In this document: positions 1-64,000 of the stretch, piece after piece | Layout: each line of letters opens with the position of its first letter | Numbering within the stretch: position 1 is the stretch's first letter | Assembly: GCF_000422785.1 (NCBI RefSeq) | Contig: NZ_AUGS01000005.1 | Coordinates: forward strand, 1 to 64,000 | DNA length: 64,000 bases | Direction: 5' to 3' | From: Pseudovibrio exalbescens DSM 16456 | GTDB lineage: Bacteria; Pseudomonadota; Alphaproteobacteria; Rhizobiales; Stappiaceae | Made by a program: the position numbers and the translations under genes | The notes under the pieces: model-generated | The model's input: only the letters and a program-made list of their open reading frames with translations | Told to the model about the DNA's origin: nothing | The model's database searches: none

Positions 1-270
1 CGGATGGGCGTGCGTATATCTATGGATGGCAAGGGACGGTTCCTCGACAACATCTTCGTCGAACGGCTGTGGCGCACGCTCAAATACGAGTGCGTTTATC
101 TGCACGCCTGGGAAACCGGCTCACAGGCCAGGGCCGGTATCCGAAAGTGGCTGGACTTCTATAACCGGAAACGCCCCCACTCCGCCCTTGGCGGCAAACC
201 GCCTGCCGTGGTCTATTGGCAGCGCATCGAACAACACCAACCCGATCAGCAGATGCACAGTGTAGCTTAA
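1..270 (+). CDS. IS3-family transposase, C-terminal part (cut by window edge)
   Basis: This is the last 89 codons of an IS3-family OrfB transposase, the DDE integrase that cuts and joins the ends of the element. The frame is open through base 1, so the gene starts outside the window. The segment SMDGKGRFLDN, then VERLWRTLKYE carrying the catalytic Glu, then YNRKRPHSALGG is the classic end of the integrase core in this family. The upstream DD residues are not visible. The stop is followed within 40 bases by what looks like the right inverted repeat of the element, so the transposase appears complete at its 3' end. Whether the whole element is intact cannot be judged here. Confidence 0.93.
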   Translation, partial: RMGVRISMDGKGRFLDNIFVERLWRTLKYECVYLHAWETGSQARAGIRKWLDFYNRKRPHSALGGKPPAVVYWQRIEQHQPDQQMHSVA

Positions 271-309
271 TTTACGCCTAAACCTGTCCAACGGATGGGG
301 AGTAGCTCA
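269..309. repeat. Probable right terminal inverted repeat of the IS3-family element
   Basis: Directly after the transposase stop is a stretch whose reverse complement begins TGAGCTACTCCCCATC and continues into a GC-rich segment. IS3 elements typically end in 5'-TG...CA-3' with imperfect repeats of 25 to 40 bp, so the CA at 308-309 is the likely end of the element. The matching left end is outside the window, so this is inference from position and end dinucleotide. Confidence 0.6.
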
Positions 310-1135
310 GATTGAAAAACTTCTCGAAGAGAATACTGCGGCTAGTGTTACCTATGCTGCTCTTGAGTGCCGTTTAGCTATTGAGAGAATTTGTTATGAG
401 CGCCTCCGATTGGCACATGATTACATTTCTCACGATGACCTCAGGAAATGGCAGCCTAGTCACATAGTGAACACGCTCATTAATGAAGTTGACCGCAATG
501 CTGCGGAGACAGTTAAGGTTTATATTGGTCGAGAGCCTGTACCGGAAGATTCACTACCGTTAAATCGTGAAGATTACGAAGCGATGCAGTTCCTTCCCTT
601 GGGCACCCAAGTAGGCTTTGAGCCCAGCAAGCTAGGCAAGCTCTGGAACGCTCTTGCCAAGCTCGCTCTGCATATCGGAATCCCGACTTCGAAAGACGTA
701 ACCGTCAACCAATACGGTGACGTAGAAAAAATAGCGTGCAAGGTCCGTGAGGCCCTTGCAGAAATAAGGGAAGTTTCCGAGGGCACATTGGCGTTCGTTG
801 GCATCGGTGGACAAGAAGTTTCTTTTGAATGTAGTTGTGGTGCAAAGAACAAGCGGCGGCTTGAACTTTTGAATGACGGCCAGACTGTCAATTGCATTCG
901 TCCCAACTGCAATGAAAGCTACAAATACGAACAGGCTGACATGAGCTTCGTACGCAGAGTTTTTGAAGTCGTTTGTAGTTGTTGCAATTATTCAAATAGT
1001 ATTCCTCAAAATATAATTGATAAACTCCCTACAAATAGAGCTTATCTTTTGATTTGTTCCGGGTGCGGGGAGAATAATTATTTGTCATGGGAGCTCAATG
1101 TGGTGCAGAGAACCATGCCGCTTACTACGGATTGA
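310..1135 (+). pseudogene. Zinc-ribbon hypothetical protein, 5' end removed by IS insertion
   Basis: The reading frame ending at 1135 stays open without a start codon back to the IS border at 309-310 and on into the IS end as far as 266. The protein therefore has about 33 residues before the first usable internal start (TTG at 410), and its original start was lost to the insertion. The C-terminal third has two cysteine groups, CSCG followed by a C-x4-C pair, and CSCC followed by CSGC, which look like two zinc ribbons. The N-terminal part is helical and charged. I do not recognise the family. Expression from an internal start is possible. Low GC and its place beside a nuclease/methylase block suggest island DNA. 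Confidence 0.6.
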
Positions 1136-1470
1136 TGCGCATATTAATTCCAAAGATCCATTAAGCCGCGCTGCTGTTTTTCTTGTAAACATGTATTCTG
1201 CTTTGATCTTCGCGTTTCTGTTGATGAGCGTATCGGGCCAGGTCTGTTCCCTGATGAAATTGAACTAGTTTTCTACCATTTACTGATCTCAAGGTTTCCT
1301 GTCTGAGAGAGGCAGGGAGCTCGACGTGTTGTGGCACGTCAATCCACGGTCCATGTCGGCAAACGTGCCCGTGTGAACTTACAGTCACCTTTCAAGTCCA
1401 TCCCTGCCACTTCCGCACAACCGAAGGCTGTGAGGCGGGGACTCTATGGCATAGCTTGTGAGGAACCTCA
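1136..1470. other. Intergenic stretch between the truncated gene and the D12 methylase
   Basis: No convincing gene is seen; a 75-codon minus-strand frame here lacks recognisable features. A perfect 6-bp inverted repeat (GACGTG at 1323-1328, CACGTC at 1335-1340) could be a protein-binding site. An AGGAACC sequence just before 1471 can serve as ribosome binding site for the methylase. Confidence 0.4.
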
Positions 1471-2295
1471 ATGAACCTATTTGGGGAGACTGCTGCAATC
1501 GAAGTTGAGCCGCTTGCGCCGTATCTGGGTGGAAAACGACAGCTGGCAAAACGCATAGTAGGGCGGATCAATCAGATCCAGCATGACACATATGTTGATG
1601 TCTTCTGCGGCATGGGTGGTGTGTTTTGGCGGCGCACTGTGCAGGCCAAAGGCGAGGTGATTAACGACATCAATCGCGATCTGATTTTGCTTTATCGGGT
1701 TCTGAGAAGTCACCGGGAGGAGTTTTTGCGCTCGTTGGAGTTCTTTCCTTCCAGTCGCGCTGAGTTTGAAGCGCTGAAAGGGGCGGGACTTGACCATCTC
1801 ACCGACATTCAGCGTGCTGTGCGCTTTTACTATTTGCAGAAACTGGCCTTAGGGGGTAAATCGTCTGGCCAAAGCTTTGGGGTGAGCATAGAGCGTCCAT
1901 CTAGGTTTAACTTGGCGCAGGCCGAGCGCAACCTGAGGCGTGCATCAACGCGCTTAGCTGGCGTTACAATTGAGTGCATAGATTGGCGCGATTGTATAGA
2001 GCGCTATGACAAGGAATCGACATTGTTCTACCTGGATCCGCCTTACTATGGCGGTGAGAACGACTATGGGAAGGGTGTCTTCAAACGAACGGATTATGAG
2101 GAGATGGCTTTGCGACTTGCAAGGATCAAAGGACGCTTCCTGCTGTCACTCAATGATGTTGGGCCCATACGAGAAGTGTTCTCAGCCTTTAGTGTGGAAC
2201 AACTTCAGATCACCTACACCATTGCGAAAGAAAGCGGGAAGCGCGTTTTTGAGCTACTCATCGGGAATTGTTGTGGCGCGGCTCGTATTCGGTGA
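1471..2295 (+). CDS. D12-class (Dam-family) DNA adenine N6-methyltransferase
   Basis: The 274-residue protein transfers methyl from S-adenosylmethionine to adenine N6 in DNA. The N-terminal PYLGGKRQLAKRI segment and VFCGMGG match motifs X and I, and LDPPYYGG matches motif IV of alpha-class enzymes; the order X-I-IV identifies the D12/Dam family. Length and layout resemble prophage- and island-encoded solitary Dam-like enzymes more than the housekeeping CcrM of alphaproteobacteria, which is beta class. An AGGAACC sequence precedes the ATG. It lies about 170 bp before the CopG-nuclease-methylase block in the same direction, so it may protect host DNA for one of the nucleases or act alone. Recognition site cannot be read from sequence. 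Confidence 0.9.
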   Translation: MNLFGETAAIEVEPLAPYLGGKRQLAKRIVGRINQIQHDTYVDVFCGMGGVFWRRTVQAKGEVINDINRDLILLYRVLRSHREEFLRSLEFFPSSRAEFEALKGAGLDHLTDIQRAVRFYYLQKLALGGKSSGQSFGVSIERPSRFNLAQAERNLRRASTRLAGVTIECIDWRDCIERYDKESTLFYLDPPYYGGENDYGKGVFKRTDYEEMALRLARIKGRFLLSLNDVGPIREVFSAFSVEQLQITYTIAKESGKRVFELLIGNCCGAARIR

Positions 2296-2464
2296 AATTT
2301 TTTTCCCGCTAGATTGTTAACAACATACCAAGGCCACACTTTGGTGTATGTCAGCGAAACGGAAATTCTCTGTTGTGGGTAAAGAATTCAAATCATTAAA
2401 AAACTTTTTGTTTAATCTTACGCTTGGTGTTTAGTGGTGAATATTACACCGCAGGAGTACTACC

Positions 2465-2668
2465 ATGGCGCGTCCCAAAACAAGCAAAAGAATTGTGCGG
2501 ATTAGTATAAGTATCGACGATCGACATTATCAGGAGTTGCGAAGAATTGCAGATAATGAGGAAGTATCTCTGGCTTGGCTTGTAAGGCGTGCAGTTGCTG
2601 ATTTTCTTGAACATAACGAACCATTGGATGAACAGATTGTTTCTTCAACGAAAGTGTTGGGTCGATGA
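2465..2668 (+). CDS. Ribbon-helix-helix (CopG-like) small DNA-binding protein
   Basis: This 67-residue protein opens with a basic stretch, then a strand (VRISISID) and two helices (YQELRRIADNEEVSLAWLVRRAVADFLE), the standard ribbon-helix-helix layout. Such proteins bind operators as dimers. Its stop overlaps the start of the endonuclease gene (ATGA at 2665-2668), so the two are translationally coupled. The likely role is a controller of the restriction-modification genes, comparable to C proteins, or an antitoxin-like regulator. The AT-rich 170 bp upstream is the likely promoter and operator region. The function is inferred from fold and context. Confidence 0.82.
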   Translation: MARPKTSKRIVRISISIDDRHYQELRRIADNEEVSLAWLVRRAVADFLEHNEPLDEQIVSSTKVLGR

Positions 2669-4029
2669 AAAAAAGTGACCTTCCCTTTGGCAGTGAGTTC
2701 TCTCCATCTCAAATTGAATTACGTGCTGTACTGGAGATGGCACAAACCCATGGTGGCGATTGGAAGTCTTTTGAGGAAGCCGTTCGCATTGCATATTTCG
2801 AAGACCATAATACCAGCGAATACAATCGCAAAAAACTCGCAAATAACACCAAGCTGGGCATGATAGCTTACGGGCTTATCGATAGAGAGGCTAACTTGAC
2901 CGATTTTGGTCAAGAACTATTCATGCTCAAGGACGACGAGGTTCGGCTTTACGAGCGGTTTGCAAAACATATCCTTTTGCACCTTCACGGGATGACGCTT
3001 GTTCGTTGCATTCAGGATATGGTGGCGGCAGGAGAAATCGTAAACCTGACCACGCTTAGGGAAGGTCTGGCGGCTCGGGGTGTTCACTACCCTTCTGGTG
3101 GAAAACATCCGAGCATGATGCGGCTTTGGCTTTCAAAAGCTGGGGTATTTGTTGGAAGCCGCTGGCAAGTCGATCCTTTCCGGACTGAAGCAATACTTGG
3201 CCTTAACCCGGACGAATTCGAAGTGTTGGCTGAGTTTACCTCTGAGCAACGTGCTTTTCTGCGCGCTTTGGCCAACACTGGAAAGATCGAGCCGCAACCG
3301 GCGAATGAGATTGCGAAACTCGCTGCGGCGACTTACGGCGTAAAGTTTCCAGAGAAGAGCCTGCCGAAGCTCGTGCTCAATGCCTTGGTAGATTCGGGTT
3401 ACATTTTCGTGGAGAAGACAACGTCCGGTCGCGGAGCAAAACCTTTCCATGTTGCGCCAACAAAAAAATTAATTGCCGATGTGGTTGAGCCGCTTCTAGA
3501 ACAGCTAAAGGGCCAAACCGACCCAAAGCTTTTGAAACTTTTGAGAACACCACTATCAGGAATTCTAGATGAACTCGAGGATGACAACCGTTACAAGGCC
3601 GGCTTAGCACTCGAAGCTCTAGCCTTCAAAATAATGCGCCTACTCGACATGACGTACGTAGCCACACGACTTCGAGCAAATCAGACTGGCGGAGCAGAAG
3701 TTGATTTGGTTTTTGAGAGTGCTCGCTTGGTGTTTTCACGTTGGCAAGTACAGTGCAAAAACACTGCAAGAGTCTCTCTTGATGATGTTGCCAAGGAAGT
3801 CGGTATCACACACTTTTTGAAAAGTAACGTTATAGTTATCGCTACAACTGGTGAAATTGGTGTCGAAGCACGCCGATACGCGAACAAGATCATGGCTGAT
3901 TCAAATCTTGCTATTGTAATGCTGAATGGTGCGGATCTTTTGGAGATTGGAGATCGTCCTACAACAATAATTAGGTCTTTCGAGCGCGAGGCAAGGCACG
4001 CTATGAACTTAAAAAAGCTTGAACTCTAA
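2665..4029 (+). CDS. Mrr-like PD-(D/E)XK restriction endonuclease
   Basis: The 454-residue protein has a C-terminal nuclease region. ALEALAFKIMRLL is the leading helix, GGAEVDLVF carries the likely metal-binding acid D347, and VQCKNT gives the Q363-x-K365 pair. This D...QxK form is typical of Mrr/type II endonucleases. The first 300 residues are helical and probably hold DNA-recognition winged helices (for example LTDFGQELFML and KLVLNALVDSGYIFVE followed by a basic turn). The gene overlaps the upstream CopG-like gene by 4 bp, and the N4-cytosine methylase follows 11 bp later, so this is the probable cutting partner of that methylase. The alternative is a modification-dependent type IV enzyme, since Mrr relatives can work that way. 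Cleavage specificity is unknown. Confidence 0.8.
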   Translation: MKKSDLPFGSEFSPSQIELRAVLEMAQTHGGDWKSFEEAVRIAYFEDHNTSEYNRKKLANNTKLGMIAYGLIDREANLTDFGQELFMLKDDEVRLYERFAKHILLHLHGMTLVRCIQDMVAAGEIVNLTTLREGLAARGVHYPSGGKHPSMMRLWLSKAGVFVGSRWQVDPFRTEAILGLNPDEFEVLAEFTSEQRAFLRALANTGKIEPQPANEIAKLAAATYGVKFPEKSLPKLVLNALVDSGYIFVEKTTSGRGAKPFHVAPTKKLIADVVEPLLEQLKGQTDPKLLKLLRTPLSGILDELEDDNRYKAGLALEALAFKIMRLLDMTYVATRLRANQTGGAEVDLVFESARLVFSRWQVQCKNTARVSLDDVAKEVGITHFLKSNVIVIATTGEIGVEARRYANKIMADSNLAIVMLNGADLLEIGDRPTTIIRSFEREARHAMNLKKLEL

Positions 4030-4040
4030 TGGAGGCGAAA

Positions 4041-5126
4041 ATGACAAAAACAAAGCCTCTGGCAACTTATCATGAAACAAATCTAGGGCGCATTTATCAC
4101 GCCGATAGCCTAGATGTGATGAAGCGCCAGGAGACTGAAACGGTAGATCTCATCATGACGAGTCCGCCATTCGCGCTGACTCGAAAAAAGGACTACGGCA
4201 ATGAGCAAGAAGACACTTATCTTGATTGGTTTCGAAATTTCGCGGTGGAGTTTCAACGCATCTTAAAAAAAGACGGTAGCTTAGTTATCGATTTGGGTGG
4301 CGCATGGAAACCTGGATTGCCGGTTCGAAGCCTATATCATTTTAAGCTGTTGATTATGCTATGTGAGGAGTACAATTTTCACCTAGCACAAGAATTCTAT
4401 TGGTGGAATCCTTCTAAGCTGCCTACACCAGCTGAATGGGTTAATGTTCGACGTATTCGCGTCAAGGATGGAGTGAATACTGTCTGGTGGCTGTCCAAGT
4501 CTCCTTGGCCTCGCGCAAGCAACAGGCGAGTTCTGCAACCTTACAGCGACAGTATGAAGACGCTATTGAGCAATGGCTATAAGGCAAAGATGCGTCCTTC
4601 TGGTCATGATATTAGCGATAAGTTCGCTATCGATAATGGTGCATCTATCCCGCCAAACCTGATCGCTATACCGAATACGGAAAGTAACAGTGGCTATCTG
4701 CGCTATTGTAAAGATAATTCTATCAAGGCTCATCCAGCACGGTTCCCTGCGGCGTTGCCTGAATATTTTATTCGCATGGTCACCGATCCTGACGACGTGG
4801 TACTCGACCCGTTCGCGGGCAGTTGTGTAACTGGAGAAGTTGCAGAACGTCTTGGACGGAAGTGGGTTTGCGCCGAACTAATAGAATCGTATCTTGAAGG
4901 TGCAAAAGGACGATTTGTTCAGAAGGTTGAGTTGCCAAAGGGAAAAGCTCAAAAGAACGATGAGAGTGGCTATTACCGCATCCCGCACCCTGGTTTGCTG
5001 TGGAATGGCGTTGATGAGCGAGATAGCGCGCCCCTTCCTGAGGATGGTGGCAGGCAGCGTCCGGCTAACATAAGTAAATCAAATGTTTGCAGGGACGACG
5101 TGACTATCATAAAAACAGCAGAATAG
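4041..5126 (+). CDS. Type II beta-class DNA methyltransferase, probably N4-cytosine
   Basis: TSPPFALTRKKDYGN near the start is motif IV, and DPFAGS near residue 260 is motif I. This permuted order defines beta-class enzymes. The TSPPF form with the following RKKDYGN is seen in PvuII-like N4-cytosine methylases, so C4 methylation is the best guess. The ATG at 4041 is preferred over the one at 4029 because GGAGG lies 5 nt upstream of it, giving 361 residues. The gene is 11 bp after the Mrr-like nuclease and 4 bp before the HNH nuclease. The enzyme should protect host DNA from one or both. Recognition sequence cannot be deduced. Confidence 0.88.
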   Translation: MTKTKPLATYHETNLGRIYHADSLDVMKRQETETVDLIMTSPPFALTRKKDYGNEQEDTYLDWFRNFAVEFQRILKKDGSLVIDLGGAWKPGLPVRSLYHFKLLIMLCEEYNFHLAQEFYWWNPSKLPTPAEWVNVRRIRVKDGVNTVWWLSKSPWPRASNRRVLQPYSDSMKTLLSNGYKAKMRPSGHDISDKFAIDNGASIPPNLIAIPNTESNSGYLRYCKDNSIKAHPARFPAALPEYFIRMVTDPDDVVLDPFAGSCVTGEVAERLGRKWVCAELIESYLEGAKGRFVQKVELPKGKAQKNDESGYYRIPHPGLLWNGVDERDSAPLPEDGGRQRPANISKSNVCRDDVTIIKTAE

Positions 5127-5130
5127 TGAA

Positions 5131-6150
5131 ATGCCCCGGTTAAAAAAATCTACACTTCTGAGGATTTTTGAAAGTGCGTTGCATAAAAGCGGAATAAGCT
5201 TCTTGCGATTATCATCTGAGATGGAGCATCCGGCCGTATATCAGCTTGTTAACTACGTAAACTCATTTCGTTTGCGTGTATATATCTGGAATCTTACTTT
5301 CGGCGGACGTATACAGCTTCCGGATGAATGGCGCATTCAAGTAACTGGATTACCTGTAGTTCGTGGCGGTCAACAATTCGTTCCAGACATTGGTGGAAAA
5401 ACGGTGATTCTTGGCTGGTGTGAGGAGTTGGAGGTTTTTGCAGCTTATGACATTAGGAAGCATCTTGGCATCCTTGGTGGTTCACCTTCGATTCAAATTC
5501 GGCAACCAGCTTTAGAAAAGGCGCGCATCAACGGTCTAGCCTCGCACTTCAAGGGGGAGGAAGAAGTTGCGTTTGCTATAAAGCCGTCCTATATGGCCGC
5601 GTATCTCGAAAATATGGAAGATTTACATGCCTGCGGATCTTCAGAGGAAGCGTTGAGAATCCTGGATGAAATTTGCAAAGATCCGAACAAAGTAAATGAA
5701 AAGGATATTCAAGATCACGTTCCTGAATTACGACGATGGGCAGTAGTCTCAACGAAAAAAGCTCTCCGCGATGCAAACTTCAAAGATCGCGTTTTAACAG
5801 CCTATTCACAAACGTGTGCTATGTGCGGCGTGCAACTTCGGCTTATCGACGCGGCGCATTTACTTCCAGCAGCGCATCCTGAAAGCACTGATGAGACGAG
5901 TAACGGAATTGCCTTGTGCGCTCTTCATCACCGTGCATTTGATTCAGCATTGGTAACGTTTGACGTTGATTACCGCATCCACCGTAACCTTTCAAAAGAA
6001 CGTGAGTTGGCGAACTCGGGTCTTGATGTAGGGCTTGCAGGGTTTTCTGAAAAATTGCTTCCTCAGATCAACTTACCCCAAAATCTCAAAGATCGGCCAT
6101 CTTCGAAGTATTTAGAGAAAGTCAATGCGATGAGAGGTTGGGCAGTCTGA
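5131..6150 (+). CDS. HNH endonuclease, restriction-type
   Basis: The 339-residue protein ends in an HNH nuclease domain: C229-x2-C232, then the DAAHLLPAAH segment with catalytic H243, then C263-ALHH with H266/H267 and RAFD. The four metal ligands and catalytic His are all present, so it should be active. The N-terminal 150 residues contain LPDEWRIQVTG, a segment I associate with predicted HNH restriction enzymes (COG3440-like) and likely involved in target recognition. It starts 4 bp after the methylase stop and runs in the same direction, forming a four-gene block with CopG, Mrr-like nuclease and methylase. It may be a second restriction subunit or an independent system. No clear ribosome binding site is seen, so coupling is likely. 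Confidence 0.87.
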   Translation: MPRLKKSTLLRIFESALHKSGISFLRLSSEMEHPAVYQLVNYVNSFRLRVYIWNLTFGGRIQLPDEWRIQVTGLPVVRGGQQFVPDIGGKTVILGWCEELEVFAAYDIRKHLGILGGSPSIQIRQPALEKARINGLASHFKGEEEVAFAIKPSYMAAYLENMEDLHACGSSEEALRILDEICKDPNKVNEKDIQDHVPELRRWAVVSTKKALRDANFKDRVLTAYSQTCAMCGVQLRLIDAAHLLPAAHPESTDETSNGIALCALHHRAFDSALVTFDVDYRIHRNLSKERELANSGLDVGLAGFSEKLLPQINLPQNLKDRPSSKYLEKVNAMRGWAV

Positions 6151-6295
6151 TTTGTCTAATTACTTTGTCGCTTGAACATATTTAGGTATCTATTGTCAGG
6201 ACGTCCCTTAAGCTCTTAGAGCCTGATTTAAAAGTAGTTGAGTGATATCAACGGGTTGTGATTCAACCGTCTTTGTCTAGAACATGGAGGATCGA

Positions 6296-6448
6296 ATGCC
6301 CTGTGATGATATCACTCGCCGACTGCATAACCGGGACCATCTGCGTTATCCAACTGATTTGATGGACCCTGAATGGACGATTTTAGCGCTGCTGATCCCT
6401 CCCGCCAAATCCGGTGGTCGGCCGCGCAGGACCGAGATGCGAGGGTAG
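6296..6448 (+). pseudogene. IS5-family transposase, N-terminal remnant
   Basis: Fifty codons match the start of IS5-type transposases: RYPTDLMDPEWTIL, then LLIPPAKSGGRPRRTEMR. The homology stops abruptly at a TAG at 6446-6448, where sequence resembling the end of another element begins, so the gene was cut by that insertion. The stretch from about 6220 (AGCCTGATTTAAAAG) to 6296 may be the left end of the IS5-type element. No catalytic residues remain. Confidence 0.75.
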
Positions 6449-6475
6449 TGTCAAAGATTTTTCGCACTTTCGTTT

Positions 6476-6835
6476 TCAGGCGACGGCTCCGTGGGTTTGG
6501 TGTTGCTCCTGGTAGAGCGGTTTCATGTTCATGTACTTGCGGGAAGACCATTTGCCGGCCGCGATGTGCCTAAGCCTGGCTGCGGCCAGGTTCAGGCATG
6601 ATTGACCGTCCGGGAATGCTCCGACAACTCGAGTTCTTCGCCGGATTTCCTTCATGATCCGCTCCAGAGGATTGTTGGTCCTGATCTTGCGCCAGTGGCT
6701 GTCCGGAAAGCCGTAATAGGTCAGCGTCTCACCGATACTCTCTTCAATGAGATCTGCCGCCTTGGTCATGCGCCGCGCCGCAGGTCCGCGTCAACAGCTT
6801 CGGCCTTTTCTTGCGCGGCATTTGGTTGTTTTCAC
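6476..6835 (-). pseudogene. IS256-family (mutator type) transposase, C-terminal remnant
   Basis: The minus-strand frame encodes WRKIRTNNPLERIMKEIRRRTRVVGAFPDG and LAAARLRHIAAGKW, the conserved C-terminal part of IS256-type transposases, with the stop at 6476. Upstream of about 6780 the homology (QEKAEAVDADLR) continues in a different frame, so there is a frameshift as well as loss of the N-terminal two thirds. The left end of the element probably abuts 6445-6475, inside the IS5-type gene. It is dead and serves as evidence of stacked insertions in the island. Confidence 0.8.
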
Positions 6836-6877
6836 TGTGATGTCGTTTGCTTAGGAGTTCGTAACGCGTCACCCAAA

Positions 6878-7381
6878 TTAGGGTTGAGCAGAATCGCTAC
6901 TGAAATCTTCAGCATTGTCATTGGTACCTATCTTATCAAGTTCCACTACGCCGAACACAACTTGATAAACGTCGTACATACACAAAATGTAGAGGGCTAA
7001 GATCCACAAAGCCGATGCATTTACAATTGCAATCGTAGTTGAACAATCTTCATTCAAACCCTTAACAAATAATAAGACTATGGTGATAGAAAAGCCCCAA
7101 AAAATGTACCAAGCGTTGTCCCTGATCTCTTTCTTCACCTTGTCGGCTGCGTTCTGAATGTTGTGATTTCCGTTGAACCTTTCTCTCACCATTCTGTTTA
7201 ACGCGAGATGTAGGTTCGCTACGCTAGCTAGCGTTACAGTAAGTACAACAGCCATCAATGCGATGAGTTCATGACTAACAAATTCATTTAAGAACGTGTT
7301 CTCAGACAGCCAATGTTCTCTACTAACTAACATGCACGTTAGAATGACACCTACACCGATTAAAGTGATCCACTTAATCAC
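6878..7381 (-). CDS. Four-helix membrane protein, partner of the upstream gene (RexB-like layout)
   Basis: This 167-residue protein has four predicted membrane helices: near the start (WITLIGVGVILTCML), then LIALMAVVLTVTLASVA, then WYIFWGFSITIVLLFV, then a last one around LWILALYILCMYDVYQVV. A charged cytoplasmic loop joins helices 2 and 3 and the tail is acidic. The start is taken as GTG at 7381, with a GGGGGGAG stretch just upstream, and it overlaps the end of the upstream gene by 8 bp, so the two are translationally coupled. I do not recognise the family. Size, topology and order after a soluble protein of about 280 residues recall lambda RexB, a membrane effector of phage exclusion, but sequence similarity was not tested. 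The alternative is an unrelated membrane protein of a defence pair. Confidence 0.7.
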   Translation of the reverse strand: MIKWITLIGVGVILTCMLVSREHWLSENTFLNEFVSHELIALMAVVLTVTLASVANLHLALNRMVRERFNGNHNIQNAADKVKKEIRDNAWYIFWGFSITIVLLFVKGLNEDCSTTIAIVNASALWILALYILCMYDVYQVVFGVVELDKIGTNDNAEDFSSDSAQP

Positions 7382-8222
7382 TTCTCCCCCCAAACAAAAG
7401 TAAAAATAATCCTAAGATCTTAGTGGGTTCGCATTGCCGTGGCATTAGCGATTCTGGTACTTGTTTGCTTTTTTTTGAATTGCTTGAGTTATAAATTTTT
7501 TTCCTTCCGGCCTTTAGGCTCGCTGACCCCGGGCCTTCTGCGATATAGTCTATTGCCTCTTTGACGAAATCACCCTCGGGAATAAGCGCGCCATCTTTAT
7601 TCTTTACAGTGTACTCCGTACTTTGTCCGTTATTTTCCTTTACTACTTCCTTATTAAGCTTGCGCAGGGCGTCCATTCCACGTAAGCCGTTCGGTGGGTA
7701 AAACTCAAACTTAAGTTCAGTTATTTGGCCCTTGTACTCTTGAACTGCTGCCCAAAAATCATTTCTATCAGAGATAAAAGCGATGTCGGTATGCCAAGAT
7801 ATTTTTTTTCTATCTCTAACTACATGTTCCAACATTGATGAAAGAATAGATTTTGGAGATCCAACATCCGATCTCTTTTCGAATGCAACGATTTGTTTAT
7901 CTGACGCTGTATCAATACATAAAAATGAGGCTTTGTAATGCTCTGATTTTGTGAGTGCAAACTGGCTTTCAGGGCCAGCATTAACTGTCTCTACAACAGG
8001 CTTACCTACAAGTCCTGATAGAAGATTGCTGTCTTCGGGATCTTTATAAATGGGTACGTATGAGTACTTCGTACCCATATGAAAGAAATCTTGCCGTTTT
8101 GAAAACGCCTCCTTTAGATAATCCTGTCTAGAAATATCTGGCTCTTTGCGATCAAGCGTAGACACCAAATCGCCGATAGCTGGGATGCTGAGAGAAAGTC
8201 TTAGGTATTCAAATGTTGCCAT
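7374..8222 (-). CDS. Soluble protein of unknown family, first gene of a two-gene module (RexA-like layout)
   Basis: The 282-residue protein has no signal peptide or membrane segment until a short hydrophobic tail (ILGLFLLLFGG) at the C-terminus. It reads as mixed alpha/beta. Features seen are a central ISDRNDFWAAVQEYKG followed by a strand and PPNGLRGMDALRKLNKEV, and a basic Lys-rich end. No catalytic motif was found. It precedes and overlaps the four-helix protein gene, and base composition is AT-rich compared with the core genome, which suggests transfer. The pair sits in an island of restriction genes, so phage exclusion is a reasonable guess: one protein to sense infection and one to depolarise the membrane. 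That role is inference from architecture only. Confidence 0.7.
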   Translation of the reverse strand: MATFEYLRLSLSIPAIGDLVSTLDRKEPDISRQDYLKEAFSKRQDFFHMGTKYSYVPIYKDPEDSNLLSGLVGKPVVETVNAGPESQFALTKSEHYKASFLCIDTASDKQIVAFEKRSDVGSPKSILSSMLEHVVRDRKKISWHTDIAFISDRNDFWAAVQEYKGQITELKFEFYPPNGLRGMDALRKLNKEVVKENNGQSTEYTVKNKDGALIPEGDFVKEAIDYIAEGPGSASLKAGRKKIYNSSNSKKSKQVPESLMPRQCEPTKILGLFLLLFGGRSD

Positions 8223-8315
8223 GTCGTCATCGATTGAGTTAAATTATTTTTGTATTTCATAAACTTTAAATTGCAAATTGGGAAGCACTAACTCTTTGAC
8301 TTTTGTCAATAGTCC

Positions 8316-8643
8316 TCACGAGATGAACTGCCTTTTAGCGTTCCTCATGTTAGCATGATCGCAGGATGTACACGGTATCGCTGCAAGGTTTCTGCACCAC
8401 AATGTCTCAGGCCATAAGGGGCCTATAAAGTGCTCGGGGGTTATCCGCGAGCACAGGCCTCCGCTCCCAAAGCAACTGCGAGACAGATAAGGAGACGGCT
8501 GCCGCTGTGGTTGGGGCACTGCAAACAAGGCAGCTGGTATTGTTGCAGATAGCATTGGGAAACGCTGACCTGCAAGGCTTTTTCAGGAAGGTGATTTTAA
8601 TGAACTGGGCCGCTGGTGATCTGAAGCATATTGCCGTCACCAA
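8316..8643 (-). pseudogene. Possible frameshifted HNH-like endonuclease gene
   Basis: Two minus-strand frames each hold half of what looks like an HNH domain. One (8407-8643) has SCLVC, a CxxC pair. The other (8316-8555) has ITPEHFIG, which could hold the catalytic His, followed by CRNLAAIP and CTSCDHAN, a typical second CxxC and His/Asn half. The join lies around 8430-8500 and needs a frameshift. The gene would be non-functional unless the frame is changed by sequencing error. It lies next to tRNA-Ser at the island edge. I hold this call loosely. Confidence 0.35.
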
Positions 8644-8883
8644 CGCAGCACCGAGACCTGAACACCCGACTGCGGTGAGGGCAAGAAACTTCCTAAAAGG
8701 TACCGAGAACTAGTCCAAACCAAGAACATATTTGTTTGGGTTTTGTTTGAGAAATGCCGAAAATTCCCGTTTGTTCCTTACATGTTCTAACATGAAACTG
8801 CGAGATAGCTTCGTGGGGAAAAGTGCACTGGTGGACAAAAAAGCCTTGAAGTCCAGCGCTTAGGTGGGTATCTACGCGGTCAA

Positions 8884-8973
8884 GGACACGTGGCCGAGTG
8901 GTCGAAGGCGCTCCCCTGCTAAGGGAGTAGGCCCGGAAGGGTCTCGAGGGTTCGAATCCCTCCGTGTCCGCCA
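8884..8973 (+). tRNA. tRNA-Ser (anticodon GCU)
   Basis: The 90-base gene folds as a class II tRNA: acceptor stem GGACACG pairing with CGTGTCC, D arm GGCCGAGTGGTCGAAGGC, anticodon loop with GCT between paired CTCCC and GGGAG, a long variable arm, and the T arm GGGTTCGAATCCC, with CCA encoded at 8971-8973. The GCU anticodon reads AGC and AGU serine codons. It marks the boundary between the accessory island on its 5' side and conserved sequence downstream. Confidence 0.97.
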
Positions 8974-9008
8974 CTTCTTCTCTGCACTCTCCCACAAAAC
9001 AAATGGTT

Positions 9009-9275
9009 TCAAAGCGTTGCCCAACTTGTGTGGCTTCGGAGTCCTGTTTTCGCGCGCTCATGAATGCCCGAGCGTCGTGCGTGCTTGCTGTTTCTTCCTG
9101 TTACCCGCGCCCGCCATTTGCGAAAGCTCGCAGGTTTCAAGGATTGGCGCATGAGTTTGATCACTTCGGCCTCGGCGAGACCATGGGCCAACTGGATGGC
9201 CTCGAACGGCGTGTCATCACGCCACGCCATTTCAATGATTTCAGAGCGCAGCTCTGGTGCCAGAGTTGCCATCAT
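9009..9275 (-). CDS. Small DUF2805/TIGR03643-family protein
   Basis: This 88-residue protein contains LRSEIIEMAWRDDTPFEAI, EAEVIKLMRQSLKPASFRKWRARVTGR and KH, the hallmark of a small conserved bacterial family (TIGR03643/DUF2805) of unknown function. The fold appears to be a helix-turn-helix-like domain with a basic second half, so nucleic acid binding is possible. It stands alone on the minus strand between tRNA-Ser and the solute-binding protein gene. The C-terminal 20 residues are not conserved as far as I can judge. Confidence 0.8.
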   Translation of the reverse strand: MMATLAPELRSEIIEMAWRDDTPFEAIQLAHGLAEAEVIKLMRQSLKPASFRKWRARVTGRNSKHARRSGIHERAKTGLRSHTSWATL

Positions 9276-9494
9276 ATCCCGCTCTAAAGCTGAAAACGAC
9301 TAACGCCCTATCTAGGGTGGGCTTATGGATGTCGAGGTCTGCAGCCCTTGAAAATTGCTTTTTATTTGCGTTTTGTAGCGTGCTTTCAATTTACTCCAAG
9401 TTAAATGTAGTTGAAGTTTTTTCTCCAATTGACATAGTTGAAGGCTAGAACGCTCATCATTGGCAAAAACCCGCCGGTTTGCTTGCCAGATGCG

Positions 9495-11018
9495 ATGCTC
9501 AGAGTGATGGATCAGACAGGGGCGCCGGTGAGAAAAGCCTTCGACATAGGAAACAAGGCAAGACCCCCTTGGGTATGGGTGGTGGTGTTTGGCGTTGCCT
9601 GTATCTTTATTGCAGGCGCTGCGAAGGCCAGAGAGCAAACATCGCTTTCCGTATTGACCCGAAATGGGCCAGCCATCGCGGGTCCCGCAGTGGTCCATGC
9701 CAATGCTTTTTCCCGTGATCATGAAACAACCGTGGTTGTTGACGTGGTTCACCTTGAGCATCTCTATGACGTGGTCATGGTGGATTTCCTTTCAGGCCGT
9801 CATCCCGCTGATGTACTTGTGATCCCGGCGACCTGGGTCCCGGATTTCGCCGCCTTTCTTTCTGATGTGCCCGCCTGGTTGATCCACGGGCCTCATGCCG
9901 GTGGCATCCACCCTGTGTACCGCCGAACGATGATGGGGTGGAACCAGCGCTGGCTTGGCGTAACGATTGACGGCGATCTGCAAATGGGCGTTTTTCGTCG
10001 TGACCTGTTTGACGATCCGCAAACGCGTGCTGACTTTGAGGCCGAGTTCGGGCGAACGCTTCAGCCGCCCCAGACGTGGCGGGAGTTCAATGAGCTGACG
10101 CGTTTCTTCAATGGCCGCCTTGATCCGTCGGGGCGGCCTTTGCTTGGCAGCCTAGAAGCCTTCAAGCAAGAGGATCAGGGGCTGTGGTCGTTCATCAGCC
10201 GCGCCGTTGCATATGGCAGCCATCCCAATTATCCCGGTGCATTTTTCTTTGATCCTGTAACCATGGAGCCGAGCATCAATTCTCCGGCCTGGAAGCGGGC
10301 TCTGGGCGAATACATGGAAGCGTTGAGCCATGGCCCCAATGAAGCGCGCTTCATGGGCGGCAATGATGTGCGCTATCGGTTCGCGGAAGGACATGCGGCG
10401 CTGGCCATCGGCTGGCAGGATATTGGGATTTTGGCTGCGGACTGGCCGTCGGCAATCGGGGCGGACAAGGTCGGTTTTTTTGCTCTTCCGGGAAGTCGCG
10501 AGGTCTGGAACCCGGTAACCGATCAGTGGAATGCCTTGCCTCGTGCGCGCTCTGTACCGTACCTGGCCTTTGGTGGATGGGTCGCCGTTGTTCCGGTCTC
10601 GACCAAGGATCGGAACCTGGCCTGGTCGTTCGTTGCCGAGTTCGGATCGCCGGAAAACAGCGCTCTTGATACCAAGGTTGGCGTTAGCGGCATCAATCCG
10701 TACCGCGCTGCGGAACTGACGAACATTGAAGGGTGGCAGGCTGTTCTCGGGGAGGAGGGGGCTCAAACCTATCTAGACATCAACAGGCAGGCCTTGAATG
10801 ATCCAGCCCTTGTTGCCGAGCTGCGATTGCCCGGATATCAGGCCTACATGGAGGCCCTGACCCATCAGGTGGAGCGTGCGCTCAACGGCATGATCAGTGT
10901 GGATCAAGCGTTGGATACTGCAGCGGCTCAATGGGAGCAGATCACGGATCGTTTGGGGCGTGACAGCCAGCGCCGGCACTACCAAGATGCAATTGGATAT
11001 ATGGAGAGCGAGCCGTGA
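9495..11018 (+). CDS. Family 1 extracellular solute-binding protein, coupled to a sensor
   Basis: The protein (507 residues from the ATG at 9495) has a signal peptide (WVWVVVFGVACIFIAGAAKA) and resembles periplasmic sugar-type solute-binding proteins: a PADVLVIP strand-turn in the first lobe, PPQTWREFNEL, a segment around FAEGHAALAIGWQD, and SVPYLAFGGWVAVVP in the second lobe. No ABC permease or ATPase for it lies next door. Instead its stop overlaps the start of a TorS-like hybrid sensor by 4 bp, so the likely job is to carry ligand information to that receptor, as TorT does for TorS. The start is uncertain (TTG at 9438, ATG at 9495 or 9507) because no strong ribosome binding site stands out. 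Ligand unknown. Confidence 0.82.
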   Translation: MLRVMDQTGAPVRKAFDIGNKARPPWVWVVVFGVACIFIAGAAKAREQTSLSVLTRNGPAIAGPAVVHANAFSRDHETTVVVDVVHLEHLYDVVMVDFLSGRHPADVLVIPATWVPDFAAFLSDVPAWLIHGPHAGGIHPVYRRTMMGWNQRWLGVTIDGDLQMGVFRRDLFDDPQTRADFEAEFGRTLQPPQTWREFNELTRFFNGRLDPSGRPLLGSLEAFKQEDQGLWSFISRAVAYGSHPNYPGAFFFDPVTMEPSINSPAWKRALGEYMEALSHGPNEARFMGGNDVRYRFAEGHAALAIGWQDIGILAADWPSAIGADKVGFFALPGSREVWNPVTDQWNALPRARSVPYLAFGGWVAVVPVSTKDRNLAWSFVAEFGSPENSALDTKVGVSGINPYRAAELTNIEGWQAVLGEEGAQTYLDINRQALNDPALVAELRLPGYQAYMEALTHQVERALNGMISVDQALDTAAAQWEQITDRLGRDSQRRHYQDAIGYMESEP

Positions 11019-13711
11019 GGTCATTGGGTGTACAGGCCAAATTGCTGCTCATTCTCGCTGTTGCTGGTGGGGCTGTTCTGCTCGCCATCGCCATAGCCGT
11101 CTGGACCATGTTTGCGTTGCGAGGGGATGTAAAACAGGTCACGGAAACAGAGTTGCCCAAAGCGGCCAGCGCCCTGCGTTTGGCACGGATTGGGGAGCGG
11201 TTGCAGCGGCGAGGGGAAAGCCTGGTCGTTGCACGCAACAGAAACGACAGAGACACAATCCAGTCTTTGATTGGGGTAGATCTGGCTGCCATGCGAAGTG
11301 AGCTGATAGCGTTGCGCGATGTTTTGCCGACAGATCGCAGCGGCGAGGAGGCGATTGTGGCCTATTCGACCCAGTTGGCGGAGGAACTGACAGCGCTACG
11401 CTCTGGACTTGAGCGCCAGACAGCCTTGGAAGAGCTGTTGGTGGATCGTCGAGAAGCGTTGTTGAGGCGTGAAGAACAAATCCAGCAAGCGCTCGGCCCG
11501 CCACTGCTGGCGGTATCCTCCATCTTGAGCCGGGTCAACCAGCCTGCTCCGGAACAGGTCACCCGATTTGCAGTTCAAAACCAAGGGGCCTTGATTGATA
11601 CCGAGCGCCATTTGAAAGCGGCGATTGTTCAGATCCTGCTGACAGAGCGGGCAACTTCGCCGCAGAACGTTCGGGATCGGCTTAATCAGTACCGGCGGAT
11701 CATGAGCCAACTGGAGGTTGCTGTCTCGCAGTTGCCTTCAGGTCTGCAGCAGGCGGTCGTGGTGGACCTGCCGTTCTTTCGAGGACAGTTGGCGGCCAAC
11801 GGCTTTTTTGACATCAAGTTTGATGTGTTGCGCAGTCTTTCCTTGTTGCAGGCGTTTCTGGAGTCCACGCGCGCCACCGCAGACGATCTGAAGCGTGCCG
11901 TTGATCAGTTCATTGCGCGTGACCGCGAGGCCATTGCAGGGGCAACAGAGCGAATTACGACCTCATTCGCTCAGCAAACGCTGCAATATCTCATCGGCTC
12001 CGTTCTTGTTGTCTCGCTTCTCATCTTGTCGGCCTATCTAATGTATATCCGCCCGCTTGGTCAGCAGATCGTGGGCGTGAGTTCCGCTATGCGCCGCTTG
12101 GCGGACGGTGACGGCAAAGTAGTGCCGCCCGGACTGGACCGCACAGACGAGGTGGGGGAGCTGGCGCGATCCTTCATGGTGTTCAAGGATGCCATCTCTC
12201 AGCTTGAAGTCATGGATAAGGAGTTGGCGGAGCAGTCGCGGCTGATGGTTGCGACACTGGACAACATGAATGACGGATTTACCGTTTTTGATTCCGATGG
12301 GAACCTTTTGGCCTTCAATCCGCGTTTTCTTGACATCTACGGCTTGTCAGCTGCTTTTATCGAGCAAGGAACGCCGATAAAGCGCATTCACATGGCATTG
12401 GCGCGCAATGGTGTGCGGGTGTTTGCTGCTAATGGTCAAGAGGTGGGGTTCAGTAGCTTGCGTCATGACCGAGGCCGGTTGAACAAGCGCTATGAACTGC
12501 ATCTACCCTCGGGCCATGTCATCGAACTGCGGAGTAATCCTGTGCCCGGTGGTGGTTTCGTTACCCTGCACATGGACATGACTGAACGCGTTGCCACGCA
12601 GAACCGGGTCTGGCATGCACGGAAAATTGAAACCATCAGCCAGCTGACAACTGGTGTCGCGAGCGAATTGAACACCCTGCTTGCCGTTGTACTGGGCAAT
12701 TTGAGATTGCTTGAACGAAGCGCCGGCGCCGTTAATCCCGAGTTGAAGAGTCGGGCGCTCAGCGGTATTGCCGCTGGCGTGCGAGCTGCACACCATGTGG
12801 CGCGGCTTCAGGCGTTTTCTCGCAAACACAAGTCAGAGCCGGGCTTTGTGGATCCGGCCACGGTTATTGAGGACTTGTGGCATTTGCTCTCTTACATGGT
12901 GGGGCCAGACATCCAGTTGAGCGTCGATTGCGATGAGCAACCTCTCGGCATTCATGTGGACCGGGGGCTGTTGGAGACGGCCATACTGAACCTTGCCATC
13001 AACGCCCGAGAGGCAATTACTGGGGAGGGCATGCTGCGTATCTCTGTTTCTGCTGCGGCTCACGACAAAGTGCTTCTGGAGGTTCAAGACAGCGGCAAGG
13101 GCATGCCGACACATATTTTGCGAGCCTTGGCGGATCCGCAAGCGAGTTTGCGACCAGCCGAACATGGTGTCGGTTTTGGGTTGAGCATGGTTTATGCCTT
13201 TGTGGCGCAGGCAGGCGGCACCATTGATATTACCAGCGAAGATGGGCAGGGCACCGAGGTGCGGATCTGGTTTGACCGTGTTGAGCGCCCGGACATGCCC
13301 GCCCGCACGGACGCGCAGGTGCCTCTTGGTAACGGGGAAACTGTTCTGGTTGTTGATCGGGACCCGGCGCTGCTTGAGGTGAATTGTGCTCTGCTGGAAG
13401 AACTGGGTTACAAGGTTTTAACGGCTACTAGTGGGGACGCGGCCATGGTGTTGCTGGGCTCCCATCCCGAAATATCGATGCTCTACAGCGAGGTGGAGTT
13501 GCCTGCGCCCTGGACGGGCGGTAAACTGGCGGAAGCGGCAATCGCTCAGGTGCCGCGCTTGTCGGCAGTGCTTGTCAGTGCAGAACCATGGCAGCGGAAC
13601 ACCTGCAATTTCAGATGCTTGATAAAACCGGTTGCAGTGGCTGATCTTGCTGCGGCCTTCCGTGATGCGCTCGGCGAGCCGGTTACTTCACAAACTGCAA
13701 GAAATTCATAG
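11015..13711 (+). CDS. TorS-like hybrid sensor, degenerate histidine kinase (pseudokinase)
   Basis: The 898-residue inner-membrane protein has a first membrane helix (about 7-33), a long helical periplasmic region, a second helix (322-345), HAMP, one PAS domain (about 405-520), a dimerisation region, an ATPase domain and a receiver. The dimerisation helix reads GVASELNTLL where relatives have GVAHDFNNLL, so the phosphoacceptor His is Ser550. The ATPase boxes look usable (AINAREA, DSGKGM, GFGLSM). The receiver has YSEVELP where TDVVMP is usual, giving Glu826 instead of Asp, and DRD instead of an acidic pair. The GTG start overlaps the solute-binding protein stop, with GGAGAG upstream. It may signal allosterically or dimerise with another kinase. 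Confidence 0.85.
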   Translation: MRSLGVQAKLLLILAVAGGAVLLAIAIAVWTMFALRGDVKQVTETELPKAASALRLARIGERLQRRGESLVVARNRNDRDTIQSLIGVDLAAMRSELIALRDVLPTDRSGEEAIVAYSTQLAEELTALRSGLERQTALEELLVDRREALLRREEQIQQALGPPLLAVSSILSRVNQPAPEQVTRFAVQNQGALIDTERHLKAAIVQILLTERATSPQNVRDRLNQYRRIMSQLEVAVSQLPSGLQQAVVVDLPFFRGQLAANGFFDIKFDVLRSLSLLQAFLESTRATADDLKRAVDQFIARDREAIAGATERITTSFAQQTLQYLIGSVLVVSLLILSAYLMYIRPLGQQIVGVSSAMRRLADGDGKVVPPGLDRTDEVGELARSFMVFKDAISQLEVMDKELAEQSRLMVATLDNMNDGFTVFDSDGNLLAFNPRFLDIYGLSAAFIEQGTPIKRIHMALARNGVRVFAANGQEVGFSSLRHDRGRLNKRYELHLPSGHVIELRSNPVPGGGFVTLHMDMTERVATQNRVWHARKIETISQLTTGVASELNTLLAVVLGNLRLLERSAGAVNPELKSRALSGIAAGVRAAHHVARLQAFSRKHKSEPGFVDPATVIEDLWHLLSYMVGPDIQLSVDCDEQPLGIHVDRGLLETAILNLAINAREAITGEGMLRISVSAAAHDKVLLEVQDSGKGMPTHILRALADPQASLRPAEHGVGFGLSMVYAFVAQAGGTIDITSEDGQGTEVRIWFDRVERPDMPARTDAQVPLGNGETVLVVDRDPALLEVNCALLEELGYKVLTATSGDAAMVLLGSHPEISMLYSEVELPAPWTGGKLAEAAIAQVPRLSAVLVSAEPWQRNTCNFRCLIKPVAVADLAAAFRDALGEPVTSQTARNS

Positions 13712-14171
13712 GGCCGGTTTGAAGGGCTTGTCTCTCCCGTTCCGTTAATCTTTTTGTATCAATTCAAGACATTTCCAGATGCAAAATGCGGAGTGACGGT
13801 CCCGAGGAGTGGCCCAGTTCCACGGCGTTTGTATCGCTCATGAACGCTTGTTTTCCGGCACACGCACAGCGTGCGGGCGCTCGCCATCTCAGACAAACTT
13901 GCAGCTTGGTAGCTGCGGGTGAATGGCTGCGCTTCTATCGATTTTGCAAAAAACGCCTTTCCTCCTGACTCGCAAAAGTGCTTGAAACACAAAGGAAAGC
14001 GCGAATTATTCAATGTCATCAAAATGAATTATTTCACGTTAAGTCGTTGCGAAGGCGTTTTTACTTGGATGACACAAATCTTACACGGTTAAATAGAGAA
14101 AAGACGTCATGAATTTGTAATGAATCTATGGCTTTTCGTGGCTCAAGTTAATCACGAGTTAGGATTTTGTT
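13712..14171. other. Upstream region of the phn operon
   Basis: About 460 bp without a convincing gene. The last 130 bp are AT-rich and hold the candidate Pho box at 14069-14086. A TTAGGA sequence at about 14158-14164 can be the ribosome binding site for the GTG start of phnC. Confidence 0.5.
14069..14086 (-). promoter_or_regulatory. Candidate Pho box upstream of phnC
   Basis: On the minus strand the sequence reads GTGTAAG-ATTT-GTGTCAT, two imperfect 7-bp repeats separated by four A/T bases, the spacing of PhoB sites (consensus CTGTCAT-N4-CTGTCAT). The second repeat matches in six of seven positions and the first in about four. It lies roughly 85 bp before phnC. Phosphate-starvation control fits the transporter type. 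This is a by-eye match, not scored. Confidence 0.4.
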
Positions 14172-14969
14172 GTGATCCAATTTGAGGCCGTTAGAAAAGA
14201 GTTCGGAAACCACGTTGCTGTCAAGGGTGCGTCCTTCACAGTCGACAAGCCCCAGATGATCGGCATCATTGGCCGCTCGGGCGCTGGTAAATCGACGCTC
14301 TTGCGCATGATCAATCGTCTGACGCCGGCGACCTCCGGACGCATTCTTGTCAACGGACGCGATATTTTGGCCCTCAAAGGCAAGGAAAAGCGACGTTGGC
14401 AGCGCGATTGCGCCATGATCTTCCAGCAGTTCAATCTGGTGCCGCGCCTTGATGTGCTGACAAATGTCATGCTCGGGCGATTGAACGATCATGGCACAGT
14501 GACAAGTTGCTTGAAGCTGTTCACCAAGGAAGAGCGCATGCAGGCGCTTTTGAAATTGGAGCGTTTGGGCATCGCGGAAACCGCGTTGAAGCGGGCCGAG
14601 CACTTGTCTGGTGGGCAGCAGCAGCGCGTGGCGATTGCCCGGGCGCTCATGCAAAGCCCTGAGATGTTGCTGGCAGACGAGCCCATTGCGTCTCTTGACC
14701 CTATGAATGCGCAGGTGGTGATGGATGCGCTGAAAGCGATCAACACCGAAGACAAACTTACTGTCATCTGCAATCTGCACACCCTCGATACCGCCCGCAA
14801 ATACTGTGACCGTGTAATCGGCATGCTGCATGGCGAAATCGTCTTCGACGGTCGGCCGGACAGCCTGACCACGGACGTGGCGCGGGAGATTTACGGTGCT
14901 GATGACAGTTTTTCCGAAGCAACCACTTCTACTGCCCTGAACGTTGGAGCAACGTCAGCGGTAGCGTGA
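14172..14969 (+). CDS. phnC: Phosphonate/phosphate ABC transporter ATPase PhnC
   Basis: This 265-residue ATPase drives import of phosphonate, phosphite or phosphate. It has Walker [10 protein letters not shown], the Q-loop IFQQFNL, the signature [15 protein letters not shown], Walker [13 protein letters not shown] and a switch His in NLHTLD. These features and the length match PhnC. It begins a run of phnC, phnD and two permease genes in the same direction. In Sinorhizobium the equivalent set, PhoCDET, carries phosphate as well as phosphonates, so phosphate uptake is a realistic alternative to phosphonate use; no C-P lyase or phosphonatase gene is seen here. The GTG start has AGGA upstream, and a possible Pho box lies before it. 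Confidence 0.93.
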
Positions 14970-15062
14970 TGGCCGACCCGCAGGTCACTGAATGCGGGAA
15001 CGCACGCCTTGGCAAGAGGCAGATAATTGACTTGTCGTTGAGTTAACTTGGAGAGCTTACCA

Positions 15063-15992
15063 ATGAACTTCGCTGCTAAACTCGCTGCAGTTGCCGCTGT
15101 CAGCGTGGCTGCCCTCGGTTCGTCCGGTGCCCTTGCGCAGGACTCCACCATCACTGAATTCCGCATCGGCCTGCTGGGCGGTGAGAACGAAGCAGACCGT
15201 CTGCGCAACAACCAGTGCCTGGTTGACCGTTTTGAAGAGCTGCTGGGCGTTCCAGTGAAGCTGTTCCCGGCAGCTGACTACGCTGGCACCATTGAAGGTC
15301 TCAAGGGCGGTAACCTGGACTACGCCGAGCTGGGCGCATCCGGTTACGCAGCTATTTACCTGGCCGATCCGGAAGCTGTTGAGCCGGTTCTGACCACCAA
15401 GCAGGTTGATGGCGCAACTGGTTACCACTCCATCATGGTATCCCGTTCCGACTCCGGCATCGAAACTCTGGAAGACATGAAGGGCAAGCGTCTGGGTTAC
15501 GCTGACCCGAACTCCACTTCCGGCTACCTTGTTCCTTCCGTTGCTTTCGACAAGATGGGCATCAATGCGGATGAGTACTTCGCCTCCGCTACTTTCTCTG
15601 GTGGTCACGAGCAGAACGTTCTGGCTGTTGTGAACGGCGACGTTGATGGCGGTGTTACCTGGTCTTCCGGCGTTGGTGAGTGGGAAGAAGGCTACACTTC
15701 CGGCAACCTGCGCAAGATGGTTGACAAGGGCATGATCGACATGACCCAGCTCAACGAAGTATGGCGCTCTCCGCTGATCCCGAACGGTCCACTGGTTCTG
15801 CGCAGCTCCCTGCCACAGGACGTGAAGGAAAAGATCATCGCTTCCTTGAAGGATATGGTTCAGGACGATCCAGAGTGCTTCTACTCCGCACAGGCTGGTG
15901 AATACGCTGACTACGTCGAAGTTGACCACTCCTTCTACGAAACCATCGTTGAAGCGCGTCGTCGCAAGATCGAAGCTGCAAAAGCCAACTAA
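15063..15992 (+). CDS. phnD: Periplasmic phosphonate/phosphate-binding protein PhnD
   Basis: The 309-residue protein starts at ATG 15063, with GGAGAG about 8 bases upstream, and has a signal peptide ending ALA-QD. The mature part fits PhnD: FRIGLLGGEN, ELLGVPVKLFPAADYAG, GNLDYAELGASGYA, and a DPNSTSGYLVP segment, which in this family contacts the phosphonate group. It delivers substrate to the PhnE permeases. Strong bias for a small set of codons compared with its neighbours points to high expression, and a hairpin directly after the gene could keep its transcript more abundant than that of the permeases. Confidence 0.93.
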   Translation: MNFAAKLAAVAAVSVAALGSSGALAQDSTITEFRIGLLGGENEADRLRNNQCLVDRFEELLGVPVKLFPAADYAGTIEGLKGGNLDYAELGASGYAAIYLADPEAVEPVLTTKQVDGATGYHSIMVSRSDSGIETLEDMKGKRLGYADPNSTSGYLVPSVAFDKMGINADEYFASATFSGGHEQNVLAVVNGDVDGGVTWSSGVGEWEEGYTSGNLRKMVDKGMIDMTQLNEVWRSPLIPNGPLVLRSSLPQDVKEKIIASLKDMVQDDPECFYSAQAGEYADYVEVDHSFYETIVEARRRKIEAAKAN

Positions 15993-16005
15993 TCATTCTT
16001 GAGGT

Positions 16006-16034
16006 AGCGCCGCGTTTCTCGCGGCGCTCCTTTT
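16006..16034 (+). terminator. Intercistronic hairpin between phnD and phnE
   Basis: A perfect 9-bp GC-rich stem, AGCGCCGCG at 16006-16014 and CGCGGCGCT at 16020-16028, has a 5-base loop followed by CCTTTTG. The short T-run suggests partial termination or 3'-end protection of the phnC-phnD message rather than a full stop, since the permease genes continue in the same direction. Confidence 0.65.
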
Positions 16035-16080
16035 GTATCTGGCCTTGCGAGGCCAACTTTGTGTTTTCAGGAGGTTTCCG

Positions 16081-16953
16081 GTGGCTCTAGTCAATGCGTT
16101 CAACGCATCGCCCCACCTTGCCGAAATTGAAAAGGACTACGAACGCGTAGCCCGCCAGCGCACGACCTACACCTTCTTGTTGCTGCTGGTTTGTACCATT
16201 TCCATATTCGGCGGCTTTTATGTGGCAGAGGAAGCGAACTCGGGCAGCTTCTGGGGAGGGCTAAGCAGTTTCTGGGACTATCCCTATGATATCTTTGCAG
16301 GAGCCTATGAGCGGGGGTGGGGGTTGTTTTCACTGGCAGCCAAATACTTCCCCTATCTGGTGGAAACCATCAATATCGCCATCGTCTCGACCCTGATCGG
16401 CTTCTTCTTCAGTTCGATCCTGAGCTTTTTTGCCAGCCGCAATCTGATGACCAATTCTCTGGTCGTCATGGTCGTGCGCCGTTTTCTGGACGTTACCCGT
16501 GCGTTTCCGGAGCTGGTCATTGCCTTGCTGTTGGTACTTATTTTCGGGCCATCACCATTGGCGGCAATCATGGCCGTGACGTTCCATACCATTGGCGCGC
16601 TGGGCAAACTCTTTTCCGAGAGCAACGAAAACGCAGACATGAAAGCCGTTGAGGGCTTGCGGTCCGTCGGTGCGAACTGGGTGGAGCAGATGCGTTTCGG
16701 TATCTTGCCGCAGGTTTTGCCGAACTTCTTTTCCTATGCGTTGTTGCGACTTGAGATCAATGTGCGCGCCTCGGCCATTCTGGGCTTTGTAGGTGCGGGT
16801 GGTCTGGGTGCGGAACTCAAGATGGTGGTGGACTGGAATTACGGCGCCGACATCTTCGTGATCATTCTGATGTTGGTGTGTGCCATTACCGCCATTGACT
16901 ATTTCTCCAGCTGGGTGCGCCACAAGCTTGTGGGCGCGACCGGTACACTCTAG
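16081..16953 (+). CDS. phnE: Phosphonate/phosphate ABC permease PhnE (first subunit)
   Basis: The GTG at 16081 is chosen because CAGGAGG lies just before it, giving 290 residues, the usual PhnE length. One membrane helix near residue 30 is followed by a block of several helices from about residue 95. The cytoplasmic EAA-type loop that meets the ATPase is seen as FSESNENADMKAVEGLRSVGA followed by a FGILPQVLP segment. It should pair with the second, larger permease 12 bp downstream to form a heterodimeric channel driven by PhnC. The spacing to phnD is about 90 bp and contains a hairpin. Confidence 0.92.
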   Translation: MALVNAFNASPHLAEIEKDYERVARQRTTYTFLLLLVCTISIFGGFYVAEEANSGSFWGGLSSFWDYPYDIFAGAYERGWGLFSLAAKYFPYLVETINIAIVSTLIGFFFSSILSFFASRNLMTNSLVVMVVRRFLDVTRAFPELVIALLLVLIFGPSPLAAIMAVTFHTIGALGKLFSESNENADMKAVEGLRSVGANWVEQMRFGILPQVLPNFFSYALLRLEINVRASAILGFVGAGGLGAELKMVVDWNYGADIFVIILMLVCAITAIDYFSSWVRHKLVGATGTL

Positions 16954-16965
16954 GGGCTGAACTTC

Positions 16966-18321
16966 ATGGTAACTGTTAGCGGTTTTGAACAGGCCCGGTT
17001 GGAAGACCAGTACGCGGGCGTCATTGAACGCCCCTTGGCTCAACGCCTCATCGCGCCTGGTGTTGTCATTGCAATTCTCGGATATCTGGTGATTTGCTTC
17101 TTTGCCTTCGATGTGCCGGGCGTGTTGAACAAGGCGCGGATGGATATGGCACAGCTGTATGCGCTGGATTCCTATGCCCACAAGGATCACGCCAAGCTTT
17201 CATTCCGCAAGGCTGATGAGGGGTTTGAACTGTCGCTGGAAGGAACGCGTCGGGCACGCTACGACACGCCGCCTGCTTGGTTCCAGAGCAACGGCGCGGA
17301 AAGCCGGATTGATCTGGCCGGCGATGGTATCGTCGCCTTTGATGGCCAATCCATTGTCACCTACACCCATCCTGACTATGACGAGCCGTTCCGGTTCCGT
17401 GTGGGCGGCGGAGACTATCCGGTCTATCTGGGCAGTGTTACGCCGGAGTGGTTGGGGGATAGTGGCAAGCAAATTGATGCGCGCCCAAGCCTTTACAGCC
17501 GCATTTGGATCACGCGCAGCAAGATTGAGGTTCACCGCTACGAAAATGGCTGGGAGAACTTCTGGTTTGGTTTCAACTCGCCCTTGAGTGGGATGAGTAT
17601 TGGCCAATTGACATCGCTAGCCATGTCCAGCGATCGCATCGAGCCGGAGATGTCCAACCTTAGCTTCATTGCCTCGGAGTTCTGGAACAACCCGGAATGG
17701 CAGCATGGTGACATTTTCTATGCCTTGCTTCAGACGCTGATCATGGCTGTGGTTGGCACCTTGGTTGCCGGCATCATTGCTCTGCCGCTGGCCTTTGCAG
17801 CCGCCGCAAATGTAAATCCGTTGAGGGGCGTAAGATTTGGGCTGCGCCGAATTTTCGACTTCCTGCGCGGTGTTGATACCCTGATCTGGTCGCTGATCTT
17901 CATCCGGGCGTTTGGTTTGGGACCTCTGTCCGGTACGTTTGCCATTATCTTCACCGACAGTGGTACGTTCGGCAAGCTGTTTTCAGAGGCTATTGAGAAC
18001 GCAGACCGGCGTCAGGCGGAAGGGGTACAGGCCACCGGTGCCTCACCAATCCAGAAGTACCGTTTTGGTGTGTTTCCTCAGATCCTGCCGCTTTTCGTAT
18101 CGCAGATGCTGTATTTCCTGGAGTCGAACACTCGATCGGCGACGGTCATTGGTGCGCTGGGCGCTGGTGGCATCGGTCTGAAGTTGCTTGAAACGATGCG
18201 GACCCGTCAGGATTGGGAAAACACGGCCTACATTATTGTGCTGGTAATTGGTCTTGTGATCCTGATGGACAACATGTCCGGCTGGCTGAGGCGCAAACTG
18301 ATCGGCGATACCGAAGGCTGA
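16966..18321 (+). CDS. phnE: Phosphonate/phosphate ABC permease PhnE (second subunit, long form)
   Basis: This 451-residue permease has the PhnE core in its C-terminal half, including FSEAIENADRRQAEGVQATGA followed by FGVFPQILP (the EAA loop) and an IGALGAGGIG segment. Between its first helix (about 25-45) and the core lies a soluble region of roughly 190 residues that should be periplasmic. Long second permeases of this type are known from Rhizobiales PhoT-like proteins, so this is likely an order-specific feature rather than a fusion error. The extra part might hold the binding protein or sense substrate. It starts 12 bp after the first permease and ends before a hairpin terminator. Confidence 0.9.
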   Translation: MVTVSGFEQARLEDQYAGVIERPLAQRLIAPGVVIAILGYLVICFFAFDVPGVLNKARMDMAQLYALDSYAHKDHAKLSFRKADEGFELSLEGTRRARYDTPPAWFQSNGAESRIDLAGDGIVAFDGQSIVTYTHPDYDEPFRFRVGGGDYPVYLGSVTPEWLGDSGKQIDARPSLYSRIWITRSKIEVHRYENGWENFWFGFNSPLSGMSIGQLTSLAMSSDRIEPEMSNLSFIASEFWNNPEWQHGDIFYALLQTLIMAVVGTLVAGIIALPLAFAAAANVNPLRGVRFGLRRIFDFLRGVDTLIWSLIFIRAFGLGPLSGTFAIIFTDSGTFGKLFSEAIENADRRQAEGVQATGASPIQKYRFGVFPQILPLFVSQMLYFLESNTRSATVIGALGAGGIGLKLLETMRTRQDWENTAYIIVLVIGLVILMDNMSGWLRRKLIGDTEG

Positions 18322-18348
18322 GATTTCTTCAAGCTGTCTAGGCATTGG

Positions 18349-18384
18349 GCCCGCGGTGGAGACATCGCGGGCTCTTTCATTTTT
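18349..18384 (+). terminator. Intrinsic terminator after the phn operon
   Basis: GCCCGCG at 18349-18355 pairs with CGCGGGC at 18366-18372, followed by a T-rich stretch (TCTTTCATTTTT). It ends the phnCDEE transcript before the sensor kinase gene. Confidence 0.7.
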
Positions 18385-18507
18385 AAGGGCCGTGTTAGGC
18401 ATATGCTCACCATCTTTCTAACCGCCTTGTTAAGGGATCCGTGATTACGTAAGGGAAAGCGCTCCGTTGCTGATCAAGAAGAGCGCGAGTACAGGTGCGC
18501 ACTCACG

Positions 18508-21500
18508 ATGGATCCCAATTGTTGTTCTGCTCCCATGGCTACCGAGCGCAAGCCTCGGAGTTACCTGCTTTGGCTGTTGGGCGGGGCCGGAACGATTGTC
18601 TTGATGTTGGTTTTGCAGCTGGTCACCTTGTCCCTCGTTCAAAACTACACGCAGGAACGGGCCTATCGGGCGCTGTTGGACACCATGCGCTCAGAGCTGC
18701 TGGTCGCATTTCATGTCGTGGCTGATCAAGGCACCTTGCCCCGTTTTTTGACGCGACTTGAGGATGAAGACGGCCTGTCAGTCTCCACGACTGAGGGGCT
18801 TTTGACGATCCACTCTTACCCGGTGGATTTGGAGGTGCTTGAACGGGAAGGTCATTTGCTTTTGGACGGCGAGGTCTACGAGCCTTTGGAAGGGTTTCAT
18901 CTACACAGGGAAGATGTATTTGATCGGCTGCTCGGTCACAGTCACCCGCACAGTCATGGTGATCGGTTGTTTCTGCCGGCTGTCATGCCCCTGGTTGTTC
19001 TGGAACGGCAACTGGCTGAACGGATCAACACCAGCCTGCGATTTTTCTATCACATGGGCGGTGAAGACAGCGCGACTTCCTTGTCCGTTGCGGTAGTGTT
19101 GCCACTTCGTGAACCCATAGCCATTGCCATTACAGACCGCATCGCTGGGCAGGTTCAGTGGGAAAAAGAGCAGAACGCCCTGTTTATCCTCTTTGGGCTT
19201 TCCTACTTGCTGATCGGCCTGGCAGGCTATGCACTTTATCGGAACAAGATTTTGCAAAGTGAAAGTGCGCTTGAGCAACTTGACGCGCAATGTGATCTTA
19301 AAAATCAGCAGTTGGAGGCGCGTGCCGAAGAGGCGCGCTACAGGGAGACGCAGCTCAAAGCCTTGCTCAGCAGTGTCAGCGACGCCATTTTGACGGTGGA
19401 TGGACAAGGCGTGATCCAAACAGCCAATCGGGCGGCCTTGGGCTTGTTTCGCAGTGATGTGGATGGTTTGATCGGCACGCCTCTCGTGGATCGCATTCGC
19501 CCTGAAACCGTGCATTTGCCTGCGTTGTTCTCCGATGGGTTCACGGAAGAGCAGGAGGCAAGCCTTTTCGCAAGGCGCCATCAATTCGATTATACCCACA
19601 GCAATGGCGAGATCAGCCATTTGGAATTGCGGCTGAGTGACTTCTATTTGCGTGACGGACGTTATTTTGCATGCCTTCTGCGCGATGTCACAGAACAGGT
19701 AACGGCTCAAGAAGAAGCGCGGCGGGCTCAGAACCAGCTGTGGCAAGCCATCAGTCACTTGCCCGACGCCTTCGTGCTCTATGATGCCGATGATCGGCTG
19801 CTGATATGCAATGAGCGCTATCGCGAGCTCTACAAGACCAGCGGCGACTTGTTCGAAATCGGGAACACCTTTGAATACATCGTGCGAACGGGCGCGGAGC
19901 GCGGCCAGTATGATCTGGACGGCATGAGCGTGGATGAATGGGTGGCCGACCGCATGGCGCGTCACCAGCTTAGTGAAAGCGAGGTCATCCAGTTGCTCAA
20001 TGACGGTACATGGGTGCGGGTAACCGAGCGGCGGACACCTGACGGTATGACCGTTGGTTTTCGAAGCGATATCACTGAACTCAAACAGCAGGAGGAGGCT
20101 GTCAAAGCACGGGAAGAGGAACTGCGATCCATTATTGCCACTGCAATGGACGCGATTGTTGGGGTTGATGCCAATGACCGCATCATTGAGTTCAACCGCG
20201 CAGCGGAGGCTCTGCTTGGCTACAAGCGTGAAGAGGTGCTTGGCAAAGAAGCCCACCGCCTGTTGTTGCCGAAAGAAGAATGGTCGCGCTACTTTATGGT
20301 GATGAGCGCATTGAAGCGCTCAACCTCCCCTGAATCCGCCGGAAATCGTCGTGAAGGGGTTGTGCTTGACCGCGCCGGCGAAAAACTGCCGGTCGACATC
20401 TCCATGAATGCGGCGGTGCTGTCTACTGGATCACGCTTTTATTTCTTCCTGCATGACATTCGCAGCCGCAAGCGCGCTGTTGAGGATCTGACCCGTGCGA
20501 AAGAAAACGCAGAGGCGGCCGCCAGAACAAAGACTGCGTTCCTTGGCATGATGAGCCATGAGATCCGTACGCCGCTAAGTGCTGTGATTGGCTTTCTGCG
20601 CATGTTGGAGACTGATCAGCTGGATGACCAGCAGCGCACTTATGTCAACACGTCGCTTGAATCTGCTGAGGCTCTTCTGGGTATCCTGAATGACATTCTG
20701 GAGCTGTCCAGGCTCGAAGCGGGCCAATCCGAGGCCAAGCGAGAGGTGGTCAACCTGCGCCACTTGATCGAGCAGGTGCGAGACTTGCTTTTGCCGCGTG
20801 CTCAGGAAAAAGAGTTGTCGCTGACAATTGACATGGCTGAGGATGTACCTGAGGACCTGATGACAGACAGTGGCCGGGTTCGTCAGATACTGATCAATCT
20901 GACAAATAACGCCCTCAAGTTTACCGATCAAGGCGGCGTGACGATCCGGGCGGAAAGCGCTGGGTTGACACAAGATGGTCTGTGTTCGCTGCGTCTGTCC
21001 GTTATTGACACAGGTGTCGGCATTGCACCTGAGCATCAAAGAACGATTTTCTCCCATTTCTCCCGCACACCGTCGGCGCAGGCGTCGGACCCAACCGGGG
21101 TGGGATTGGGGCTGGCAATCAGCAAAGAGCTGGTCGAGGGGCTGGGCGGGCACATTGGTCTGCAATCCGCCGAAGGCGTGGGAAGCGTTTTCTGGGTGGA
21201 GTTGGAGGTATCCCTACCGCCGAAAAATCTGGCAAGTCCCACTCGTTCTCAAAAGGCGCCCGAGACACCAGCCGTCGCGGCTGGGGACATGCACTTCCTG
21301 GTGGCGGAAGACAACGCGCCCAATCGCATGGTGTTGCGCAAGATGCTGGAGGCATTTGGTGCCAAGGTTACGGAAGCCGAAAACGGCCGACAAGCCATTG
21401 ATTACCTGACTGACCCTGACGAAGATCCCGTGGACGCTGTGTTCATGGATGTTTCCATGCCGGTCCTGGATGGTATTTCGGCCACACGCGCCTTGCGTGA

Positions 21501-22131
21501 TCGTCACGATCTGTTGGCCTCCATCCCCGTAATCGGTTTGACCGCACACACGTCCAAAGAAGATCACGACTTGATGTATGCGGCCGGTTTCACGCGTGTT
21601 CTCACCAAACCGATTTCTCGGGAGAAGCTGGAACACGCATTGCAGGACCTTATGGCCCGATTGGGCGGGCTTGCAAGCGGCCAGCCCGGTGCGCCTTCTC
21701 TTGCCAAGGTCTATCAACTGCCAGTTCGCCCCCATTCTGGTCCAGTGCCACCTGTGGTCACACTTCCACAAACAGGGAGCGGAACGAGCGGAGAGGCGGG
21801 CAGTGTGCGCCTTGAAGATTGTCTCATCCGGTGCCGCACGTTGATGCAAGCGCCAACCATGAACAAGGCTGATGTGGAAGACCTCTGTACTGACGTTTAC
21901 ACATTGTGCGCCCAGCTTGAAGCTGAGGGCGTTCGCCTTATCGCTGAACAGCTTTCTGATGATTGCTGGGAAGCGGTGAGCGCCGACGAGGAGAGTTTGG
22001 CTGGCGAAAAAGCGGATTTGTGCCGTCAGTCTTTATATACGCTTGCCAAGGCCCTGGAACAGTTTCGGTCGCGTCTTCCCGACACTGATGAAGATGTGGA
22101 ATCGCCGCCGGATCAGTCTCGAGCGACCTAG
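18508..22131 (+). CDS. Hybrid sensor histidine kinase with three PAS domains and a His-rich sensor loop
   Basis: The 1207-residue protein has a membrane helix at about 22-44, a periplasmic sensor domain, a second helix at 224-246, a coiled coil, three PAS domains (each beginning with an LLSSVSDAI, ISHLPDAFV or IATAMDAIV type helix), HisKA with MSHEIRTPL and intact H684, an ATPase domain (NLTNNALKF, DTGVGI, GLGLAIS) and a receiver with D981 in FMDVSMP and the KP near its end. About 200 further residues follow, with no clear Hpt His. The periplasmic region carries GHSHPHSHG at 143-151, a likely metal site. It sits 186 bp after the phn operon and may control it. ATG 18535 is an alternative start. 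Confidence 0.9.
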   Translation: MDPNCCSAPMATERKPRSYLLWLLGGAGTIVLMLVLQLVTLSLVQNYTQERAYRALLDTMRSELLVAFHVVADQGTLPRFLTRLEDEDGLSVSTTEGLLTIHSYPVDLEVLEREGHLLLDGEVYEPLEGFHLHREDVFDRLLGHSHPHSHGDRLFLPAVMPLVVLERQLAERINTSLRFFYHMGGEDSATSLSVAVVLPLREPIAIAITDRIAGQVQWEKEQNALFILFGLSYLLIGLAGYALYRNKILQSESALEQLDAQCDLKNQQLEARAEEARYRETQLKALLSSVSDAILTVDGQGVIQTANRAALGLFRSDVDGLIGTPLVDRIRPETVHLPALFSDGFTEEQEASLFARRHQFDYTHSNGEISHLELRLSDFYLRDGRYFACLLRDVTEQVTAQEEARRAQNQLWQAISHLPDAFVLYDADDRLLICNERYRELYKTSGDLFEIGNTFEYIVRTGAERGQYDLDGMSVDEWVADRMARHQLSESEVIQLLNDGTWVRVTERRTPDGMTVGFRSDITELKQQEEAVKAREEELRSIIATAMDAIVGVDANDRIIEFNRAAEALLGYKREEVLGKEAHRLLLPKEEWSRYFMVMSALKRSTSPESAGNRREGVVLDRAGEKLPVDISMNAAVLSTGSRFYFFLHDIRSRKRAVEDLTRAKENAEAAARTKTAFLGMMSHEIRTPLSAVIGFLRMLETDQLDDQQRTYVNTSLESAEALLGILNDILELSRLEAGQSEAKREVVNLRHLIEQVRDLLLPRAQEKELSLTIDMAEDVPEDLMTDSGRVRQILINLTNNALKFTDQGGVTIRAESAGLTQDGLCSLRLSVIDTGVGIAPEHQRTIFSHFSRTPSAQASDPTGVGLGLAISKELVEGLGGHIGLQSAEGVGSVFWVELEVSLPPKNLASPTRSQKAPETPAVAAGDMHFLVAEDNAPNRMVLRKMLEAFGAKVTEAENGRQAIDYLTDPDEDPVDAVFMDVSMPVLDGISATRALRDRHDLLASIPVIGLTAHTSKEDHDLMYAAGFTRVLTKPISREKLEHALQDLMARLGGLASGQPGAPSLAKVYQLPVRPHSGPVPPVVTLPQTGSGTSGEAGSVRLEDCLIRCRTLMQAPTMNKADVEDLCTDVYTLCAQLEAEGVRLIAEQLSDDCWEAVSADEESLAGEKADLCRQSLYTLAKALEQFRSRLPDTDEDVESPPDQSRAT

Positions 22132-22741
22132 CTGGTATGTGCCTGACGCGCTGAACGGGCGTGGGTTGTCAGGAATGGTTCTGCACATTCCGATACATGA
22201 CTGAGTATACAATGGCTCGCGCGTATATCACGTCAACTTCTTCTGGTTGAGTTCAGCGGTAGCAGATCAGGCAAGGCTTGCGTGTCGGCCTTTCCGAGAT
22301 GAACGTGCTGTGTGCAGCGGTTTGATCTGCGCCCGATCCTCAGGTGCGCGCCCGTTTGAACTGAAAGTCTCCCCGAAAACTGGTATTCAGCGACCCTGCG
22401 ACAAGATTTGCGTTGAGCATTCTGGGTCAAATTACTTCAGTCATCCATTCAGGCGGGGGGTGAGGCTCACCCCTCGTGATATGGTCTGGCGGGTGAGATG
22501 TGTCTTTATGGTCACATTGGTTTTTTGTGTATTAAAACTGCCTAAGTCTTCCTTCCAAAATCGAAAGGACGCTCCTAAACATGGTGGTGCCGAGTGAGGA
22601 GCGTGCCTTTGTGCGCGTAGGTTATGGGGTGGGGACCCCGGCGCTGCATCTCTCACTGGTAAACACTGAAAACAGATAAGCAAACGGCTCTGTTTCGAGC
22701 CTTTGTTTTGTCTTGCCTATTAGAAAGTTTGGAAGGTCAAA
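22132..22741. other. Upstream region of the porin array
   Basis: No supported gene in 610 bp. A perfect 7-bp inverted repeat (GGGGTGA 22457-22463, TCACCCC 22467-22473) could be a regulator site or a terminator for the kinase. The last 60 bp before porin 1 are the probable leader. Confidence 0.4.
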
Positions 22742-23869
22742 ATGAACTTCAAGGCACTTATGCTTGCAACGGCTTCTGCCGCTGTTGTGACCTCTGCATC
22801 TGCGGCTGATCTGCCGATGGTTGCCGAGCCAGTAGACTACGTGCAGGTTTGTGACGCCTATGGCGCTGGTTTCTTCAAGATTCCGGGCAAGGACACCTGC
22901 GTGAAGATCGGCGGTCGTATCCGCGGTCAGTTCATCTCCGACAACCTGAACAGTGATCATGACTACGACGACAACGCGTCGTATGTTCGTGGTTATCTGT
23001 ACCTGAACACCATGACAGACACCGAAATCGGTCTCATCAAGACCGTGACGGAAATGTACAGCGAGTTCAATCAGGCTGGCGATGAAGAGATGAAGGTGGA
23101 TGACGCCTACATCCAGTTCGGTACCGCTTATGGTGACCTGCTGGTTGGTTACGCCGTGTCCAACTTTGATACCTTCACCGGTTCCACTGACATCGGTATT
23201 GTTGACCGTAACTTCTCCGATACCGATACGCTGCAGGTAACCTACCGCAAGTCACTGGGTAATGGCTTCACTGCCTCCTTGTCTTTGGAAGACTCATCCT
23301 ACCGCGAAGGCGGCGACAACGAATACGATGTTGTTGGTGGTCTGAAGTTGTCTCAGGGCTGGGGCTTTGCGCGTTTGGTTGGTGCCTATCACCAGGTGAA
23401 CGACACCAATAGCAATGCGGCCATTGTGGGTGATGAAGAAGATGGTTTTGCAATCGCAGGTACCATCGGCATCAATCTCGACATGATCGCTGCCGGCGAC
23501 GAGCTTGTTTTTGCTGCGACCTATGCTGATTCAGCTGCGCACTACGTAAACGCAGATACTGACTACATCGATGGTACCCTCGATTCATGGGATGCCAAGG
23601 GCTATGACGCGTTCTCCATCGGTGCAGGCTTCACTCACTACTTTACGCCGGAAGTTGCTGCGTCCATCGACGGTTCCTACCTGAAGGTGGATGATGCGGA
23701 CGACTACGAGCGTATTGCAACGACCGCCGCTCTGGGTTGGTATCCGGTCTCCGGTCTCGTGATTGCGGGTGAAGTTGGCTACGTTCATCAGGACGATGAT
23801 GTCGACACCTTCAAGGACGGCACCGACGACGATTACCGCGTTGGTACCCGGATTCAGTACACCTTCTGA
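22742..23869 (+). CDS. Porin 1 of six (Omp2/RopA family)
   Basis: This 375-residue outer-membrane channel has a signal peptide ending ASA-ADLP, then PVDYVQVCDAYGAGFF and a DTCVKIGGRIRG segment, the conserved start of rhizobial and Brucella porins (Porin_2). The two Cys probably form a disulphide in a loop. Alternating beta strands follow, and the protein ends in YTF, the aromatic C-terminus needed for barrel insertion. External loops are rich in Asp, which suggests a cation-friendly or negatively charged entrance. It differs more from porins 2 to 5 than they do from each other. Own leader and terminator indicate a single-gene transcript. Confidence 0.94.
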   Translation: MNFKALMLATASAAVVTSASAADLPMVAEPVDYVQVCDAYGAGFFKIPGKDTCVKIGGRIRGQFISDNLNSDHDYDDNASYVRGYLYLNTMTDTEIGLIKTVTEMYSEFNQAGDEEMKVDDAYIQFGTAYGDLLVGYAVSNFDTFTGSTDIGIVDRNFSDTDTLQVTYRKSLGNGFTASLSLEDSSYREGGDNEYDVVGGLKLSQGWGFARLVGAYHQVNDTNSNAAIVGDEEDGFAIAGTIGINLDMIAAGDELVFAATYADSAAHYVNADTDYIDGTLDSWDAKGYDAFSIGAGFTHYFTPEVAASIDGSYLKVDDADDYERIATTAALGWYPVSGLVIAGEVGYVHQDDDVDTFKDGTDDDYRVGTRIQYTF

Positions 23870-23899
23870 TCCAACAGGTCCCAATCGGGAATTTTACGA

Positions 23900-23928
23900 G
23901 GGGCGCGCCAATGGGCGCGCCCCTTTTT
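23900..23928 (+). terminator. Terminator of porin 1
   Basis: GGGGCGCGCC at 23900-23909 pairs with GGCGCGCCCC at 23914-23923 around a 4-base loop, followed by five T. Confidence 0.9.
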
Positions 23929-24496
23929 GCGTGCTGCGCCGTCTGTGATGCTGTCACTCAAGGCCCATCAGGTCATTGTGGGCGCTTCTTGTGGTCTCTG
24001 GTGTTGGGGCAGGTTCGGTCATGATTTTGTTCTGAGGCTGAAATCTATTCATTTTTGGTGTGTTGTCTTCAAACGCAATCCAAGGTTTGTTAAAGGATTC
24101 GAGGCAGCTGAAAACCCTTCTCAAAAGAATGAACGTCAAACAATTCTCTTTTTACAAATAGTTGCTTGAAATGTGTCTCTCTTACTATTGGTTGCCTATT
24201 TCATTCGCTGGTTGTGTTGGGCGAATTATACGTTTGTTAACTCTGTTGTCTTGATGCAACACTGAATTTTCATGTGATACTATTTGCTGTTTTTGCTGTG
24301 CCGCTGCCTTGCCCGTTCGATGCGGTTGGGGCATCACTGTGCCTGCGAGATGAAAATATATAATCAATTGTCGATGGGAAGGTTCTGTCGAAATTGGTTT
24401 TGGGGCTCTCGTGGGGCATTCGGGGAAACGCTCGTCCAAACAGCGACACAACCTCGGCCCTCTATTTGTAAACAAGACTGATAGAGGTCAGGACTT
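23929..24496. other. Spacer between porins 1 and 2
   Basis: About 570 bp without a supported gene. The 3' end holds the repeated porin leader (24413-24494). The middle (24060-24290) is AT-rich and is the likely promoter region. Confidence 0.5.
24413..24494 (+). repeat. Porin leader repeat, copy A
   Basis: This 82-bp segment, from GGGGCATTCGGGGAAACGC to AGGTCAGGAC just before the start codon of porin 2, is repeated with only a few changes at 26148-26229 before porin 3. Its last 25 bases recur before porin 4. It probably contains the 5' untranslated region with the ribosome binding site (AGGTCAGGA) and part of the promoter, so these porins should share control. Confidence 0.85.
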
Positions 24497-25567
24497 ATGA
24501 AATTGAAAGCACTTCTGCTTGCAACTGCCGGCGCAGCCGTTGCAACTTCCGTATCTGCAGCTGATCTGCCGGTTGTAGCTGAGCCAGTAGACTACGTTCA
24601 GGTTTGCGACGCTTACGGCGCAGGCTTCTTCAAGATCCCGGGCAAGGACACCTGCCTGAAGATCGGTGGCCGTATCCGTACACAGATCGTTTCCGACAAC
24701 CTGGATTCCGACGCTGACTACGACGACTACTCTGCATACGCACGTGGTTACCTGTACCTGACGTCCATGACCGACACCGAAATCGGTCTGATCAAGACCT
24801 ACACCGAGTTCAACAGCGAGTGGAACCAGGACGGTGGCGATGGTTCTGTTGATGTGGGTGACGCTTACCTGCAGATCGGCACCAACTTCGCTGACGTCAT
24901 CATCGGTCGTACCACTTCTTTGTTCGACGGTTTCACCGGTGCAGTTGATGTGGGCGTTATCGGCCGTAACTGGTCTGACCAGGGCACGCTGCAGTTCGCT
25001 CTGACCAAGTCCCTCGGCAATGGCGTCACCGCTGCTGTTTCTGCTGAAGATTCTTCCTACCGTGATGGCGACACAAACTCTGCCGACTATGTTGGTAAGC
25101 TGGGTCTTGCTCAGGGTTGGGGTTCTGTTGAAGTTGCTGCTGCTCTGCACGACACTGTAGCTGGCGCTGTTGACAACTACGGTTATGCCGTACGCGGTAC
25201 AGCAACCGTCAACCTCGACATGCTGGCTGCTGGCGATGCATTCGTATTCCAGGCTGCATACGCTGACGCTGCTTCTGCTTACCTTGGCAAGTCCACCGCT
25301 GCTTGGGATCTGGCTGGCGATGAAGCATGGGCCCTAGGTGCTGGTTTCACACACTACTGGACTTCCGAAATCGCGACATCCATCGACGGTTCCTACCTGT
25401 CCAACGACGATGCTGACTACGACCGTTGGGCAATCGACGGTTCCGTTGGTTGGTACCCGGTTTCCGGCATGGTTGTCGCTCTGGACGGTGGTTTCGCATC
25501 TGAAGATGCAGCCGGCGTTGAAGCTGACGAAGCCAAGATCGGTGCACGTGTACAGTACACGTTCTAA
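24497..25567 (+). CDS. Porin 2 of six (Omp2/RopA family)
   Basis: This 356-residue porin is the shortest of the array. It has a signal peptide MKLKALLLATAGAAVATSVSA, the conserved DLPVVAEPVDYVQVCDAYG start, DTCLKIGGRIRT, and ends in VQYTF. Codon choice is strongly restricted (CTG, GGT, ATC, GAC, TCC), typical of very abundant proteins, so this and porins 3 and 4 are likely major outer-membrane proteins. Its central part (SADYVGK, then AQGWGS and VAAALHDTV) is close to porin 4. It shares the leader repeat with porin 3. It lets small hydrophilic solutes cross the outer membrane; the substrate preference cannot be read from sequence. Confidence 0.95.
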   Translation: MKLKALLLATAGAAVATSVSAADLPVVAEPVDYVQVCDAYGAGFFKIPGKDTCLKIGGRIRTQIVSDNLDSDADYDDYSAYARGYLYLTSMTDTEIGLIKTYTEFNSEWNQDGGDGSVDVGDAYLQIGTNFADVIIGRTTSLFDGFTGAVDVGVIGRNWSDQGTLQFALTKSLGNGVTAAVSAEDSSYRDGDTNSADYVGKLGLAQGWGSVEVAAALHDTVAGAVDNYGYAVRGTATVNLDMLAAGDAFVFQAAYADAASAYLGKSTAAWDLAGDEAWALGAGFTHYWTSEIATSIDGSYLSNDDADYDRWAIDGSVGWYPVSGMVVALDGGFASEDAAGVEADEAKIGARVQYTF

Positions 25568-25593
25568 TCTGACTTGATTGTCTGATTAAAGAG

Positions 25594-25623
25594 GCGAGGG
25601 CGCTCCGGCGCTCTCGCTTTTTT
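25594..25623 (+). terminator. Terminator of porin 2
   Basis: GCGAGGGCGC at 25594-25603 pairs with GCGCTCTCGC at 25608-25617 (one G-T pair), followed by T6. The same terminator, with its GATTAAAGAG flank, is found after porin 4. Confidence 0.92.
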
Positions 25624-25801
25624 GTGGTCTGGGCGGCGAGACAACAAATGCAACGAGTCAAATGCAGAGTGTTGGTCTGTTCTCTTTTCCATGCCGCGAT
25701 GGGAGTCGCGATCTCGAATGGGTACGCACCCTCTTTTCCAGCGCGATGGCCCCTGTGAATTATTGGCTGATTTTGGCCATAAATCTGAAAACCGGCGTTT
25801 A

Positions 25802-25817
25802 TGTGATCCTTATCACA
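25802..25817. promoter_or_regulatory. CRP-like binding site in the porin 2-3 spacer
   Basis: TGTGA-TCCTTA-TCACA is a perfect match to the TGTGA-N6-TCACA consensus of CRP-type regulators. It is about 430 bp before porin 3, far for a classical activator site, but a promoter could lie closer. No matching regulator gene is in the window. Confidence 0.45.
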
Positions 25818-26147
25818 TTTGGGCGCAGCACTGACTAACCAAGACCTCTGAAAATCCTGCAAAAATACGCAATAATAACTATTTTTGGTGAGTTGTGAGG
25901 CTGCATTGTGCCAATATTGCCACACTGAATTATCGATTAGCGATTATATTGATCTATCTGCCTGAAAATATTGTGCTTTTCCTGCAACATCAAAATCTTG
26001 GTGGGCTATTTTGACCCCTTCTGAAAGGCTGGTTCAGTTGTCTCAGTGCCTACTCAGGTGCATTACAGATTTCGCAAGTCAGTTGCCCATGGTCGGACCG
26101 GGGCCCGCGAAGGTTGCGGATTGGTCCGGGGTATCTGTTCTTCTTAT

Positions 26148-26229
26148 GGGGCACTAGGGGAAACGCTCGTCCAAACAGCGACATAACCTTGGCCCTCTAT
26201 TTGTAAACAAGACTGATAGAGGTCAGGAC
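26148..26229 (+). repeat. Porin leader repeat, copy B
   Basis: This second copy of the leader before porin 3 differs from copy A at a handful of positions. It includes the TCTATTTGTAAACAAGACTG stretch and the AGGTCAGGA ribosome binding site, which in this copy is two bases from the ATG. Confidence 0.85.
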
Positions 26230-26231
26230 AC

Positions 26232-27467
26232 ATGAAATTGAAAGCACTTTTGCTTGCAACTGCTGGTGTAGCTGTTGCAGGTTCCGCATCTGCAGCTGAT
26301 CTGCCGGTTGTAGCTGAGCCAGTAGACTACGTACAGGTTTGCGACGCTTACGGCGCAGGCTTCTTCAAGATCCCAGGCAAGGACACCTGCCTGAAGATCG
26401 GTGGTCGTATCCGTACGCAGATTGTTTCCGACAACCTGCAGGACAACGACGACACCACCAAGTACAACGATTACGATGCGATTGCTCGTGGTTACCTGTA
26501 CCTGCACACCATGACTGACACCGAAATCGGTCTGATCCGTACCGTTGCTGAAATGTACAGCGAATGGAACGAAGAAGGTGGCAGCGCAATGAAAGTGGAC
26601 GACGCTTTCATTCAGATCAGCAACAACTTTGCTGACGTTCTGATCGGTCGCGAAGCTTCCATGTTCGACGGTTTCACCGGCGCGGTTGATATCGGCGTTG
26701 TTGATCGTAACTTCTCTGACCAGGGCACCCTGCAGTTCTCCTTGACCAAGTCTCTGGGCAACGGCGTTACCGCTGGCGTATCCGTTGAAGATTCGTCTTA
26801 CCGTGACGGCGACAAGAACTCCATCGACTTCGTTGGTAAGATCGGCATTTCTCAGGGTTGGGGTTCCTTCTCTGTTGCTGGTGCAACCCATGCGATTGCG
26901 GATGAAGCTTCCGTGCGTGATCGCTTCGGCAATGCAGTCGTTGTTGGTAGTGATGAATTCACCCTCGAGAAAGACAGCAGCACCGGTTATGCTGTTCGCG
27001 GTACGGCAACGATCAATCTGGACATGATTGCTCCAGGTGATGCATTCGTATTCCAGGCTACCTATGCAGACTCTGCATCCAGCTACCTGAACGCTTCTAT
27101 CGACAGCGGCTTTGCTGGTGACCTTGCAGCTGGTGGTGTCTCGATTGACAACGGCATGTTGGATGTCATTGGCGCAAAGGGTTACTCCCTCGTCGCAGCA
27201 TTCAGCCACTACTGGACTCCAGAAATCGCCACCACCATTGATGGTTCCTGGATGAGCCTGGAAGCTGACTACGACAAGGGTGGTTTTGCGGTTGACGCTG
27301 ACCTAGACCGTTGGGCTGTTGATGCTTCCATCGGTTGGTACCCGGTTTCCGGCATGGTTATCGCTCTGGATGCTGGTTTCGCCAACACCGAGTATGATCC
27401 GGCTGGCGCTGACTCTGTAGACTTCGACGAAGCCAAGGTTGGTGCACGTGTTCAGTACACGTTCTAA
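26232..27467 (+). CDS. Porin 3 of six (Omp2/RopA family)
   Basis: This 411-residue porin has signal peptide MKLKALLLATAGVAVAGSASA, the DYVQVCDAYGAGFF start, DTCLKIGGRIRT and a VQYTF end. It is the longest of the array because of larger loops, one after ATHAIADEAS and one around DLAAGGVSIDNG. Its first 189 bases differ from those of porin 4 by a single base, although the rest of the genes are clearly different, which points to recent gene conversion or duplication of the 5' part. Restricted codon use suggests high expression. It carries a copy of the shared leader repeat and its own terminator. Confidence 0.95.
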   Translation: MKLKALLLATAGVAVAGSASAADLPVVAEPVDYVQVCDAYGAGFFKIPGKDTCLKIGGRIRTQIVSDNLQDNDDTTKYNDYDAIARGYLYLHTMTDTEIGLIRTVAEMYSEWNEEGGSAMKVDDAFIQISNNFADVLIGREASMFDGFTGAVDIGVVDRNFSDQGTLQFSLTKSLGNGVTAGVSVEDSSYRDGDKNSIDFVGKIGISQGWGSFSVAGATHAIADEASVRDRFGNAVVVGSDEFTLEKDSSTGYAVRGTATINLDMIAPGDAFVFQATYADSASSYLNASIDSGFAGDLAAGGVSIDNGMLDVIGAKGYSLVAAFSHYWTPEIATTIDGSWMSLEADYDKGGFAVDADLDRWAVDASIGWYPVSGMVIALDAGFANTEYDPAGADSVDFDEAKVGARVQYTF

Positions 27468-27494
27468 TCTGGTCTAATCGACTGATTGATAAGG

Positions 27495-27525
27495 CGGGGG
27501 TGCTTCGGCGCCCCCGTTTTTGTTT
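27495..27525 (+). terminator. Terminator of porin 3
   Basis: CGGGGGTGC at 27495-27503 pairs with GCGCCCCCG at 27508-27516 around a TTCG loop, followed by T5-G-T5. Confidence 0.92.
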
Positions 27526-28138
27526 TTGCAGTAGTGCAAATCACCCAGCTAAGGGGTTCTAACTCCACAAACGCCGCGGGAACTATTCAATTTCGGTGGG
27601 GTTTATTTCCACAATACCAAATAGAGTGAGTTTTCTCGGGCTCAGGTTTTTTATTGACCTGCGGTGTGGGGATCAGGCTCTGCCAACTCCTGATTTCAAT
27701 GCCGTATAGGTCACCGCTAATTCTATAAAATATATAATCAAAACAATAGGATATACTGAATATTTGGCGTGTGGGCAGCCCGGCGCTGCGGCAACTATTT
27801 CCTAGGGGTTCATACGCAGATGCCTGGCGGTTTTGATTAGGCAATTGCGCCAGCAAGCAACCGGACCGCGCTCATGGGTTGTGTCCTAAATGACACAGCA
27901 ATTACCCCTTTGTTTTTCAATAGATATAAATTCGCAATTACAACCTTGAAGGGATCGCCGCCGTGATGCATCAACAGTGGCGTTGTCGCGGCAGGCGAAC
28001 AGGATCATTTCACCGGGGGCGGTGAGGGGCACGATCCCGCCAGCGCGATAGCAGGGGTTCGAGAAAGATGAAGGCTGCTCCAACCAGCTTTCAAACCACT
28101 TTCTCTCAACAAATAGAGACTGATAGAGGTCAGGACAC
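27526..28138. other. Spacer between porins 3 and 4
   Basis: About 610 bp, no supported gene. It holds an element (about 27963-28052) that begins GATGCATCAACAGTGG and is followed by a GC-rich stretch. A similar arrangement occurs before porin 5. The last 22 bases match the shared leader. Confidence 0.45.
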
Positions 28139-29284
28139 ATGAAATTGAAAGCACTTTTGCTTGCAACTGCTGGTGTAGCTGTTGCAGGTTCCGCATCTGC
28201 AGCTGATCTGCCGGTTGTAGCTGAGCCAGTAGACTACGTACAGGTTTGCGACGCTTACGGCGCAGGCTTCTTCAAGATCCCGGGCAAGGACACCTGCCTG
28301 AAGATCGGTGGTCGTATCCGTACGCAGTTTGCTACAGACAACCTGCAGGATAACGAAGGTGACAAGTACGAAGATTACTCTGCATATGCAAAGGGTTATC
28401 TGTACCTGACGTCCATGACCGACACCGAAATCGGTCTGATCAAGACTTACACCGAGTTCAACAGCAAGTGGGACCAGGCGGGTTCAGGCAAGGTTGAAGC
28501 TGGTTCTGCTTACCTGCAGATCGGTGCTAGCTATGCCGACATCCTCATCGGTCGTACGACTTCTCAGTTTGACGGTTTCACCGGTGCAGTTGACGCGGGC
28601 ATCATCACCCGTAACTGGTCTGATAAGTCCACCCTGCAGTTCGCACTTGCCAAGTCTTTCGGCAATGGTGTGACGGCTGCGATCTCGGCAGAAGACTCTT
28701 CCTACCGTGATGGCGACACCAACTCTGCTGACTACGTCGGTAAGGTCGGTATTGCTCAGGGTTGGGGTTCCTTCGAAGTTGCTGCAGCTCTTCACGACAC
28801 CGTTGAAGGCGCTGAAGACAACTACGGTTATGCCGTACGCGGTACAGCAACCATCAACCTGGACATGATCGCAGAAGGCGACGCGTTTGTATTCCAGGCT
28901 GCTTACGCTGACTCCGCTACTCATTACCTCGGTGCAAACGAAGTGCTGAAGGGTCTCGTTACTGGGTATGACGACGCTGAGCAACTGGATGCAGAAGGCG
29001 TAAAGGGCTTCGGTCTTGGCGCTGGTTTCACCCACTTCTGGACATCTGAAGTTGCGACTTCCATCGACGGTTCTTACCTGTCTCTGGAATCTGACCTGGC
29101 ATCCGGCAACTACGACATCGACCGTTGGGCAATCGACGCTTCTATCGGTTGGTACCCGGTTTCCGGCATGGTTATCGCGCTTGACGGTGGCTTTGCTAAC
29201 ACCGAATACGATGCAGCTGGTACTAACAACGACGTTGACTTCGACGACGCCAAGATCGGTGCTCGTGTACAGTACACGTTCTAA
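28139..29284 (+). CDS. Porin 4 of six (Omp2/RopA family), mosaic of porins 3 and 2
   Basis: This 381-residue porin has the same signal peptide and first 63 residues as porin 3 (one silent base change), after which it follows porin 2 more closely: YTEFNS, SADYVGK, AQGWGS, VAAALHDTV, NYGYAVRG. The terminator too is that of porin 2. Loops near EVLKGLVTGYDDAEQ and LESDLASGN are its own. It ends in VQYTF. The pattern suggests assembly by recombination among neighbouring copies. Codon use is that of a highly expressed gene. The upstream leader is only 22 bases of the shared repeat, so transcription may be controlled differently from porins 2 and 3. Confidence 0.95.
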   Translation: MKLKALLLATAGVAVAGSASAADLPVVAEPVDYVQVCDAYGAGFFKIPGKDTCLKIGGRIRTQFATDNLQDNEGDKYEDYSAYAKGYLYLTSMTDTEIGLIKTYTEFNSKWDQAGSGKVEAGSAYLQIGASYADILIGRTTSQFDGFTGAVDAGIITRNWSDKSTLQFALAKSFGNGVTAAISAEDSSYRDGDTNSADYVGKVGIAQGWGSFEVAAALHDTVEGAEDNYGYAVRGTATINLDMIAEGDAFVFQAAYADSATHYLGANEVLKGLVTGYDDAEQLDAEGVKGFGLGAGFTHFWTSEVATSIDGSYLSLESDLASGNYDIDRWAIDASIGWYPVSGMVIALDGGFANTEYDAAGTNNDVDFDDAKIGARVQYTF

Positions 29285-29310
29285 TCTGGTTTAATTACCC
29301 GATTAAAGAG

Positions 29311-29342
29311 GCGAGGGCGCTCCGGCGCTCTCGCTTTTTTTT
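29311..29342 (+). terminator. Terminator of porin 4
   Basis: GCGAGGGCGC at 29311-29320 pairs with GCGCTCTCGC, followed by a run of eight T. It is identical in stem and loop to the terminator of porin 2. Confidence 0.92.
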
Positions 29343-30240
29343 GTGTCTTATGGTGCTGCGAGAGCTCAAGGACGGCCCAGTGGGCACGAGCGGTGTATCA
29401 CACAGGACCTCCACGCCTTTTTAGGAGCAATGAGACAGGCTCCATAAGAGGCATAGCTGCCCTCAGCAAGCCGCCCCAGAGGTTAAGCGCTGCCTGAGTG
29501 TTCGCATGGCTCTAGCTGTATACTGAGCCTGCTTTTTCTCAGGCTATCTTGGTTCTTCCAGCCAAGCCAAGTGCTCGTGAGTGCCGGTGCGGCGAGGCTG
29601 ATCATACAAGCTTTATGGGCTTGTTTGCTCTCGTGACGATCTCAGTTGGCGCGGCAGGGCGGCGGCTGTGTATGCGCTAGAGCGACCGTGGATACAGCAA
29701 AGCAATCCCTCCTATTTGCCTGACTTTTATCAACAATGCTGAAATCAAGGGAGAGTCTCCGCGGCGCATCTCAAATGCAACTCGAATGTGTTGATGGACA
29801 CTTAATGTATTTTGCATTCAGATATATCAGCATGCATTAATCAGATATATTAGGTATTTGTAATTTTTATATAAAATCGATTGTATATCACATATGATTT
29901 TGTAATACGTAAATATGCTAATGACGCAGAGAAAAATGTGATATGCGCATGTAATTACGTTGATGAAATTCCTATTGAATATTACTTGTTGCTTTTTTGT
30001 TACATGGTTTTCGATGGAATAAGCGAATATCGATTTTAATGATGTAAATATTTGCAATGTAAATCTTGCTGATGCATCACAGTGGAGCCGGCGCCGAAGA
30101 GCGCGAGCAAGTCGCCAGGGGTGGTGACGGGGCACGTCTCGTAGATCGGGCTGCGCTGGCAAGTGTCTGAGAACGAGTGTTTTTCTTGTTTCAAACACTT
30201 CACTAATTCATCAAATAGAGACTTTTTGAGGTCGGGTATA
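29343..30240. other. Long spacer between porins 4 and 5
   Basis: Nearly 900 bp without a supported gene. The first half is GC-rich, the part from 29790 to 30060 is very AT-rich with repeated CAGATATAT (29819 and 29841) and may hold promoters or bind nucleoid proteins. The part from about 30069 (GATGCATCACAGTGG) resembles an element before porin 4. ATAGAGAC near 30217 recalls the shared leader. Confidence 0.45.
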
Positions 30241-31434
30241 ATGAAATTGAAAGCACTTATGCTTGCAACCGCTGGCGCAGCCGTTGCAACTTCCGCTTCG
30301 GCAGCTGATCTGCCAGTTGTTGCCGAGCCAGTAGACTACGTACAGGTTTGCGACGCCTATGGCGCAGGCTTCTTCAAGATCCCGGGCAAGGACACTTGCC
30401 TGAAGATCGGTGGTCGTATTCGTACGCAGATCGTTTCCGACAACCTGAACGACAACGACGATACTACCAAGTACGAAGATTATTCTGCCTATGCGCGGGG
30501 CTATTTGTACCTGACATCCATGACCGACACCGAAATCGGTCTCATCCGCACCGTAACCGAGTTCAATGGCACTTGGGATCAAAAGGCTGGCAGCAGCGTT
30601 GGTGTTGATGATGTTTATCTGCAAATCTCGGGTAACACCGCTGACATTTTGATCGGTCGTGAGAGCTCCATTTTTGACGGCTTTACAGGTGCCGTCGACA
30701 TGGGGATCATTGACCGCAACCTGTCGGACAAGTCAACGCTTCAGGTAACCTTGATGAAGTCGTTCGGCAATGGCGTTTCCGCAGCCTTGTCTGTTGAAGA
30801 TTCATCTTACCGTGCTGGTGACAAGAATTCCGCCAACTTCGTCGGTATGCTTGGCATTTCACAGGGTTGGGGTTCTTTTGAAGTCGCTGGTGCTTTGCAC
30901 AATCCAATTGATAACGGTGCCTTCGGAATCCCCGGTGGAGCTGGTGTTGCCGGTAAGGCTGAAAATGACTACGGATATGCAGTTCGTGGTACCGCGACCT
31001 TCAATCTGGATATGATCGCTCCGGGCGACGCCTTTGTCTTCCAGGCAGCATATGCGGATTCCGCAGCTTCCTACTTGAACGCCAACGCGGATGACTTTGG
31101 TTTCGTTGATGTAAACGGTAAAAAAGCCGGCGCAGCGTTCCTTGATATGCTTGGGGCCAAGGGTTACGCCCTCGGCGCTGGTTTCAGCCACTACTGGACC
31201 CCTGAAATCGCCACCTCCATTGATGGTTCCTACGCCAGCTTGACATCTGATTTCCTCGGCAGTGACATTGATTGGGATCGTTGGGCCGTGGATGCGTCCA
31301 TCGGTTGGTATCCGGTTTCCGGTATGGTCGTAGCTTTGGAAGCTGGGTTCGCCAATAGCGATCTAGAGGTCGATGGAGACTCTGTAGACTTCGACGAAGC
31401 CAAAGTTGGTGCTCGTGTTCAGTACACCTTCTAA
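30241..31434 (+). CDS. Porin 5 of six (Omp2/RopA family)
   Basis: This 397-residue porin starts at ATG 30241; the frame is open 78 bases further upstream, but the signal peptide MKLKALMLATAGAAVATSASA and the GAGGTCGGG ribosome binding site fix the start. It has the usual PVDYVQVCDAYGAGFF, DTCLKIGGRIRT and VQYTF segments. Its N-terminal 75 residues are close to porins 2 to 4, while a glycine-rich loop (GIPGGAGVAG) and the FVDVNGKK loop are specific to it. Its codon use is less restricted than in porins 2 to 4, so expression is probably lower or conditional. Confidence 0.94.
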   Translation: MKLKALMLATAGAAVATSASAADLPVVAEPVDYVQVCDAYGAGFFKIPGKDTCLKIGGRIRTQIVSDNLNDNDDTTKYEDYSAYARGYLYLTSMTDTEIGLIRTVTEFNGTWDQKAGSSVGVDDVYLQISGNTADILIGRESSIFDGFTGAVDMGIIDRNLSDKSTLQVTLMKSFGNGVSAALSVEDSSYRAGDKNSANFVGMLGISQGWGSFEVAGALHNPIDNGAFGIPGGAGVAGKAENDYGYAVRGTATFNLDMIAPGDAFVFQAAYADSAASYLNANADDFGFVDVNGKKAGAAFLDMLGAKGYALGAGFSHYWTPEIATSIDGSYASLTSDFLGSDIDWDRWAVDASIGWYPVSGMVVALEAGFANSDLEVDGDSVDFDEAKVGARVQYTF

Positions 31435-31451
31435 GGTTGCCTGAAGATTTT

Positions 31452-31477
31452 CCGGGGGCTGTGTGGCCCCCGGTTTT
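31452..31477 (+). terminator. Terminator of porin 5
   Basis: CCGGGGGC at 31452-31459 pairs with GCCCCCGG at 31466-31473, followed by TTTT. Confidence 0.85.
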
Positions 31478-32325
31478 CCCCGGTGCACATGCCCAAAGGG
31501 GATCAGCCCTTTTCATAAGACCTGGTGGTAGTCACCCAGACTTTTTGAGAATGGCTTCGGGCCAAACTGAAAAATATCATGAGTTCGTGACGTATGGCAC
31601 AGATCCGGTTCATGATTTGGCCCTATTACCTTGTATAGCTCTTCTGATTGGAAATTCGTGTCCTGACCTTCCAATCAGTCTCTAAGCCCGGTGGTTCCAA
31701 CCCACCGGGCTTCCCCTGTTCCCGCAGGGGCCTGTACCCCGCAGGAGCATAGAGACCTAGAGCCCGGCTATTTCTGCCAGCGGCCCTCCAGCCGCAGGTA
31801 TTTGATCTGTCAAATGACGCCCCGCGGTGCAATGCCTTCGACAGGTTCAGCGCGTTTCACGCCAACGCGATCTGTTTTGTGGGCGCTCCGGCCGTTCTTT
31901 AGCTTCACGCAGTCGCATGAACGGACCATAACCCCCCCAAAAAACTGTGCCAGCCTTTTCCGCGGACCTATCGCATCTACCGCACGTTCTCTTGGCTTGC
32001 TGCCATATTCAGCCTGAAAAACAGACTGATTTCCAATCCGCTCCTTGAGCTTCTACCCGTGGTATTTGACCTACTGTAGTTTCTAGCTCTCAACGACTGG
32101 GGCTCATTTCTTTCCCCTCTGTAATGCTGCCGGTCTATTTCACCCCTTAGAGCATGGAATTGTTCGAACTGCGCATCCGCGTAATTGTCAATGCAATCGC
32201 TACTGAGTGATTTTAGTCAGTCAATTCAAGTTTGATGTATTTGGCTGCTGGTGAGAGGCGGGGCACTCTATCGCCGTGTCCATTAGGAGTCTCGCCAGCG
32301 GAAGCAGACAGAAGTGGGGCACTGC
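31478..32325. other. Long structured spacer between porins 5 and 6
   Basis: About 850 bp with no supported gene. Three hairpins lie close together at 31644-31730 (listed separately). The rest is moderately GC-rich with no repeats that I could see, apart from ACTGATTTCCAATC near 32028, which resembles an arm of the first hairpin. Confidence 0.45.
31644..31730. repeat. Cluster of three perfect hairpins
   Basis: CTGATTGGAA (31644-31653) pairs with TTCCAATCAG (31669-31678). GCCCGGTGG (31686-31694) pairs with CCACCGGGC (31702-31710). CCCCTG (31713-31718) pairs with CAGGGG (31725-31730). The three follow one another with almost no gap, which suggests a structured RNA, a REP-like element or the remains of a mobile element rather than a simple terminator. 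Confidence 0.55.
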
Positions 32326-33522
32326 ATGTTACGTGGAACGATTTTTCTGCCGTTGGCGGTGATGGCTGTAACCGGCGCTGATGTGCGGGCAGCAGACTTG
32401 CCGTGGGACGCGCCGGCGCAGGTTGAGCCGGTTTCCTATGTTCAGATTTGTGATCAGTATGGCGCGGGATATTTCGTGCTGCCGGGTACGGACACCTGCT
32501 TGCGTGTGTCCGGGCGGGTTCGTGCGGATGTACAATTCATGAATTTCGGTAGCGCGCCCAGCAACTGGTCTGAGCGGGACGAAAATGATGTGCGTTTCCG
32601 TGCACGTGGCTATGTTTATCTGGATGCGTTTACGGAGACGGAGTTCGGTCTGTTGCGGGCGTACAGTGAAACCACGTTCACATCAGACAGCGATACTGTG
32701 CGGGATGCCGATACGTCCAGCGATACGGTGGTGGAGCTGGAAACCGCCTATATTCAGTGGGGTGGATTGACTGTGGGGCGCACCCAGTCGTTCTTTGATT
32801 TCTTTACAGGTGCAACCTACGGCTCGGTGGCCCGTAACCTTTCGGACGACAAGGTTTGGGTGGCCGCCTATACCGGGTCTCTCGGGGGACCCCTGTCGTT
32901 TTCCATCGCTGCGGAAGACATTTCCGAGCGTGTAAACGGCACTTTTGATGCTGTCACCACCACAGATGGCGCTGGTGGAAATCGCTGGCCTGCAGGTGTG
33001 GTGGCCTTGCGCGCGGCGCAAAGCTGGGGCACGGCGCAGGTCTCCGCTGCTGTTCAAGAGGCGCGTCCCTTGTCTGCTGCCGCGCAAAGCGAGGTTGGTT
33101 TGGCGTTTGGCGCAGGTGTTTTGTTCAACCTGCCCATGTTGGCTGAGGGAGATGCGCTGGCTCTGCAGGTCCAATATGCGGAGGCTGCGCTCTCCTATAT
33201 TGGCGCGACGGATGTTTTCGACAGCTACTATGACGGCACAAGAACCCGCAAGACCACGGGCTGGGCCGTTTCCGGTGGCTTTACCCATTACTTTACCCCC
33301 ACCATCCGAGCCGACTTTGACGCCAGCTATGCGGATGTCGATACGCCGCGCGGTGCGCCGGATCAGGACTACCGGCGCTATGCGCTGGATATGGATGTGG
33401 CCTGGACGCCAGTGCAGGGCCTCGAATTCGGCGTGGATGTTGGGTACGCCAACAAGAACCCCGACAATGAAAAAGTCTCGGAAGAGGCAAGTGCCATTCT
33501 TCGGGCGCAGCGCACCTTTTAA
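32326..33522 (+). CDS. Porin 6 of six, divergent (Omp2/RopA family)
   Basis: This 398-residue porin starts at ATG 32326. It keeps the family layout, with signal peptide ending VRA-ADLP, PVSYVQICDQYGAGYF, DTCLRVSGRVRA and an aromatic C-terminus (RTF), but differs throughout from porins 1 to 5 and lacks their restricted codon choice and shared leader. It is probably an old paralogue with a different substrate or condition of use. Both Cys of the CDQYG and DTC segments are kept, so the loop disulphide seems general. It ends next to a terminator shared with the convergent hydrolase gene. Confidence 0.92.
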   Translation: MLRGTIFLPLAVMAVTGADVRAADLPWDAPAQVEPVSYVQICDQYGAGYFVLPGTDTCLRVSGRVRADVQFMNFGSAPSNWSERDENDVRFRARGYVYLDAFTETEFGLLRAYSETTFTSDSDTVRDADTSSDTVVELETAYIQWGGLTVGRTQSFFDFFTGATYGSVARNLSDDKVWVAAYTGSLGGPLSFSIAAEDISERVNGTFDAVTTTDGAGGNRWPAGVVALRAAQSWGTAQVSAAVQEARPLSAAAQSEVGLAFGAGVLFNLPMLAEGDALALQVQYAEAALSYIGATDVFDSYYDGTRTRKTTGWAVSGGFTHYFTPTIRADFDASYADVDTPRGAPDQDYRRYALDMDVAWTPVQGLEFGVDVGYANKNPDNEKVSEEASAILRAQRTF

Positions 33523-33558
33523 GGTAGTGCGTAGGGTGCGTGAGGCCTGAGGGCTTCA

Positions 33559-33587
33559 AAGGGGCCGGGAAACTGGCCCCTCTTTTT
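33559..33587. terminator. Terminator between porin 6 and the convergent hydrolase gene
   Basis: GGGGCC at 33561-33566 pairs with GGCCCC at 33575-33580, followed by TCTTTTT on the plus strand. A-rich bases on the left give some function on the minus strand. Confidence 0.75.
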
Positions 33588-34530
33588 ATTGGGGGGTCGC
33601 CTTGTCCGCGGATGCCGGAGCCGCGGTCTCCTCGTTGACGGTCTGGAGAAACCGCAGGATCCGTTCTTGCACCGCAGTGCCCCAGAGAAGGGGAGCATGC
33701 CCTTCAAAGGCGACAGTATGCAGGTCCATTTCCGGATGACGCTCCTGCATGGCGTTGGCGGTCTTCTCGCTGAGCAAGGGTGAATTGGCACCTCGGATCA
33801 AGAGGTGAGGCTTTCCTTTTAGCGCATCGAAAAACGACCACATTGCCTGCGGGGTGGGGAGCACGGCATCCTTTACGGCATGGCGCAGATTAGGGTCGTA
33901 CGACAAGCGCACCCCCTCCGCAGTTTCCTCATAGGTTTGGGCCGCTGCATCCAGCCAATCCTGCTCAGTCATCGCGGTAAATGTCTTTTGCTGCTGGGCC
34001 TTCAAACGTGCGGCTGCTTGAGGCCAGGAGGAAGCCGTCATGTGCCGACCTATGGTCTCGCTGATCACCTTTAGGTGGTCGTGGGCCAGTTCGGGGCCAA
34101 TATCATTTAAAATGACGGCACGCACCCGATCCGGCTGTGTGGCTGCCAGTCCGACGCCATGCAATCCGCCACGCGAGGTGCCCAAAACCACATAACGCTC
34201 AATGCCAAGGGCGCTGAGGCCATCTTCAATGTCCTGCGCTTCCTGAGCCATGTTGTAGGTGGTGGGATCATCAGCATAGCCGGACAGGCCGCGCCCGCGA
34301 TAGTCCATGGCGATGACATGATGTCCGGCTGCATGAAGTCGGCAGGCGAGACGATAAAAATCCCGGCTGTTGCGGGTCAGGCCCGGCAGGCACAAAACAG
34401 GGTAGCACCCCTCTGATCGATTGCCCCAAAGATGGGCGGAGAGGGACAGACCATCCCGTGCCGTCCACTTGAAGGGACGAGCCCCTTCAACGGTGAGAAT
34501 GGTGCGGTCAAGATGTGCATGGGTTAGCAT
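33586..34530 (-). CDS. Alpha/beta hydrolase
   Basis: This 314-residue cytoplasmic protein has the alpha/beta hydrolase fold: oxyanion region LCLPGLTRNS, the nucleophile elbow GTSRGG, and a C-terminal FEGHAPLL with the catalytic His. The third member, usually an Asp in a SDLL-type segment after strand 6, is not obvious; this protein has NSPLL there, so the acid may come from elsewhere. The ATG at 34530 is chosen because GGAGGAG lies just upstream on the minus strand. The gene stands alone, convergent with porin 6. Substrate is unknown; small ester or epoxide hydrolysis are both possible. Confidence 0.85.
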   Translation of the reverse strand: MLTHAHLDRTILTVEGARPFKWTARDGLSLSAHLWGNRSEGCYPVLCLPGLTRNSRDFYRLACRLHAAGHHVIAMDYRGRGLSGYADDPTTYNMAQEAQDIEDGLSALGIERYVVLGTSRGGLHGVGLAATQPDRVRAVILNDIGPELAHDHLKVISETIGRHMTASSWPQAAARLKAQQQKTFTAMTEQDWLDAAAQTYEETAEGVRLSYDPNLRHAVKDAVLPTPQAMWSFFDALKGKPHLLIRGANSPLLSEKTANAMQERHPEMDLHTVAFEGHAPLLWGTAVQERILRFLQTVNEETAAPASADKATPQ

Positions 34531-34639
34531 GGCTCCTCCGGTCACCGGCGTCCTGACGGGTGAAAGAAAGGCTACACCCTAAACAATGCCAGTGTGATGA
34601 CCCAGAGTATACAAAACCCTGCAAAAAAGCGCAGCGTGC

Positions 34640-36856
34640 TTAACCGCGTGTCAAATCCATGGTGATTGCCAGTGGTTTGTTTTCCAGCTTGTGTCTGTAC
34701 ATCTGCAGGTTTTCCGTGATGCGCTGGACATAGCTTCGCGTCTCGCCGTACGGAATGAATTCTACCCAGTCCACGGGGTCCACCCGCGGATCACGGGGGT
34801 CGCCAAAGCGCTCGATCCACTCATGGACCTTGCTTTTGCCTGCGTTGTAGGCGGCAAACGTCAGGATGTACGATCCGTCGAATTCTTCGACCAGTTCGCC
34901 CAGATGCGCGGCACCCAGCGTTGCGTTATATGCCGGATCGGAAGTCAGGCGCGACGTGCGGTACGACACGCCGATGTTTTTTGCAGTTGCTTTTGCGGTG
35001 CCAGGCATCAGCTGCAACAGCCCCAGAGCGCCAGCGTGGCTTTTTGCTCTTGGGTTGAAGGCGCTTTCCTGCCGGGCAATGGCGTAAACCATGGGTTTTT
35101 CAACCCCGCGTGTGATCCGTGTTTGCGCCGGAATAGCGTTTGTCGGGTACGCCAGTGTACTTGCTGAAGGGCGCGCCTCGTAGGCCAGCTTGCCCACCAT
35201 GAGTGCCCACTGGTGCAGGTCTTTCGATTCCGCCAGTTCCGCCAGTTGTCGAACTTGCGCGTTGGTCGGTAACGTCCGGGCAAGATGCTGGTAAAGCAGC
35301 AGGGTATCATTGTGATGACCGGCGGCATCCATCCGGCGGATGGCGCGCACCATGTCGTTGTTGTTGAAGGCCTGACGGTCCTGCGGTGTGATTTGCGGCA
35401 GAGGCGGCACTGGAATTTGCGTGATGCTCAGTTTGGCAAGCGCCAATTGTCCATAGTAGGCCGTATGATAGCTACCTGCCTTTTGGTAGCTTGCAATGGC
35501 GCCATTAACATCGCCGGCGGCTTCACGGGCTCGTCCGACCCAATAATGGGAGCGCGACAGCGTTATGGGCGTTTCGGCCACTTGCGCGATGTGGCGGAAA
35601 TGCGTCTCCGCCTTGCCGGGGTTGTTCAGGAACCGCAGGGCATACCATCCCGCATGCCACTCGGCTTCCGTATATTCCAGTGGGGACTCGGCTGCATGGT
35701 TGGCCGCAATGTCATAAGCCAGCTGCACCTTGCCAATCTCGGCCATCTGGCGGGAAACAACGCGCCTGTGGTTCCACCATTCATCCGGATCATACAGTTT
35801 GCTTGCATCCGTTGGAGCTTGCTGCAACAGCTTGGCTGCTGTCAGATAGTCCCCTTTGGCGCGGGCAATCTCGATCTTGGCAAAAAGGACGCCGGGATCA
35901 TTGCGCATGGAACGGGGCAGGTTGTTGAGCAGTTTTTCCGCATTGCCGTTGCCGCGGATCTGGGCGATGCGGGCCTTCACATAGGCCTGTTCATCTCGGG
36001 AGAGCTTCGCGATCAAGCGCTCGGCACCTTGTGTGCGGTCCCGGTACAGGTACATTTCAACACGCGCGCGGTAGTCTTCTCGCGTCAGTACTCTGGAAAA
36101 GGACGAGGCCAGATCGCGCTCCATGTCACGGTCAAGCAGTTCCTTGTGCCAAATGGGCTGGATCAACTTGCGAGCCGCACCATTGTTTCCGACAGCGAGA
36201 TTGGCCTTGGCCAGCGCGATTTTGCCCTGAAGGCTTTCGGGAGCGGTGCCACCGAACGCTGTGATGATGTCTCCAGCGGGCAAGTTGGCGGCAGCCAATG
36301 ACGCTTCAGCTCGGGTACGCGCGATCTTTGGTGAAGGCCAGTGCGGTGCGCTGGCGGCAAACTGGGTGATGTTCTGGGTCGGTACCTGCGGGCCGCCAGC
36401 GACCATCAGTCGCCAATCGACAATACGCCGGTCCAGATTGTCCGGCATGCGGTTGCGGGCCGTCAGAGCCTCGTTGATGCGTCCGGCATCGATATCATCC
36501 AGCACGGCAGCCAATTGGGCAGCTGGTGTTTGGGCGTCGGGCACATTGTATTGTGCGCCCAGTGTCTCGGCTTTGGCGCGGGCGTGCTGCTGCGGTGTTG
36601 CGGCTGGTGTGATTTCTTCCTGAGCCACAAGCGCCATCGGATCAGCGCTGCCAGGTTTATGCGGCGGGGTGGCCGGTGCATAAGCTGTAGCGTACGGCGA
36701 TCCGCCCGGCGCAGGTTGGCTTTGGCGTAGCGGGTTGGGGGCAGGGACCTTGGTGATCTCGGTCCACTCCAGTTTGAGGGCGTGGCTCGGGGCCGCACCA
36801 GCAAAAAGAAACACAGCGGCGCTGACGCTCGCAAGAAAGCTTCTGCTTATAGACAT
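34640..36856 (-). CDS. slt: Soluble lytic murein transglycosylase (Slt70-like)
   Basis: This 738-residue periplasmic enzyme cuts the beta-1,4 bond of peptidoglycan to leave anhydro-muramic ends. A signal peptide from ATG 36856 ends SHA; the open frame goes 22 codons further but without a signal. A long alpha-helical superhelix (about residues 80-560) precedes the SLT domain, where ARQESAF carries the catalytic Glu597, followed by AGALGLLQLMPGTA and AAYNAG. Length and layout match Slt70. It is transcribed divergently from dapA, whose product supplies diaminopimelate for the same polymer, though no shared control is visible. Confidence 0.93.
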   Translation of the reverse strand: MSISRSFLASVSAAVFLFAGAAPSHALKLEWTEITKVPAPNPLRQSQPAPGGSPYATAYAPATPPHKPGSADPMALVAQEEITPAATPQQHARAKAETLGAQYNVPDAQTPAAQLAAVLDDIDAGRINEALTARNRMPDNLDRRIVDWRLMVAGGPQVPTQNITQFAASAPHWPSPKIARTRAEASLAAANLPAGDIITAFGGTAPESLQGKIALAKANLAVGNNGAARKLIQPIWHKELLDRDMERDLASSFSRVLTREDYRARVEMYLYRDRTQGAERLIAKLSRDEQAYVKARIAQIRGNGNAEKLLNNLPRSMRNDPGVLFAKIEIARAKGDYLTAAKLLQQAPTDASKLYDPDEWWNHRRVVSRQMAEIGKVQLAYDIAANHAAESPLEYTEAEWHAGWYALRFLNNPGKAETHFRHIAQVAETPITLSRSHYWVGRAREAAGDVNGAIASYQKAGSYHTAYYGQLALAKLSITQIPVPPLPQITPQDRQAFNNNDMVRAIRRMDAAGHHNDTLLLYQHLARTLPTNAQVRQLAELAESKDLHQWALMVGKLAYEARPSASTLAYPTNAIPAQTRITRGVEKPMVYAIARQESAFNPRAKSHAGALGLLQLMPGTAKATAKNIGVSYRTSRLTSDPAYNATLGAAHLGELVEEFDGSYILTFAAYNAGKSKVHEWIERFGDPRDPRVDPVDWVEFIPYGETRSYVQRITENLQMYRHKLENKPLAITMDLTRG

Positions 36857-37176
36857 GGGTGGATCGGCCTTTTGGTCACTCAACTCGATACAACTGGACC
36901 CTCTTCCCGCAGGCAGGACCATATTCGCGAAATTTTCTGGTAATCTGGAAGGTCTATCAAACTGGTAAATGAAGGTTTAATTATGGCTCCATGCATCTAG
37001 GTGTTCTTGCTTGTGACCGAACAAGAAAAATCAGCACAAAACCCAAAACGAATCTTATATGACATTGCGTTGACCATTGATGAAGGTGTACGGGCTAAGT
37101 ATGGTGCAGCGCCTTTGTTTGACCAAGGGTCGCATTTGGGAATTTAAGAGAACTGCTATCCAACGAGGAACCTGAT
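36857..37176. other. Divergent promoter region of slt and dapA
   Basis: About 320 bp with no gene. A GAGGAACC sequence at about 37160-37168 is the dapA ribosome binding site. No regulatory motif is clear. Confidence 0.5.
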
Positions 37177-38055
37177 ATGTTTAAGGGATCAATCACCGCG
37201 CTCGTCACTCCAATGCGGAATGGTGCCGTGGATGAGAAAGCCTTCCAGGACTTTGTGGATTGGCAGATAAAACAGGGCTCCCACGGGTTGGTGCCGGTGG
37301 GCACCACCGGCGAAAGCCCAACGTTGACTCATGAAGAGCACAAGCGTGTCATTGAGTTGTGCATCGAAGCTGCGGCAGGTCGTGTGCCGATCATGGCCGG
37401 GGCGGGCTCCAACAATCCGGTTGAAGCCATCGATTTTGCCAAGCATGCGGAAGCCGCCGGCGCTGACGGCCTGTTGTCGGTAACACCTTACTACAACAAG
37501 CCGAACCAGGCGGGCCTCAAGGCTCATTACAAGATGATTGCAGCGGCGACCAAGCTGCCGATCTACATCTACAACATTCCGGGGCGGTCCGTGATTGACA
37601 TGAGCGCGGACACCATGGCGGAACTGTTCAACGATGTTGAGAACATTGTTGGTGTGAAGGATGCAACGGCCAATATCGCTCGCGTTTCTGAACAGCGCCA
37701 CAAGTGCGGCAAGGATTTCGTTCAGCTGTCTGGTGAGGACATCACGGCTCTGGGGTTCAATGCCCATGGCGGTGTCGGTTGTATCTCGGTGAGCGCCAAT
37801 GTGGCACCGAAGTTGTGCAGCGAGTTTCAGGAAGCGACACTAGCAGGTGACTATGCCAAGGCGCTTGAACTGCAGGACCGTCTGGCTCCATTGCACAATG
37901 CCCTGTTCATTGAGCCCAATCCGACGGGCGTGAAATATGCATTGTCGCTGATCGGCAAGATGGAAAACGAGCTGCGCGTGCCGTTGGTCCCGGTAAGTGA
38001 GACCACACAGGCCGAAATTCGCAAGGCCATGGTGCATGCGGGGCTGATCGACTAG
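37177..38055 (+). CDS. dapA: 4-hydroxy-tetrahydrodipicolinate synthase
   Basis: This 292-residue enzyme condenses pyruvate with aspartate semialdehyde, the first committed step to diaminopimelate and lysine. Seen are GTTGESPTL near residue 45, YIYNIPGRS with the proton-relay Tyr132, and GVKDAT with the Schiff-base Lys161, all as in DapA, and the normal length. It is followed 51 bp later by smpB, a pairing common in alphaproteobacteria. A clear ribosome binding site supports the start. Confidence 0.97.
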
Positions 38056-38106
38056 GAATTTCGGGCCGGACGCAGTTTTCGGCCCGCAGAACCATAAGGA
38101 AGAAGA

Positions 38107-38586
38107 ATGGCTGCCCAAAAAGGGGGGGCTCCCGGGCGCAAGGTTATTGCTGACAACCGGAAGGCCCGTTTCAACTACGAAATAGAAGAGGTCTTGGAAG
38201 CCGGTATCGAACTGAAGGGAACAGAGGTCAAATCGCTCCGTCAAGGCAAGAGCAACGTGGCAGAAAGTTACGCCGCTGAATATGACGGGGAAATGTGGAT
38301 CTATAACCTCTACATACCGGAATACACCCAAGGTAACCGATTCAACCACGAGCCGCGCCGTCCGCGCAAGCTGCTGCTGCACAAGCGCCAGATCAACAAA
38401 CTGGCCGGGGCTGTCCAGAAAGAGGGCAAGACCATTGTGCCGTTGAAAGTCTACTTCAATGAGCAGGGACGGGCGAAACTGGAAGTGGCGCTGGCACGCG
38501 GTAAAAAAGTTCACGACAAGCGCGAAACTGAAAAGAAGCGCGACTGGAATCGTGAAAAGCAACGGTTGCTGAAAAATCAGGGATAA
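38107..38586 (+). CDS. smpB: SsrA-binding protein
   Basis: SmpB (159 residues) binds tmRNA and brings it to stalled ribosomes for trans-translation. The segments [31 protein letters not shown], and the basic C-terminal tail with [13 protein letters not shown] are diagnostic. No tmRNA gene was recognised in the window. It is probably cotranscribed with dapA and ends at a hairpin. Confidence 0.97.
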
Positions 38587-38615
38587 CCCGGTCTGTTCAG
38601 ATCGGGTTATCCCCC
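38581..38615 (+). terminator. Hairpin overlapping the smpB stop
   Basis: GGATAACCCG at 38581-38590 pairs with CGGGTTATCC at 38603-38612; the stop codon lies in the first arm. The following tract is C-rich with few T, so termination may be weak. Confidence 0.5.
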
Positions 38616-38652
38616 TTCCTGTCTTTTATGATCCCCATTTTGAGAGTGTGTG

Positions 38653-39189
38653 ATGGCTACGATCGTGGTTGCCTCTAAGAACCCGGTGAAAGTCGGTGCA
38701 GTGGAAGAAGCCTTTCGGGCCATGATGCCAGAGGGTGATCTGGCGTTCGTACCGGTGGAGGTGGACAGCGGTGTGCCCGATCAGCCGATGGGTGATGAGG
38801 AAACACGGCTGGGTGCAATTACGCGTGCAGAAAATGCGCGTTTTGTTCAAACGAACGCACAATTTTGCGTTGGCCTTGAAGGAGGCATCGCCGTTGTGGA
38901 AGGGCAGGCCTATACCTTCGCGTGGATGGCGATCCTGGATCAGGCCGGCACGCTGTCAACCAGTCGCTCGTTGATGTTGCCGCTTCCCTCCGAGATCATG
39001 GAAAGAGTTCAAGCTGGAGTTGAGCTTGGACATGCCATTGATGAGGTTTTTGGAACGACAAATATTAAACATAAGGGTGGAGCATTCGGAATTTTCACCG
39101 ATAACCGACTTACCCGAAAATCTGTTTATGTCGACACATTGATTGCTGCGTTGGTGCCGTTCACGAACCCGGTGTTCGGTTCTGCCTGA
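38653..39189 (+). CDS. Inosine/xanthosine triphosphatase, YjjX/DUF84 family
   Basis: This 178-residue protein begins VVASKNPVKVGAVEEAF, has GVPDQPMGDEETRLGAITRAENAR, then FCVGLEGGI and KGGAFGIFTDNRLTRKSVY, the pattern of the YjjX/DUF84 house-cleaning phosphatases, which hydrolyse ITP and XTP. The conserved acidic residues for metal binding are present. ATG 38653 is used. It follows smpB by 66 bp and is convergent with parC. Confidence 0.9.
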   Translation: MATIVVASKNPVKVGAVEEAFRAMMPEGDLAFVPVEVDSGVPDQPMGDEETRLGAITRAENARFVQTNAQFCVGLEGGIAVVEGQAYTFAWMAILDQAGTLSTSRSLMLPLPSEIMERVQAGVELGHAIDEVFGTTNIKHKGGAFGIFTDNRLTRKSVYVDTLIAALVPFTNPVFGSA

Positions 39190-39228
39190 CGGAAATTTCG
39201 GAGACCGCCCCAACACAATCGGAAAACA

Positions 39229-39260
39229 CAAAACCCCGCCGCAAAACGACGGGGTTTTTC
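39229..39260. terminator. Bidirectional terminator between the YjjX-family gene and parC
   Basis: AAACCCCG at 39231-39238 pairs with CGGGGTTT at 39250-39257, with T-runs on both strands. Confidence 0.85.
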
Positions 39261-39296
39261 AATGGTTTGCGCCCGGTAATAAGTCGGGCTTTTGTG

Positions 39297-41546
39297 TTAC
39301 AGCTCGTTACCGCCGAATTTGTTGCTGCGAGGGAAACCATTGGGGGGCAGTCGGCCGGCTTGTCCCCGGTCGCCATACCAATCCTGCAACTCTTCAAGGG
39401 TTCGGCTGAATGTGCGTCCGGAGCTGTCGAGCCAGGTCAATCCTTCGCCACCGTGGAAGGCTTTGGCGTCAGAAATGCCGCCGTCGCGGTAGCGCTGCAG
39501 GCGTACACCGCGGCCACGCGTCATCTCGGCAATTTGCGAAAGTGGGAACACCAGCAATTTGCGGTTCATGCCGATGACAGCAAGGTGGTCGCCTTCCGCC
39601 GGTACGCAGAGCTTGGCTTCGCTGGGCGCCGTAACATTAAGAACCTGCTTGCCTTTTCGCGTGTTGGCGATGACGTCGTCTTCTTTTACGACAAAGCCGC
39701 GCGCCTCGTCTGTTGCCACCAGAAGGCGACGGCTTGGTTTGTGAACGAACAGGCTGAGAATGTCTTGAGACTCGTCCATATCCACCATGAGGCGCACCGG
39801 TTCACCGTGGCCGCGCCCGCCAGGCAGCTTGTCGGCGCCCAGTGTGAAGAACTTGCCGCCGGTGGTGAACGCCAGTAGCTTGTCGGTTGTTTCCGCATGG
39901 AACGACAGTTTCAGCTTGTCCCCCTGCTTGAAAGAGAGCGTGGAGACGTCCTGAACGTGGCCTTTCAACGCGCGAATCCATCCCTTTTCAGAGAGGACAA
40001 CCGTGATGGGTTCCTTCTCGATCATGGCTTGCTGGATGTCTTCCAGATCGCGATCATTGGCGGAGCCGAAGTCGGTGCGGCGTTTGCCCAGTTCAGTTTC
40101 CGGGCCATAGGCCTTGCCGATTTCTCCAACCAGCTTGGAAACGCGGTTCCAGAGCTTCTTTTCCGAGCCAAGAAGGGCAATCAGGCTGTCCCGTTCCTTG
40201 GAGAGCTTGTCATGTTCCTTGCGAATTTCCATTTCTTCGAGTTTGCGCAAGGACCGCAGGCGCATGTTCAGCACGGCTTCGGCCTGTACATCTGTCAGTC
40301 CGAAGGCTCTGATCAGCTCTACCTTGGCATCATCTGCTTCGCGGATGATGCGGATAACTTCATCAAGGTTCAGGAAGGCAATCAGATAACCGTCAAGGAC
40401 TTCAAGGCGATGGTTGATCTGGCCGAGGCGGTAGTTGGAGCGCCGGACGAGGACTTCCTTCTGGTGCTCAAGCCATTCTTGCAGCACGGCCTTGAGGCCC
40501 ATAACCTTGGGAACGATGCCTTGAGACAGCACGTTCATGTTCAGCGAGAACCGGTTTTCCAGATCGGTCAGCTTGAACAGCGAGGCCATCAACAGCTCGG
40601 GATCAACGTTTTTGCTGCGCGGAACCAGCACAAGGCGCACATCCTCCGCCGATTCATCGCGGATGTCTTCCAAAAGTGGCAGTTTGCGCGCCGTCAACAG
40701 CTCGGCGATCTTCTCGATCAGTCGTGATTTTTGAACCAGATAGGGGATTTCGGTAACCACGACCTGATACGTGCCCCGGCTGCCTTCTTCCTTGTGCCAT
40801 TTTGCACGTACGCGAAAACTGCCCCGACCGGTCTTGTAGGCTTCCAGAATGGAGCCGTTGTCGCTGACGATGGTGCCGCCCGTTGGGAAATCCGGGCCTT
40901 TGACGAACTGAAGCAGCTCTTCGGTTTCAGCCTCAGGTTTGTCAATGAGGTAGCGACTGGACTCGCACAGCTCATGGACATTGTGCGGCGGAATGGAGGT
41001 TGCCATGCCCACCGCGATGCCGGTGGATCCGTTGGCCAACAGGTTTGGGAAATTTCCTGGCAGAACAACGGGTTCCTTGTCGAGACCGTCATAGGTCTCG
41101 CGGAAGTCCACCGCATCATCATCGAGTCCATCCAGGACCCGTTTGGCGACATCCGTCATTCGAGCTTCGGTGTAACGCATGGCGGCGGCACTGTCGCCGT
41201 CAATATTGCCGAAGTTGCCTTGACCATCGACCATGGGATAGCGAACAGAAAAGTCCTGTGCCAGACGCACCAAAGCATCATAGATGGCCGCATCACCGTG
41301 AGGGTGATATTTACCCATGACGTCACCGACAACACGGGCACATTTCTTGAACCCGGCCCCGGGATCAAGCTTCAACAGGCGCATGCCATAGAGAATGCGG
41401 CGGTGGACCGGTTTGAGGCCGTCTCGCACATCCGGCAGCGCGCGGTGCATGATTGTTGTCAGAGCGTAGGAAAGGTAGCGCTCCTCAAGCGCGTCCTTCA
41501 GCTCAATCTGTTCCGGGGCGTCGTCGCCAGTCAGTTCTTTTCCCAT
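39297..41546 (-). CDS. parC: DNA topoisomerase IV subunit A
   Basis: This 749-residue subunit cuts and rejoins DNA to separate daughter chromosomes. The [28 protein letters not shown] start, [18 protein letters not shown], and [11 protein letters not shown] with the catalytic Tyr identify it; the C-terminal beta-propeller is shorter than in GyrA and lacks a clear GyrA box, which favours ParC. In the quinolone-contact helix, the position of E. coli Ser80 is Ala and that of Glu84 is Asp. It is the last gene of the minus-strand cluster that starts at rpoZ, 126 bp after recO. Confidence 0.95.
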
Positions 41547-41672
41547 TCGAATGGGTTAACGTGTGGGCCGTAAACTGGCAATGGTTCTGCTTCAGTGACC
41601 CACGGAAAACTGCAGGATTTGGGGATTTCTTGCGGTTCGCTTTTTCAGGTCCTGCAGGGAAATACGCAGGTC

Positions 41673-42425
41673 TCAGGCCACTGTGTCGGTTTTTCTCGCC
41701 CAAGTGGTGAGGAAGCTGTCCCGCGCTACTGGCCATGTCAGACCGCGGGGTTCATAGACCCATCGGAACAAAAAGTATCCCGTAATGTTGAAGGCCGCCT
41801 GAACATCCTCGGCGCACAAGTCCTGCGTTGCTGTCTCGCGCAGTTCCGAGGCCTTCATGAAGGTGGGCAGGGGGAATAACTTGGCTCGGTAGGGTTCGCC
41901 CGCTACCCGGCAAACGGCCCGGCCCGAGCGGGGAGAAACCCAGATCAAATCGTCTTGAGTACCAGTTGCGGCGCATTCAGACAGATCCAATCCGAACCCC
42001 AGCTCATTGAGCAGGCGCAGTTCAAACCGTGCAATCAGGGCGCCGGCCAGAAGCGGGTCTTCCAAGTTGTCGAGAATGACATCGAGAGCGTGATAGAGGC
42101 GAGGGTGAGGGTCTCGCTCTGGCAAAAGACGCAACAGGGCGCACAAGGCCTGCAGGCCGTGAATGGACAGGGCGCTTTGCATCAGGTGGGCGGCCCGCAA
42201 CTGAATGGGCTCCACATTAAAGTTGCCCAAGTGCTCATCAAGGCGAGCGCGCCAGGTCAGGGACAGGTGATTGCCCAACTGCAAGGCAGGTTGCTGCCGG
42301 CGGGAGCGGCCACCGCGCACCAAGCCAAGGCATCGGCCCCGATCAGGCGTCATTACCTCAAGAATGAGGTTGGAATCGCCCTGTTTTCGGGTGCCGATGA
42401 CGATGCCTTCTGCCGACCATTGCAT
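41673..42425 (-). CDS. recO: DNA repair protein RecO
   Basis: This 250-residue protein loads RecA on SSB-coated single strands in the RecFOR pathway. The start (WSAEGIVIGTRKQGDSNLILEVMTPDRGR) is the OB-fold of RecO and the LLNELGFGLDLSECAATG segment is typical of the helical part. The zinc Cys found in some RecO proteins are mostly absent, as in many alphaproteobacteria. It lies 20 bp after era. Confidence 0.94.
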   Translation of the reverse strand: MQWSAEGIVIGTRKQGDSNLILEVMTPDRGRCLGLVRGGRSRRQQPALQLGNHLSLTWRARLDEHLGNFNVEPIQLRAAHLMQSALSIHGLQALCALLRLLPERDPHPRLYHALDVILDNLEDPLLAGALIARFELRLLNELGFGLDLSECAATGTQDDLIWVSPRSGRAVCRVAGEPYRAKLFPLPTFMKASELRETATQDLCAEDVQAAFNITGYFLFRWVYEPRGLTWPVARDSFLTTWARKTDTVA

Positions 42426-42445
42426 GGAAAATCGGCGCCTCGCCG

Positions 42446-43408
42446 TTAGTTGGACGGGAAGTCCAGACCCATGTTGCGATAGCGCTCGGGGTCATCGGAC
42501 CAGTTTTCACGCACCTTGACGAACAGGAACAGGTGGACCGGTACCTCAAAAGCTTCCATGAGCTCTTCACGCGCCTTTTGGGAGATGGTCTTGATGGTTT
42601 GGCCACCCTTGCCCAATACGATGCTTTTCTGGCTGTCGCGTTCGACGTAGATGGTCTGTTCAATGCGAACGGAACCATCCGGCTTTTCTTCCCAACTATC
42701 CGTTTCCACGGTGGAGATATAGGGCAGTTCCTGATGCAGCCGCAAATATAACTTTTCGCGGGTAATTTCTGCCGCCAGCATGCGCAGTGGAATGTCGGAG
42801 GCCTGATCCTCAGGATATAACCAGGGGCCTTCAGGCATGCGTTCGGCGAAGTACTTCAGAATATCCTGAGTGCCGCTGCCGCGCAGCGCGGACACCATGA
42901 AGGTATCATCGAAAATGGTGTACTCATTGGCCTTTTTGGCCAACTCAAGGAGCTTTTCGCGCGGTGTCAGATCGATCTTGTTCAGGATCAGCACCTTGGG
43001 CAGGCGGATATTCTGCAGTTCCACGAGGATCTTTTCGACCTCGCTATCGATACCGCGCTTGGCATCAATGATAACGGCGACAATGTCAGCGTCACGCGCA
43101 CCGCCCCACGCCGTATCCACCATTGCCCGGTCCAGGCGGCGCTTCGGTTTGAAAATGCCCGGTGTATCGACAAAAACAATCTGAGCCTTGTCTTCCATGG
43201 CAACACCGCGGACGATGGCCCGCGTGGTCTGCACCTTGTGCGTGACGATCGACACCTTGGTGCCTACCAAATGGTTGAGCAGGGTCGATTTGCCTGCGTT
43301 GGGAGCGCCAATCAGGGCCACAAAGCCGGCATTTGTATCGGCCTGCTGCTCCGAAAGGGCCTTGAATACAAAGCCGTCGTCGTTTTGATTGTTTTCGTTT
43401 TCTGTCAT
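42446..43408 (-). CDS. era: GTPase Era
   Basis: Era (320 residues) helps mature 16S rRNA and assemble the small subunit. G1 GAPNAGKST, the switch region with TTRAIVRG, G3 DTPGIF and G4 NKID are followed by a KH domain containing KSIVLGKGGQTIKTI. The ATG at 43408 is chosen because it lies 7 bp after the rnc stop with AGAGAA upstream; the frame is open to 43438. Its position after rnc, whose product processes the same rRNA, is conserved. Confidence 0.95.
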   Translation of the reverse strand: MTENENNQNDDGFVFKALSEQQADTNAGFVALIGAPNAGKSTLLNHLVGTKVSIVTHKVQTTRAIVRGVAMEDKAQIVFVDTPGIFKPKRRLDRAMVDTAWGGARDADIVAVIIDAKRGIDSEVEKILVELQNIRLPKVLILNKIDLTPREKLLELAKKANEYTIFDDTFMVSALRGSGTQDILKYFAERMPEGPWLYPEDQASDIPLRMLAAEITREKLYLRLHQELPYISTVETDSWEEKPDGSVRIEQTIYVERDSQKSIVLGKGGQTIKTISQKAREELMEAFEVPVHLFLFVKVRENWSDDPERYRNMGLDFPSN

Positions 43409-43415
43409 TGTTTCT

Positions 43416-44123
43416 CTAAGAGTTCCAAACGCCTTCACGGCGTAAGATCAGTTCGGCGGCAGACTGCTCCGCAACCCGCTTGGACGCTCCGGTCGCTTCG
43501 CCTGGTTCGATGCCTTCCACACAGACGCGGATATTGAAAACCGGCGCGTGGTCTGGGCCGGACCTGTCAATCACCTCATACACCGGGGTAGGGCGTCCCT
43601 TTGACTGGGCCCATTCCTGAAGCGTCGTCTTGGCGTCTCGCAACGGTCCCTTGTAGGATAGCATCCGATCCGAGAAATGCGTCCTTATAAATTCGTTTGC
43701 GGCATCAAAGCCGCTGTCGAGGTAGATTGCCGCTATGACGCTCTCGCACATGTCAGCCAGCAAGGCGGTTTTGCCGCGGCCGCCGCTCTGCGCCTCTGAA
43801 TCGCCAAGGCGCATGTGATCGCCCAGCCGGAGGGCTCGAGCTACATCAGCACATGTTTCCTTTTTGACCAACTGGTTGAGGCGGCGAGCCAACTCGCCTT
43901 CCTCGGCCTTGGGAAAATGGCTTTCCAACATGGTGGCAATGGCCAACCCCAGAACGCGGTCTCCCAAGAACTCAAGGCGCTGATAGCTCTTGAGCGTGGC
44001 TTCAGATGCTGGCAAAGCGCTGGCATGAGACAGCGCTTTTTCCAGCAAGGACTTGTCCTTAAAGGTGTACCCAATTCGCTTTTCGAGCGTTGCGTCCGTT
44101 ACCTTTTTCTTCCTTGCGTTCAT
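43416..44123 (-). CDS. rnc: Ribonuclease III
   Basis: RNase III (235 residues) cleaves double-stranded RNA in rRNA and mRNA processing. The signature QRLEFLGDRVLGLAI, the second acidic cluster ADMCESVIAAIYLDSG, and a C-terminal double-stranded RNA-binding domain (LQEWAQSKGRPTPVYEV, GEATGASKRVAEQSAA) are all present. ATG 44123 is preferred to the TTG at 44135. It sits 40 bp after lepB and just before era. Confidence 0.96.
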   Translation of the reverse strand: MNARKKKVTDATLEKRIGYTFKDKSLLEKALSHASALPASEATLKSYQRLEFLGDRVLGLAIATMLESHFPKAEEGELARRLNQLVKKETCADVARALRLGDHMRLGDSEAQSGGRGKTALLADMCESVIAAIYLDSGFDAANEFIRTHFSDRMLSYKGPLRDAKTTLQEWAQSKGRPTPVYEVIDRSGPDHAPVFNIRVCVEGIEPGEATGASKRVAEQSAAELILRREGVWNS

Positions 44124-44163
44124 AATTGAACTCAAAATCTCCGTTGTGTCAGCAGTTAACAGC

Positions 44164-44916
44164 TCAAAGCAGATCGCCCAAGCGGTCCCACCTTACTGAC
44201 CAAGGCCATGTCCAGACCATCCATGCAGGGGTTCCTTCTTCAATCGAGAAGAAGATGATCTCGGCGCGGCCAACAAAATTCTCGTAGGGCACATAACCCA
44301 CCGCGTCCAGCACGCGGCTGTCTGCCGAATTGTCGCGGTTGTCCCCCATCATGAAATAGTGACCTTCTGGGACTTTATAAATACCTGTGTTGTCGTTTGC
44401 GCCATTTTCCGTCAGGTCGAGCGTTTGGTATGTCACGCCGTTTGGCAGGGTCTCCAAATAGCGCGGTACGCGGCGCGTATTGCCAAAGCGATCTGTCTCA
44501 ATGAAATCGTCAATCCGCTCCCGCTTCACCGGAATGCCATTGATGTGCAATACGCCATCAATCATCTGGATTTCGTCTCCCGGCAGGCCAACGACGCGTT
44601 TGATGTAATCGGTCGAGTTGTCGGTTGGCAGTTTGAATACCGCCACATCACCGAGTTTGGGCTCTGCGTCCCAAATGCGCCCGGAAATCGGTGCCAAACC
44701 AAAAGGGAAAGAGTATTGGCTGTAGCCGTAGCTGTATTTTGAAACAAACAAATAGTCGCCAATCAGCAGAGTGTCCTTCATGGAGCCCGAAGGAATATTG
44801 AATGGCTGAAACAGAAAAGTGCGAACGATCAGTGCTAAAAGTAATGCCTGTGCAATGACTTTAATAGTCTCGTAAATGCCGCCGTCCTGGGCCTTTGTCT
44901 TCTTGGACACGCTCAT
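44164..44916 (-). CDS. lepB: Signal peptidase I
   Basis: LepB (250 residues) removes signal peptides of exported proteins such as the porins and PhnD seen here. A single N-terminal membrane helix (VIAQALLLALIVRTFLF) precedes IPSGSM with the catalytic Ser and YIKRVVGLPGD with the general-base Lys; MGDNRDNSADSR is the third conserved box. The frame is open to 45030, but ATG 44916 has AAGGA upstream and matches the family start. Confidence 0.96.
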   Translation of the reverse strand: MSVSKKTKAQDGGIYETIKVIAQALLLALIVRTFLFQPFNIPSGSMKDTLLIGDYLFVSKYSYGYSQYSFPFGLAPISGRIWDAEPKLGDVAVFKLPTDNSTDYIKRVVGLPGDEIQMIDGVLHINGIPVKRERIDDFIETDRFGNTRRVPRYLETLPNGVTYQTLDLTENGANDNTGIYKVPEGHYFMMGDNRDNSADSRVLDAVGYVPYENFVGRAEIIFFSIEEGTPAWMVWTWPWSVRWDRLGDLL

Positions 44917-45037
44917 ATCAATCCTTACTGCCGGGGAATCTCGCCAAGCCCAGAGATACTTGGTGAGTCGATGCAAAACAATGACACAGTATTTGGAAGC
45001 ACTCTTAGCCTTTTGAATGGCACTGTGCAACGTGAAG

Positions 45038-45466
45038 TCAGCTTTTCACAGATACGGGTTGCGGCCAGTCGCGCGGCCAGGCTGTCATGACAACAAAGGC
45101 CTGAGCGAGCGGATAGTCGTCCGTGATTGTCAGTTCAATATGTGGAATGAAACCTTCAGGCACCATGGAGTCGAGCCGTGCGCGCGCGCTGCCCACCAGT
45201 TCCAGTGTCGGCTTGCCGGTTGGAAGATTCACAACACCCATTTCGCGCCAATTGACGCCCATGCGTATACCTGTGCCCAGTGCTTTGGAGCAAGCTTCTT
45301 TTGCTGCAAAGCGCTTGGCATAGGAGGCGGCCCGTTGGGCACGGCGATCAGATTTTTGTCGCTCGATTTCCGTAAAGACCCTGTTGGTGAAACGTTCGCC
45401 AAAGCGTTCCAGTGTCTTTTCAATGCGGCGAATATCGCACAGGTCGCTGCCGATCCCGATGATCAT
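45038..45466 (-). CDS. acpS: Holo-[acyl-carrier-protein] synthase
   Basis: AcpS (142 residues) attaches the phosphopantetheine arm of coenzyme A to acyl carrier protein. [16 protein letters not shown] with the metal-binding Asp, and [16 protein letters not shown] with the second metal ligand Glu, are diagnostic. GGAGTGAG precedes the start. The order with lepB and rnc is the usual one in alphaproteobacteria, though pdxJ, often found here, is absent. Confidence 0.96.
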
Positions 45467-45517
45467 GGTTTCTCACTCCGTTTCTTGGCGTTCATCGTGT
45501 CGGGTTGGTGCACGGAC

Positions 45518-46135
45518 CTAGTGGGTGTGGTCCTGTTCACTCTTGATCGCATTCAAAGGGTTGCTCTTCAAAGAAGTGAGGGCCAGAGCCTTGTGCTTGA
45601 TCTGTAGACGATGACGACGGGTCTTTTGATAGCCCGCCACGCTGATGCGCACAATGATGTAACAGACAAAGGCTGCGAGTATACCCAATGGGATGGAGCC
45701 CACCAGCATGGGTTTGATCAGTGGCCAGAGCGCCTCGAGGGACTGCTCCCAGAAACCGTGCGCCAACATGCCCTTGGGGTGTGGTGTGTGCGTTGGCGTG
45801 CCGTACAAGATCCAGGTTCCCAACTTGTAGGTAGAGGCCCAGATGAATGGAAATGTAAGCGGATTGCCGACGGCGGTGCCGATGGCTGACGCAATGATGT
45901 TGCCCCCGATTGCAAAGGAGATGGCAGCTGCAATGACGAAATGAAACCCAAGGCAGGGGGTAAAGGATGCAAAGGCCCCTGCGGCAAAGCCCAGAGCCAC
46001 AACGTGGGGGCTTGCGCTGAGGCGCAACACGCGTTTGGAAAAGTATTTCGTCGACCGTACCCAACTATGCCGCGGCCACACGGCTACGCGAAGCCGTTCC
46101 ATATGGCTGGGTTTCTTGCGACGTTTGAAAAGCAT
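45518..46135 (-). CDS. DUF2062 membrane protein
   Basis: This 205-residue inner-membrane protein has the DUF2062 pattern: a basic N-terminus, then SPHVVALGFAAGAFASFTPCLGFHF, AIGTAVGNPLTFPFIW and two more helices near the C-terminus. Function is unknown; the family often neighbours cell-envelope genes. It lies between pyrE and acpS, 30 and 51 bp away, in the rpoZ-to-parC cluster. Confidence 0.9.
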   Translation of the reverse strand: MLFKRRKKPSHMERLRVAVWPRHSWVRSTKYFSKRVLRLSASPHVVALGFAAGAFASFTPCLGFHFVIAAAISFAIGGNIIASAIGTAVGNPLTFPFIWASTYKLGTWILYGTPTHTPHPKGMLAHGFWEQSLEALWPLIKPMLVGSIPLGILAAFVCYIIVRISVAGYQKTRRHRLQIKHKALALTSLKSNPLNAIKSEQDHTH

Positions 46136-46165
46136 GGGCCTTACGTGTCCAAACCGGAGGCACGG

Positions 46166-46756
46166 CTAGTGGCCGGATGCCACATTGCCGGTAACGATGG
46201 CTGGTATTTCTTCCAGATAACGAGGGACTTGATCAAGAGCATAAGCGGGTACCTGCATATCAATCAGCGAAATGATCGGAAGCTCCAGATTGGCCTGCCC
46301 GTTGGAGCGATTAATCACACATGCGACCCCTACAGCTTCCATTCCCCAGCTTTCCAAAGCGTGAATCGCTTCCTGGCTCGAGGCTCCGGTGTTGACAACA
46401 TCTTCAACTATCAACAAGCGGGACTTTTTCTCCAAGTTCGGTCCCACCAGTTTCAAACTGCCGGCTTCCTTTTCCAGCCATGTGCTCGGGCATCCCATTT
46501 GTCGGGCAACCTCATGCCCCAGTACCATGTTCGCTCGGCTTATGGAAACCACACGGTCAAAACCAGTTAGTTTCTGGCTGTGCAGTTCCCGACACAGCAA
46601 GGCACAAAGTGCCTGCAAGTGACACGGGTACATGAACAACCGGGGACGATCAATCAGCGTAGGACTGCTTAAACCCGACGGAAGAATGAAGTGTCCATCC
46701 ACAACTGCCCCGATTTCTCGGAGCAGCTTCAGTGCGTCTTGATCGGTCCCGGTCAT
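46166..46756 (-). CDS. pyrE: Orotate phosphoribosyltransferase
   Basis: PyrE (196 residues) joins orotate to PRPP to make OMP in pyrimidine synthesis. The GHFILPSGLSSPTLID start is close to the family pattern (HFxLxSGxHS), and LLIVEDVVNTGASS is the PRPP loop. ATG 46756 with AGGA upstream gives the normal length; the open frame extends into the end of rsh. The catalytic-loop Lys expected near the middle is not plain in what I can read (RVVSISRANMVLGHEVARQ differs from the usual substrate-binding text), so specificity deserves a check. Confidence 0.85.
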   Translation of the reverse strand: MTGTDQDALKLLREIGAVVDGHFILPSGLSSPTLIDRPRLFMYPCHLQALCALLCRELHSQKLTGFDRVVSISRANMVLGHEVARQMGCPSTWLEKEAGSLKLVGPNLEKKSRLLIVEDVVNTGASSQEAIHALESWGMEAVGVACVINRSNGQANLELPIISLIDMQVPAYALDQVPRYLEEIPAIVTGNVASGH

Positions 46757-46779
46757 TTGGCATTCCTTTTTGTTCTTTT

Positions 46780-49005
46780 TTAGCCGTTGACCCTCACTGC
46801 CTGGGAGACGCTCGGTTTTGAGCGCAGTTGATTGAGGATCCGGTTCAGGTGCTTCAGGTCCCAAACCTCCAGATCTACCAGCATCTCATGGAAGTCGGAG
46901 GCCTTCCTAATCATTTTCAGGTTATCGATGTTGCCGGAGCAATCGCTGATGACCTTCGTGATCGTGGCAAGGGTTCCTGGTTCATTGACCGCCAGAATAC
47001 GAATTTGGGCGGGGAAGCGATCCGGATCATCCGGATCTATATCCCAACGCACATCAAGCCAACGGTCTGGCTGGTCGTCAAACTCTTTCAGATCTGGCGA
47101 CTGAATGGGATATATGGTGATACCGACGCCCGGCGAGAGGATGCCTACAATTCGATCACCCGGTACTGCTCCGCCGTTGGGTGCGAAACGCACGGGAAGG
47201 GAGCCAGACAAGCCACGGATCGGGATGGAATGATCTGTGTGTTGGCCGTCCTCGGGGATCTTGAACTTGACCGACGCGCCTTTGTCGACTTCAAACCAGC
47301 CCTCCGAAGCAGAGCCGGCCGGCAAGGTTTCCACTGCGCGTTCGGCCTGACCATTGGAGCTGAGCTCTGGATAAAGCGATTTGAGAACGTCTGAAGCGGA
47401 GATTTCACCCCGTCCAACGCCGACAAGCAGGTCCGTTGTGGTTTCACAGTTGAAGTGGGCCAGATACGGCTCCAGTTCAGCTTCCACAAATGGTTTTTCA
47501 CAGCGCTCGAAGGCACGCTCAAGAATGTGTTTGCCCAGCCCGCCATATTGCTTCTTGGCGGAGGCTCGAGTGGCACGTCGGATCGCTGCGCGGGCCTTGC
47601 CGGTGACAGCGATGTTTTCCCAGGCGGGTGGCGGGGTTTGTGCCTGAGAGCGGACGATTTCGACCTCATCGCCATTGGTCAATTCGGTGACAAGGGAAGA
47701 AATGTGACCGTTGATCTTACATCCAACACAGGTGTTGCCCACGTCCGTGTGAACAGCATAGGCAAAGTCGATCGGTGTTGCGCCCTTGGGAAGAGCGATA
47801 AGGCGGCCCTTCGGCGTGAAGCAGAAGACCTGATCATGAAACAGCTCAAGCTTGGTATGCTCGAGAAACTCTTCCGGCGTATCGCCCTGTGAAAGCATGT
47901 CGATGGTGGATCGCAGCCAGCCATATGCCCGCGAGTCCGTAGACAATTGGGAAATGTCGCGCCCACCTGTCACGCCGTCCTTGTACAGGGCGTGTGCCGC
48001 AATACCGGCCTCGTTGATGCGATGCATGGCCTGAGTGCGGATCTGCAGTTCAACACGCTGGCGCTTTGGGCCAACAACGGTGGTGTGAATGGACCGGTAG
48101 TCATTCTGCTTGGGGGTGGAGATGTAATCCTTGAAACGCCCGGGGACGCAGGGCCAGGCTGTATGAATGACACCAAGAACCCGATAGCAGGCTTCTACCG
48201 TCGACAGAATGATGCGAAAACCATAGATATCTGAAAGCTGCTCGAAGCCGAGTGACTTCTGTTGCATCTTGCGGAAAATGGAGTAGGGGCGTTTTTCGCG
48301 CCCGGTCACGGTCGCGGTGATGCCCCGTGCCGCCAGACGCTGCGTGAGATCGGTCTCAATATCCGCGATCAGGCTTTGGTTTTTGGCGCGCAGCTGTTCC
48401 AGGCGTTCACTGATGGTCTGAAAAGCTTCCGGGTAAAGAGTTTCAAAAGCAATATCTTCGAGTTCTTCCCGAACTTCCTGCATTCCCATGCGCCCGGCAA
48501 GCGGGGCATAGATTTCCATGGTTTCTTCCGCGATGCGTCCCCGTTTGTGCTCCGGCATGTGGTGCAGGGTGCGCATGTTGTGCAACCGGTCGGCCAGCTT
48601 GACCAGCAAAACGCGAACATCATCGGCAATGGCAAGAAGGAGTTTGCGAAAATTTTCGGCCTGTTTGGCCTTGCGGGATTCCAAATCAAGCCGTTTGATC
48701 TTGGTGAGGCCTTCGACCAACTTGCCGATTTCCTCACCAAACATCTTGTCGATTTCGGCACGGGTTGCATCCGTATCCTCAATGGTGTCATGAAGCAGAG
48801 CAACCGCAATGGTCGCGTCATCCAGCTTCATGTCGGTCAGGATGGCAGCAACTTCCAATGGATGGGAAAAATAGGGATCACCAGACGCACGGGTCTGGCT
48901 GCCATGCTTTTGCATGGCGTAAACATAAGCCTTGTTGAGGAGCGCTTCATCCGTATTCGGATTATACCGGCTTACGCGCTCAACAAGTTCGTATTGACGC
49001 ATCAT
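46780..49005 (-). CDS. rsh: RelA/SpoT-type bifunctional (p)ppGpp synthetase/hydrolase
   Basis: This 741-residue enzyme makes and degrades the stringent-response alarmone. The HD hydrolase domain is intact (HPLEVAAIL and ALLHDTIEDTD), the synthetase has DIYGFRIILS, DYISTPKQNDYRSIHT and VELQIRT, and TGS and ACT domains follow. Both activities therefore look present, as in the single Rsh of most alphaproteobacteria. The start is ATG 49005 or 49002; the open frame to 49020 begins with TTG. It follows rpoZ, a conserved arrangement that links RNA polymerase omega with (p)ppGpp. Confidence 0.96.
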   Translation of the reverse strand: MMRQYELVERVSRYNPNTDEALLNKAYVYAMQKHGSQTRASGDPYFSHPLEVAAILTDMKLDDATIAVALLHDTIEDTDATRAEIDKMFGEEIGKLVEGLTKIKRLDLESRKAKQAENFRKLLLAIADDVRVLLVKLADRLHNMRTLHHMPEHKRGRIAEETMEIYAPLAGRMGMQEVREELEDIAFETLYPEAFQTISERLEQLRAKNQSLIADIETDLTQRLAARGITATVTGREKRPYSIFRKMQQKSLGFEQLSDIYGFRIILSTVEACYRVLGVIHTAWPCVPGRFKDYISTPKQNDYRSIHTTVVGPKRQRVELQIRTQAMHRINEAGIAAHALYKDGVTGGRDISQLSTDSRAYGWLRSTIDMLSQGDTPEEFLEHTKLELFHDQVFCFTPKGRLIALPKGATPIDFAYAVHTDVGNTCVGCKINGHISSLVTELTNGDEVEIVRSQAQTPPPAWENIAVTGKARAAIRRATRASAKKQYGGLGKHILERAFERCEKPFVEAELEPYLAHFNCETTTDLLVGVGRGEISASDVLKSLYPELSSNGQAERAVETLPAGSASEGWFEVDKGASVKFKIPEDGQHTDHSIPIRGLSGSLPVRFAPNGGAVPGDRIVGILSPGVGITIYPIQSPDLKEFDDQPDRWLDVRWDIDPDDPDRFPAQIRILAVNEPGTLATITKVISDCSGNIDNLKMIRKASDFHEMLVDLEVWDLKHLNRILNQLRSKPSVSQAVRVNG

Positions 49006-49049
49006 GTTCGTGCCGCTCAAAAATTCTTTGTGAAGCTTTGGCCGGCACC

Positions 49050-49080
49050 GGAAAGAAAGGGCGCCGACACTGCCGGCGCC
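49050..49080 (-). terminator. Hairpin after rpoZ
   Basis: On the minus strand, GGCGCCG (49080-49074) pairs with CGGCGCC (49066-49060), followed by CTTTCTTT. It may partly end rpoZ transcripts before rsh. Confidence 0.6.
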
Positions 49081-49101
49081 GACATCAAGCTAACTATTAA
49101 C

Positions 49102-49497
49102 TCAATAGTCGTCGGAACGCTCTGGTGGGACAAGACCTTCAAGGCCCTTGAGCAGATCTTCTTCCGTCATGCGGTCGAATTCCACTTCGTTGTCATCCAC
49201 TGCGTTGATCTGAACGGCCTGCGGGTTGGACGGAACCATTGGTGCTGTTTCTTCTTCAGGTTCGTCGACCTCAACGAATTTTTGCAGCGAATGGATCAGG
49301 TCTTCCTTGAGGTCTTCGGGGCTGACGGTCTGGTCAGCAATCTCACGAAGCGCCACTACAGGGTTTTTATCGTTATCGCGGTCGATTGTCAGCGGGGAGC
49401 CGCTGGAAATCATCCGGGCGCGATGGCTGGCAAGCAGCACGAGCTCGAACCGGTTTTCGACCTTGTCGATGCAATCTTCGACGGTCACGCGCGCCAT
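49102..49497 (-). CDS. rpoZ: RNA polymerase omega subunit
   Basis: Omega (131 residues) helps assemble RNA polymerase and is part of a (p)ppGpp-binding site in proteobacteria. [33 protein letters not shown] is the conserved N-terminus, followed by [11 protein letters not shown]. The acidic C-terminal extension is normal for alphaproteobacteria. ATG 49497 with GGAG upstream is used although the frame is open further back. It heads the long minus-strand cluster. Confidence 0.96.
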
Positions 49498-50126
49498 GCG
49501 AACACTCCATTTTTGAGGAAAATTAGTTGCACTCTCATAGTTGGGTTTTTTGCGATACGCAAGACCCGCTCGAGGTCTTTTCGCTACAATGACTAAGAAA
49601 CACCCTTGCGTCAATCCGGACGCATGCCTTGAGAGAACCTGATCGATTACCGTTAGCACAATATTGCCACAAGAGTGCGACAAAAGGCATAAACAAGGTT
49701 ATTTGTATCGCGTTTGTGACATAAATGAGCTTATCTCATCATTTTAGAAAAGGTGGTTGACAAATGCGACTTATTTTTTGCGCCGATTTGAAAATTTTTC
49801 ACCCTTAAATTGGCTCGATCCTGTGAATTTTACTGGTATGCGCTCTACAATTTTTATTGTGCCTAGATTACGGTCTCAGGCGTGAGTCGGAAGGCATTGG
49901 CCAAATTTTAATAGGTATCAGTGCATCTTTACGTGGCGTCAATTGCTGTGCTTTCCGAAGAGGAGCATGGTGGTTTTAAAGAAGATGAACTGCATTTGGA
50001 CAGGTTAGTCCATCATAAACCCACTTTTTTCGATAATATTATTGTTTGTCTGGAGTGGGTATTATGAAAAAATGCATATATTGATTGTGGCAGTGGTTGC
50101 TGTGCAGCGGAAAGGTTAAAAACAAA
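49498..50126. other. Divergent promoter region of rpoZ and the LabA-like gene
   Basis: About 630 bp, AT-rich between 49700 and 49870, which should hold the promoters. No gene or known RNA was recognised. Confidence 0.45.
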
Positions 50127-50705
50127 ATGTTCGATCCCCGCGAGAAGGTTGCTTTATTTATTGATGGCGCAAATCTTTATTCGACCGCGAAGGCGATTGG
50201 ATTTGACATCGATTACAAGCGGCTGTTGAAAGAGTTCCAATCTCAAGGGTATTTGCTTCGTGCCTACTACTACACGGCATTGGTGGAAGAACAGGAATAC
50301 TCTTCAATCCGACCATTGATCGATTGGTTGGACTACAATGGCTACAAGGTCATCACCAAGCCTGTGAAAGAGTTCGTGGATTCAACAGGTCGCAGGAAAA
50401 TCAAGGGCAACATGGATATCGAGCTTGCCGTTGATGCAATGCAGATGGTTGATCATGTGGATCATATCGTTCTGTTTTCCGGTGACGGGGACTTCCGGTC
50501 TCTGGTTGAAGCGTTGCAGCGCAAAGGGCGCAAGGTATCAGTCGTCTCTACTCTTCAAACCCAACCGCCGATGATCGCGGATGACTTGCGTCGTCAGGCG
50601 GATCATTTCATTGAACTTGCTTCTTTGATGCAGCGGGTAGGGCGCGACCCGGGTGATCGTCCGCAGCAGCGGAACGATGACGATGATCTGGATGACGATT
50701 ACTGA
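50127..50705 (+). CDS. NYN-domain (LabA-like) protein
   Basis: This 192-residue protein has a PIN-like NYN nuclease fold: VALFIDGANLYST with the first Asp, GNMDIELAVDAM in the middle and LFSGDGDFRSLVEAL with further acidic residues, as in LabA/DUF88 proteins. These are likely metal-dependent RNases. The tail is a run of Asp (DDDDLDDDY). ATG 50127 follows AAAGG. It is present in this position, near rpoZ and a uracil-DNA glycosylase, in many Rhizobiales. Confidence 0.9.
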   Translation: MFDPREKVALFIDGANLYSTAKAIGFDIDYKRLLKEFQSQGYLLRAYYYTALVEEQEYSSIRPLIDWLDYNGYKVITKPVKEFVDSTGRRKIKGNMDIELAVDAMQMVDHVDHIVLFSGDGDFRSLVEALQRKGRKVSVVSTLQTQPPMIADDLRRQADHFIELASLMQRVGRDPGDRPQQRNDDDDLDDDY

Positions 50706-50725
50706 GTACTGGGCTGAGGCTGATA

Positions 50726-51403
50726 ATGACCTATCGGCCTAACTACAATGAGCCGCCTTCAGACTGTTGCGTCTGTGGGCGGCTTTTTGATTTCAGGTTG
50801 AAACACAAGAAGTTGTACCCCGACTGGTTCAATGCGCCTGTACCCGATTTCGCCGGTGCGAAGCCAAAGGTGATCATTGTTGGTCTGGCTCCGGGGTTGA
50901 GAGGCGGGAACCGCACGGGGGTCCCTTTCCAAGGGGATTTTTCCGGTCGGGTGCTGTCTCGAGCCTTGGTTGGTGCGGGGTTGGCCAGGTATCGCGATCC
51001 TCAGGACCCGGATGCGGGGATTTGGCCGGATCACGTTTGCATAAGCAATATCGTTCGCTGTGTTCCGCCGCAGAACAAGGTCAGAATGGATGAAGTCAAG
51101 GCCTGTCGCGGGTACTTTCTCGAAATGCTCTCGGCTTATGCGGCAGTTCCTGTGATTTTTGCAATTGGGCGGCTAGCTCATGAGGCGGTTATTCGGAGCT
51201 TTGGACTATCGGGCCGAGATTATCCGTTTTGCCATGGATCGCGCGTGGCCTTGCCCGATGGGCGCTGGTTGTTTTCCAGCTATCATTGCTCTCGATACAA
51301 TATTCAGACGCGCCGTCTTTCTGAAGATGAGTTTTGTGCGGAAATCAGGACCGCGGCTACCTTAGCCTTCGGCGCCTGCCGCAAACCTCAGTCTTCGGGT
51401 TGA
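50726..51403 (+). CDS. Uracil-DNA glycosylase, family 5 (UDGb)
   Basis: This 225-residue enzyme removes uracil and perhaps hypoxanthine from [22 protein letters not shown] and [15 protein letters not shown] match the two active-site motifs of family 5, and CCVCGRL plus later Cys would hold an iron-sulphur cluster. The motif 1 residue used by families 1 and 4 is not needed in this family. It starts 20 bp after the NYN gene; its 3' end overlaps the end of bpt by 16 bp on the other strand. Confidence 0.88.
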
Positions 51404-52146
51404 TCCACACGTTGCCAACCATATGCGCCAAGGTGTTCCTGCGGCTGAAAGCGCTCCTTGTATTTCATCTTCGGTGAGCCTTCGACCCAGTAGCCCAGAT
51501 AGACATAAGGCAAGCCAAGCTGTTGGGCGCGCACGATGTGGTCCAAGATCATGAATGTTCCGAGGCTGCGCGGATGCTGTTCGGGATCGAAGAACGAGTA
51601 GACCATGGAAAGCCCATCACACATACGGTCCGTCAAGGCGACGCCACAAAGTGGTCCTTCGCCTGTTCCGGTGAGGAACGTATCCGGGCCCCGGCGGCGA
51701 TATTCCACAACCGCAGTGTTGACGTGCGTGTCCTCGATCATCATGGAATAGTCCATCACGCTCATTTCTGCCATGCCGCCATTGCGATGGCGGGACAGGA
51801 GATAGGAGCGGAACAGATCGTACTGTTCGGCACTAGGACCGGGCGGCATCTCGGCACCGATCAGGTCAGCATTGGCTTTCCAAAGACGTTTGAATGATTT
51901 CGTCCAGCGAAAATCGTCCACGCAGACCCGCACGGACACGCAGGCCCGGCAGTTTTCACAGGCTGGGCGATAGGCAATGTTCTGAGATCGACGGAACCCA
52001 CCTTGTGTCAGGATATCGTTCAAAGCCGGAGCGCTGGGGCCTACAAGGTGCGTGAAGACCTTGCGTTCCTTGCGGTCCGGCAGATACGGGCATTCGGAGG
52101 GAGCAGTCAGGTAAAACTGAGGATTATCAAAGGGCTGTCGTGTCAC
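51388..52146 (-). CDS. bpt: Aspartate/glutamate leucyltransferase
   Basis: Bpt (252 residues) adds Leu from Leu-tRNA to proteins with N-terminal Asp or Glu, marking them for ClpS-ClpAP degradation. [24 protein letters not shown], the [15 protein letters not shown] Cys pair and [20 protein letters not shown] are diagnostic of the ATE/Bpt fold. The start is GTG 52146 with AAGGAG upstream. It is followed on the same strand by SLC13, RDD and hemB genes. Confidence 0.95.
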
Positions 52147-52176
52147 GCACCCGCTCTCCTTGCTCCAGAGACTTTT

Positions 52177-54012
52177 CTAAAGACTATAATACCATGGCGC
52201 GATCAATGAGAAGGTCAACCATATGATAATCGCAAGTGGGGTGCCTGCAACTATGAAATCGCTGAAGCGATAGTGACCAGGTCCCATGACTATGAGGTTG
52301 GTCTGATAGCCGATCGGGGTGGCGAACGAGCAATTGGCCGCCATGATCAGGCAGACGATGAAGGGCTCCACCGGCGCACCGGCCCGATGAGCCATATCAA
52401 TGGCAATGGGTGTGAACAAAACGGCCGTTGCATTGTTGGACAACAGATTTGTCATGATTGCGACGACAGCGAACAACAGAGACAACAGCACAGCCGGAGA
52501 ATAGCCATCTGCGACGTCAACCAGATAGCTTGCGATCAGAGAGGCACCGCCGGTTGCTTCCAATGCAAGTGATGAGGCAATGGCCGATCCGATCAAGAGG
52601 AAGATACGACTGTCGATGGTACGCAACGCTTGCCGCACGTTGAGGCAACGGGACGCGATCATGCCAAAGGTTGCACCCACCGCAGCGACAACGATCGGAA
52701 CAAGGCCAGACACGGCCAACGTGATCATGGCAGCGAAAATGCCAAGTGCCCGGCGGGCGTAGCGCCGTTGTGGGACTTCAATAGTTGACCAGTCAAGCAA
52801 TAGGACGTCGCGATTGCCGCGCAGTCGGTTGATGTCCTCACGGTCTCCGCCAATCAAGAGCACGTCTCCCGATTCCATGCGTATGTCGCTCATGGGCATG
52901 CGTGGCATGCGGCTGCGCCGTTGCAGACCTGTGACAACGCAATTGGTTTCCGCATGAAAGCCTGCTTGGGCTATCGTCCGGCCAATCAACCGTGAGCCGG
53001 GAGCAACAACCGCTTCTGCAAGGGCCAGTGTCCCTTTTGGCAGGGGGGCATTCTCCACCTCCTTGCGGTCATCGTCCGATGATGTGGGTTTGAGCAGAGG
53101 TTGGCGGTCGGTCAAGGCCTTGGTCAATGTGCTGCGGGTCGCCGCCACAATGACGGTGTCGCCGGGAGATAGCACGACGTTTTCAAATGGGGGGAGCAAG
53201 GGACGTTCACCGCGCTGCACGAGGCGCACGGTCATGTCTTTCAACTCAGGAAACAGACCTGCTACCGCCTTGCTGCCCACCAGGGGATGGCCGAACACGA
53301 TCGGGATTTGAGCAATGAACTGCTTGCCGCTTTGACCCTGAAACTCCTCTGCCATTGTCTTGCGCGGCTTCAAAATGCGCGGCATCACGAACAAGACGTA
53401 AATGGAGCCTACCGCTGCTAGCATCAGGCCCAGACGCGTGAAGGTGAAAAATTCGATCATCACCTCACCGGTCTGGTTGGCAACATTGGCAACCAACAGG
53501 TTGGTGGATGAGCCAATCATGGTTGTCATGCCGCCAAGTATCGTAATGAAGGAAAGGGGCATGAGAACACGGGCCGGAGACCTGCCATGGGCAGCGGCTA
53601 TGGCTGTGAGAATGGGCAGTACCATGACAACAACCGGTGTGTTGTTGAGAAAGGCACTCATCAGGCCGATGAGGATCATCAAAGGCCCGGCGGCCAGCCA
53701 TTTGCGCTTTTGAGTCAGCTTCACGATGTACTGTGAGGGCGTATCCAGTGCGTCGGTCTGGAACAGCCCCTGACCGACAATCAAAAGCGCGATAACAGTG
53801 ATCAGGGCCGGATTGGCAAAGCCGCTCAAAAAGTCTGCCGGATTGAGCAGGCGTCCCTCATACTCTTGCGGGAACACAAGAAACACCAGCATCAGCGCTA
53901 CGACCTGGCCGAGCGCTACGATCTCAATCGTGAACCTTTCGATCGCATAGAGAACGATTGTCGTCCCAATGACCAAGAAGGTCAGGATCATTGGTATCTC
54001 TGAAAACCCCAT
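52177..54012 (-). CDS. SLC13-family transporter with TrkA-C domains
   Basis: This 611-residue membrane protein has a DASS/SLC13 transporter body split by a cytoplasmic insert of about 200 residues. The insert has two TrkA-C type segments, one around VRLVQRGERPLLPPFENVVLSPGD and one around DIRMESGDVLLIGG. The first half has LNNTPVVVMVLP and the second LLSNNATAVLFTPIA, the repeated SNT-type signature of substrate and sodium binding. Such long forms carry dicarboxylates, sulphate or other anions, and the substrate is not clear. Five bases separate a GAGGA sequence from the ATG. Confidence 0.92.
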   Translation of the reverse strand: MGFSEIPMILTFLVIGTTIVLYAIERFTIEIVALGQVVALMLVFLVFPQEYEGRLLNPADFLSGFANPALITVIALLIVGQGLFQTDALDTPSQYIVKLTQKRKWLAAGPLMILIGLMSAFLNNTPVVVMVLPILTAIAAAHGRSPARVLMPLSFITILGGMTTMIGSSTNLLVANVANQTGEVMIEFFTFTRLGLMLAAVGSIYVLFVMPRILKPRKTMAEEFQGQSGKQFIAQIPIVFGHPLVGSKAVAGLFPELKDMTVRLVQRGERPLLPPFENVVLSPGDTVIVAATRSTLTKALTDRQPLLKPTSSDDDRKEVENAPLPKGTLALAEAVVAPGSRLIGRTIAQAGFHAETNCVVTGLQRRSRMPRMPMSDIRMESGDVLLIGGDREDINRLRGNRDVLLLDWSTIEVPQRRYARRALGIFAAMITLAVSGLVPIVVAAVGATFGMIASRCLNVRQALRTIDSRIFLLIGSAIASSLALEATGGASLIASYLVDVADGYSPAVLLSLLFAVVAIMTNLLSNNATAVLFTPIAIDMAHRAGAPVEPFIVCLIMAANCSFATPIGYQTNLIVMGPGHYRFSDFIVAGTPLAIIIWLTFSLIAPWYYSL

Positions 54013-54102
54013 CGTGTCCTCGTGTTGCGAGTCATCAACCCCTATTCCTAGTTGGTATTGGGGTGGAGGTCACGAGACAACTTGAGGAGAGGTTAAGGTG
54101 TT

Positions 54103-54567
54103 TTACCGTCTTTCCACTGAGGAATTGATCACGACCGTACCTAAAATGATGTCGTGAAGCAGGCGCTTGCGATCGCTGAACAGCGAGACAAGCAGCACAA
54201 GCGGGGTCAGGAAGGTCATGGAAAACCAGAAGAGCAGGGCATGGATCGCTGCCAGAAGCGGATAGGGCATGGTGCCATTCGTGAGGCGCATCTCAAGGCC
54301 CATGGCGCGCATGCCGGGCGTGGCAGCATTGGGTCCACCCAATGTAAAGGCAGTGTAGGCCAAAGCCACACATTGCCAAAGAATCGGCAACAGCAACCAG
54401 CCCAGACCCAGGGTGAAGATGCCAAGTATGAAGACCAGCAGCGAAGACAGAGCCGTCAGGATCAAAATAGCCAAGACATCGATGCAAAAGCCGAATATGC
54501 GCCGGGTGCGGACCCCGGAAAACAAGGTGCGGCTTGTATACGGATCGATTGTGGATTGAATGGACAT
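54103..54567 (-). CDS. RDD-family membrane protein
   Basis: This 154-residue inner-membrane protein has the RDD pattern: RRIFGFCIDVLAILILTAL (Arg and Asp of the motif), two more hydrophobic helices, TPGMRAMGLEMRL and RKRLLHDII (the second Asp). Function in the family is uncertain; it has been linked to ion transport. It lies 110 bp from the SLC13 gene and near hemB, as in other Rhizobiales. Confidence 0.9.
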   Translation of the reverse strand: MSIQSTIDPYTSRTLFSGVRTRRIFGFCIDVLAILILTALSSLLVFILGIFTLGLGWLLLPILWQCVALAYTAFTLGGPNAATPGMRAMGLEMRLTNGTMPYPLLAAIHALLFWFSMTFLTPLVLLVSLFSDRKRLLHDIILGTVVINSSVERR

Positions 54568-54674
54568 TGTCTCGGGCTTCTCGAAGTCAACGGTTTGGCA
54601 AATGGGTTTCGACTAGAGGTAAGCGGTGGTGTGCCACATTTCAATGCAACACACTACCGTTTCGGTATCCTGGC

Positions 54675-55907
54675 TCAGTTGCGGTGCAGATCGCTGCCCA
54701 TCAGATGGCTCACGCTGATACCTTTGTCTTCAAGGGCCTTCACGATTGTATCGGCATGGGCGCTCCCGCGAGTCTCCACTGTCACATCGAGTGTGGCTCC
54801 TTTTGCGGGGACATCGAGAAACAGACGGTGGTGAGAGACCTCTAAAATATTGCCACCCAAATTGCCGATCAAAGTGGAGATTTCTCCCAATATACCGGGG
54901 CGGTCGGGAATGGTGCAGCGGATCGACATGATGTTGCCGCTACGCACCAGCTCACGCAACATGATGGAGGTGAGAAGACGCGGGTCTATGTTGCCACCAC
55001 ACAAGACGAGCCCTACCTGCTTGCCTTTGAAGCGTTCCGGCTGTGCCATTACAGCGGCCAGACCGGCAGCTCCTGCTCCTTCGGCAATGGTTTTTTGCTG
55101 CGTGAGATAGGCATTCACGGCCTGCTCAATCTGGGTTTCCGAGACGATAATGATGTCATCGACCAGGTCCTTGGCAATTTGACGGGTAAGCGTGCCTACT
55201 CTGCGTACAGCGATACCTTCTGCGAGTGTGTTACCCCCGATTGGGCGGTCCAGACCTGCCAGCGCGTTGTGCATCGATGGAAACAATTCGGCTTCGACGC
55301 CAATGATTTCAATGGAAGGCTTAAGCGCCTTGGCGGCGATCGCCATTCCCGCCACCATGCCGCCACCGCCGATCGGGACGACAAGAACATCGAGATCCGG
55401 CTGATCTTCCAGCATTTCCAGCGCAATGGTCCCTTGTCCAGCAATTACCCATGGATCGTCATAGGGGTGCACCCAGGTGTAGCCGTGTTCCTTGGCAAGA
55501 CGGTCAGCTTCTTCTCGGGCGTCGTCAACGGTTTCACCAGCCAGAACTACGGTCGCGCCATAAGCCTCGGTGGCCGATATTTTCACGTGTGGCGTGTGTT
55601 TGGGCATGACGATGACCGCCGGAATGCCAAGGCGTCCGGCGTGCAGAGCCACCGCTTGGGCGTGATTACCAGCGGACATGGCAATCACCCCTTTGCTCTG
55701 CTCGGCTTTACTCAAGCTCAGCAGCTTGTTCAGGGCGCCGCGCTCCTTGAATGCATTGGTGTCCTGCATGTTTTCATATTTGACGAAAATGCGCGTGCCT
55801 GTGAGGACATCAAGATGGCGTGCCGGCAAAAGCGGGGTGCGCAAGACAGCGCCTTCAATGGCTTTTGCGGCCTGTCTGATCGCATCGATTGTAACGGGTG
55901 AGGACAT
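54675..55907 (-). CDS. ilvA: Threonine ammonia-lyase (PLP enzyme with ACT domain)
   Basis: This 410-residue enzyme converts threonine to 2-oxobutanoate and ammonia, for isoleucine synthesis or threonine breakdown. NAFKERGALNKLL carries the PLP Lys, SAGNHAQAVA and GGGGMVAG bind the cofactor phosphate. A single C-terminal ACT domain (RCTIPDRPGILGEIS) gives the length of the short form. ATG 55907 is preferred, though one at 55919 is possible; neither has a clear ribosome binding site. It is followed upstream by hemB in the same direction. Confidence 0.92.
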   Translation of the reverse strand: MSSPVTIDAIRQAAKAIEGAVLRTPLLPARHLDVLTGTRIFVKYENMQDTNAFKERGALNKLLSLSKAEQSKGVIAMSAGNHAQAVALHAGRLGIPAVIVMPKHTPHVKISATEAYGATVVLAGETVDDAREEADRLAKEHGYTWVHPYDDPWVIAGQGTIALEMLEDQPDLDVLVVPIGGGGMVAGMAIAAKALKPSIEIIGVEAELFPSMHNALAGLDRPIGGNTLAEGIAVRRVGTLTRQIAKDLVDDIIIVSETQIEQAVNAYLTQQKTIAEGAGAAGLAAVMAQPERFKGKQVGLVLCGGNIDPRLLTSIMLRELVRSGNIMSIRCTIPDRPGILGEISTLIGNLGGNILEVSHHRLFLDVPAKGATLDVTVETRGSAHADTIVKALEDKGISVSHLMGSDLHRN

Positions 55908-55966
55908 GGGGCAATCCATACCGGTGCGAGGTCAGGCCTGAAGGCACCGTCTTGTGTGTCGGGGTG

Positions 55967-57097
<1,131 letters not shown>

Positions 57098-57275
57098 TTA
57101 ACCTCAAAAGCTGTTTTTTTTGCACTACTTCGATCATTTTTTTCCGCCAGACCCCCTCTATTCTGCACTGATATATGTGCTTCTATATGCGAATTGACGC
57201 CGCAGCGCCGGGTGCTTACCGATTGCGCAACGGGTTGCTTCGGCTGATGGATAGTAGTTTGGGAGGGCTGCGCCG

Positions 57276-58424
57276 ATGGATTTTCAACTAACGGAAGAGC
57301 AAACCGCCATTGCTGATATGGCCTCTGCGTTTTCCAGAGACGAACTTGCGCCTCATGCAAAGCAGTGGGATGAAACCTCTTTCTTTCCCGTCGACACGCT
57401 GCGCAAGGCTGCTGAGCTGGGAATGGCGGGACTGTATGTACCTGCTGATGTTGGCGGTTCTGAACTGGGGCGGTTGGACGCCGCCTTGATCTTTGAGGAG
57501 CTTTCAAAAGGGTGCACCTCAACGGCGGCGTTCCTGTCCATTCACAACATGGCAGCGGGCATGATCGATCGATTTGGAAGTGAAGACCTGCGCCAGAAAT
57601 TCTTGCCACGCATGTGTACAATGGATCTTATCGCCAGCTATTGCCTGACCGAACCTGGATCCGGTTCCGATGCAGCTGCGCTGCGTACCAAGGCCCGGCG
57701 AGAGGGCGATGAATATGTGTTGAACGGGTCCAAGGCGTTTATTTCAGGGGGCGGCGTATCGGATTTGTATCTGGTGATGGTTCGAACCGGGGAAGACGGG
57801 CCCGCCGGCATTTCCTGTGTCATCGTTGAAAAGGGGACGCCCGGTCTGAGTTTTGGTGCCAACGAAGAAAAGATGGGGTGGCGCAGTCAACCAACGGCGC
57901 AGGTCAATTTCGAAAACTGCCGAATTCCGGTAACCAATCGCATCGGTGAAGAAGGAGATGGCTTCAAGATTGCCATGGTCGGGCTGGATGGCGGGCGCCT
58001 GAATATTGGTGCCTGCTCGTTGGGCGCAGCGCAAGCCTGTCTTGATCTGGCGGTGCAATACATGGGAGAGCGCACGCAGTTCGGTCGTCATCTGAATCAG
58101 TTTCAGGCTTTGCAGTTCAAGGTGGCTGACATGGCGACGGAACTGGAGGCGGCTCGGCTGTTGTTGCACAAGGCCGCTTTCCTGTTGGATGCCAAGGATG
58201 CTCGTGCGACAAAAATGGCTGCCATGGCCAAGAGGCTGGCTACGGACACAGGCTTCAAGGTTGTGAATGAGGCTTTGCAATTGCACGGCGGCTACGGGTA
58301 CTTGAAGGATTATCCGCTGGAGCGGTATCTGCGTGACGTGCGCGTCCATCAAATTCTGGAGGGTACTAATGAGATCATGCGTCTCATTGTATCCCGCGAG
58401 ATCTTCAAGGAAGCTGGCCAGTAA
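57276..58424 (+). CDS. Isobutyryl-CoA dehydrogenase (acyl-CoA dehydrogenase family)
   Basis: This 382-residue flavoprotein should oxidise isobutyryl-CoA to methacrylyl-CoA in valine breakdown. YCLTEPGSGSDAAALRTKA and KAFISGGG bind substrate and FAD, QLHGGYGYLKDYPLERYLRD is the C-terminal motif, and VHQILEGTNEIMR carries the catalytic Glu362. The assignment to isobutyryl-CoA rests on the two neighbouring valine-pathway genes; similar enzymes act on other short branched substrates. GGGAGGGC precedes the ATG. Confidence 0.92.
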   Translation: MDFQLTEEQTAIADMASAFSRDELAPHAKQWDETSFFPVDTLRKAAELGMAGLYVPADVGGSELGRLDAALIFEELSKGCTSTAAFLSIHNMAAGMIDRFGSEDLRQKFLPRMCTMDLIASYCLTEPGSGSDAAALRTKARREGDEYVLNGSKAFISGGGVSDLYLVMVRTGEDGPAGISCVIVEKGTPGLSFGANEEKMGWRSQPTAQVNFENCRIPVTNRIGEEGDGFKIAMVGLDGGRLNIGACSLGAAQACLDLAVQYMGERTQFGRHLNQFQALQFKVADMATELEAARLLLHKAAFLLDAKDARATKMAAMAKRLATDTGFKVVNEALQLHGGYGYLKDYPLERYLRDVRVHQILEGTNEIMRLIVSREIFKEAGQ

Positions 58425-58461
58425 ACGGTAACGAACCAGCCAAACAAATAACGGAGCGTGA

Positions 58462-59514
58462 ATGACGATGACGGATGAGGTCCTGTTCGAGCGAAAGGGC
58501 CATGCGGGTCTTATGGTCTTGAACAGGCCGAAAGCACTCAATGCCCTGACGCATGATATGGTCAAGGCCATGTACACTCAACTGTGTGAGTGGGAGCTTG
58601 ATCCAGAGGTTCGCCACATTGTGATCAAAAGCAATAGCGAAAAGGCGTTTTGTGCAGGGGGCGACATTCGGCAAGTGGCTCAGGCGGGGCCTGAAAAAGC
58701 TGGAGAGACTGTCCAGTTCTTCGCTGACGAGTATCGCTTGAATGCCCGCATGAAATCTTGCACCAAGCCTCTTGTTGCGCTGATCGATGGCATTGTCATG
58801 GGCGGTGGAGTAGGCATTTCTGTTCACGGCCAATATCGGGTCGGGTCGGAGAAAACGATGTTTGCCATGCCTGAGACGGGTATCGGCTTTTTCCCAGATG
58901 TGGGTGGGGGGTACTTCCTGCCCAGACTACCCAAGGCGATCGGGTATTATTGCGCGCTGACAGCAGAGCGGCTGGGCCAATCAGACTGTCTGTGGACCGG
59001 CATACTGACCCATGCTGTTCCCGGCGAGCGGTTTGCGGAGCTGGAGGCGGCTTTGTGTGAAGCGCAAGAGGCTGGGCCGATTCTCGACAGTTTCGGGGTA
59101 AGCCAAGTTGGCGAAGCGCCAATCGCTGCAAAGGCTGATCTGATCGAAAGCTGTTTCGGTGTTGAAAGCACTCAGCAGATTTTCGAAAACCTCAGCATGC
59201 TTGAAGCGGGTGAGGGGGCTGAGTTTGCCCACAAGACGCTCGAGGTATTGAGCGGGCGGTCTCCAACCAGCATCGAAGTGGCCTTCCGTCAGTTGCAGAA
59301 AGGCGCCAAGCTATCCATGAATGACTGCATGATCATGGAATACCGCATTGTCTCGCAGATTTTGCAGGGGCATGACTTCTATGAGGGGGTTCGTGCGGTG
59401 TTGATTGACAAGGATCATGCACCAAAATGGCAACCGGCGCGCATGGATGAGCTAAAAACAGTTGATGTTGAAGCCCATTTCATGCAACCCAAAGGGGGCG
59501 ACCTGGTTCTTTAG
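58462..59514 (+). CDS. 3-hydroxyisobutyryl-CoA hydrolase (crotonase family)
   Basis: This 350-residue enzyme releases 3-hydroxyisobutyrate from its CoA ester. LNRPKALNALTHDMV, AFCAGGDIRQVA, GIVMGGGVGIS with the oxyanion hole, and MPETGIGFFPDVGG with the catalytic Glu are as in human HIBCH, and the C-terminal ECH_2 extension is present. It starts 37 bp after the dehydrogenase (GGAGCGTGA upstream), and a second ATG 6 bases on is possible. Confidence 0.93.
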   Translation: MTMTDEVLFERKGHAGLMVLNRPKALNALTHDMVKAMYTQLCEWELDPEVRHIVIKSNSEKAFCAGGDIRQVAQAGPEKAGETVQFFADEYRLNARMKSCTKPLVALIDGIVMGGGVGISVHGQYRVGSEKTMFAMPETGIGFFPDVGGGYFLPRLPKAIGYYCALTAERLGQSDCLWTGILTHAVPGERFAELEAALCEAQEAGPILDSFGVSQVGEAPIAAKADLIESCFGVESTQQIFENLSMLEAGEGAEFAHKTLEVLSGRSPTSIEVAFRQLQKGAKLSMNDCMIMEYRIVSQILQGHDFYEGVRAVLIDKDHAPKWQPARMDELKTVDVEAHFMQPKGGDLVL

Positions 59515-59556
59515 GGCGCACGGATTTGATTGATACCGGGCCATCAGGACAACTAC

Positions 59557-59982
59557 ATGCGAACAACGTTCCAGCATCTGGTTCACAAGGGACCATCCTT
59601 TATTGGCATGCTGCATGTGTATTTGCGACTGATGGCCCTTGTCATGTTGGGCGCTGGGCTCATTCACTGGGCCCGCATTCTGGGCGCTGACACCTGGCGT
59701 GGATTGATGTTCCAAGACATGCCGACCGAATGGCAAAGTGCGGTGGTGTTCTTTGCCGTTCTCGACCTCATAGCGGCCATTGGCTTGTGGCTATTGGCCA
59801 GCTGGGGAACCGTGATCTGGCTTTTTCGCTCACTTTGTCAGGTGGTAATGCACACCATCTTCTCTGATATCTTCGGGCGCCGGCCGTATGAAATCGCTTT
59901 CTATATGGGGGCGATCGCAGTTTATTTGATCCTGCTGTATCTCTCAGAACGGTTCAGTTCCGACGGTCAGACACAAAGCTGA
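59557..59982 (+). CDS. Small membrane protein, DUF6163-like
   Basis: This 141-residue protein has four membrane helices (LRLMALVMLGAGLIHWA, AVVFFAVLDLIAAIGLWLLA, TVIWLFRSLCQVVMHTI and IAVYLILLYL). I associate it with the DUF6163 family of Rhizobiales, found near valine-catabolism and LdtR genes. Function is unknown. ATG 59557 with AGGAC upstream is used, although the frame is open to a TTG at 59530. Confidence 0.75.
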   Translation: MRTTFQHLVHKGPSFIGMLHVYLRLMALVMLGAGLIHWARILGADTWRGLMFQDMPTEWQSAVVFFAVLDLIAAIGLWLLASWGTVIWLFRSLCQVVMHTIFSDIFGRRPYEIAFYMGAIAVYLILLYLSERFSSDGQTQS

Positions 59983-60097
59983 TACTCATCCTCCTTCATC
60001 GGCACTATGCGGCTAATGTAGGGCTGCACAGACTACGGTTTTGTGCGGACACTTACGCGGCGTTTATTTTCCTGTGCAGGCATAAGGGGAGGAAAGT

Positions 60098-61000
60098 ATG
60101 TCTGACAACTCACTGCGGATTGCGTTTGTCGGTCTTGGCAATATGGGTGGTCCCATGGCCATTAACCTCGTGAAGGCGGGGCACGAGGTATATGGAGTAG
60201 ACCTTTCGGAGACGGCCTTGCAGCGCCATAAAGAGGCTGGGGGAAAGTGTGCAGAAAGCATACCAGAGGCTGTCAAAGATGCGGATGTTGTAATAACAAT
60301 GTTACCCGCAGGGAAGCATGTGCGTGCTGTTTATACGGGCGACGAGGGCGTGCTCACTCATGCAGAGCGTGGCACGCTTCTGATCGACAGTTCAACAATT
60401 GATGTTGATACGGCACGTGATGTAGCGGGTGAGGCTGTTGCAAGTGGCATGCATATAGTGGATGCTCCCGTATCAGGTGGTGCTGTCGGGGCGCAGGCGG
60501 GCACTTTGACGTTTATGGTCGGCGGACCCGCAGAAGCGGTGGAGCGGGCGCGGCCTCTTCTGGATGTGATGGGCAAGTCCGTTGTCCATGCAGGAGATGC
60601 CGGAGCTGGCCAAGCGGCAAAGATCTGTAACAACATGCTTCTAGCGATCTCCATGATCGGAACGTGTGAAGCATTCGTTCTTGCAGAGAAGCTGGGTCTT
60701 GATGCGGCCAAGCTGTTTGAGGTCGCCTCCACGTCTTCGGGGCAGTGCTGGTCGTTGACCAGCTATTGTCCGGTGCCGGGACCGGTTCCGACATCGCCTG
60801 CAAACAACGATTATAAGCCCGGCTTTGCCGCAGAAATGATGCTGAAGGATTTGGGACTGGCGAGACAGGCTGCAGAGAGCTTTGGCGCAGCGACGCCGAT
60901 GGGGCATAGAGCAGCTGAGCTTTACGAGCAGTTTTGTAATCAAGATGCCGAAAAGAGAGATTTTTCCGCAATTATCCATTTTCTGCGTCAAACAGGGTAA
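60098..61000 (+). CDS. mmsB: 3-hydroxyisobutyrate dehydrogenase
   Basis: This 300-residue NAD enzyme oxidises 3-hydroxyisobutyrate to methylmalonate semialdehyde. FVGLGNMGGPMAINLVKAGHEV is the Rossmann glycine motif, DAPVSGGAVGAQAGTL the substrate loop, GQAAKICNNMLL carries catalytic Lys175, and YKPGFAAEMMLKDLGLA is typical of MmsB. GGGGAGGAAAG precedes the ATG. With the two upstream enzymes it covers most of the path from isobutyryl-CoA; the crotonase step and mmsA are not in the window. Confidence 0.95.
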   Translation: MSDNSLRIAFVGLGNMGGPMAINLVKAGHEVYGVDLSETALQRHKEAGGKCAESIPEAVKDADVVITMLPAGKHVRAVYTGDEGVLTHAERGTLLIDSSTIDVDTARDVAGEAVASGMHIVDAPVSGGAVGAQAGTLTFMVGGPAEAVERARPLLDVMGKSVVHAGDAGAGQAAKICNNMLLAISMIGTCEAFVLAEKLGLDAAKLFEVASTSSGQCWSLTSYCPVPGPVPTSPANNDYKPGFAAEMMLKDLGLARQAAESFGAATPMGHRAAELYEQFCNQDAEKRDFSAIIHFLRQTG

Positions 61001-61156
61001 ACAGATTATTGCCGGAGTGTGCAACGCGTACTGTGCGAATTAAGAATTTGTTCAGTGTATCTCTTAAGCGGTTCTTAGAGTCACTGGAGTAAATTTGCTT
61101 CAAGTGCGGAACAAAAATACGACTTGCACGGCAATATGGACATGAGGCGCAACCAA

Positions 61157-61669
61157 ATGGTCAATACAAATAGGGCAGTCGAAGTCCTGCCGCAGGAAGA
61201 AGAAAAGGCGGAACTGAAGCCAGCTTATCTCGAGGCACTGACCTTGATTGAAAGACTTCACCGGCGACTTCTCGACGTGATCAAGGACGAGTTCGATCGC
61301 ATGGGTCGATCGGACGTGAACAGTGTGCAGGCGTTGCTCCTGTTCAACATCGGCGATTCCGAATTGACCGCAGGCGAGTTGCGTACGCGTGGCTATTATC
61401 TTGGCTCCAACGTTTCTTATAACCTGAAGAAATTGGTGGAGACCGGATACATCAACCATGAACGCTCGCGCATGGATCGGCGCTCGGTTCGCGTCAGCTT
61501 GACAGACAAAGGGCGTGAAGTGGCTCAGATTGTTGATGATCTGTATGGTCGCCATGTGCTCTCCATAGAACAGGTTGGGGAGTTGGGCACCGACAATCTG
61601 GTGGAATTGAATCGGTCACTGCGCCGTTTGGAGCGTTTCTGGACAGATCAGATTCTTTACCGGCTGTAA
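61157..61669 (+). CDS. ldtR: MarR-type regulator, LdtR-like
   Basis: This protein of about 170 residues is a winged-helix MarR dimer. ELTAGELRTRGYYLGSNVSYNLKKLVETGYINHERSRMDRRSVRVSLTDKG contains the recognition helix and wing. In Liberibacter and Sinorhizobium LdtR controls an L,D-transpeptidase gene and envelope stress tolerance; here an L,D-transpeptidase gene lies 340 bp downstream in the same direction, which supports the name. The start is uncertain: ATG 61157 follows GAGGCG, while ATG 61136 and 61142 are also in frame. Confidence 0.85.
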   Translation: MVNTNRAVEVLPQEEEKAELKPAYLEALTLIERLHRRLLDVIKDEFDRMGRSDVNSVQALLLFNIGDSELTAGELRTRGYYLGSNVSYNLKKLVETGYINHERSRMDRRSVRVSLTDKGREVAQIVDDLYGRHVLSIEQVGELGTDNLVELNRSLRRLERFWTDQILYRL

Positions 61670-61685
61670 GCACACTCCGGATCCC

Positions 61686-61728
61686 CATGCAAAAACGCCG
61701 TTCCCGTCGGGAGCGGCGTTTTTGCATG
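61686..61728. terminator. Long perfect terminator hairpin after ldtR
   Basis: CATGCAAAAACGCCG at 61686-61700 pairs perfectly with CGGCGTTTTTGCATG at 61714-61728, and an inner TCCCG/CGGGA adds to it. A and T runs make it work on both strands. It separates ldtR from the L,D-transpeptidase gene; the remaining spacer to 62009 holds no supported gene and should carry the promoter and any LdtR site. Confidence 0.9.
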
Positions 61729-62009
61729 AGCGGACGCATCTGCGGGTGTTGGCTGTGGTGGATGGCGTGAGTAACGTGCCGTTCAGACATGAAACAGCCA
61801 TATTGCAATGGCTTTCGATGAAGCCATGAGCTGCTTTTTGGGGGCACCGTGAAGCAGCTGTTTGCATGCACGATTGATAGATCAGGGTAAAGCGCTGGAA
61901 TATCTGGCAGCAGATCTACGAAGTGTTGGCGTGGTTACCTTTTTGTTATAGGGCTTCCGGTAGTGTCATCGAGAAACCTAGAGAATTTGCAGAATTTGGA
62001 GAGCTATTC

Positions 62010-63341
62010 GTGTTGAGCCAAGTCGTTCAAACCCGTCGTCGCCGACTTTTGTCACTGCTGTGCAGCGCTGCGGTGTTGATGAGTTTAGGGGCTGCGTCCG
62101 CTCAGGTGCAATCCGGTTCGCAAGAGGAACCTTTCAGCCCGCCTTACACTAATGTTCCCTCCGGGCCTCTGCAGTTTGTCGATGGTACCGAGTGGCAGGA
62201 CAGCTTTGACGGTGCGCCGGGCAAGCTGTCAAAGATGGACCTGCAAATCCCGACCATCAATGAAAGCACGGCTGATTACATAAAGGGCGCGATTGCCAAG
62301 TACCAGCAGATTGTGGTGCAGGGCGGATGGCCTCAGGTGCAGGCTACTGCAAAGCCTCTTCGCATGGGCATGCGCCACGACAATGTTTCGGTTTTGCGCC
62401 AGCGCCTGATGGTTTCCGGAGACCTTTCACAGGCAGCCGGCTTGTCCAATACCTTTGACAGCTATGTAGATGCAGCGGTTCGCGCTTTTCAGTTGCGTCA
62501 TGGTTTGACGCCGGATGGCGTGGTGGGTGAAAGCACCGTGAAGGCGCTGAATGTTCCGGCAGCAGTGCGCTTGCGTCAGTTGCAGAAGAATCTGGAACGC
62601 GTTGATGAACTCGCGCCAAAGCTGGAAGGTCAATATGTTCTGGTGAATATTCCGGGCGCGACCATTGAGGCCGTAGATCAGGGGCACGTGCGCTCTCGTC
62701 ATACCGCTGTCGTTGGGAAAATCGATCGGCAGACGCCTATTCTGGATTCGGCAATTCACGAGTTGAATTTCAATCCTTATTGGACGGTGCCCGTCAGCAT
62801 CATCCGCAAGGACCTGATTCCGCGGATGCAGAAAAATCCGAACTACTTGGCTGAAAACCGCATTCGCATCTTTGATTGGCATGGCAATGAACTGCAGTGG
62901 CAAGACATCGACTGGCAAACGGATGAGGCCACGCAGTATCGTTTTACCCAGGATCCCGGCGACGGAAACTCCATGGGAACTATGCGGATCAACTTCCACA
63001 ATACTCATCAAGTGTATCTTCATGATACGCCGGAGCAGTCCTTGTTCGGCAGTGGGTACAGATTCCACAGTTCCGGCTGTGTGCGGGTTCAGAACGTGCG
63101 CGAATTGGCGACGTGGTTGCTGTCTTCAACTACGCCAGACTGGGATCGGGCGCGCGTAGACCAAGCGATTCGCAGCGGCGAGCGCCTGGATGTGCGCATG
63201 AAATCGAAAATTCCGCTACACATGGCCTACATAACAGCATGGGCAAATTCCGATGGCGTGGTGCATTTCCGTGGCGACATTTACAATCGCGATGGTTTGA
63301 CAGCCGCCAGTGCCGGAGGGCTTGAGAATCCGCTGAACTGA
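62010..63341 (+). CDS. L,D-transpeptidase (YkuD) with peptidoglycan-binding domain
   Basis: This 443-residue periplasmic enzyme makes 3-3 cross-links in peptidoglycan or links proteins to it. A signal peptide from the GTG at 62010 (GGAGAG 6 bases upstream) ends ASA-QV. A peptidoglycan-binding domain lies at about 110-170 (LRMGMRHDNVSVLRQRL, AVRAFQLRHGLTPDG), and the YkuD domain has HSSGCVRV with catalytic Cys357. The second half matches the long YcbB-like type. It is probably the target of the LdtR-like regulator, by analogy with Liberibacter ldtP. The frame is open to 61923, but without a signal sequence. Confidence 0.93.
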   Translation: MLSQVVQTRRRRLLSLLCSAAVLMSLGAASAQVQSGSQEEPFSPPYTNVPSGPLQFVDGTEWQDSFDGAPGKLSKMDLQIPTINESTADYIKGAIAKYQQIVVQGGWPQVQATAKPLRMGMRHDNVSVLRQRLMVSGDLSQAAGLSNTFDSYVDAAVRAFQLRHGLTPDGVVGESTVKALNVPAAVRLRQLQKNLERVDELAPKLEGQYVLVNIPGATIEAVDQGHVRSRHTAVVGKIDRQTPILDSAIHELNFNPYWTVPVSIIRKDLIPRMQKNPNYLAENRIRIFDWHGNELQWQDIDWQTDEATQYRFTQDPGDGNSMGTMRINFHNTHQVYLHDTPEQSLFGSGYRFHSSGCVRVQNVRELATWLLSSTTPDWDRARVDQAIRSGERLDVRMKSKIPLHMAYITAWANSDGVVHFRGDIYNRDGLTAASAGGLENPLN

Positions 63342-63389
63342 TAGAGTGGGCATAGCCTCAGGCGTCGATGGTGTACCGGGAGGGTGGGT

Positions 63390-63578
63390 GTGAGTGACCG
63401 TGACACAATCTACTTCGAAATGCGGCCAATGGGTCGGTATGTAAAGGTTAGCGCCATTTGCGGGCGTACAGGCGTTGAAGTCTCGGTGGTAGGCGATGCT
63501 CAAGCCACTCAGGCGCATTTGCAATCCCTTGCGAAGCAAAAGTTGAAACGGCGTCTTGAGCGAGAAAAGAGCGCATAA
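63390..63578 (+). CDS. Small conserved protein, DUF6898-like
   Basis: This 62-residue protein begins VSDRDTIYFEMRPMGRYVKVSAI, with TGVEVSVVGDA and a basic helix AKQKLKRRLE at the end. I recognise the pattern as the small Rhizobiales family DUF6898; function is unknown. GTG 63390 with GGGAGG six bases upstream is preferred over GTG 63384. It lies between the L,D-transpeptidase and glyA. Confidence 0.7.
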   Translation: MSDRDTIYFEMRPMGRYVKVSAICGRTGVEVSVVGDAQATQAHLQSLAKQKLKRRLEREKSA

Positions 63579-63758
63579 ATTCCGCGCAAATTCGGGTGAT
63601 GACCATTGTTGCCCGGCTATATCTGCAGGGGTGACCCTTGGTTTGCACGGGGGACTGTGATAGCACGAGTGCTCCCAGACCCGTAGCGTTGCGCACGTGC
63701 TGCTGAGGTTTCAGTGGAGGTGCCGCGTTTTGCGACAAACTAAAGATGAGGCCTATCA
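63579..63758 (+). promoter_or_regulatory. glyA leader region
   Basis: The 180 bp before glyA is GC-rich and contains the short inverted repeat AGCACGAGTGCT near 63663 and GCGCACGTGC near 63692. I see no match to a known riboswitch. It must contain the glyA promoter. Confidence 0.35.
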
Positions 63759-64000
63759 ATGTCCCTGACAGATACCAAAGTGAGTACACCCTTGTACCCT
63801 GACTTCTTTACAGGTTCATTGGCCGAGGGCGACAAGGAAATCTTCGAGGCGATCAATCTGGAACTCTCTCGTCAGCAGAACGAGATTGAGCTTATCGCTT
63901 CCGAGAACATCGTCTCGGCTGCAGTCATGGAAGCCCAAGGCTCCGTGATGACTAACAAATATGCTGAGGGCTATCCCGGTCGTCGCTACTATGGCGGTTG
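63759..64000 (+). CDS. glyA: Serine hydroxymethyltransferase, N-terminal part (cut by window edge)
   Basis: The first 80 codons of GlyA are present. The enzyme interconverts serine and glycine with tetrahydrofolate and [52 protein letters not shown] is split over the segment typical of every bacterial GlyA (ELIASEN and [14 protein letters not shown]). A GAGG sequence lies 10 bases before the ATG at 63759. The rest is outside the window. Confidence 0.97.

Follow-up and report, generated by a model that had tools for sequence, protein, structure and literature searches.

A putative pseudo-histidine kinase encoded beside phosphonate transporter genes in Pseudovibrio exalbescens

The locus and its receptor gene

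The window analysed here is a stretch of 64,000 nucleotides from Pseudovibrio exalbescens DSM 16456 (contig NZ_AUGS01000005.1, positions 1 to 64,000). It carries a gene for a solute-binding protein (SBP), a gene for a protein resembling a hybrid histidine kinase (HK), and a set of phosphonate ABC transporter genes (Table 1). The kinase-like reading frame starts with GTG and encodes 898 amino acids without an internal stop. The end of the SBP gene overlaps its start by four bases (GTGA).

Table 1. Positions of the genes and key residues in the window.
Feature	Position	Strand	Basis
Solute-binding protein (SBP_bac_1), 526 aa by longest ORF	9438..11018	+	Pfam PF01547, 30.5 bits vs cut-off 26
Hybrid histidine-kinase-like receptor: membrane and helical sensor part, HAMP, PAS_7, DHp, CA, receiver	11015..13711	+	ORF, Pfam, low-confidence model for secondary structure
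Ser550 (AGC) in place of phosphoacceptor His	12662..12664	+	Sequence and alignments
E-x-x-T kept (Glu551-Leu-Asn-Thr554), fits E/DxxT/N motif	12665..12676	+	Sequence; motif from PMC10723718
N-box Asn663, kept	13001..13003	+	Sequence, alignment
Lost F-box/ATP lid: ADPQASLR, residues 706-713	13130..13153	+	Alignment: FEPFFTTK or close variant in 16 other proteins
Acidic-pocket residue Arg782	13358..13360	+	Alignment: Asn in G008, Asp in paralogue and both Thiorhodococcus proteins
Receiver phosphoacceptor place Glu826	13490..13492	+	Alignment: Glu also in G008, Asp in 14 other aligned receivers
Phosphonate ABC transporter genes phnC, phnD, phnE, phnE	14172..18321	+	NCBIfam TIGR02315, TIGR03431, TIGR01097 twice, over cut-off

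Two other regions of the window were recognized around these genes. Positions 4029-6150 encode a DNA methylase (N6_N4_Mtase) followed by an MTaX1 and HNH protein, an arrangement like that of restriction-modification systems, 2.7 kb upstream of tRNA-Ser (8884-8973); this region may be a mobile island. Downstream of phnE, positions 18508-22131 encode another hybrid kinase (L114), with HisKA at 70 bits, Response_reg at 78 bits and the H-E pattern. It keeps its place in the congener genome G008, with about 53% identity across the fetched part.

In the window protein, HAMP, PAS_7 and HATPase_c were matched by Pfam at E<=0.001, and neither HisKA nor Response_reg was found at this threshold. HisKA is present by Pfam in all four other full-length members of the family (31-36 bits). 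Response_reg exceeds its cut-off in three of those four and falls just under it in the G008 protein (26.9 vs 30.2). The HATPase_c score is 63.4 bits in the window protein against 75-90 in four relatives. Among solved structures, 5idj (described as CckA DHp-CA) is the best relative of the kinase core (E 3.5e-25), and the DivL structure 4q20 ranks eighth of 17 (E 2.8e-8). The TIGR02956 match, which bears on the comparison with TorS-type kinases, lies within the catalytic part and reaches 89.6 bits against a cut-off of 676.5. Two structure predictions of the window protein are both of low confidence (mean pLDDT 65.6 and 55.8). Foldseek searches with the predicted structure returned histidine-kinase and related phytochrome-type folds among the 50 matches listed, in which the TorS sensor is absent.

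Residues lost from the kinase core and the receiver

Positions 12659-12667 read GCG AGC GAA and encode Ala549-Ser550-Glu551. The substitution of Ser for the acceptor His, reported in an earlier note made from the sequence alone, is confirmed: residues 547-556 read GVASELNTLL, and the Ser550 column contains His for all 26 distinct relatives in one MAFFT alignment and for all 8 additional ones in another. These 34 relatives are the best matches fetched, a subset of the matches in the genomes searched. Sequencing error is an unlikely source of Ser550, since turning a His codon into AGC requires two or more substitutions and the protein has lost its F-box too.

The earlier note further described the ATP-binding boxes as preserved. 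This holds for the N, G1 (DSGKG) and G2 (GVGFG) boxes but not for the F-box/ATP lid, which is missing only in the window protein among 17 aligned proteins (16 with a receiver) and reads INPFFTTK in G008. With the lid replaced, normal ATP handling appears doubtful, and so does the suggestion that the receptor phosphorylates a partner in trans. The loss of the phosphoacceptor Asp of the fused receiver had been missed. An active hybrid kinase would have the acceptor His in its H-box, complete N, G1, F and G2 boxes, and an Asp in its receiver; the window protein departs from this at Ser550, at the replaced F-box, and at Glu826 and Arg782. It is very likely unable to autophosphorylate. A kinase-like DHp and CA fold, as judged from sequence and the low-confidence models, is combined with lost catalytic residues, as in a pseudo-histidine kinase.

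That the protein is still a kinase, with phosphate accepted by His593, His594, His605, His533 or Ser550 or with a partner phosphorylated in trans, is highly improbable. In its favour, His593, His594 and His605 are absent from the five other sequences of one alignment, but all three fall outside the H-box, within the second DHp helix or at its end. His533 is also found in the paralogue, whose normal acceptor is present, and the losses in the F-box and at the receiver acceptor place speak against any of these routes.

In HisKA kinases, the E/DxxT/N motif is tied to phosphatase activity (PMC10723718). Within the E-x-x-T of the window protein, Glu551 is already present in G008, and Asn to Thr554 is the sole new change.

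Other kinases of the genome were surveyed through their HATPase_c matches, the best 30 of 35 being read. One of these 30 is CheA-type, two are gyrase-B-type, and 27 were read as HisKA-type from the H-box pattern or from alignment. The acceptor His is present in 25 of the 27; 24 of these show the H-E/D pattern at the expected distance, and one (L115) matches HisKA and has an H-D variant of the pattern. The two His-less proteins among these best 30 are the window protein, with Ser, and L100 (contig 2, about 340600-342500), which has Tyr at the acceptor place and DivL 4q20 as its best solved relative.

Relatives, gene neighbourhoods and rates of change

The closest relatives of the window protein are the same-locus protein of G008 (43% identical), a paralogue on contig 11 of its own genome (42%), and two Thiorhodococcus proteins (38%) whose loci were found by a pattern scan of genome contigs. 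All of these have His at the acceptor place, and the cross-genus class of pseudokinase receptors envisaged earlier is not supported. A conserved Ser-type class is ruled out among the 34 relatives examined, and the dead form is known from one species only. Among the outcomes that would refute its proposal, the earlier note named orthologues with His, which would mark the change as strain-specific. The His of the relatives goes part of the way towards that outcome, but Ser550 is one of several losses in the core and no lone stray mutation.

The G008 locus has the order SBP, HK, phnC, phnD, phnE, phnE, as in the window. The window SBP shares 52% identity with its counterpart at the G008 locus and 49% with the SBP encoded next to the paralogue. 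The SBP and kinase genes (9438-13711), 52% and 43% identical to those of G008, thus adjoin phn genes (14172-18321) that are 85-94% identical (94, 92, 89 and 85%). Either the SBP and kinase genes have evolved very rapidly, or the pair diverged before the phn genes did. Synonymous divergence does not serve as a clock here: at 4-fold sites, the phn genes of the window and G008 differ by 0.28-0.62, but HK and SBP by 0.69, which is near saturation.

In the kinase tree, the window and G008 kinases are grouped (98/97), with a window branch of 1.12 vs 0.65, and the long window branch was flagged by the tree program. The alternative groupings of the paralogue with the window kinase (p-AU 0.031) or with the G008 kinase (p-AU 0.016) are rejected only modestly, and the window-G008 pair is less supported in the SBP tree (93/92). 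The two kinases share place and tree grouping, yet may not be strict orthologues.

The G008 kinase (L031, 5872-10154, comprising the G008 SBP and kinase) keeps the His and the ATP lid and has Glu at the receiver acceptor place and Asn in the acidic pocket. It appears to represent an intermediate stage. Since the receiver changes are partly common to this congener, the losses are likely stepwise. The simplest and likely order is that the receiver changed first, in the common ancestor of the window and G008 loci, and that the His and the ATP lid were lost later in the window lineage.

The paralogous locus (L032, contig 11, 973-11143) retains all motifs and lies beside PTS genes (EIIBC-type, PfkB, EIIA-HPr-EI fusion); the ORFs upstream match PTS enzymes and the PfkB sugar kinase. 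At this locus and the Thiorhodococcus loci, SBP and kinase genes are accompanied by a converging gene for an OmpR-type regulator, with one gene between in T. drewsii, and the PTS-adjoining SBP-kinase-regulator order of L032 recurs in both Thiorhodococcus loci. Profile searches and reading of the loci found no regulator gene beside the window or G008 kinase. Neither the rest of its own genome (G000) nor G008 encodes another protein close to the regulator of the paralogue (43% and 44% for the next best matches), and G008 likewise lacks a close counterpart of the paralogue itself.

Relatives of the receptor are few at strict thresholds, the window's own genome being included in each count. Full-length members were found in 2 of 16 genomes of the genus (E<=1e-70). 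At E<=1e-80, matches were found in 5 of 87 genomes of the taxonomic family, three of which match only about residues 266-895, in 6 of 397 at order level, and in 3 of 398 at phylum level. No match was found in 350 genomes of the class of G803 at E<=1e-95, a search that lacked a positive control and shows little, or among PLSDB plasmids at 1e-60. SBP relatives were found in 11 of 385 class genomes (E<=1e-60), and an ABC-ATPase-like ORF matching phnC is present in 6 of the 10 loci read.

The rarity of the family, found in two of the 16 genus genomes at E<=1e-70, the missing regulator gene and the erosion of the core raise the possibility of decay under way: an orphan copy, no longer adjoined by a regulator gene as the paralogue and Thiorhodococcus kinases are, whose receiver and then core drift unselected towards eventual loss of the gene. 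This is a serious rival to a functional pseudokinase, though the less likely of the two, and the distribution of changes along the protein bears on it. Changes were counted at outgroup-invariant columns, where the paralogue and the two Thiorhodococcus proteins all agree. Window-only and G008-only changes number 9 and 12 in the sensor, 6 and 6 in HAMP, and 7 and 8 in PAS, against 15 and 1 in DHp (p=5e-4), 28 and 9 in CA (p=0.003), and 6 and 2 in the receiver (p=0.29). The excess in the core is robust to four outgroup sets and to removal of the H, F and G2 boxes (p 2.5e-4 to 8.1e-3). On a fixed tree, the window and G008 branch lengths are 1.50 vs 0.37 in the core (about four times) and 1.63 vs 0.69 in the receiver, compared with 0.70 vs 0.65 in the sensor, 1.06 vs 0.91 in HAMP, and 0.44 vs 0.60 in PAS. 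The sensor and PAS do not share the acceleration of the core, which speaks against decay. The SBP is mildly accelerated (branch 0.77 vs 0.54; changes 39 vs 21, p=0.027); this and the long receiver branch would be compatible with a wider relaxation and count in favour of decay.

The kinds of residue that changed point in both directions. Radical changes in the window core affect 5 of 52 hydrophobic and 27 of 74 other invariant positions (p=7e-4), so that the polar residues of the core are eroded, as decay would have it, but the hydrophobic core is mostly kept. Outside the core, the corresponding counts are 10 of 97 and 9 of 89. The same contrast is seen in the active G008 core (0 of 52 hydrophobic, 8 of 74 other); it is therefore an old constraint mostly kept and gives no sign of new function. 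In a neutral simulation starting from the G008 core, 16, 3 and 0 of 300 runs remained stop-free at 25, 34 and 45% changed for residues 531-end, and 46, 24 and 9 of 300 for residues 531-756. The simulation speaks against neutrality but is simple and rough. Codon-position GC is constant throughout the core, so the coding pattern is intact. The kept hydrophobic core and the open frame of 898 codons favour a folded pseudokinase over simple decay. The claim of selection for a non-classical role receives only indirect support, from these two features and from the unaccelerated sensor and PAS.

Possible role and comparison with known systems

The window protein may be a lineage-specific pseudo-histidine kinase that acts in trans, through docking or heterodimer formation, on the contig 11 paralogue or its OmpR-type regulator; we consider this reading about evenly balanced between right and wrong. 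The ancestor would have been a normal SBP-linked hybrid kinase, as at the paralogue and Thiorhodococcus loci, whose regulator gene no longer adjoins it. Its receiver would have been altered first, from Asp to Glu, and the acceptor His and ATP lid would have followed, with sensor, HAMP, PAS and the hydrophobic core positions retained. The adjacent SBP would bind a ligand that the periplasmic part of the receptor still reads, and the signal would reach a DHp platform that no longer phosphorylates but still dimerises or docks. It could then act on the active paralogue by forming a heterodimer with the kinase or by docking its regulator, possibly with some phosphatase action through the kept E-x-x-T. 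The paralogue and its regulator are, as a guess, the most natural partner, although G008 has nothing closely matching either. For the window protein we infer inactivity, SBP-linked sensing and retained binding, as well as a partner and a direction of effect.

Phosphatase action is doubtful, because DivL lacks it, the ChrS pseudokinase is reported to be defective in it, and a single residue of the motif, Thr for Asn, is a novelty of the window protein, its Glu551 being already present in G008. Docking or heterodimer formation appears likelier, given the precedents of ChrS, DivL and RocA. A more specific version, in which a ligand-controlled antagonist was made stepwise and sequesters or dephosphorylates the OmpR-type regulator of the active paralogue beside fructose-type PTS genes, is improbable; its chances are reduced by the lack of phosphatase action in both DivL and the ChrS pseudokinase.

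The pseudokinase might instead work through another partner, such as the canonical hybrid kinase at 18508-22131, and couple the sensing of the SBP ligand to phosphonate uptake. The intact HisKA, Response_reg and H-E pattern of that kinase and its same place in G008 are consistent with such a coupling, and DivL working with CckA offers a precedent. The link to this kinase is one of adjacency, however. Among congeners, 11 have phnD; the phn loci of 7 others were read, and in none of the 7 does the receptor adjoin phnC. A pattern search gave no Pho-box-like site near phnC, the whole window having 5 matches with <=3 mismatches vs 5.5 by chance. We give this coupling only a small chance.

The G008 kinase, with its His and ATP lid, and the in-cell paralogue, with all motifs and its regulator, form a before-and-after set for testing the conversion of a kinase to a modulator and the order in which phosphotransfer sites are lost. 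If the gene is only decaying, it is a neat but ordinary case. Few pseudo-histidine kinases were retrieved in the literature searches, which gave no source naming the genus or the window protein and no match for an EnvZ H243V query. Dead sensor kinases are already known, and the window case looks like a local new instance, not a new class.

In the TorT-TorS type, a periplasmic binding protein is paired with a hybrid kinase, and TorS is an active phosphorelay kinase. The window locus has the same pairing, with a hybrid kinase that is probably inactive. DivL has a role in cell-cycle control and is not known to have an SBP partner or a receiver; RocA is not known to have an SBP, PAS or receiver.

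DivL of Caulobacter has Tyr550 for His and is reported to show weak ATP binding and neither kinase nor phosphatase activity (PMC4211667). Like the window protein, it has a HisKA-type core with the acceptor His replaced, and its DHp is kept as a docking platform. The window protein does not belong to the DivL family, as defined by kinship and Tyr at the acceptor: it has Ser, its core is nearer to CckA, and its genome holds the separate DivL-like L100. A pseudokinase variant of ChrS from Corynebacterium glutamicum acts through the paralogous HrrS and is phosphatase-defective; heterodimers of ChrS and HrrS were seen for the native forms and not for the truncated one (PMC9491836). As a kinase-dead member of a paralogous two-component pair that alters signalling of the paralogous kinase, it resembles the role proposed here. 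In ChrS, however, a frameshift that arose during laboratory evolution removed the CA domain, seemingly together with phosphatase action, whereas the window protein is a hybrid kinase linked to an SBP and its losses are natural, residue by residue. A third case, RocA of group A Streptococcus, is a membrane pseudokinase acting through the sensor kinase CovS; unlike the window protein, it keeps its own histidine, H246, which is dispensable, and it has six predicted membrane spans (PMC7028121). Compared with these systems, what is new here is a single-lineage case in which the fused receiver has lost its Asp as well and the sensor is linked to an SBP.
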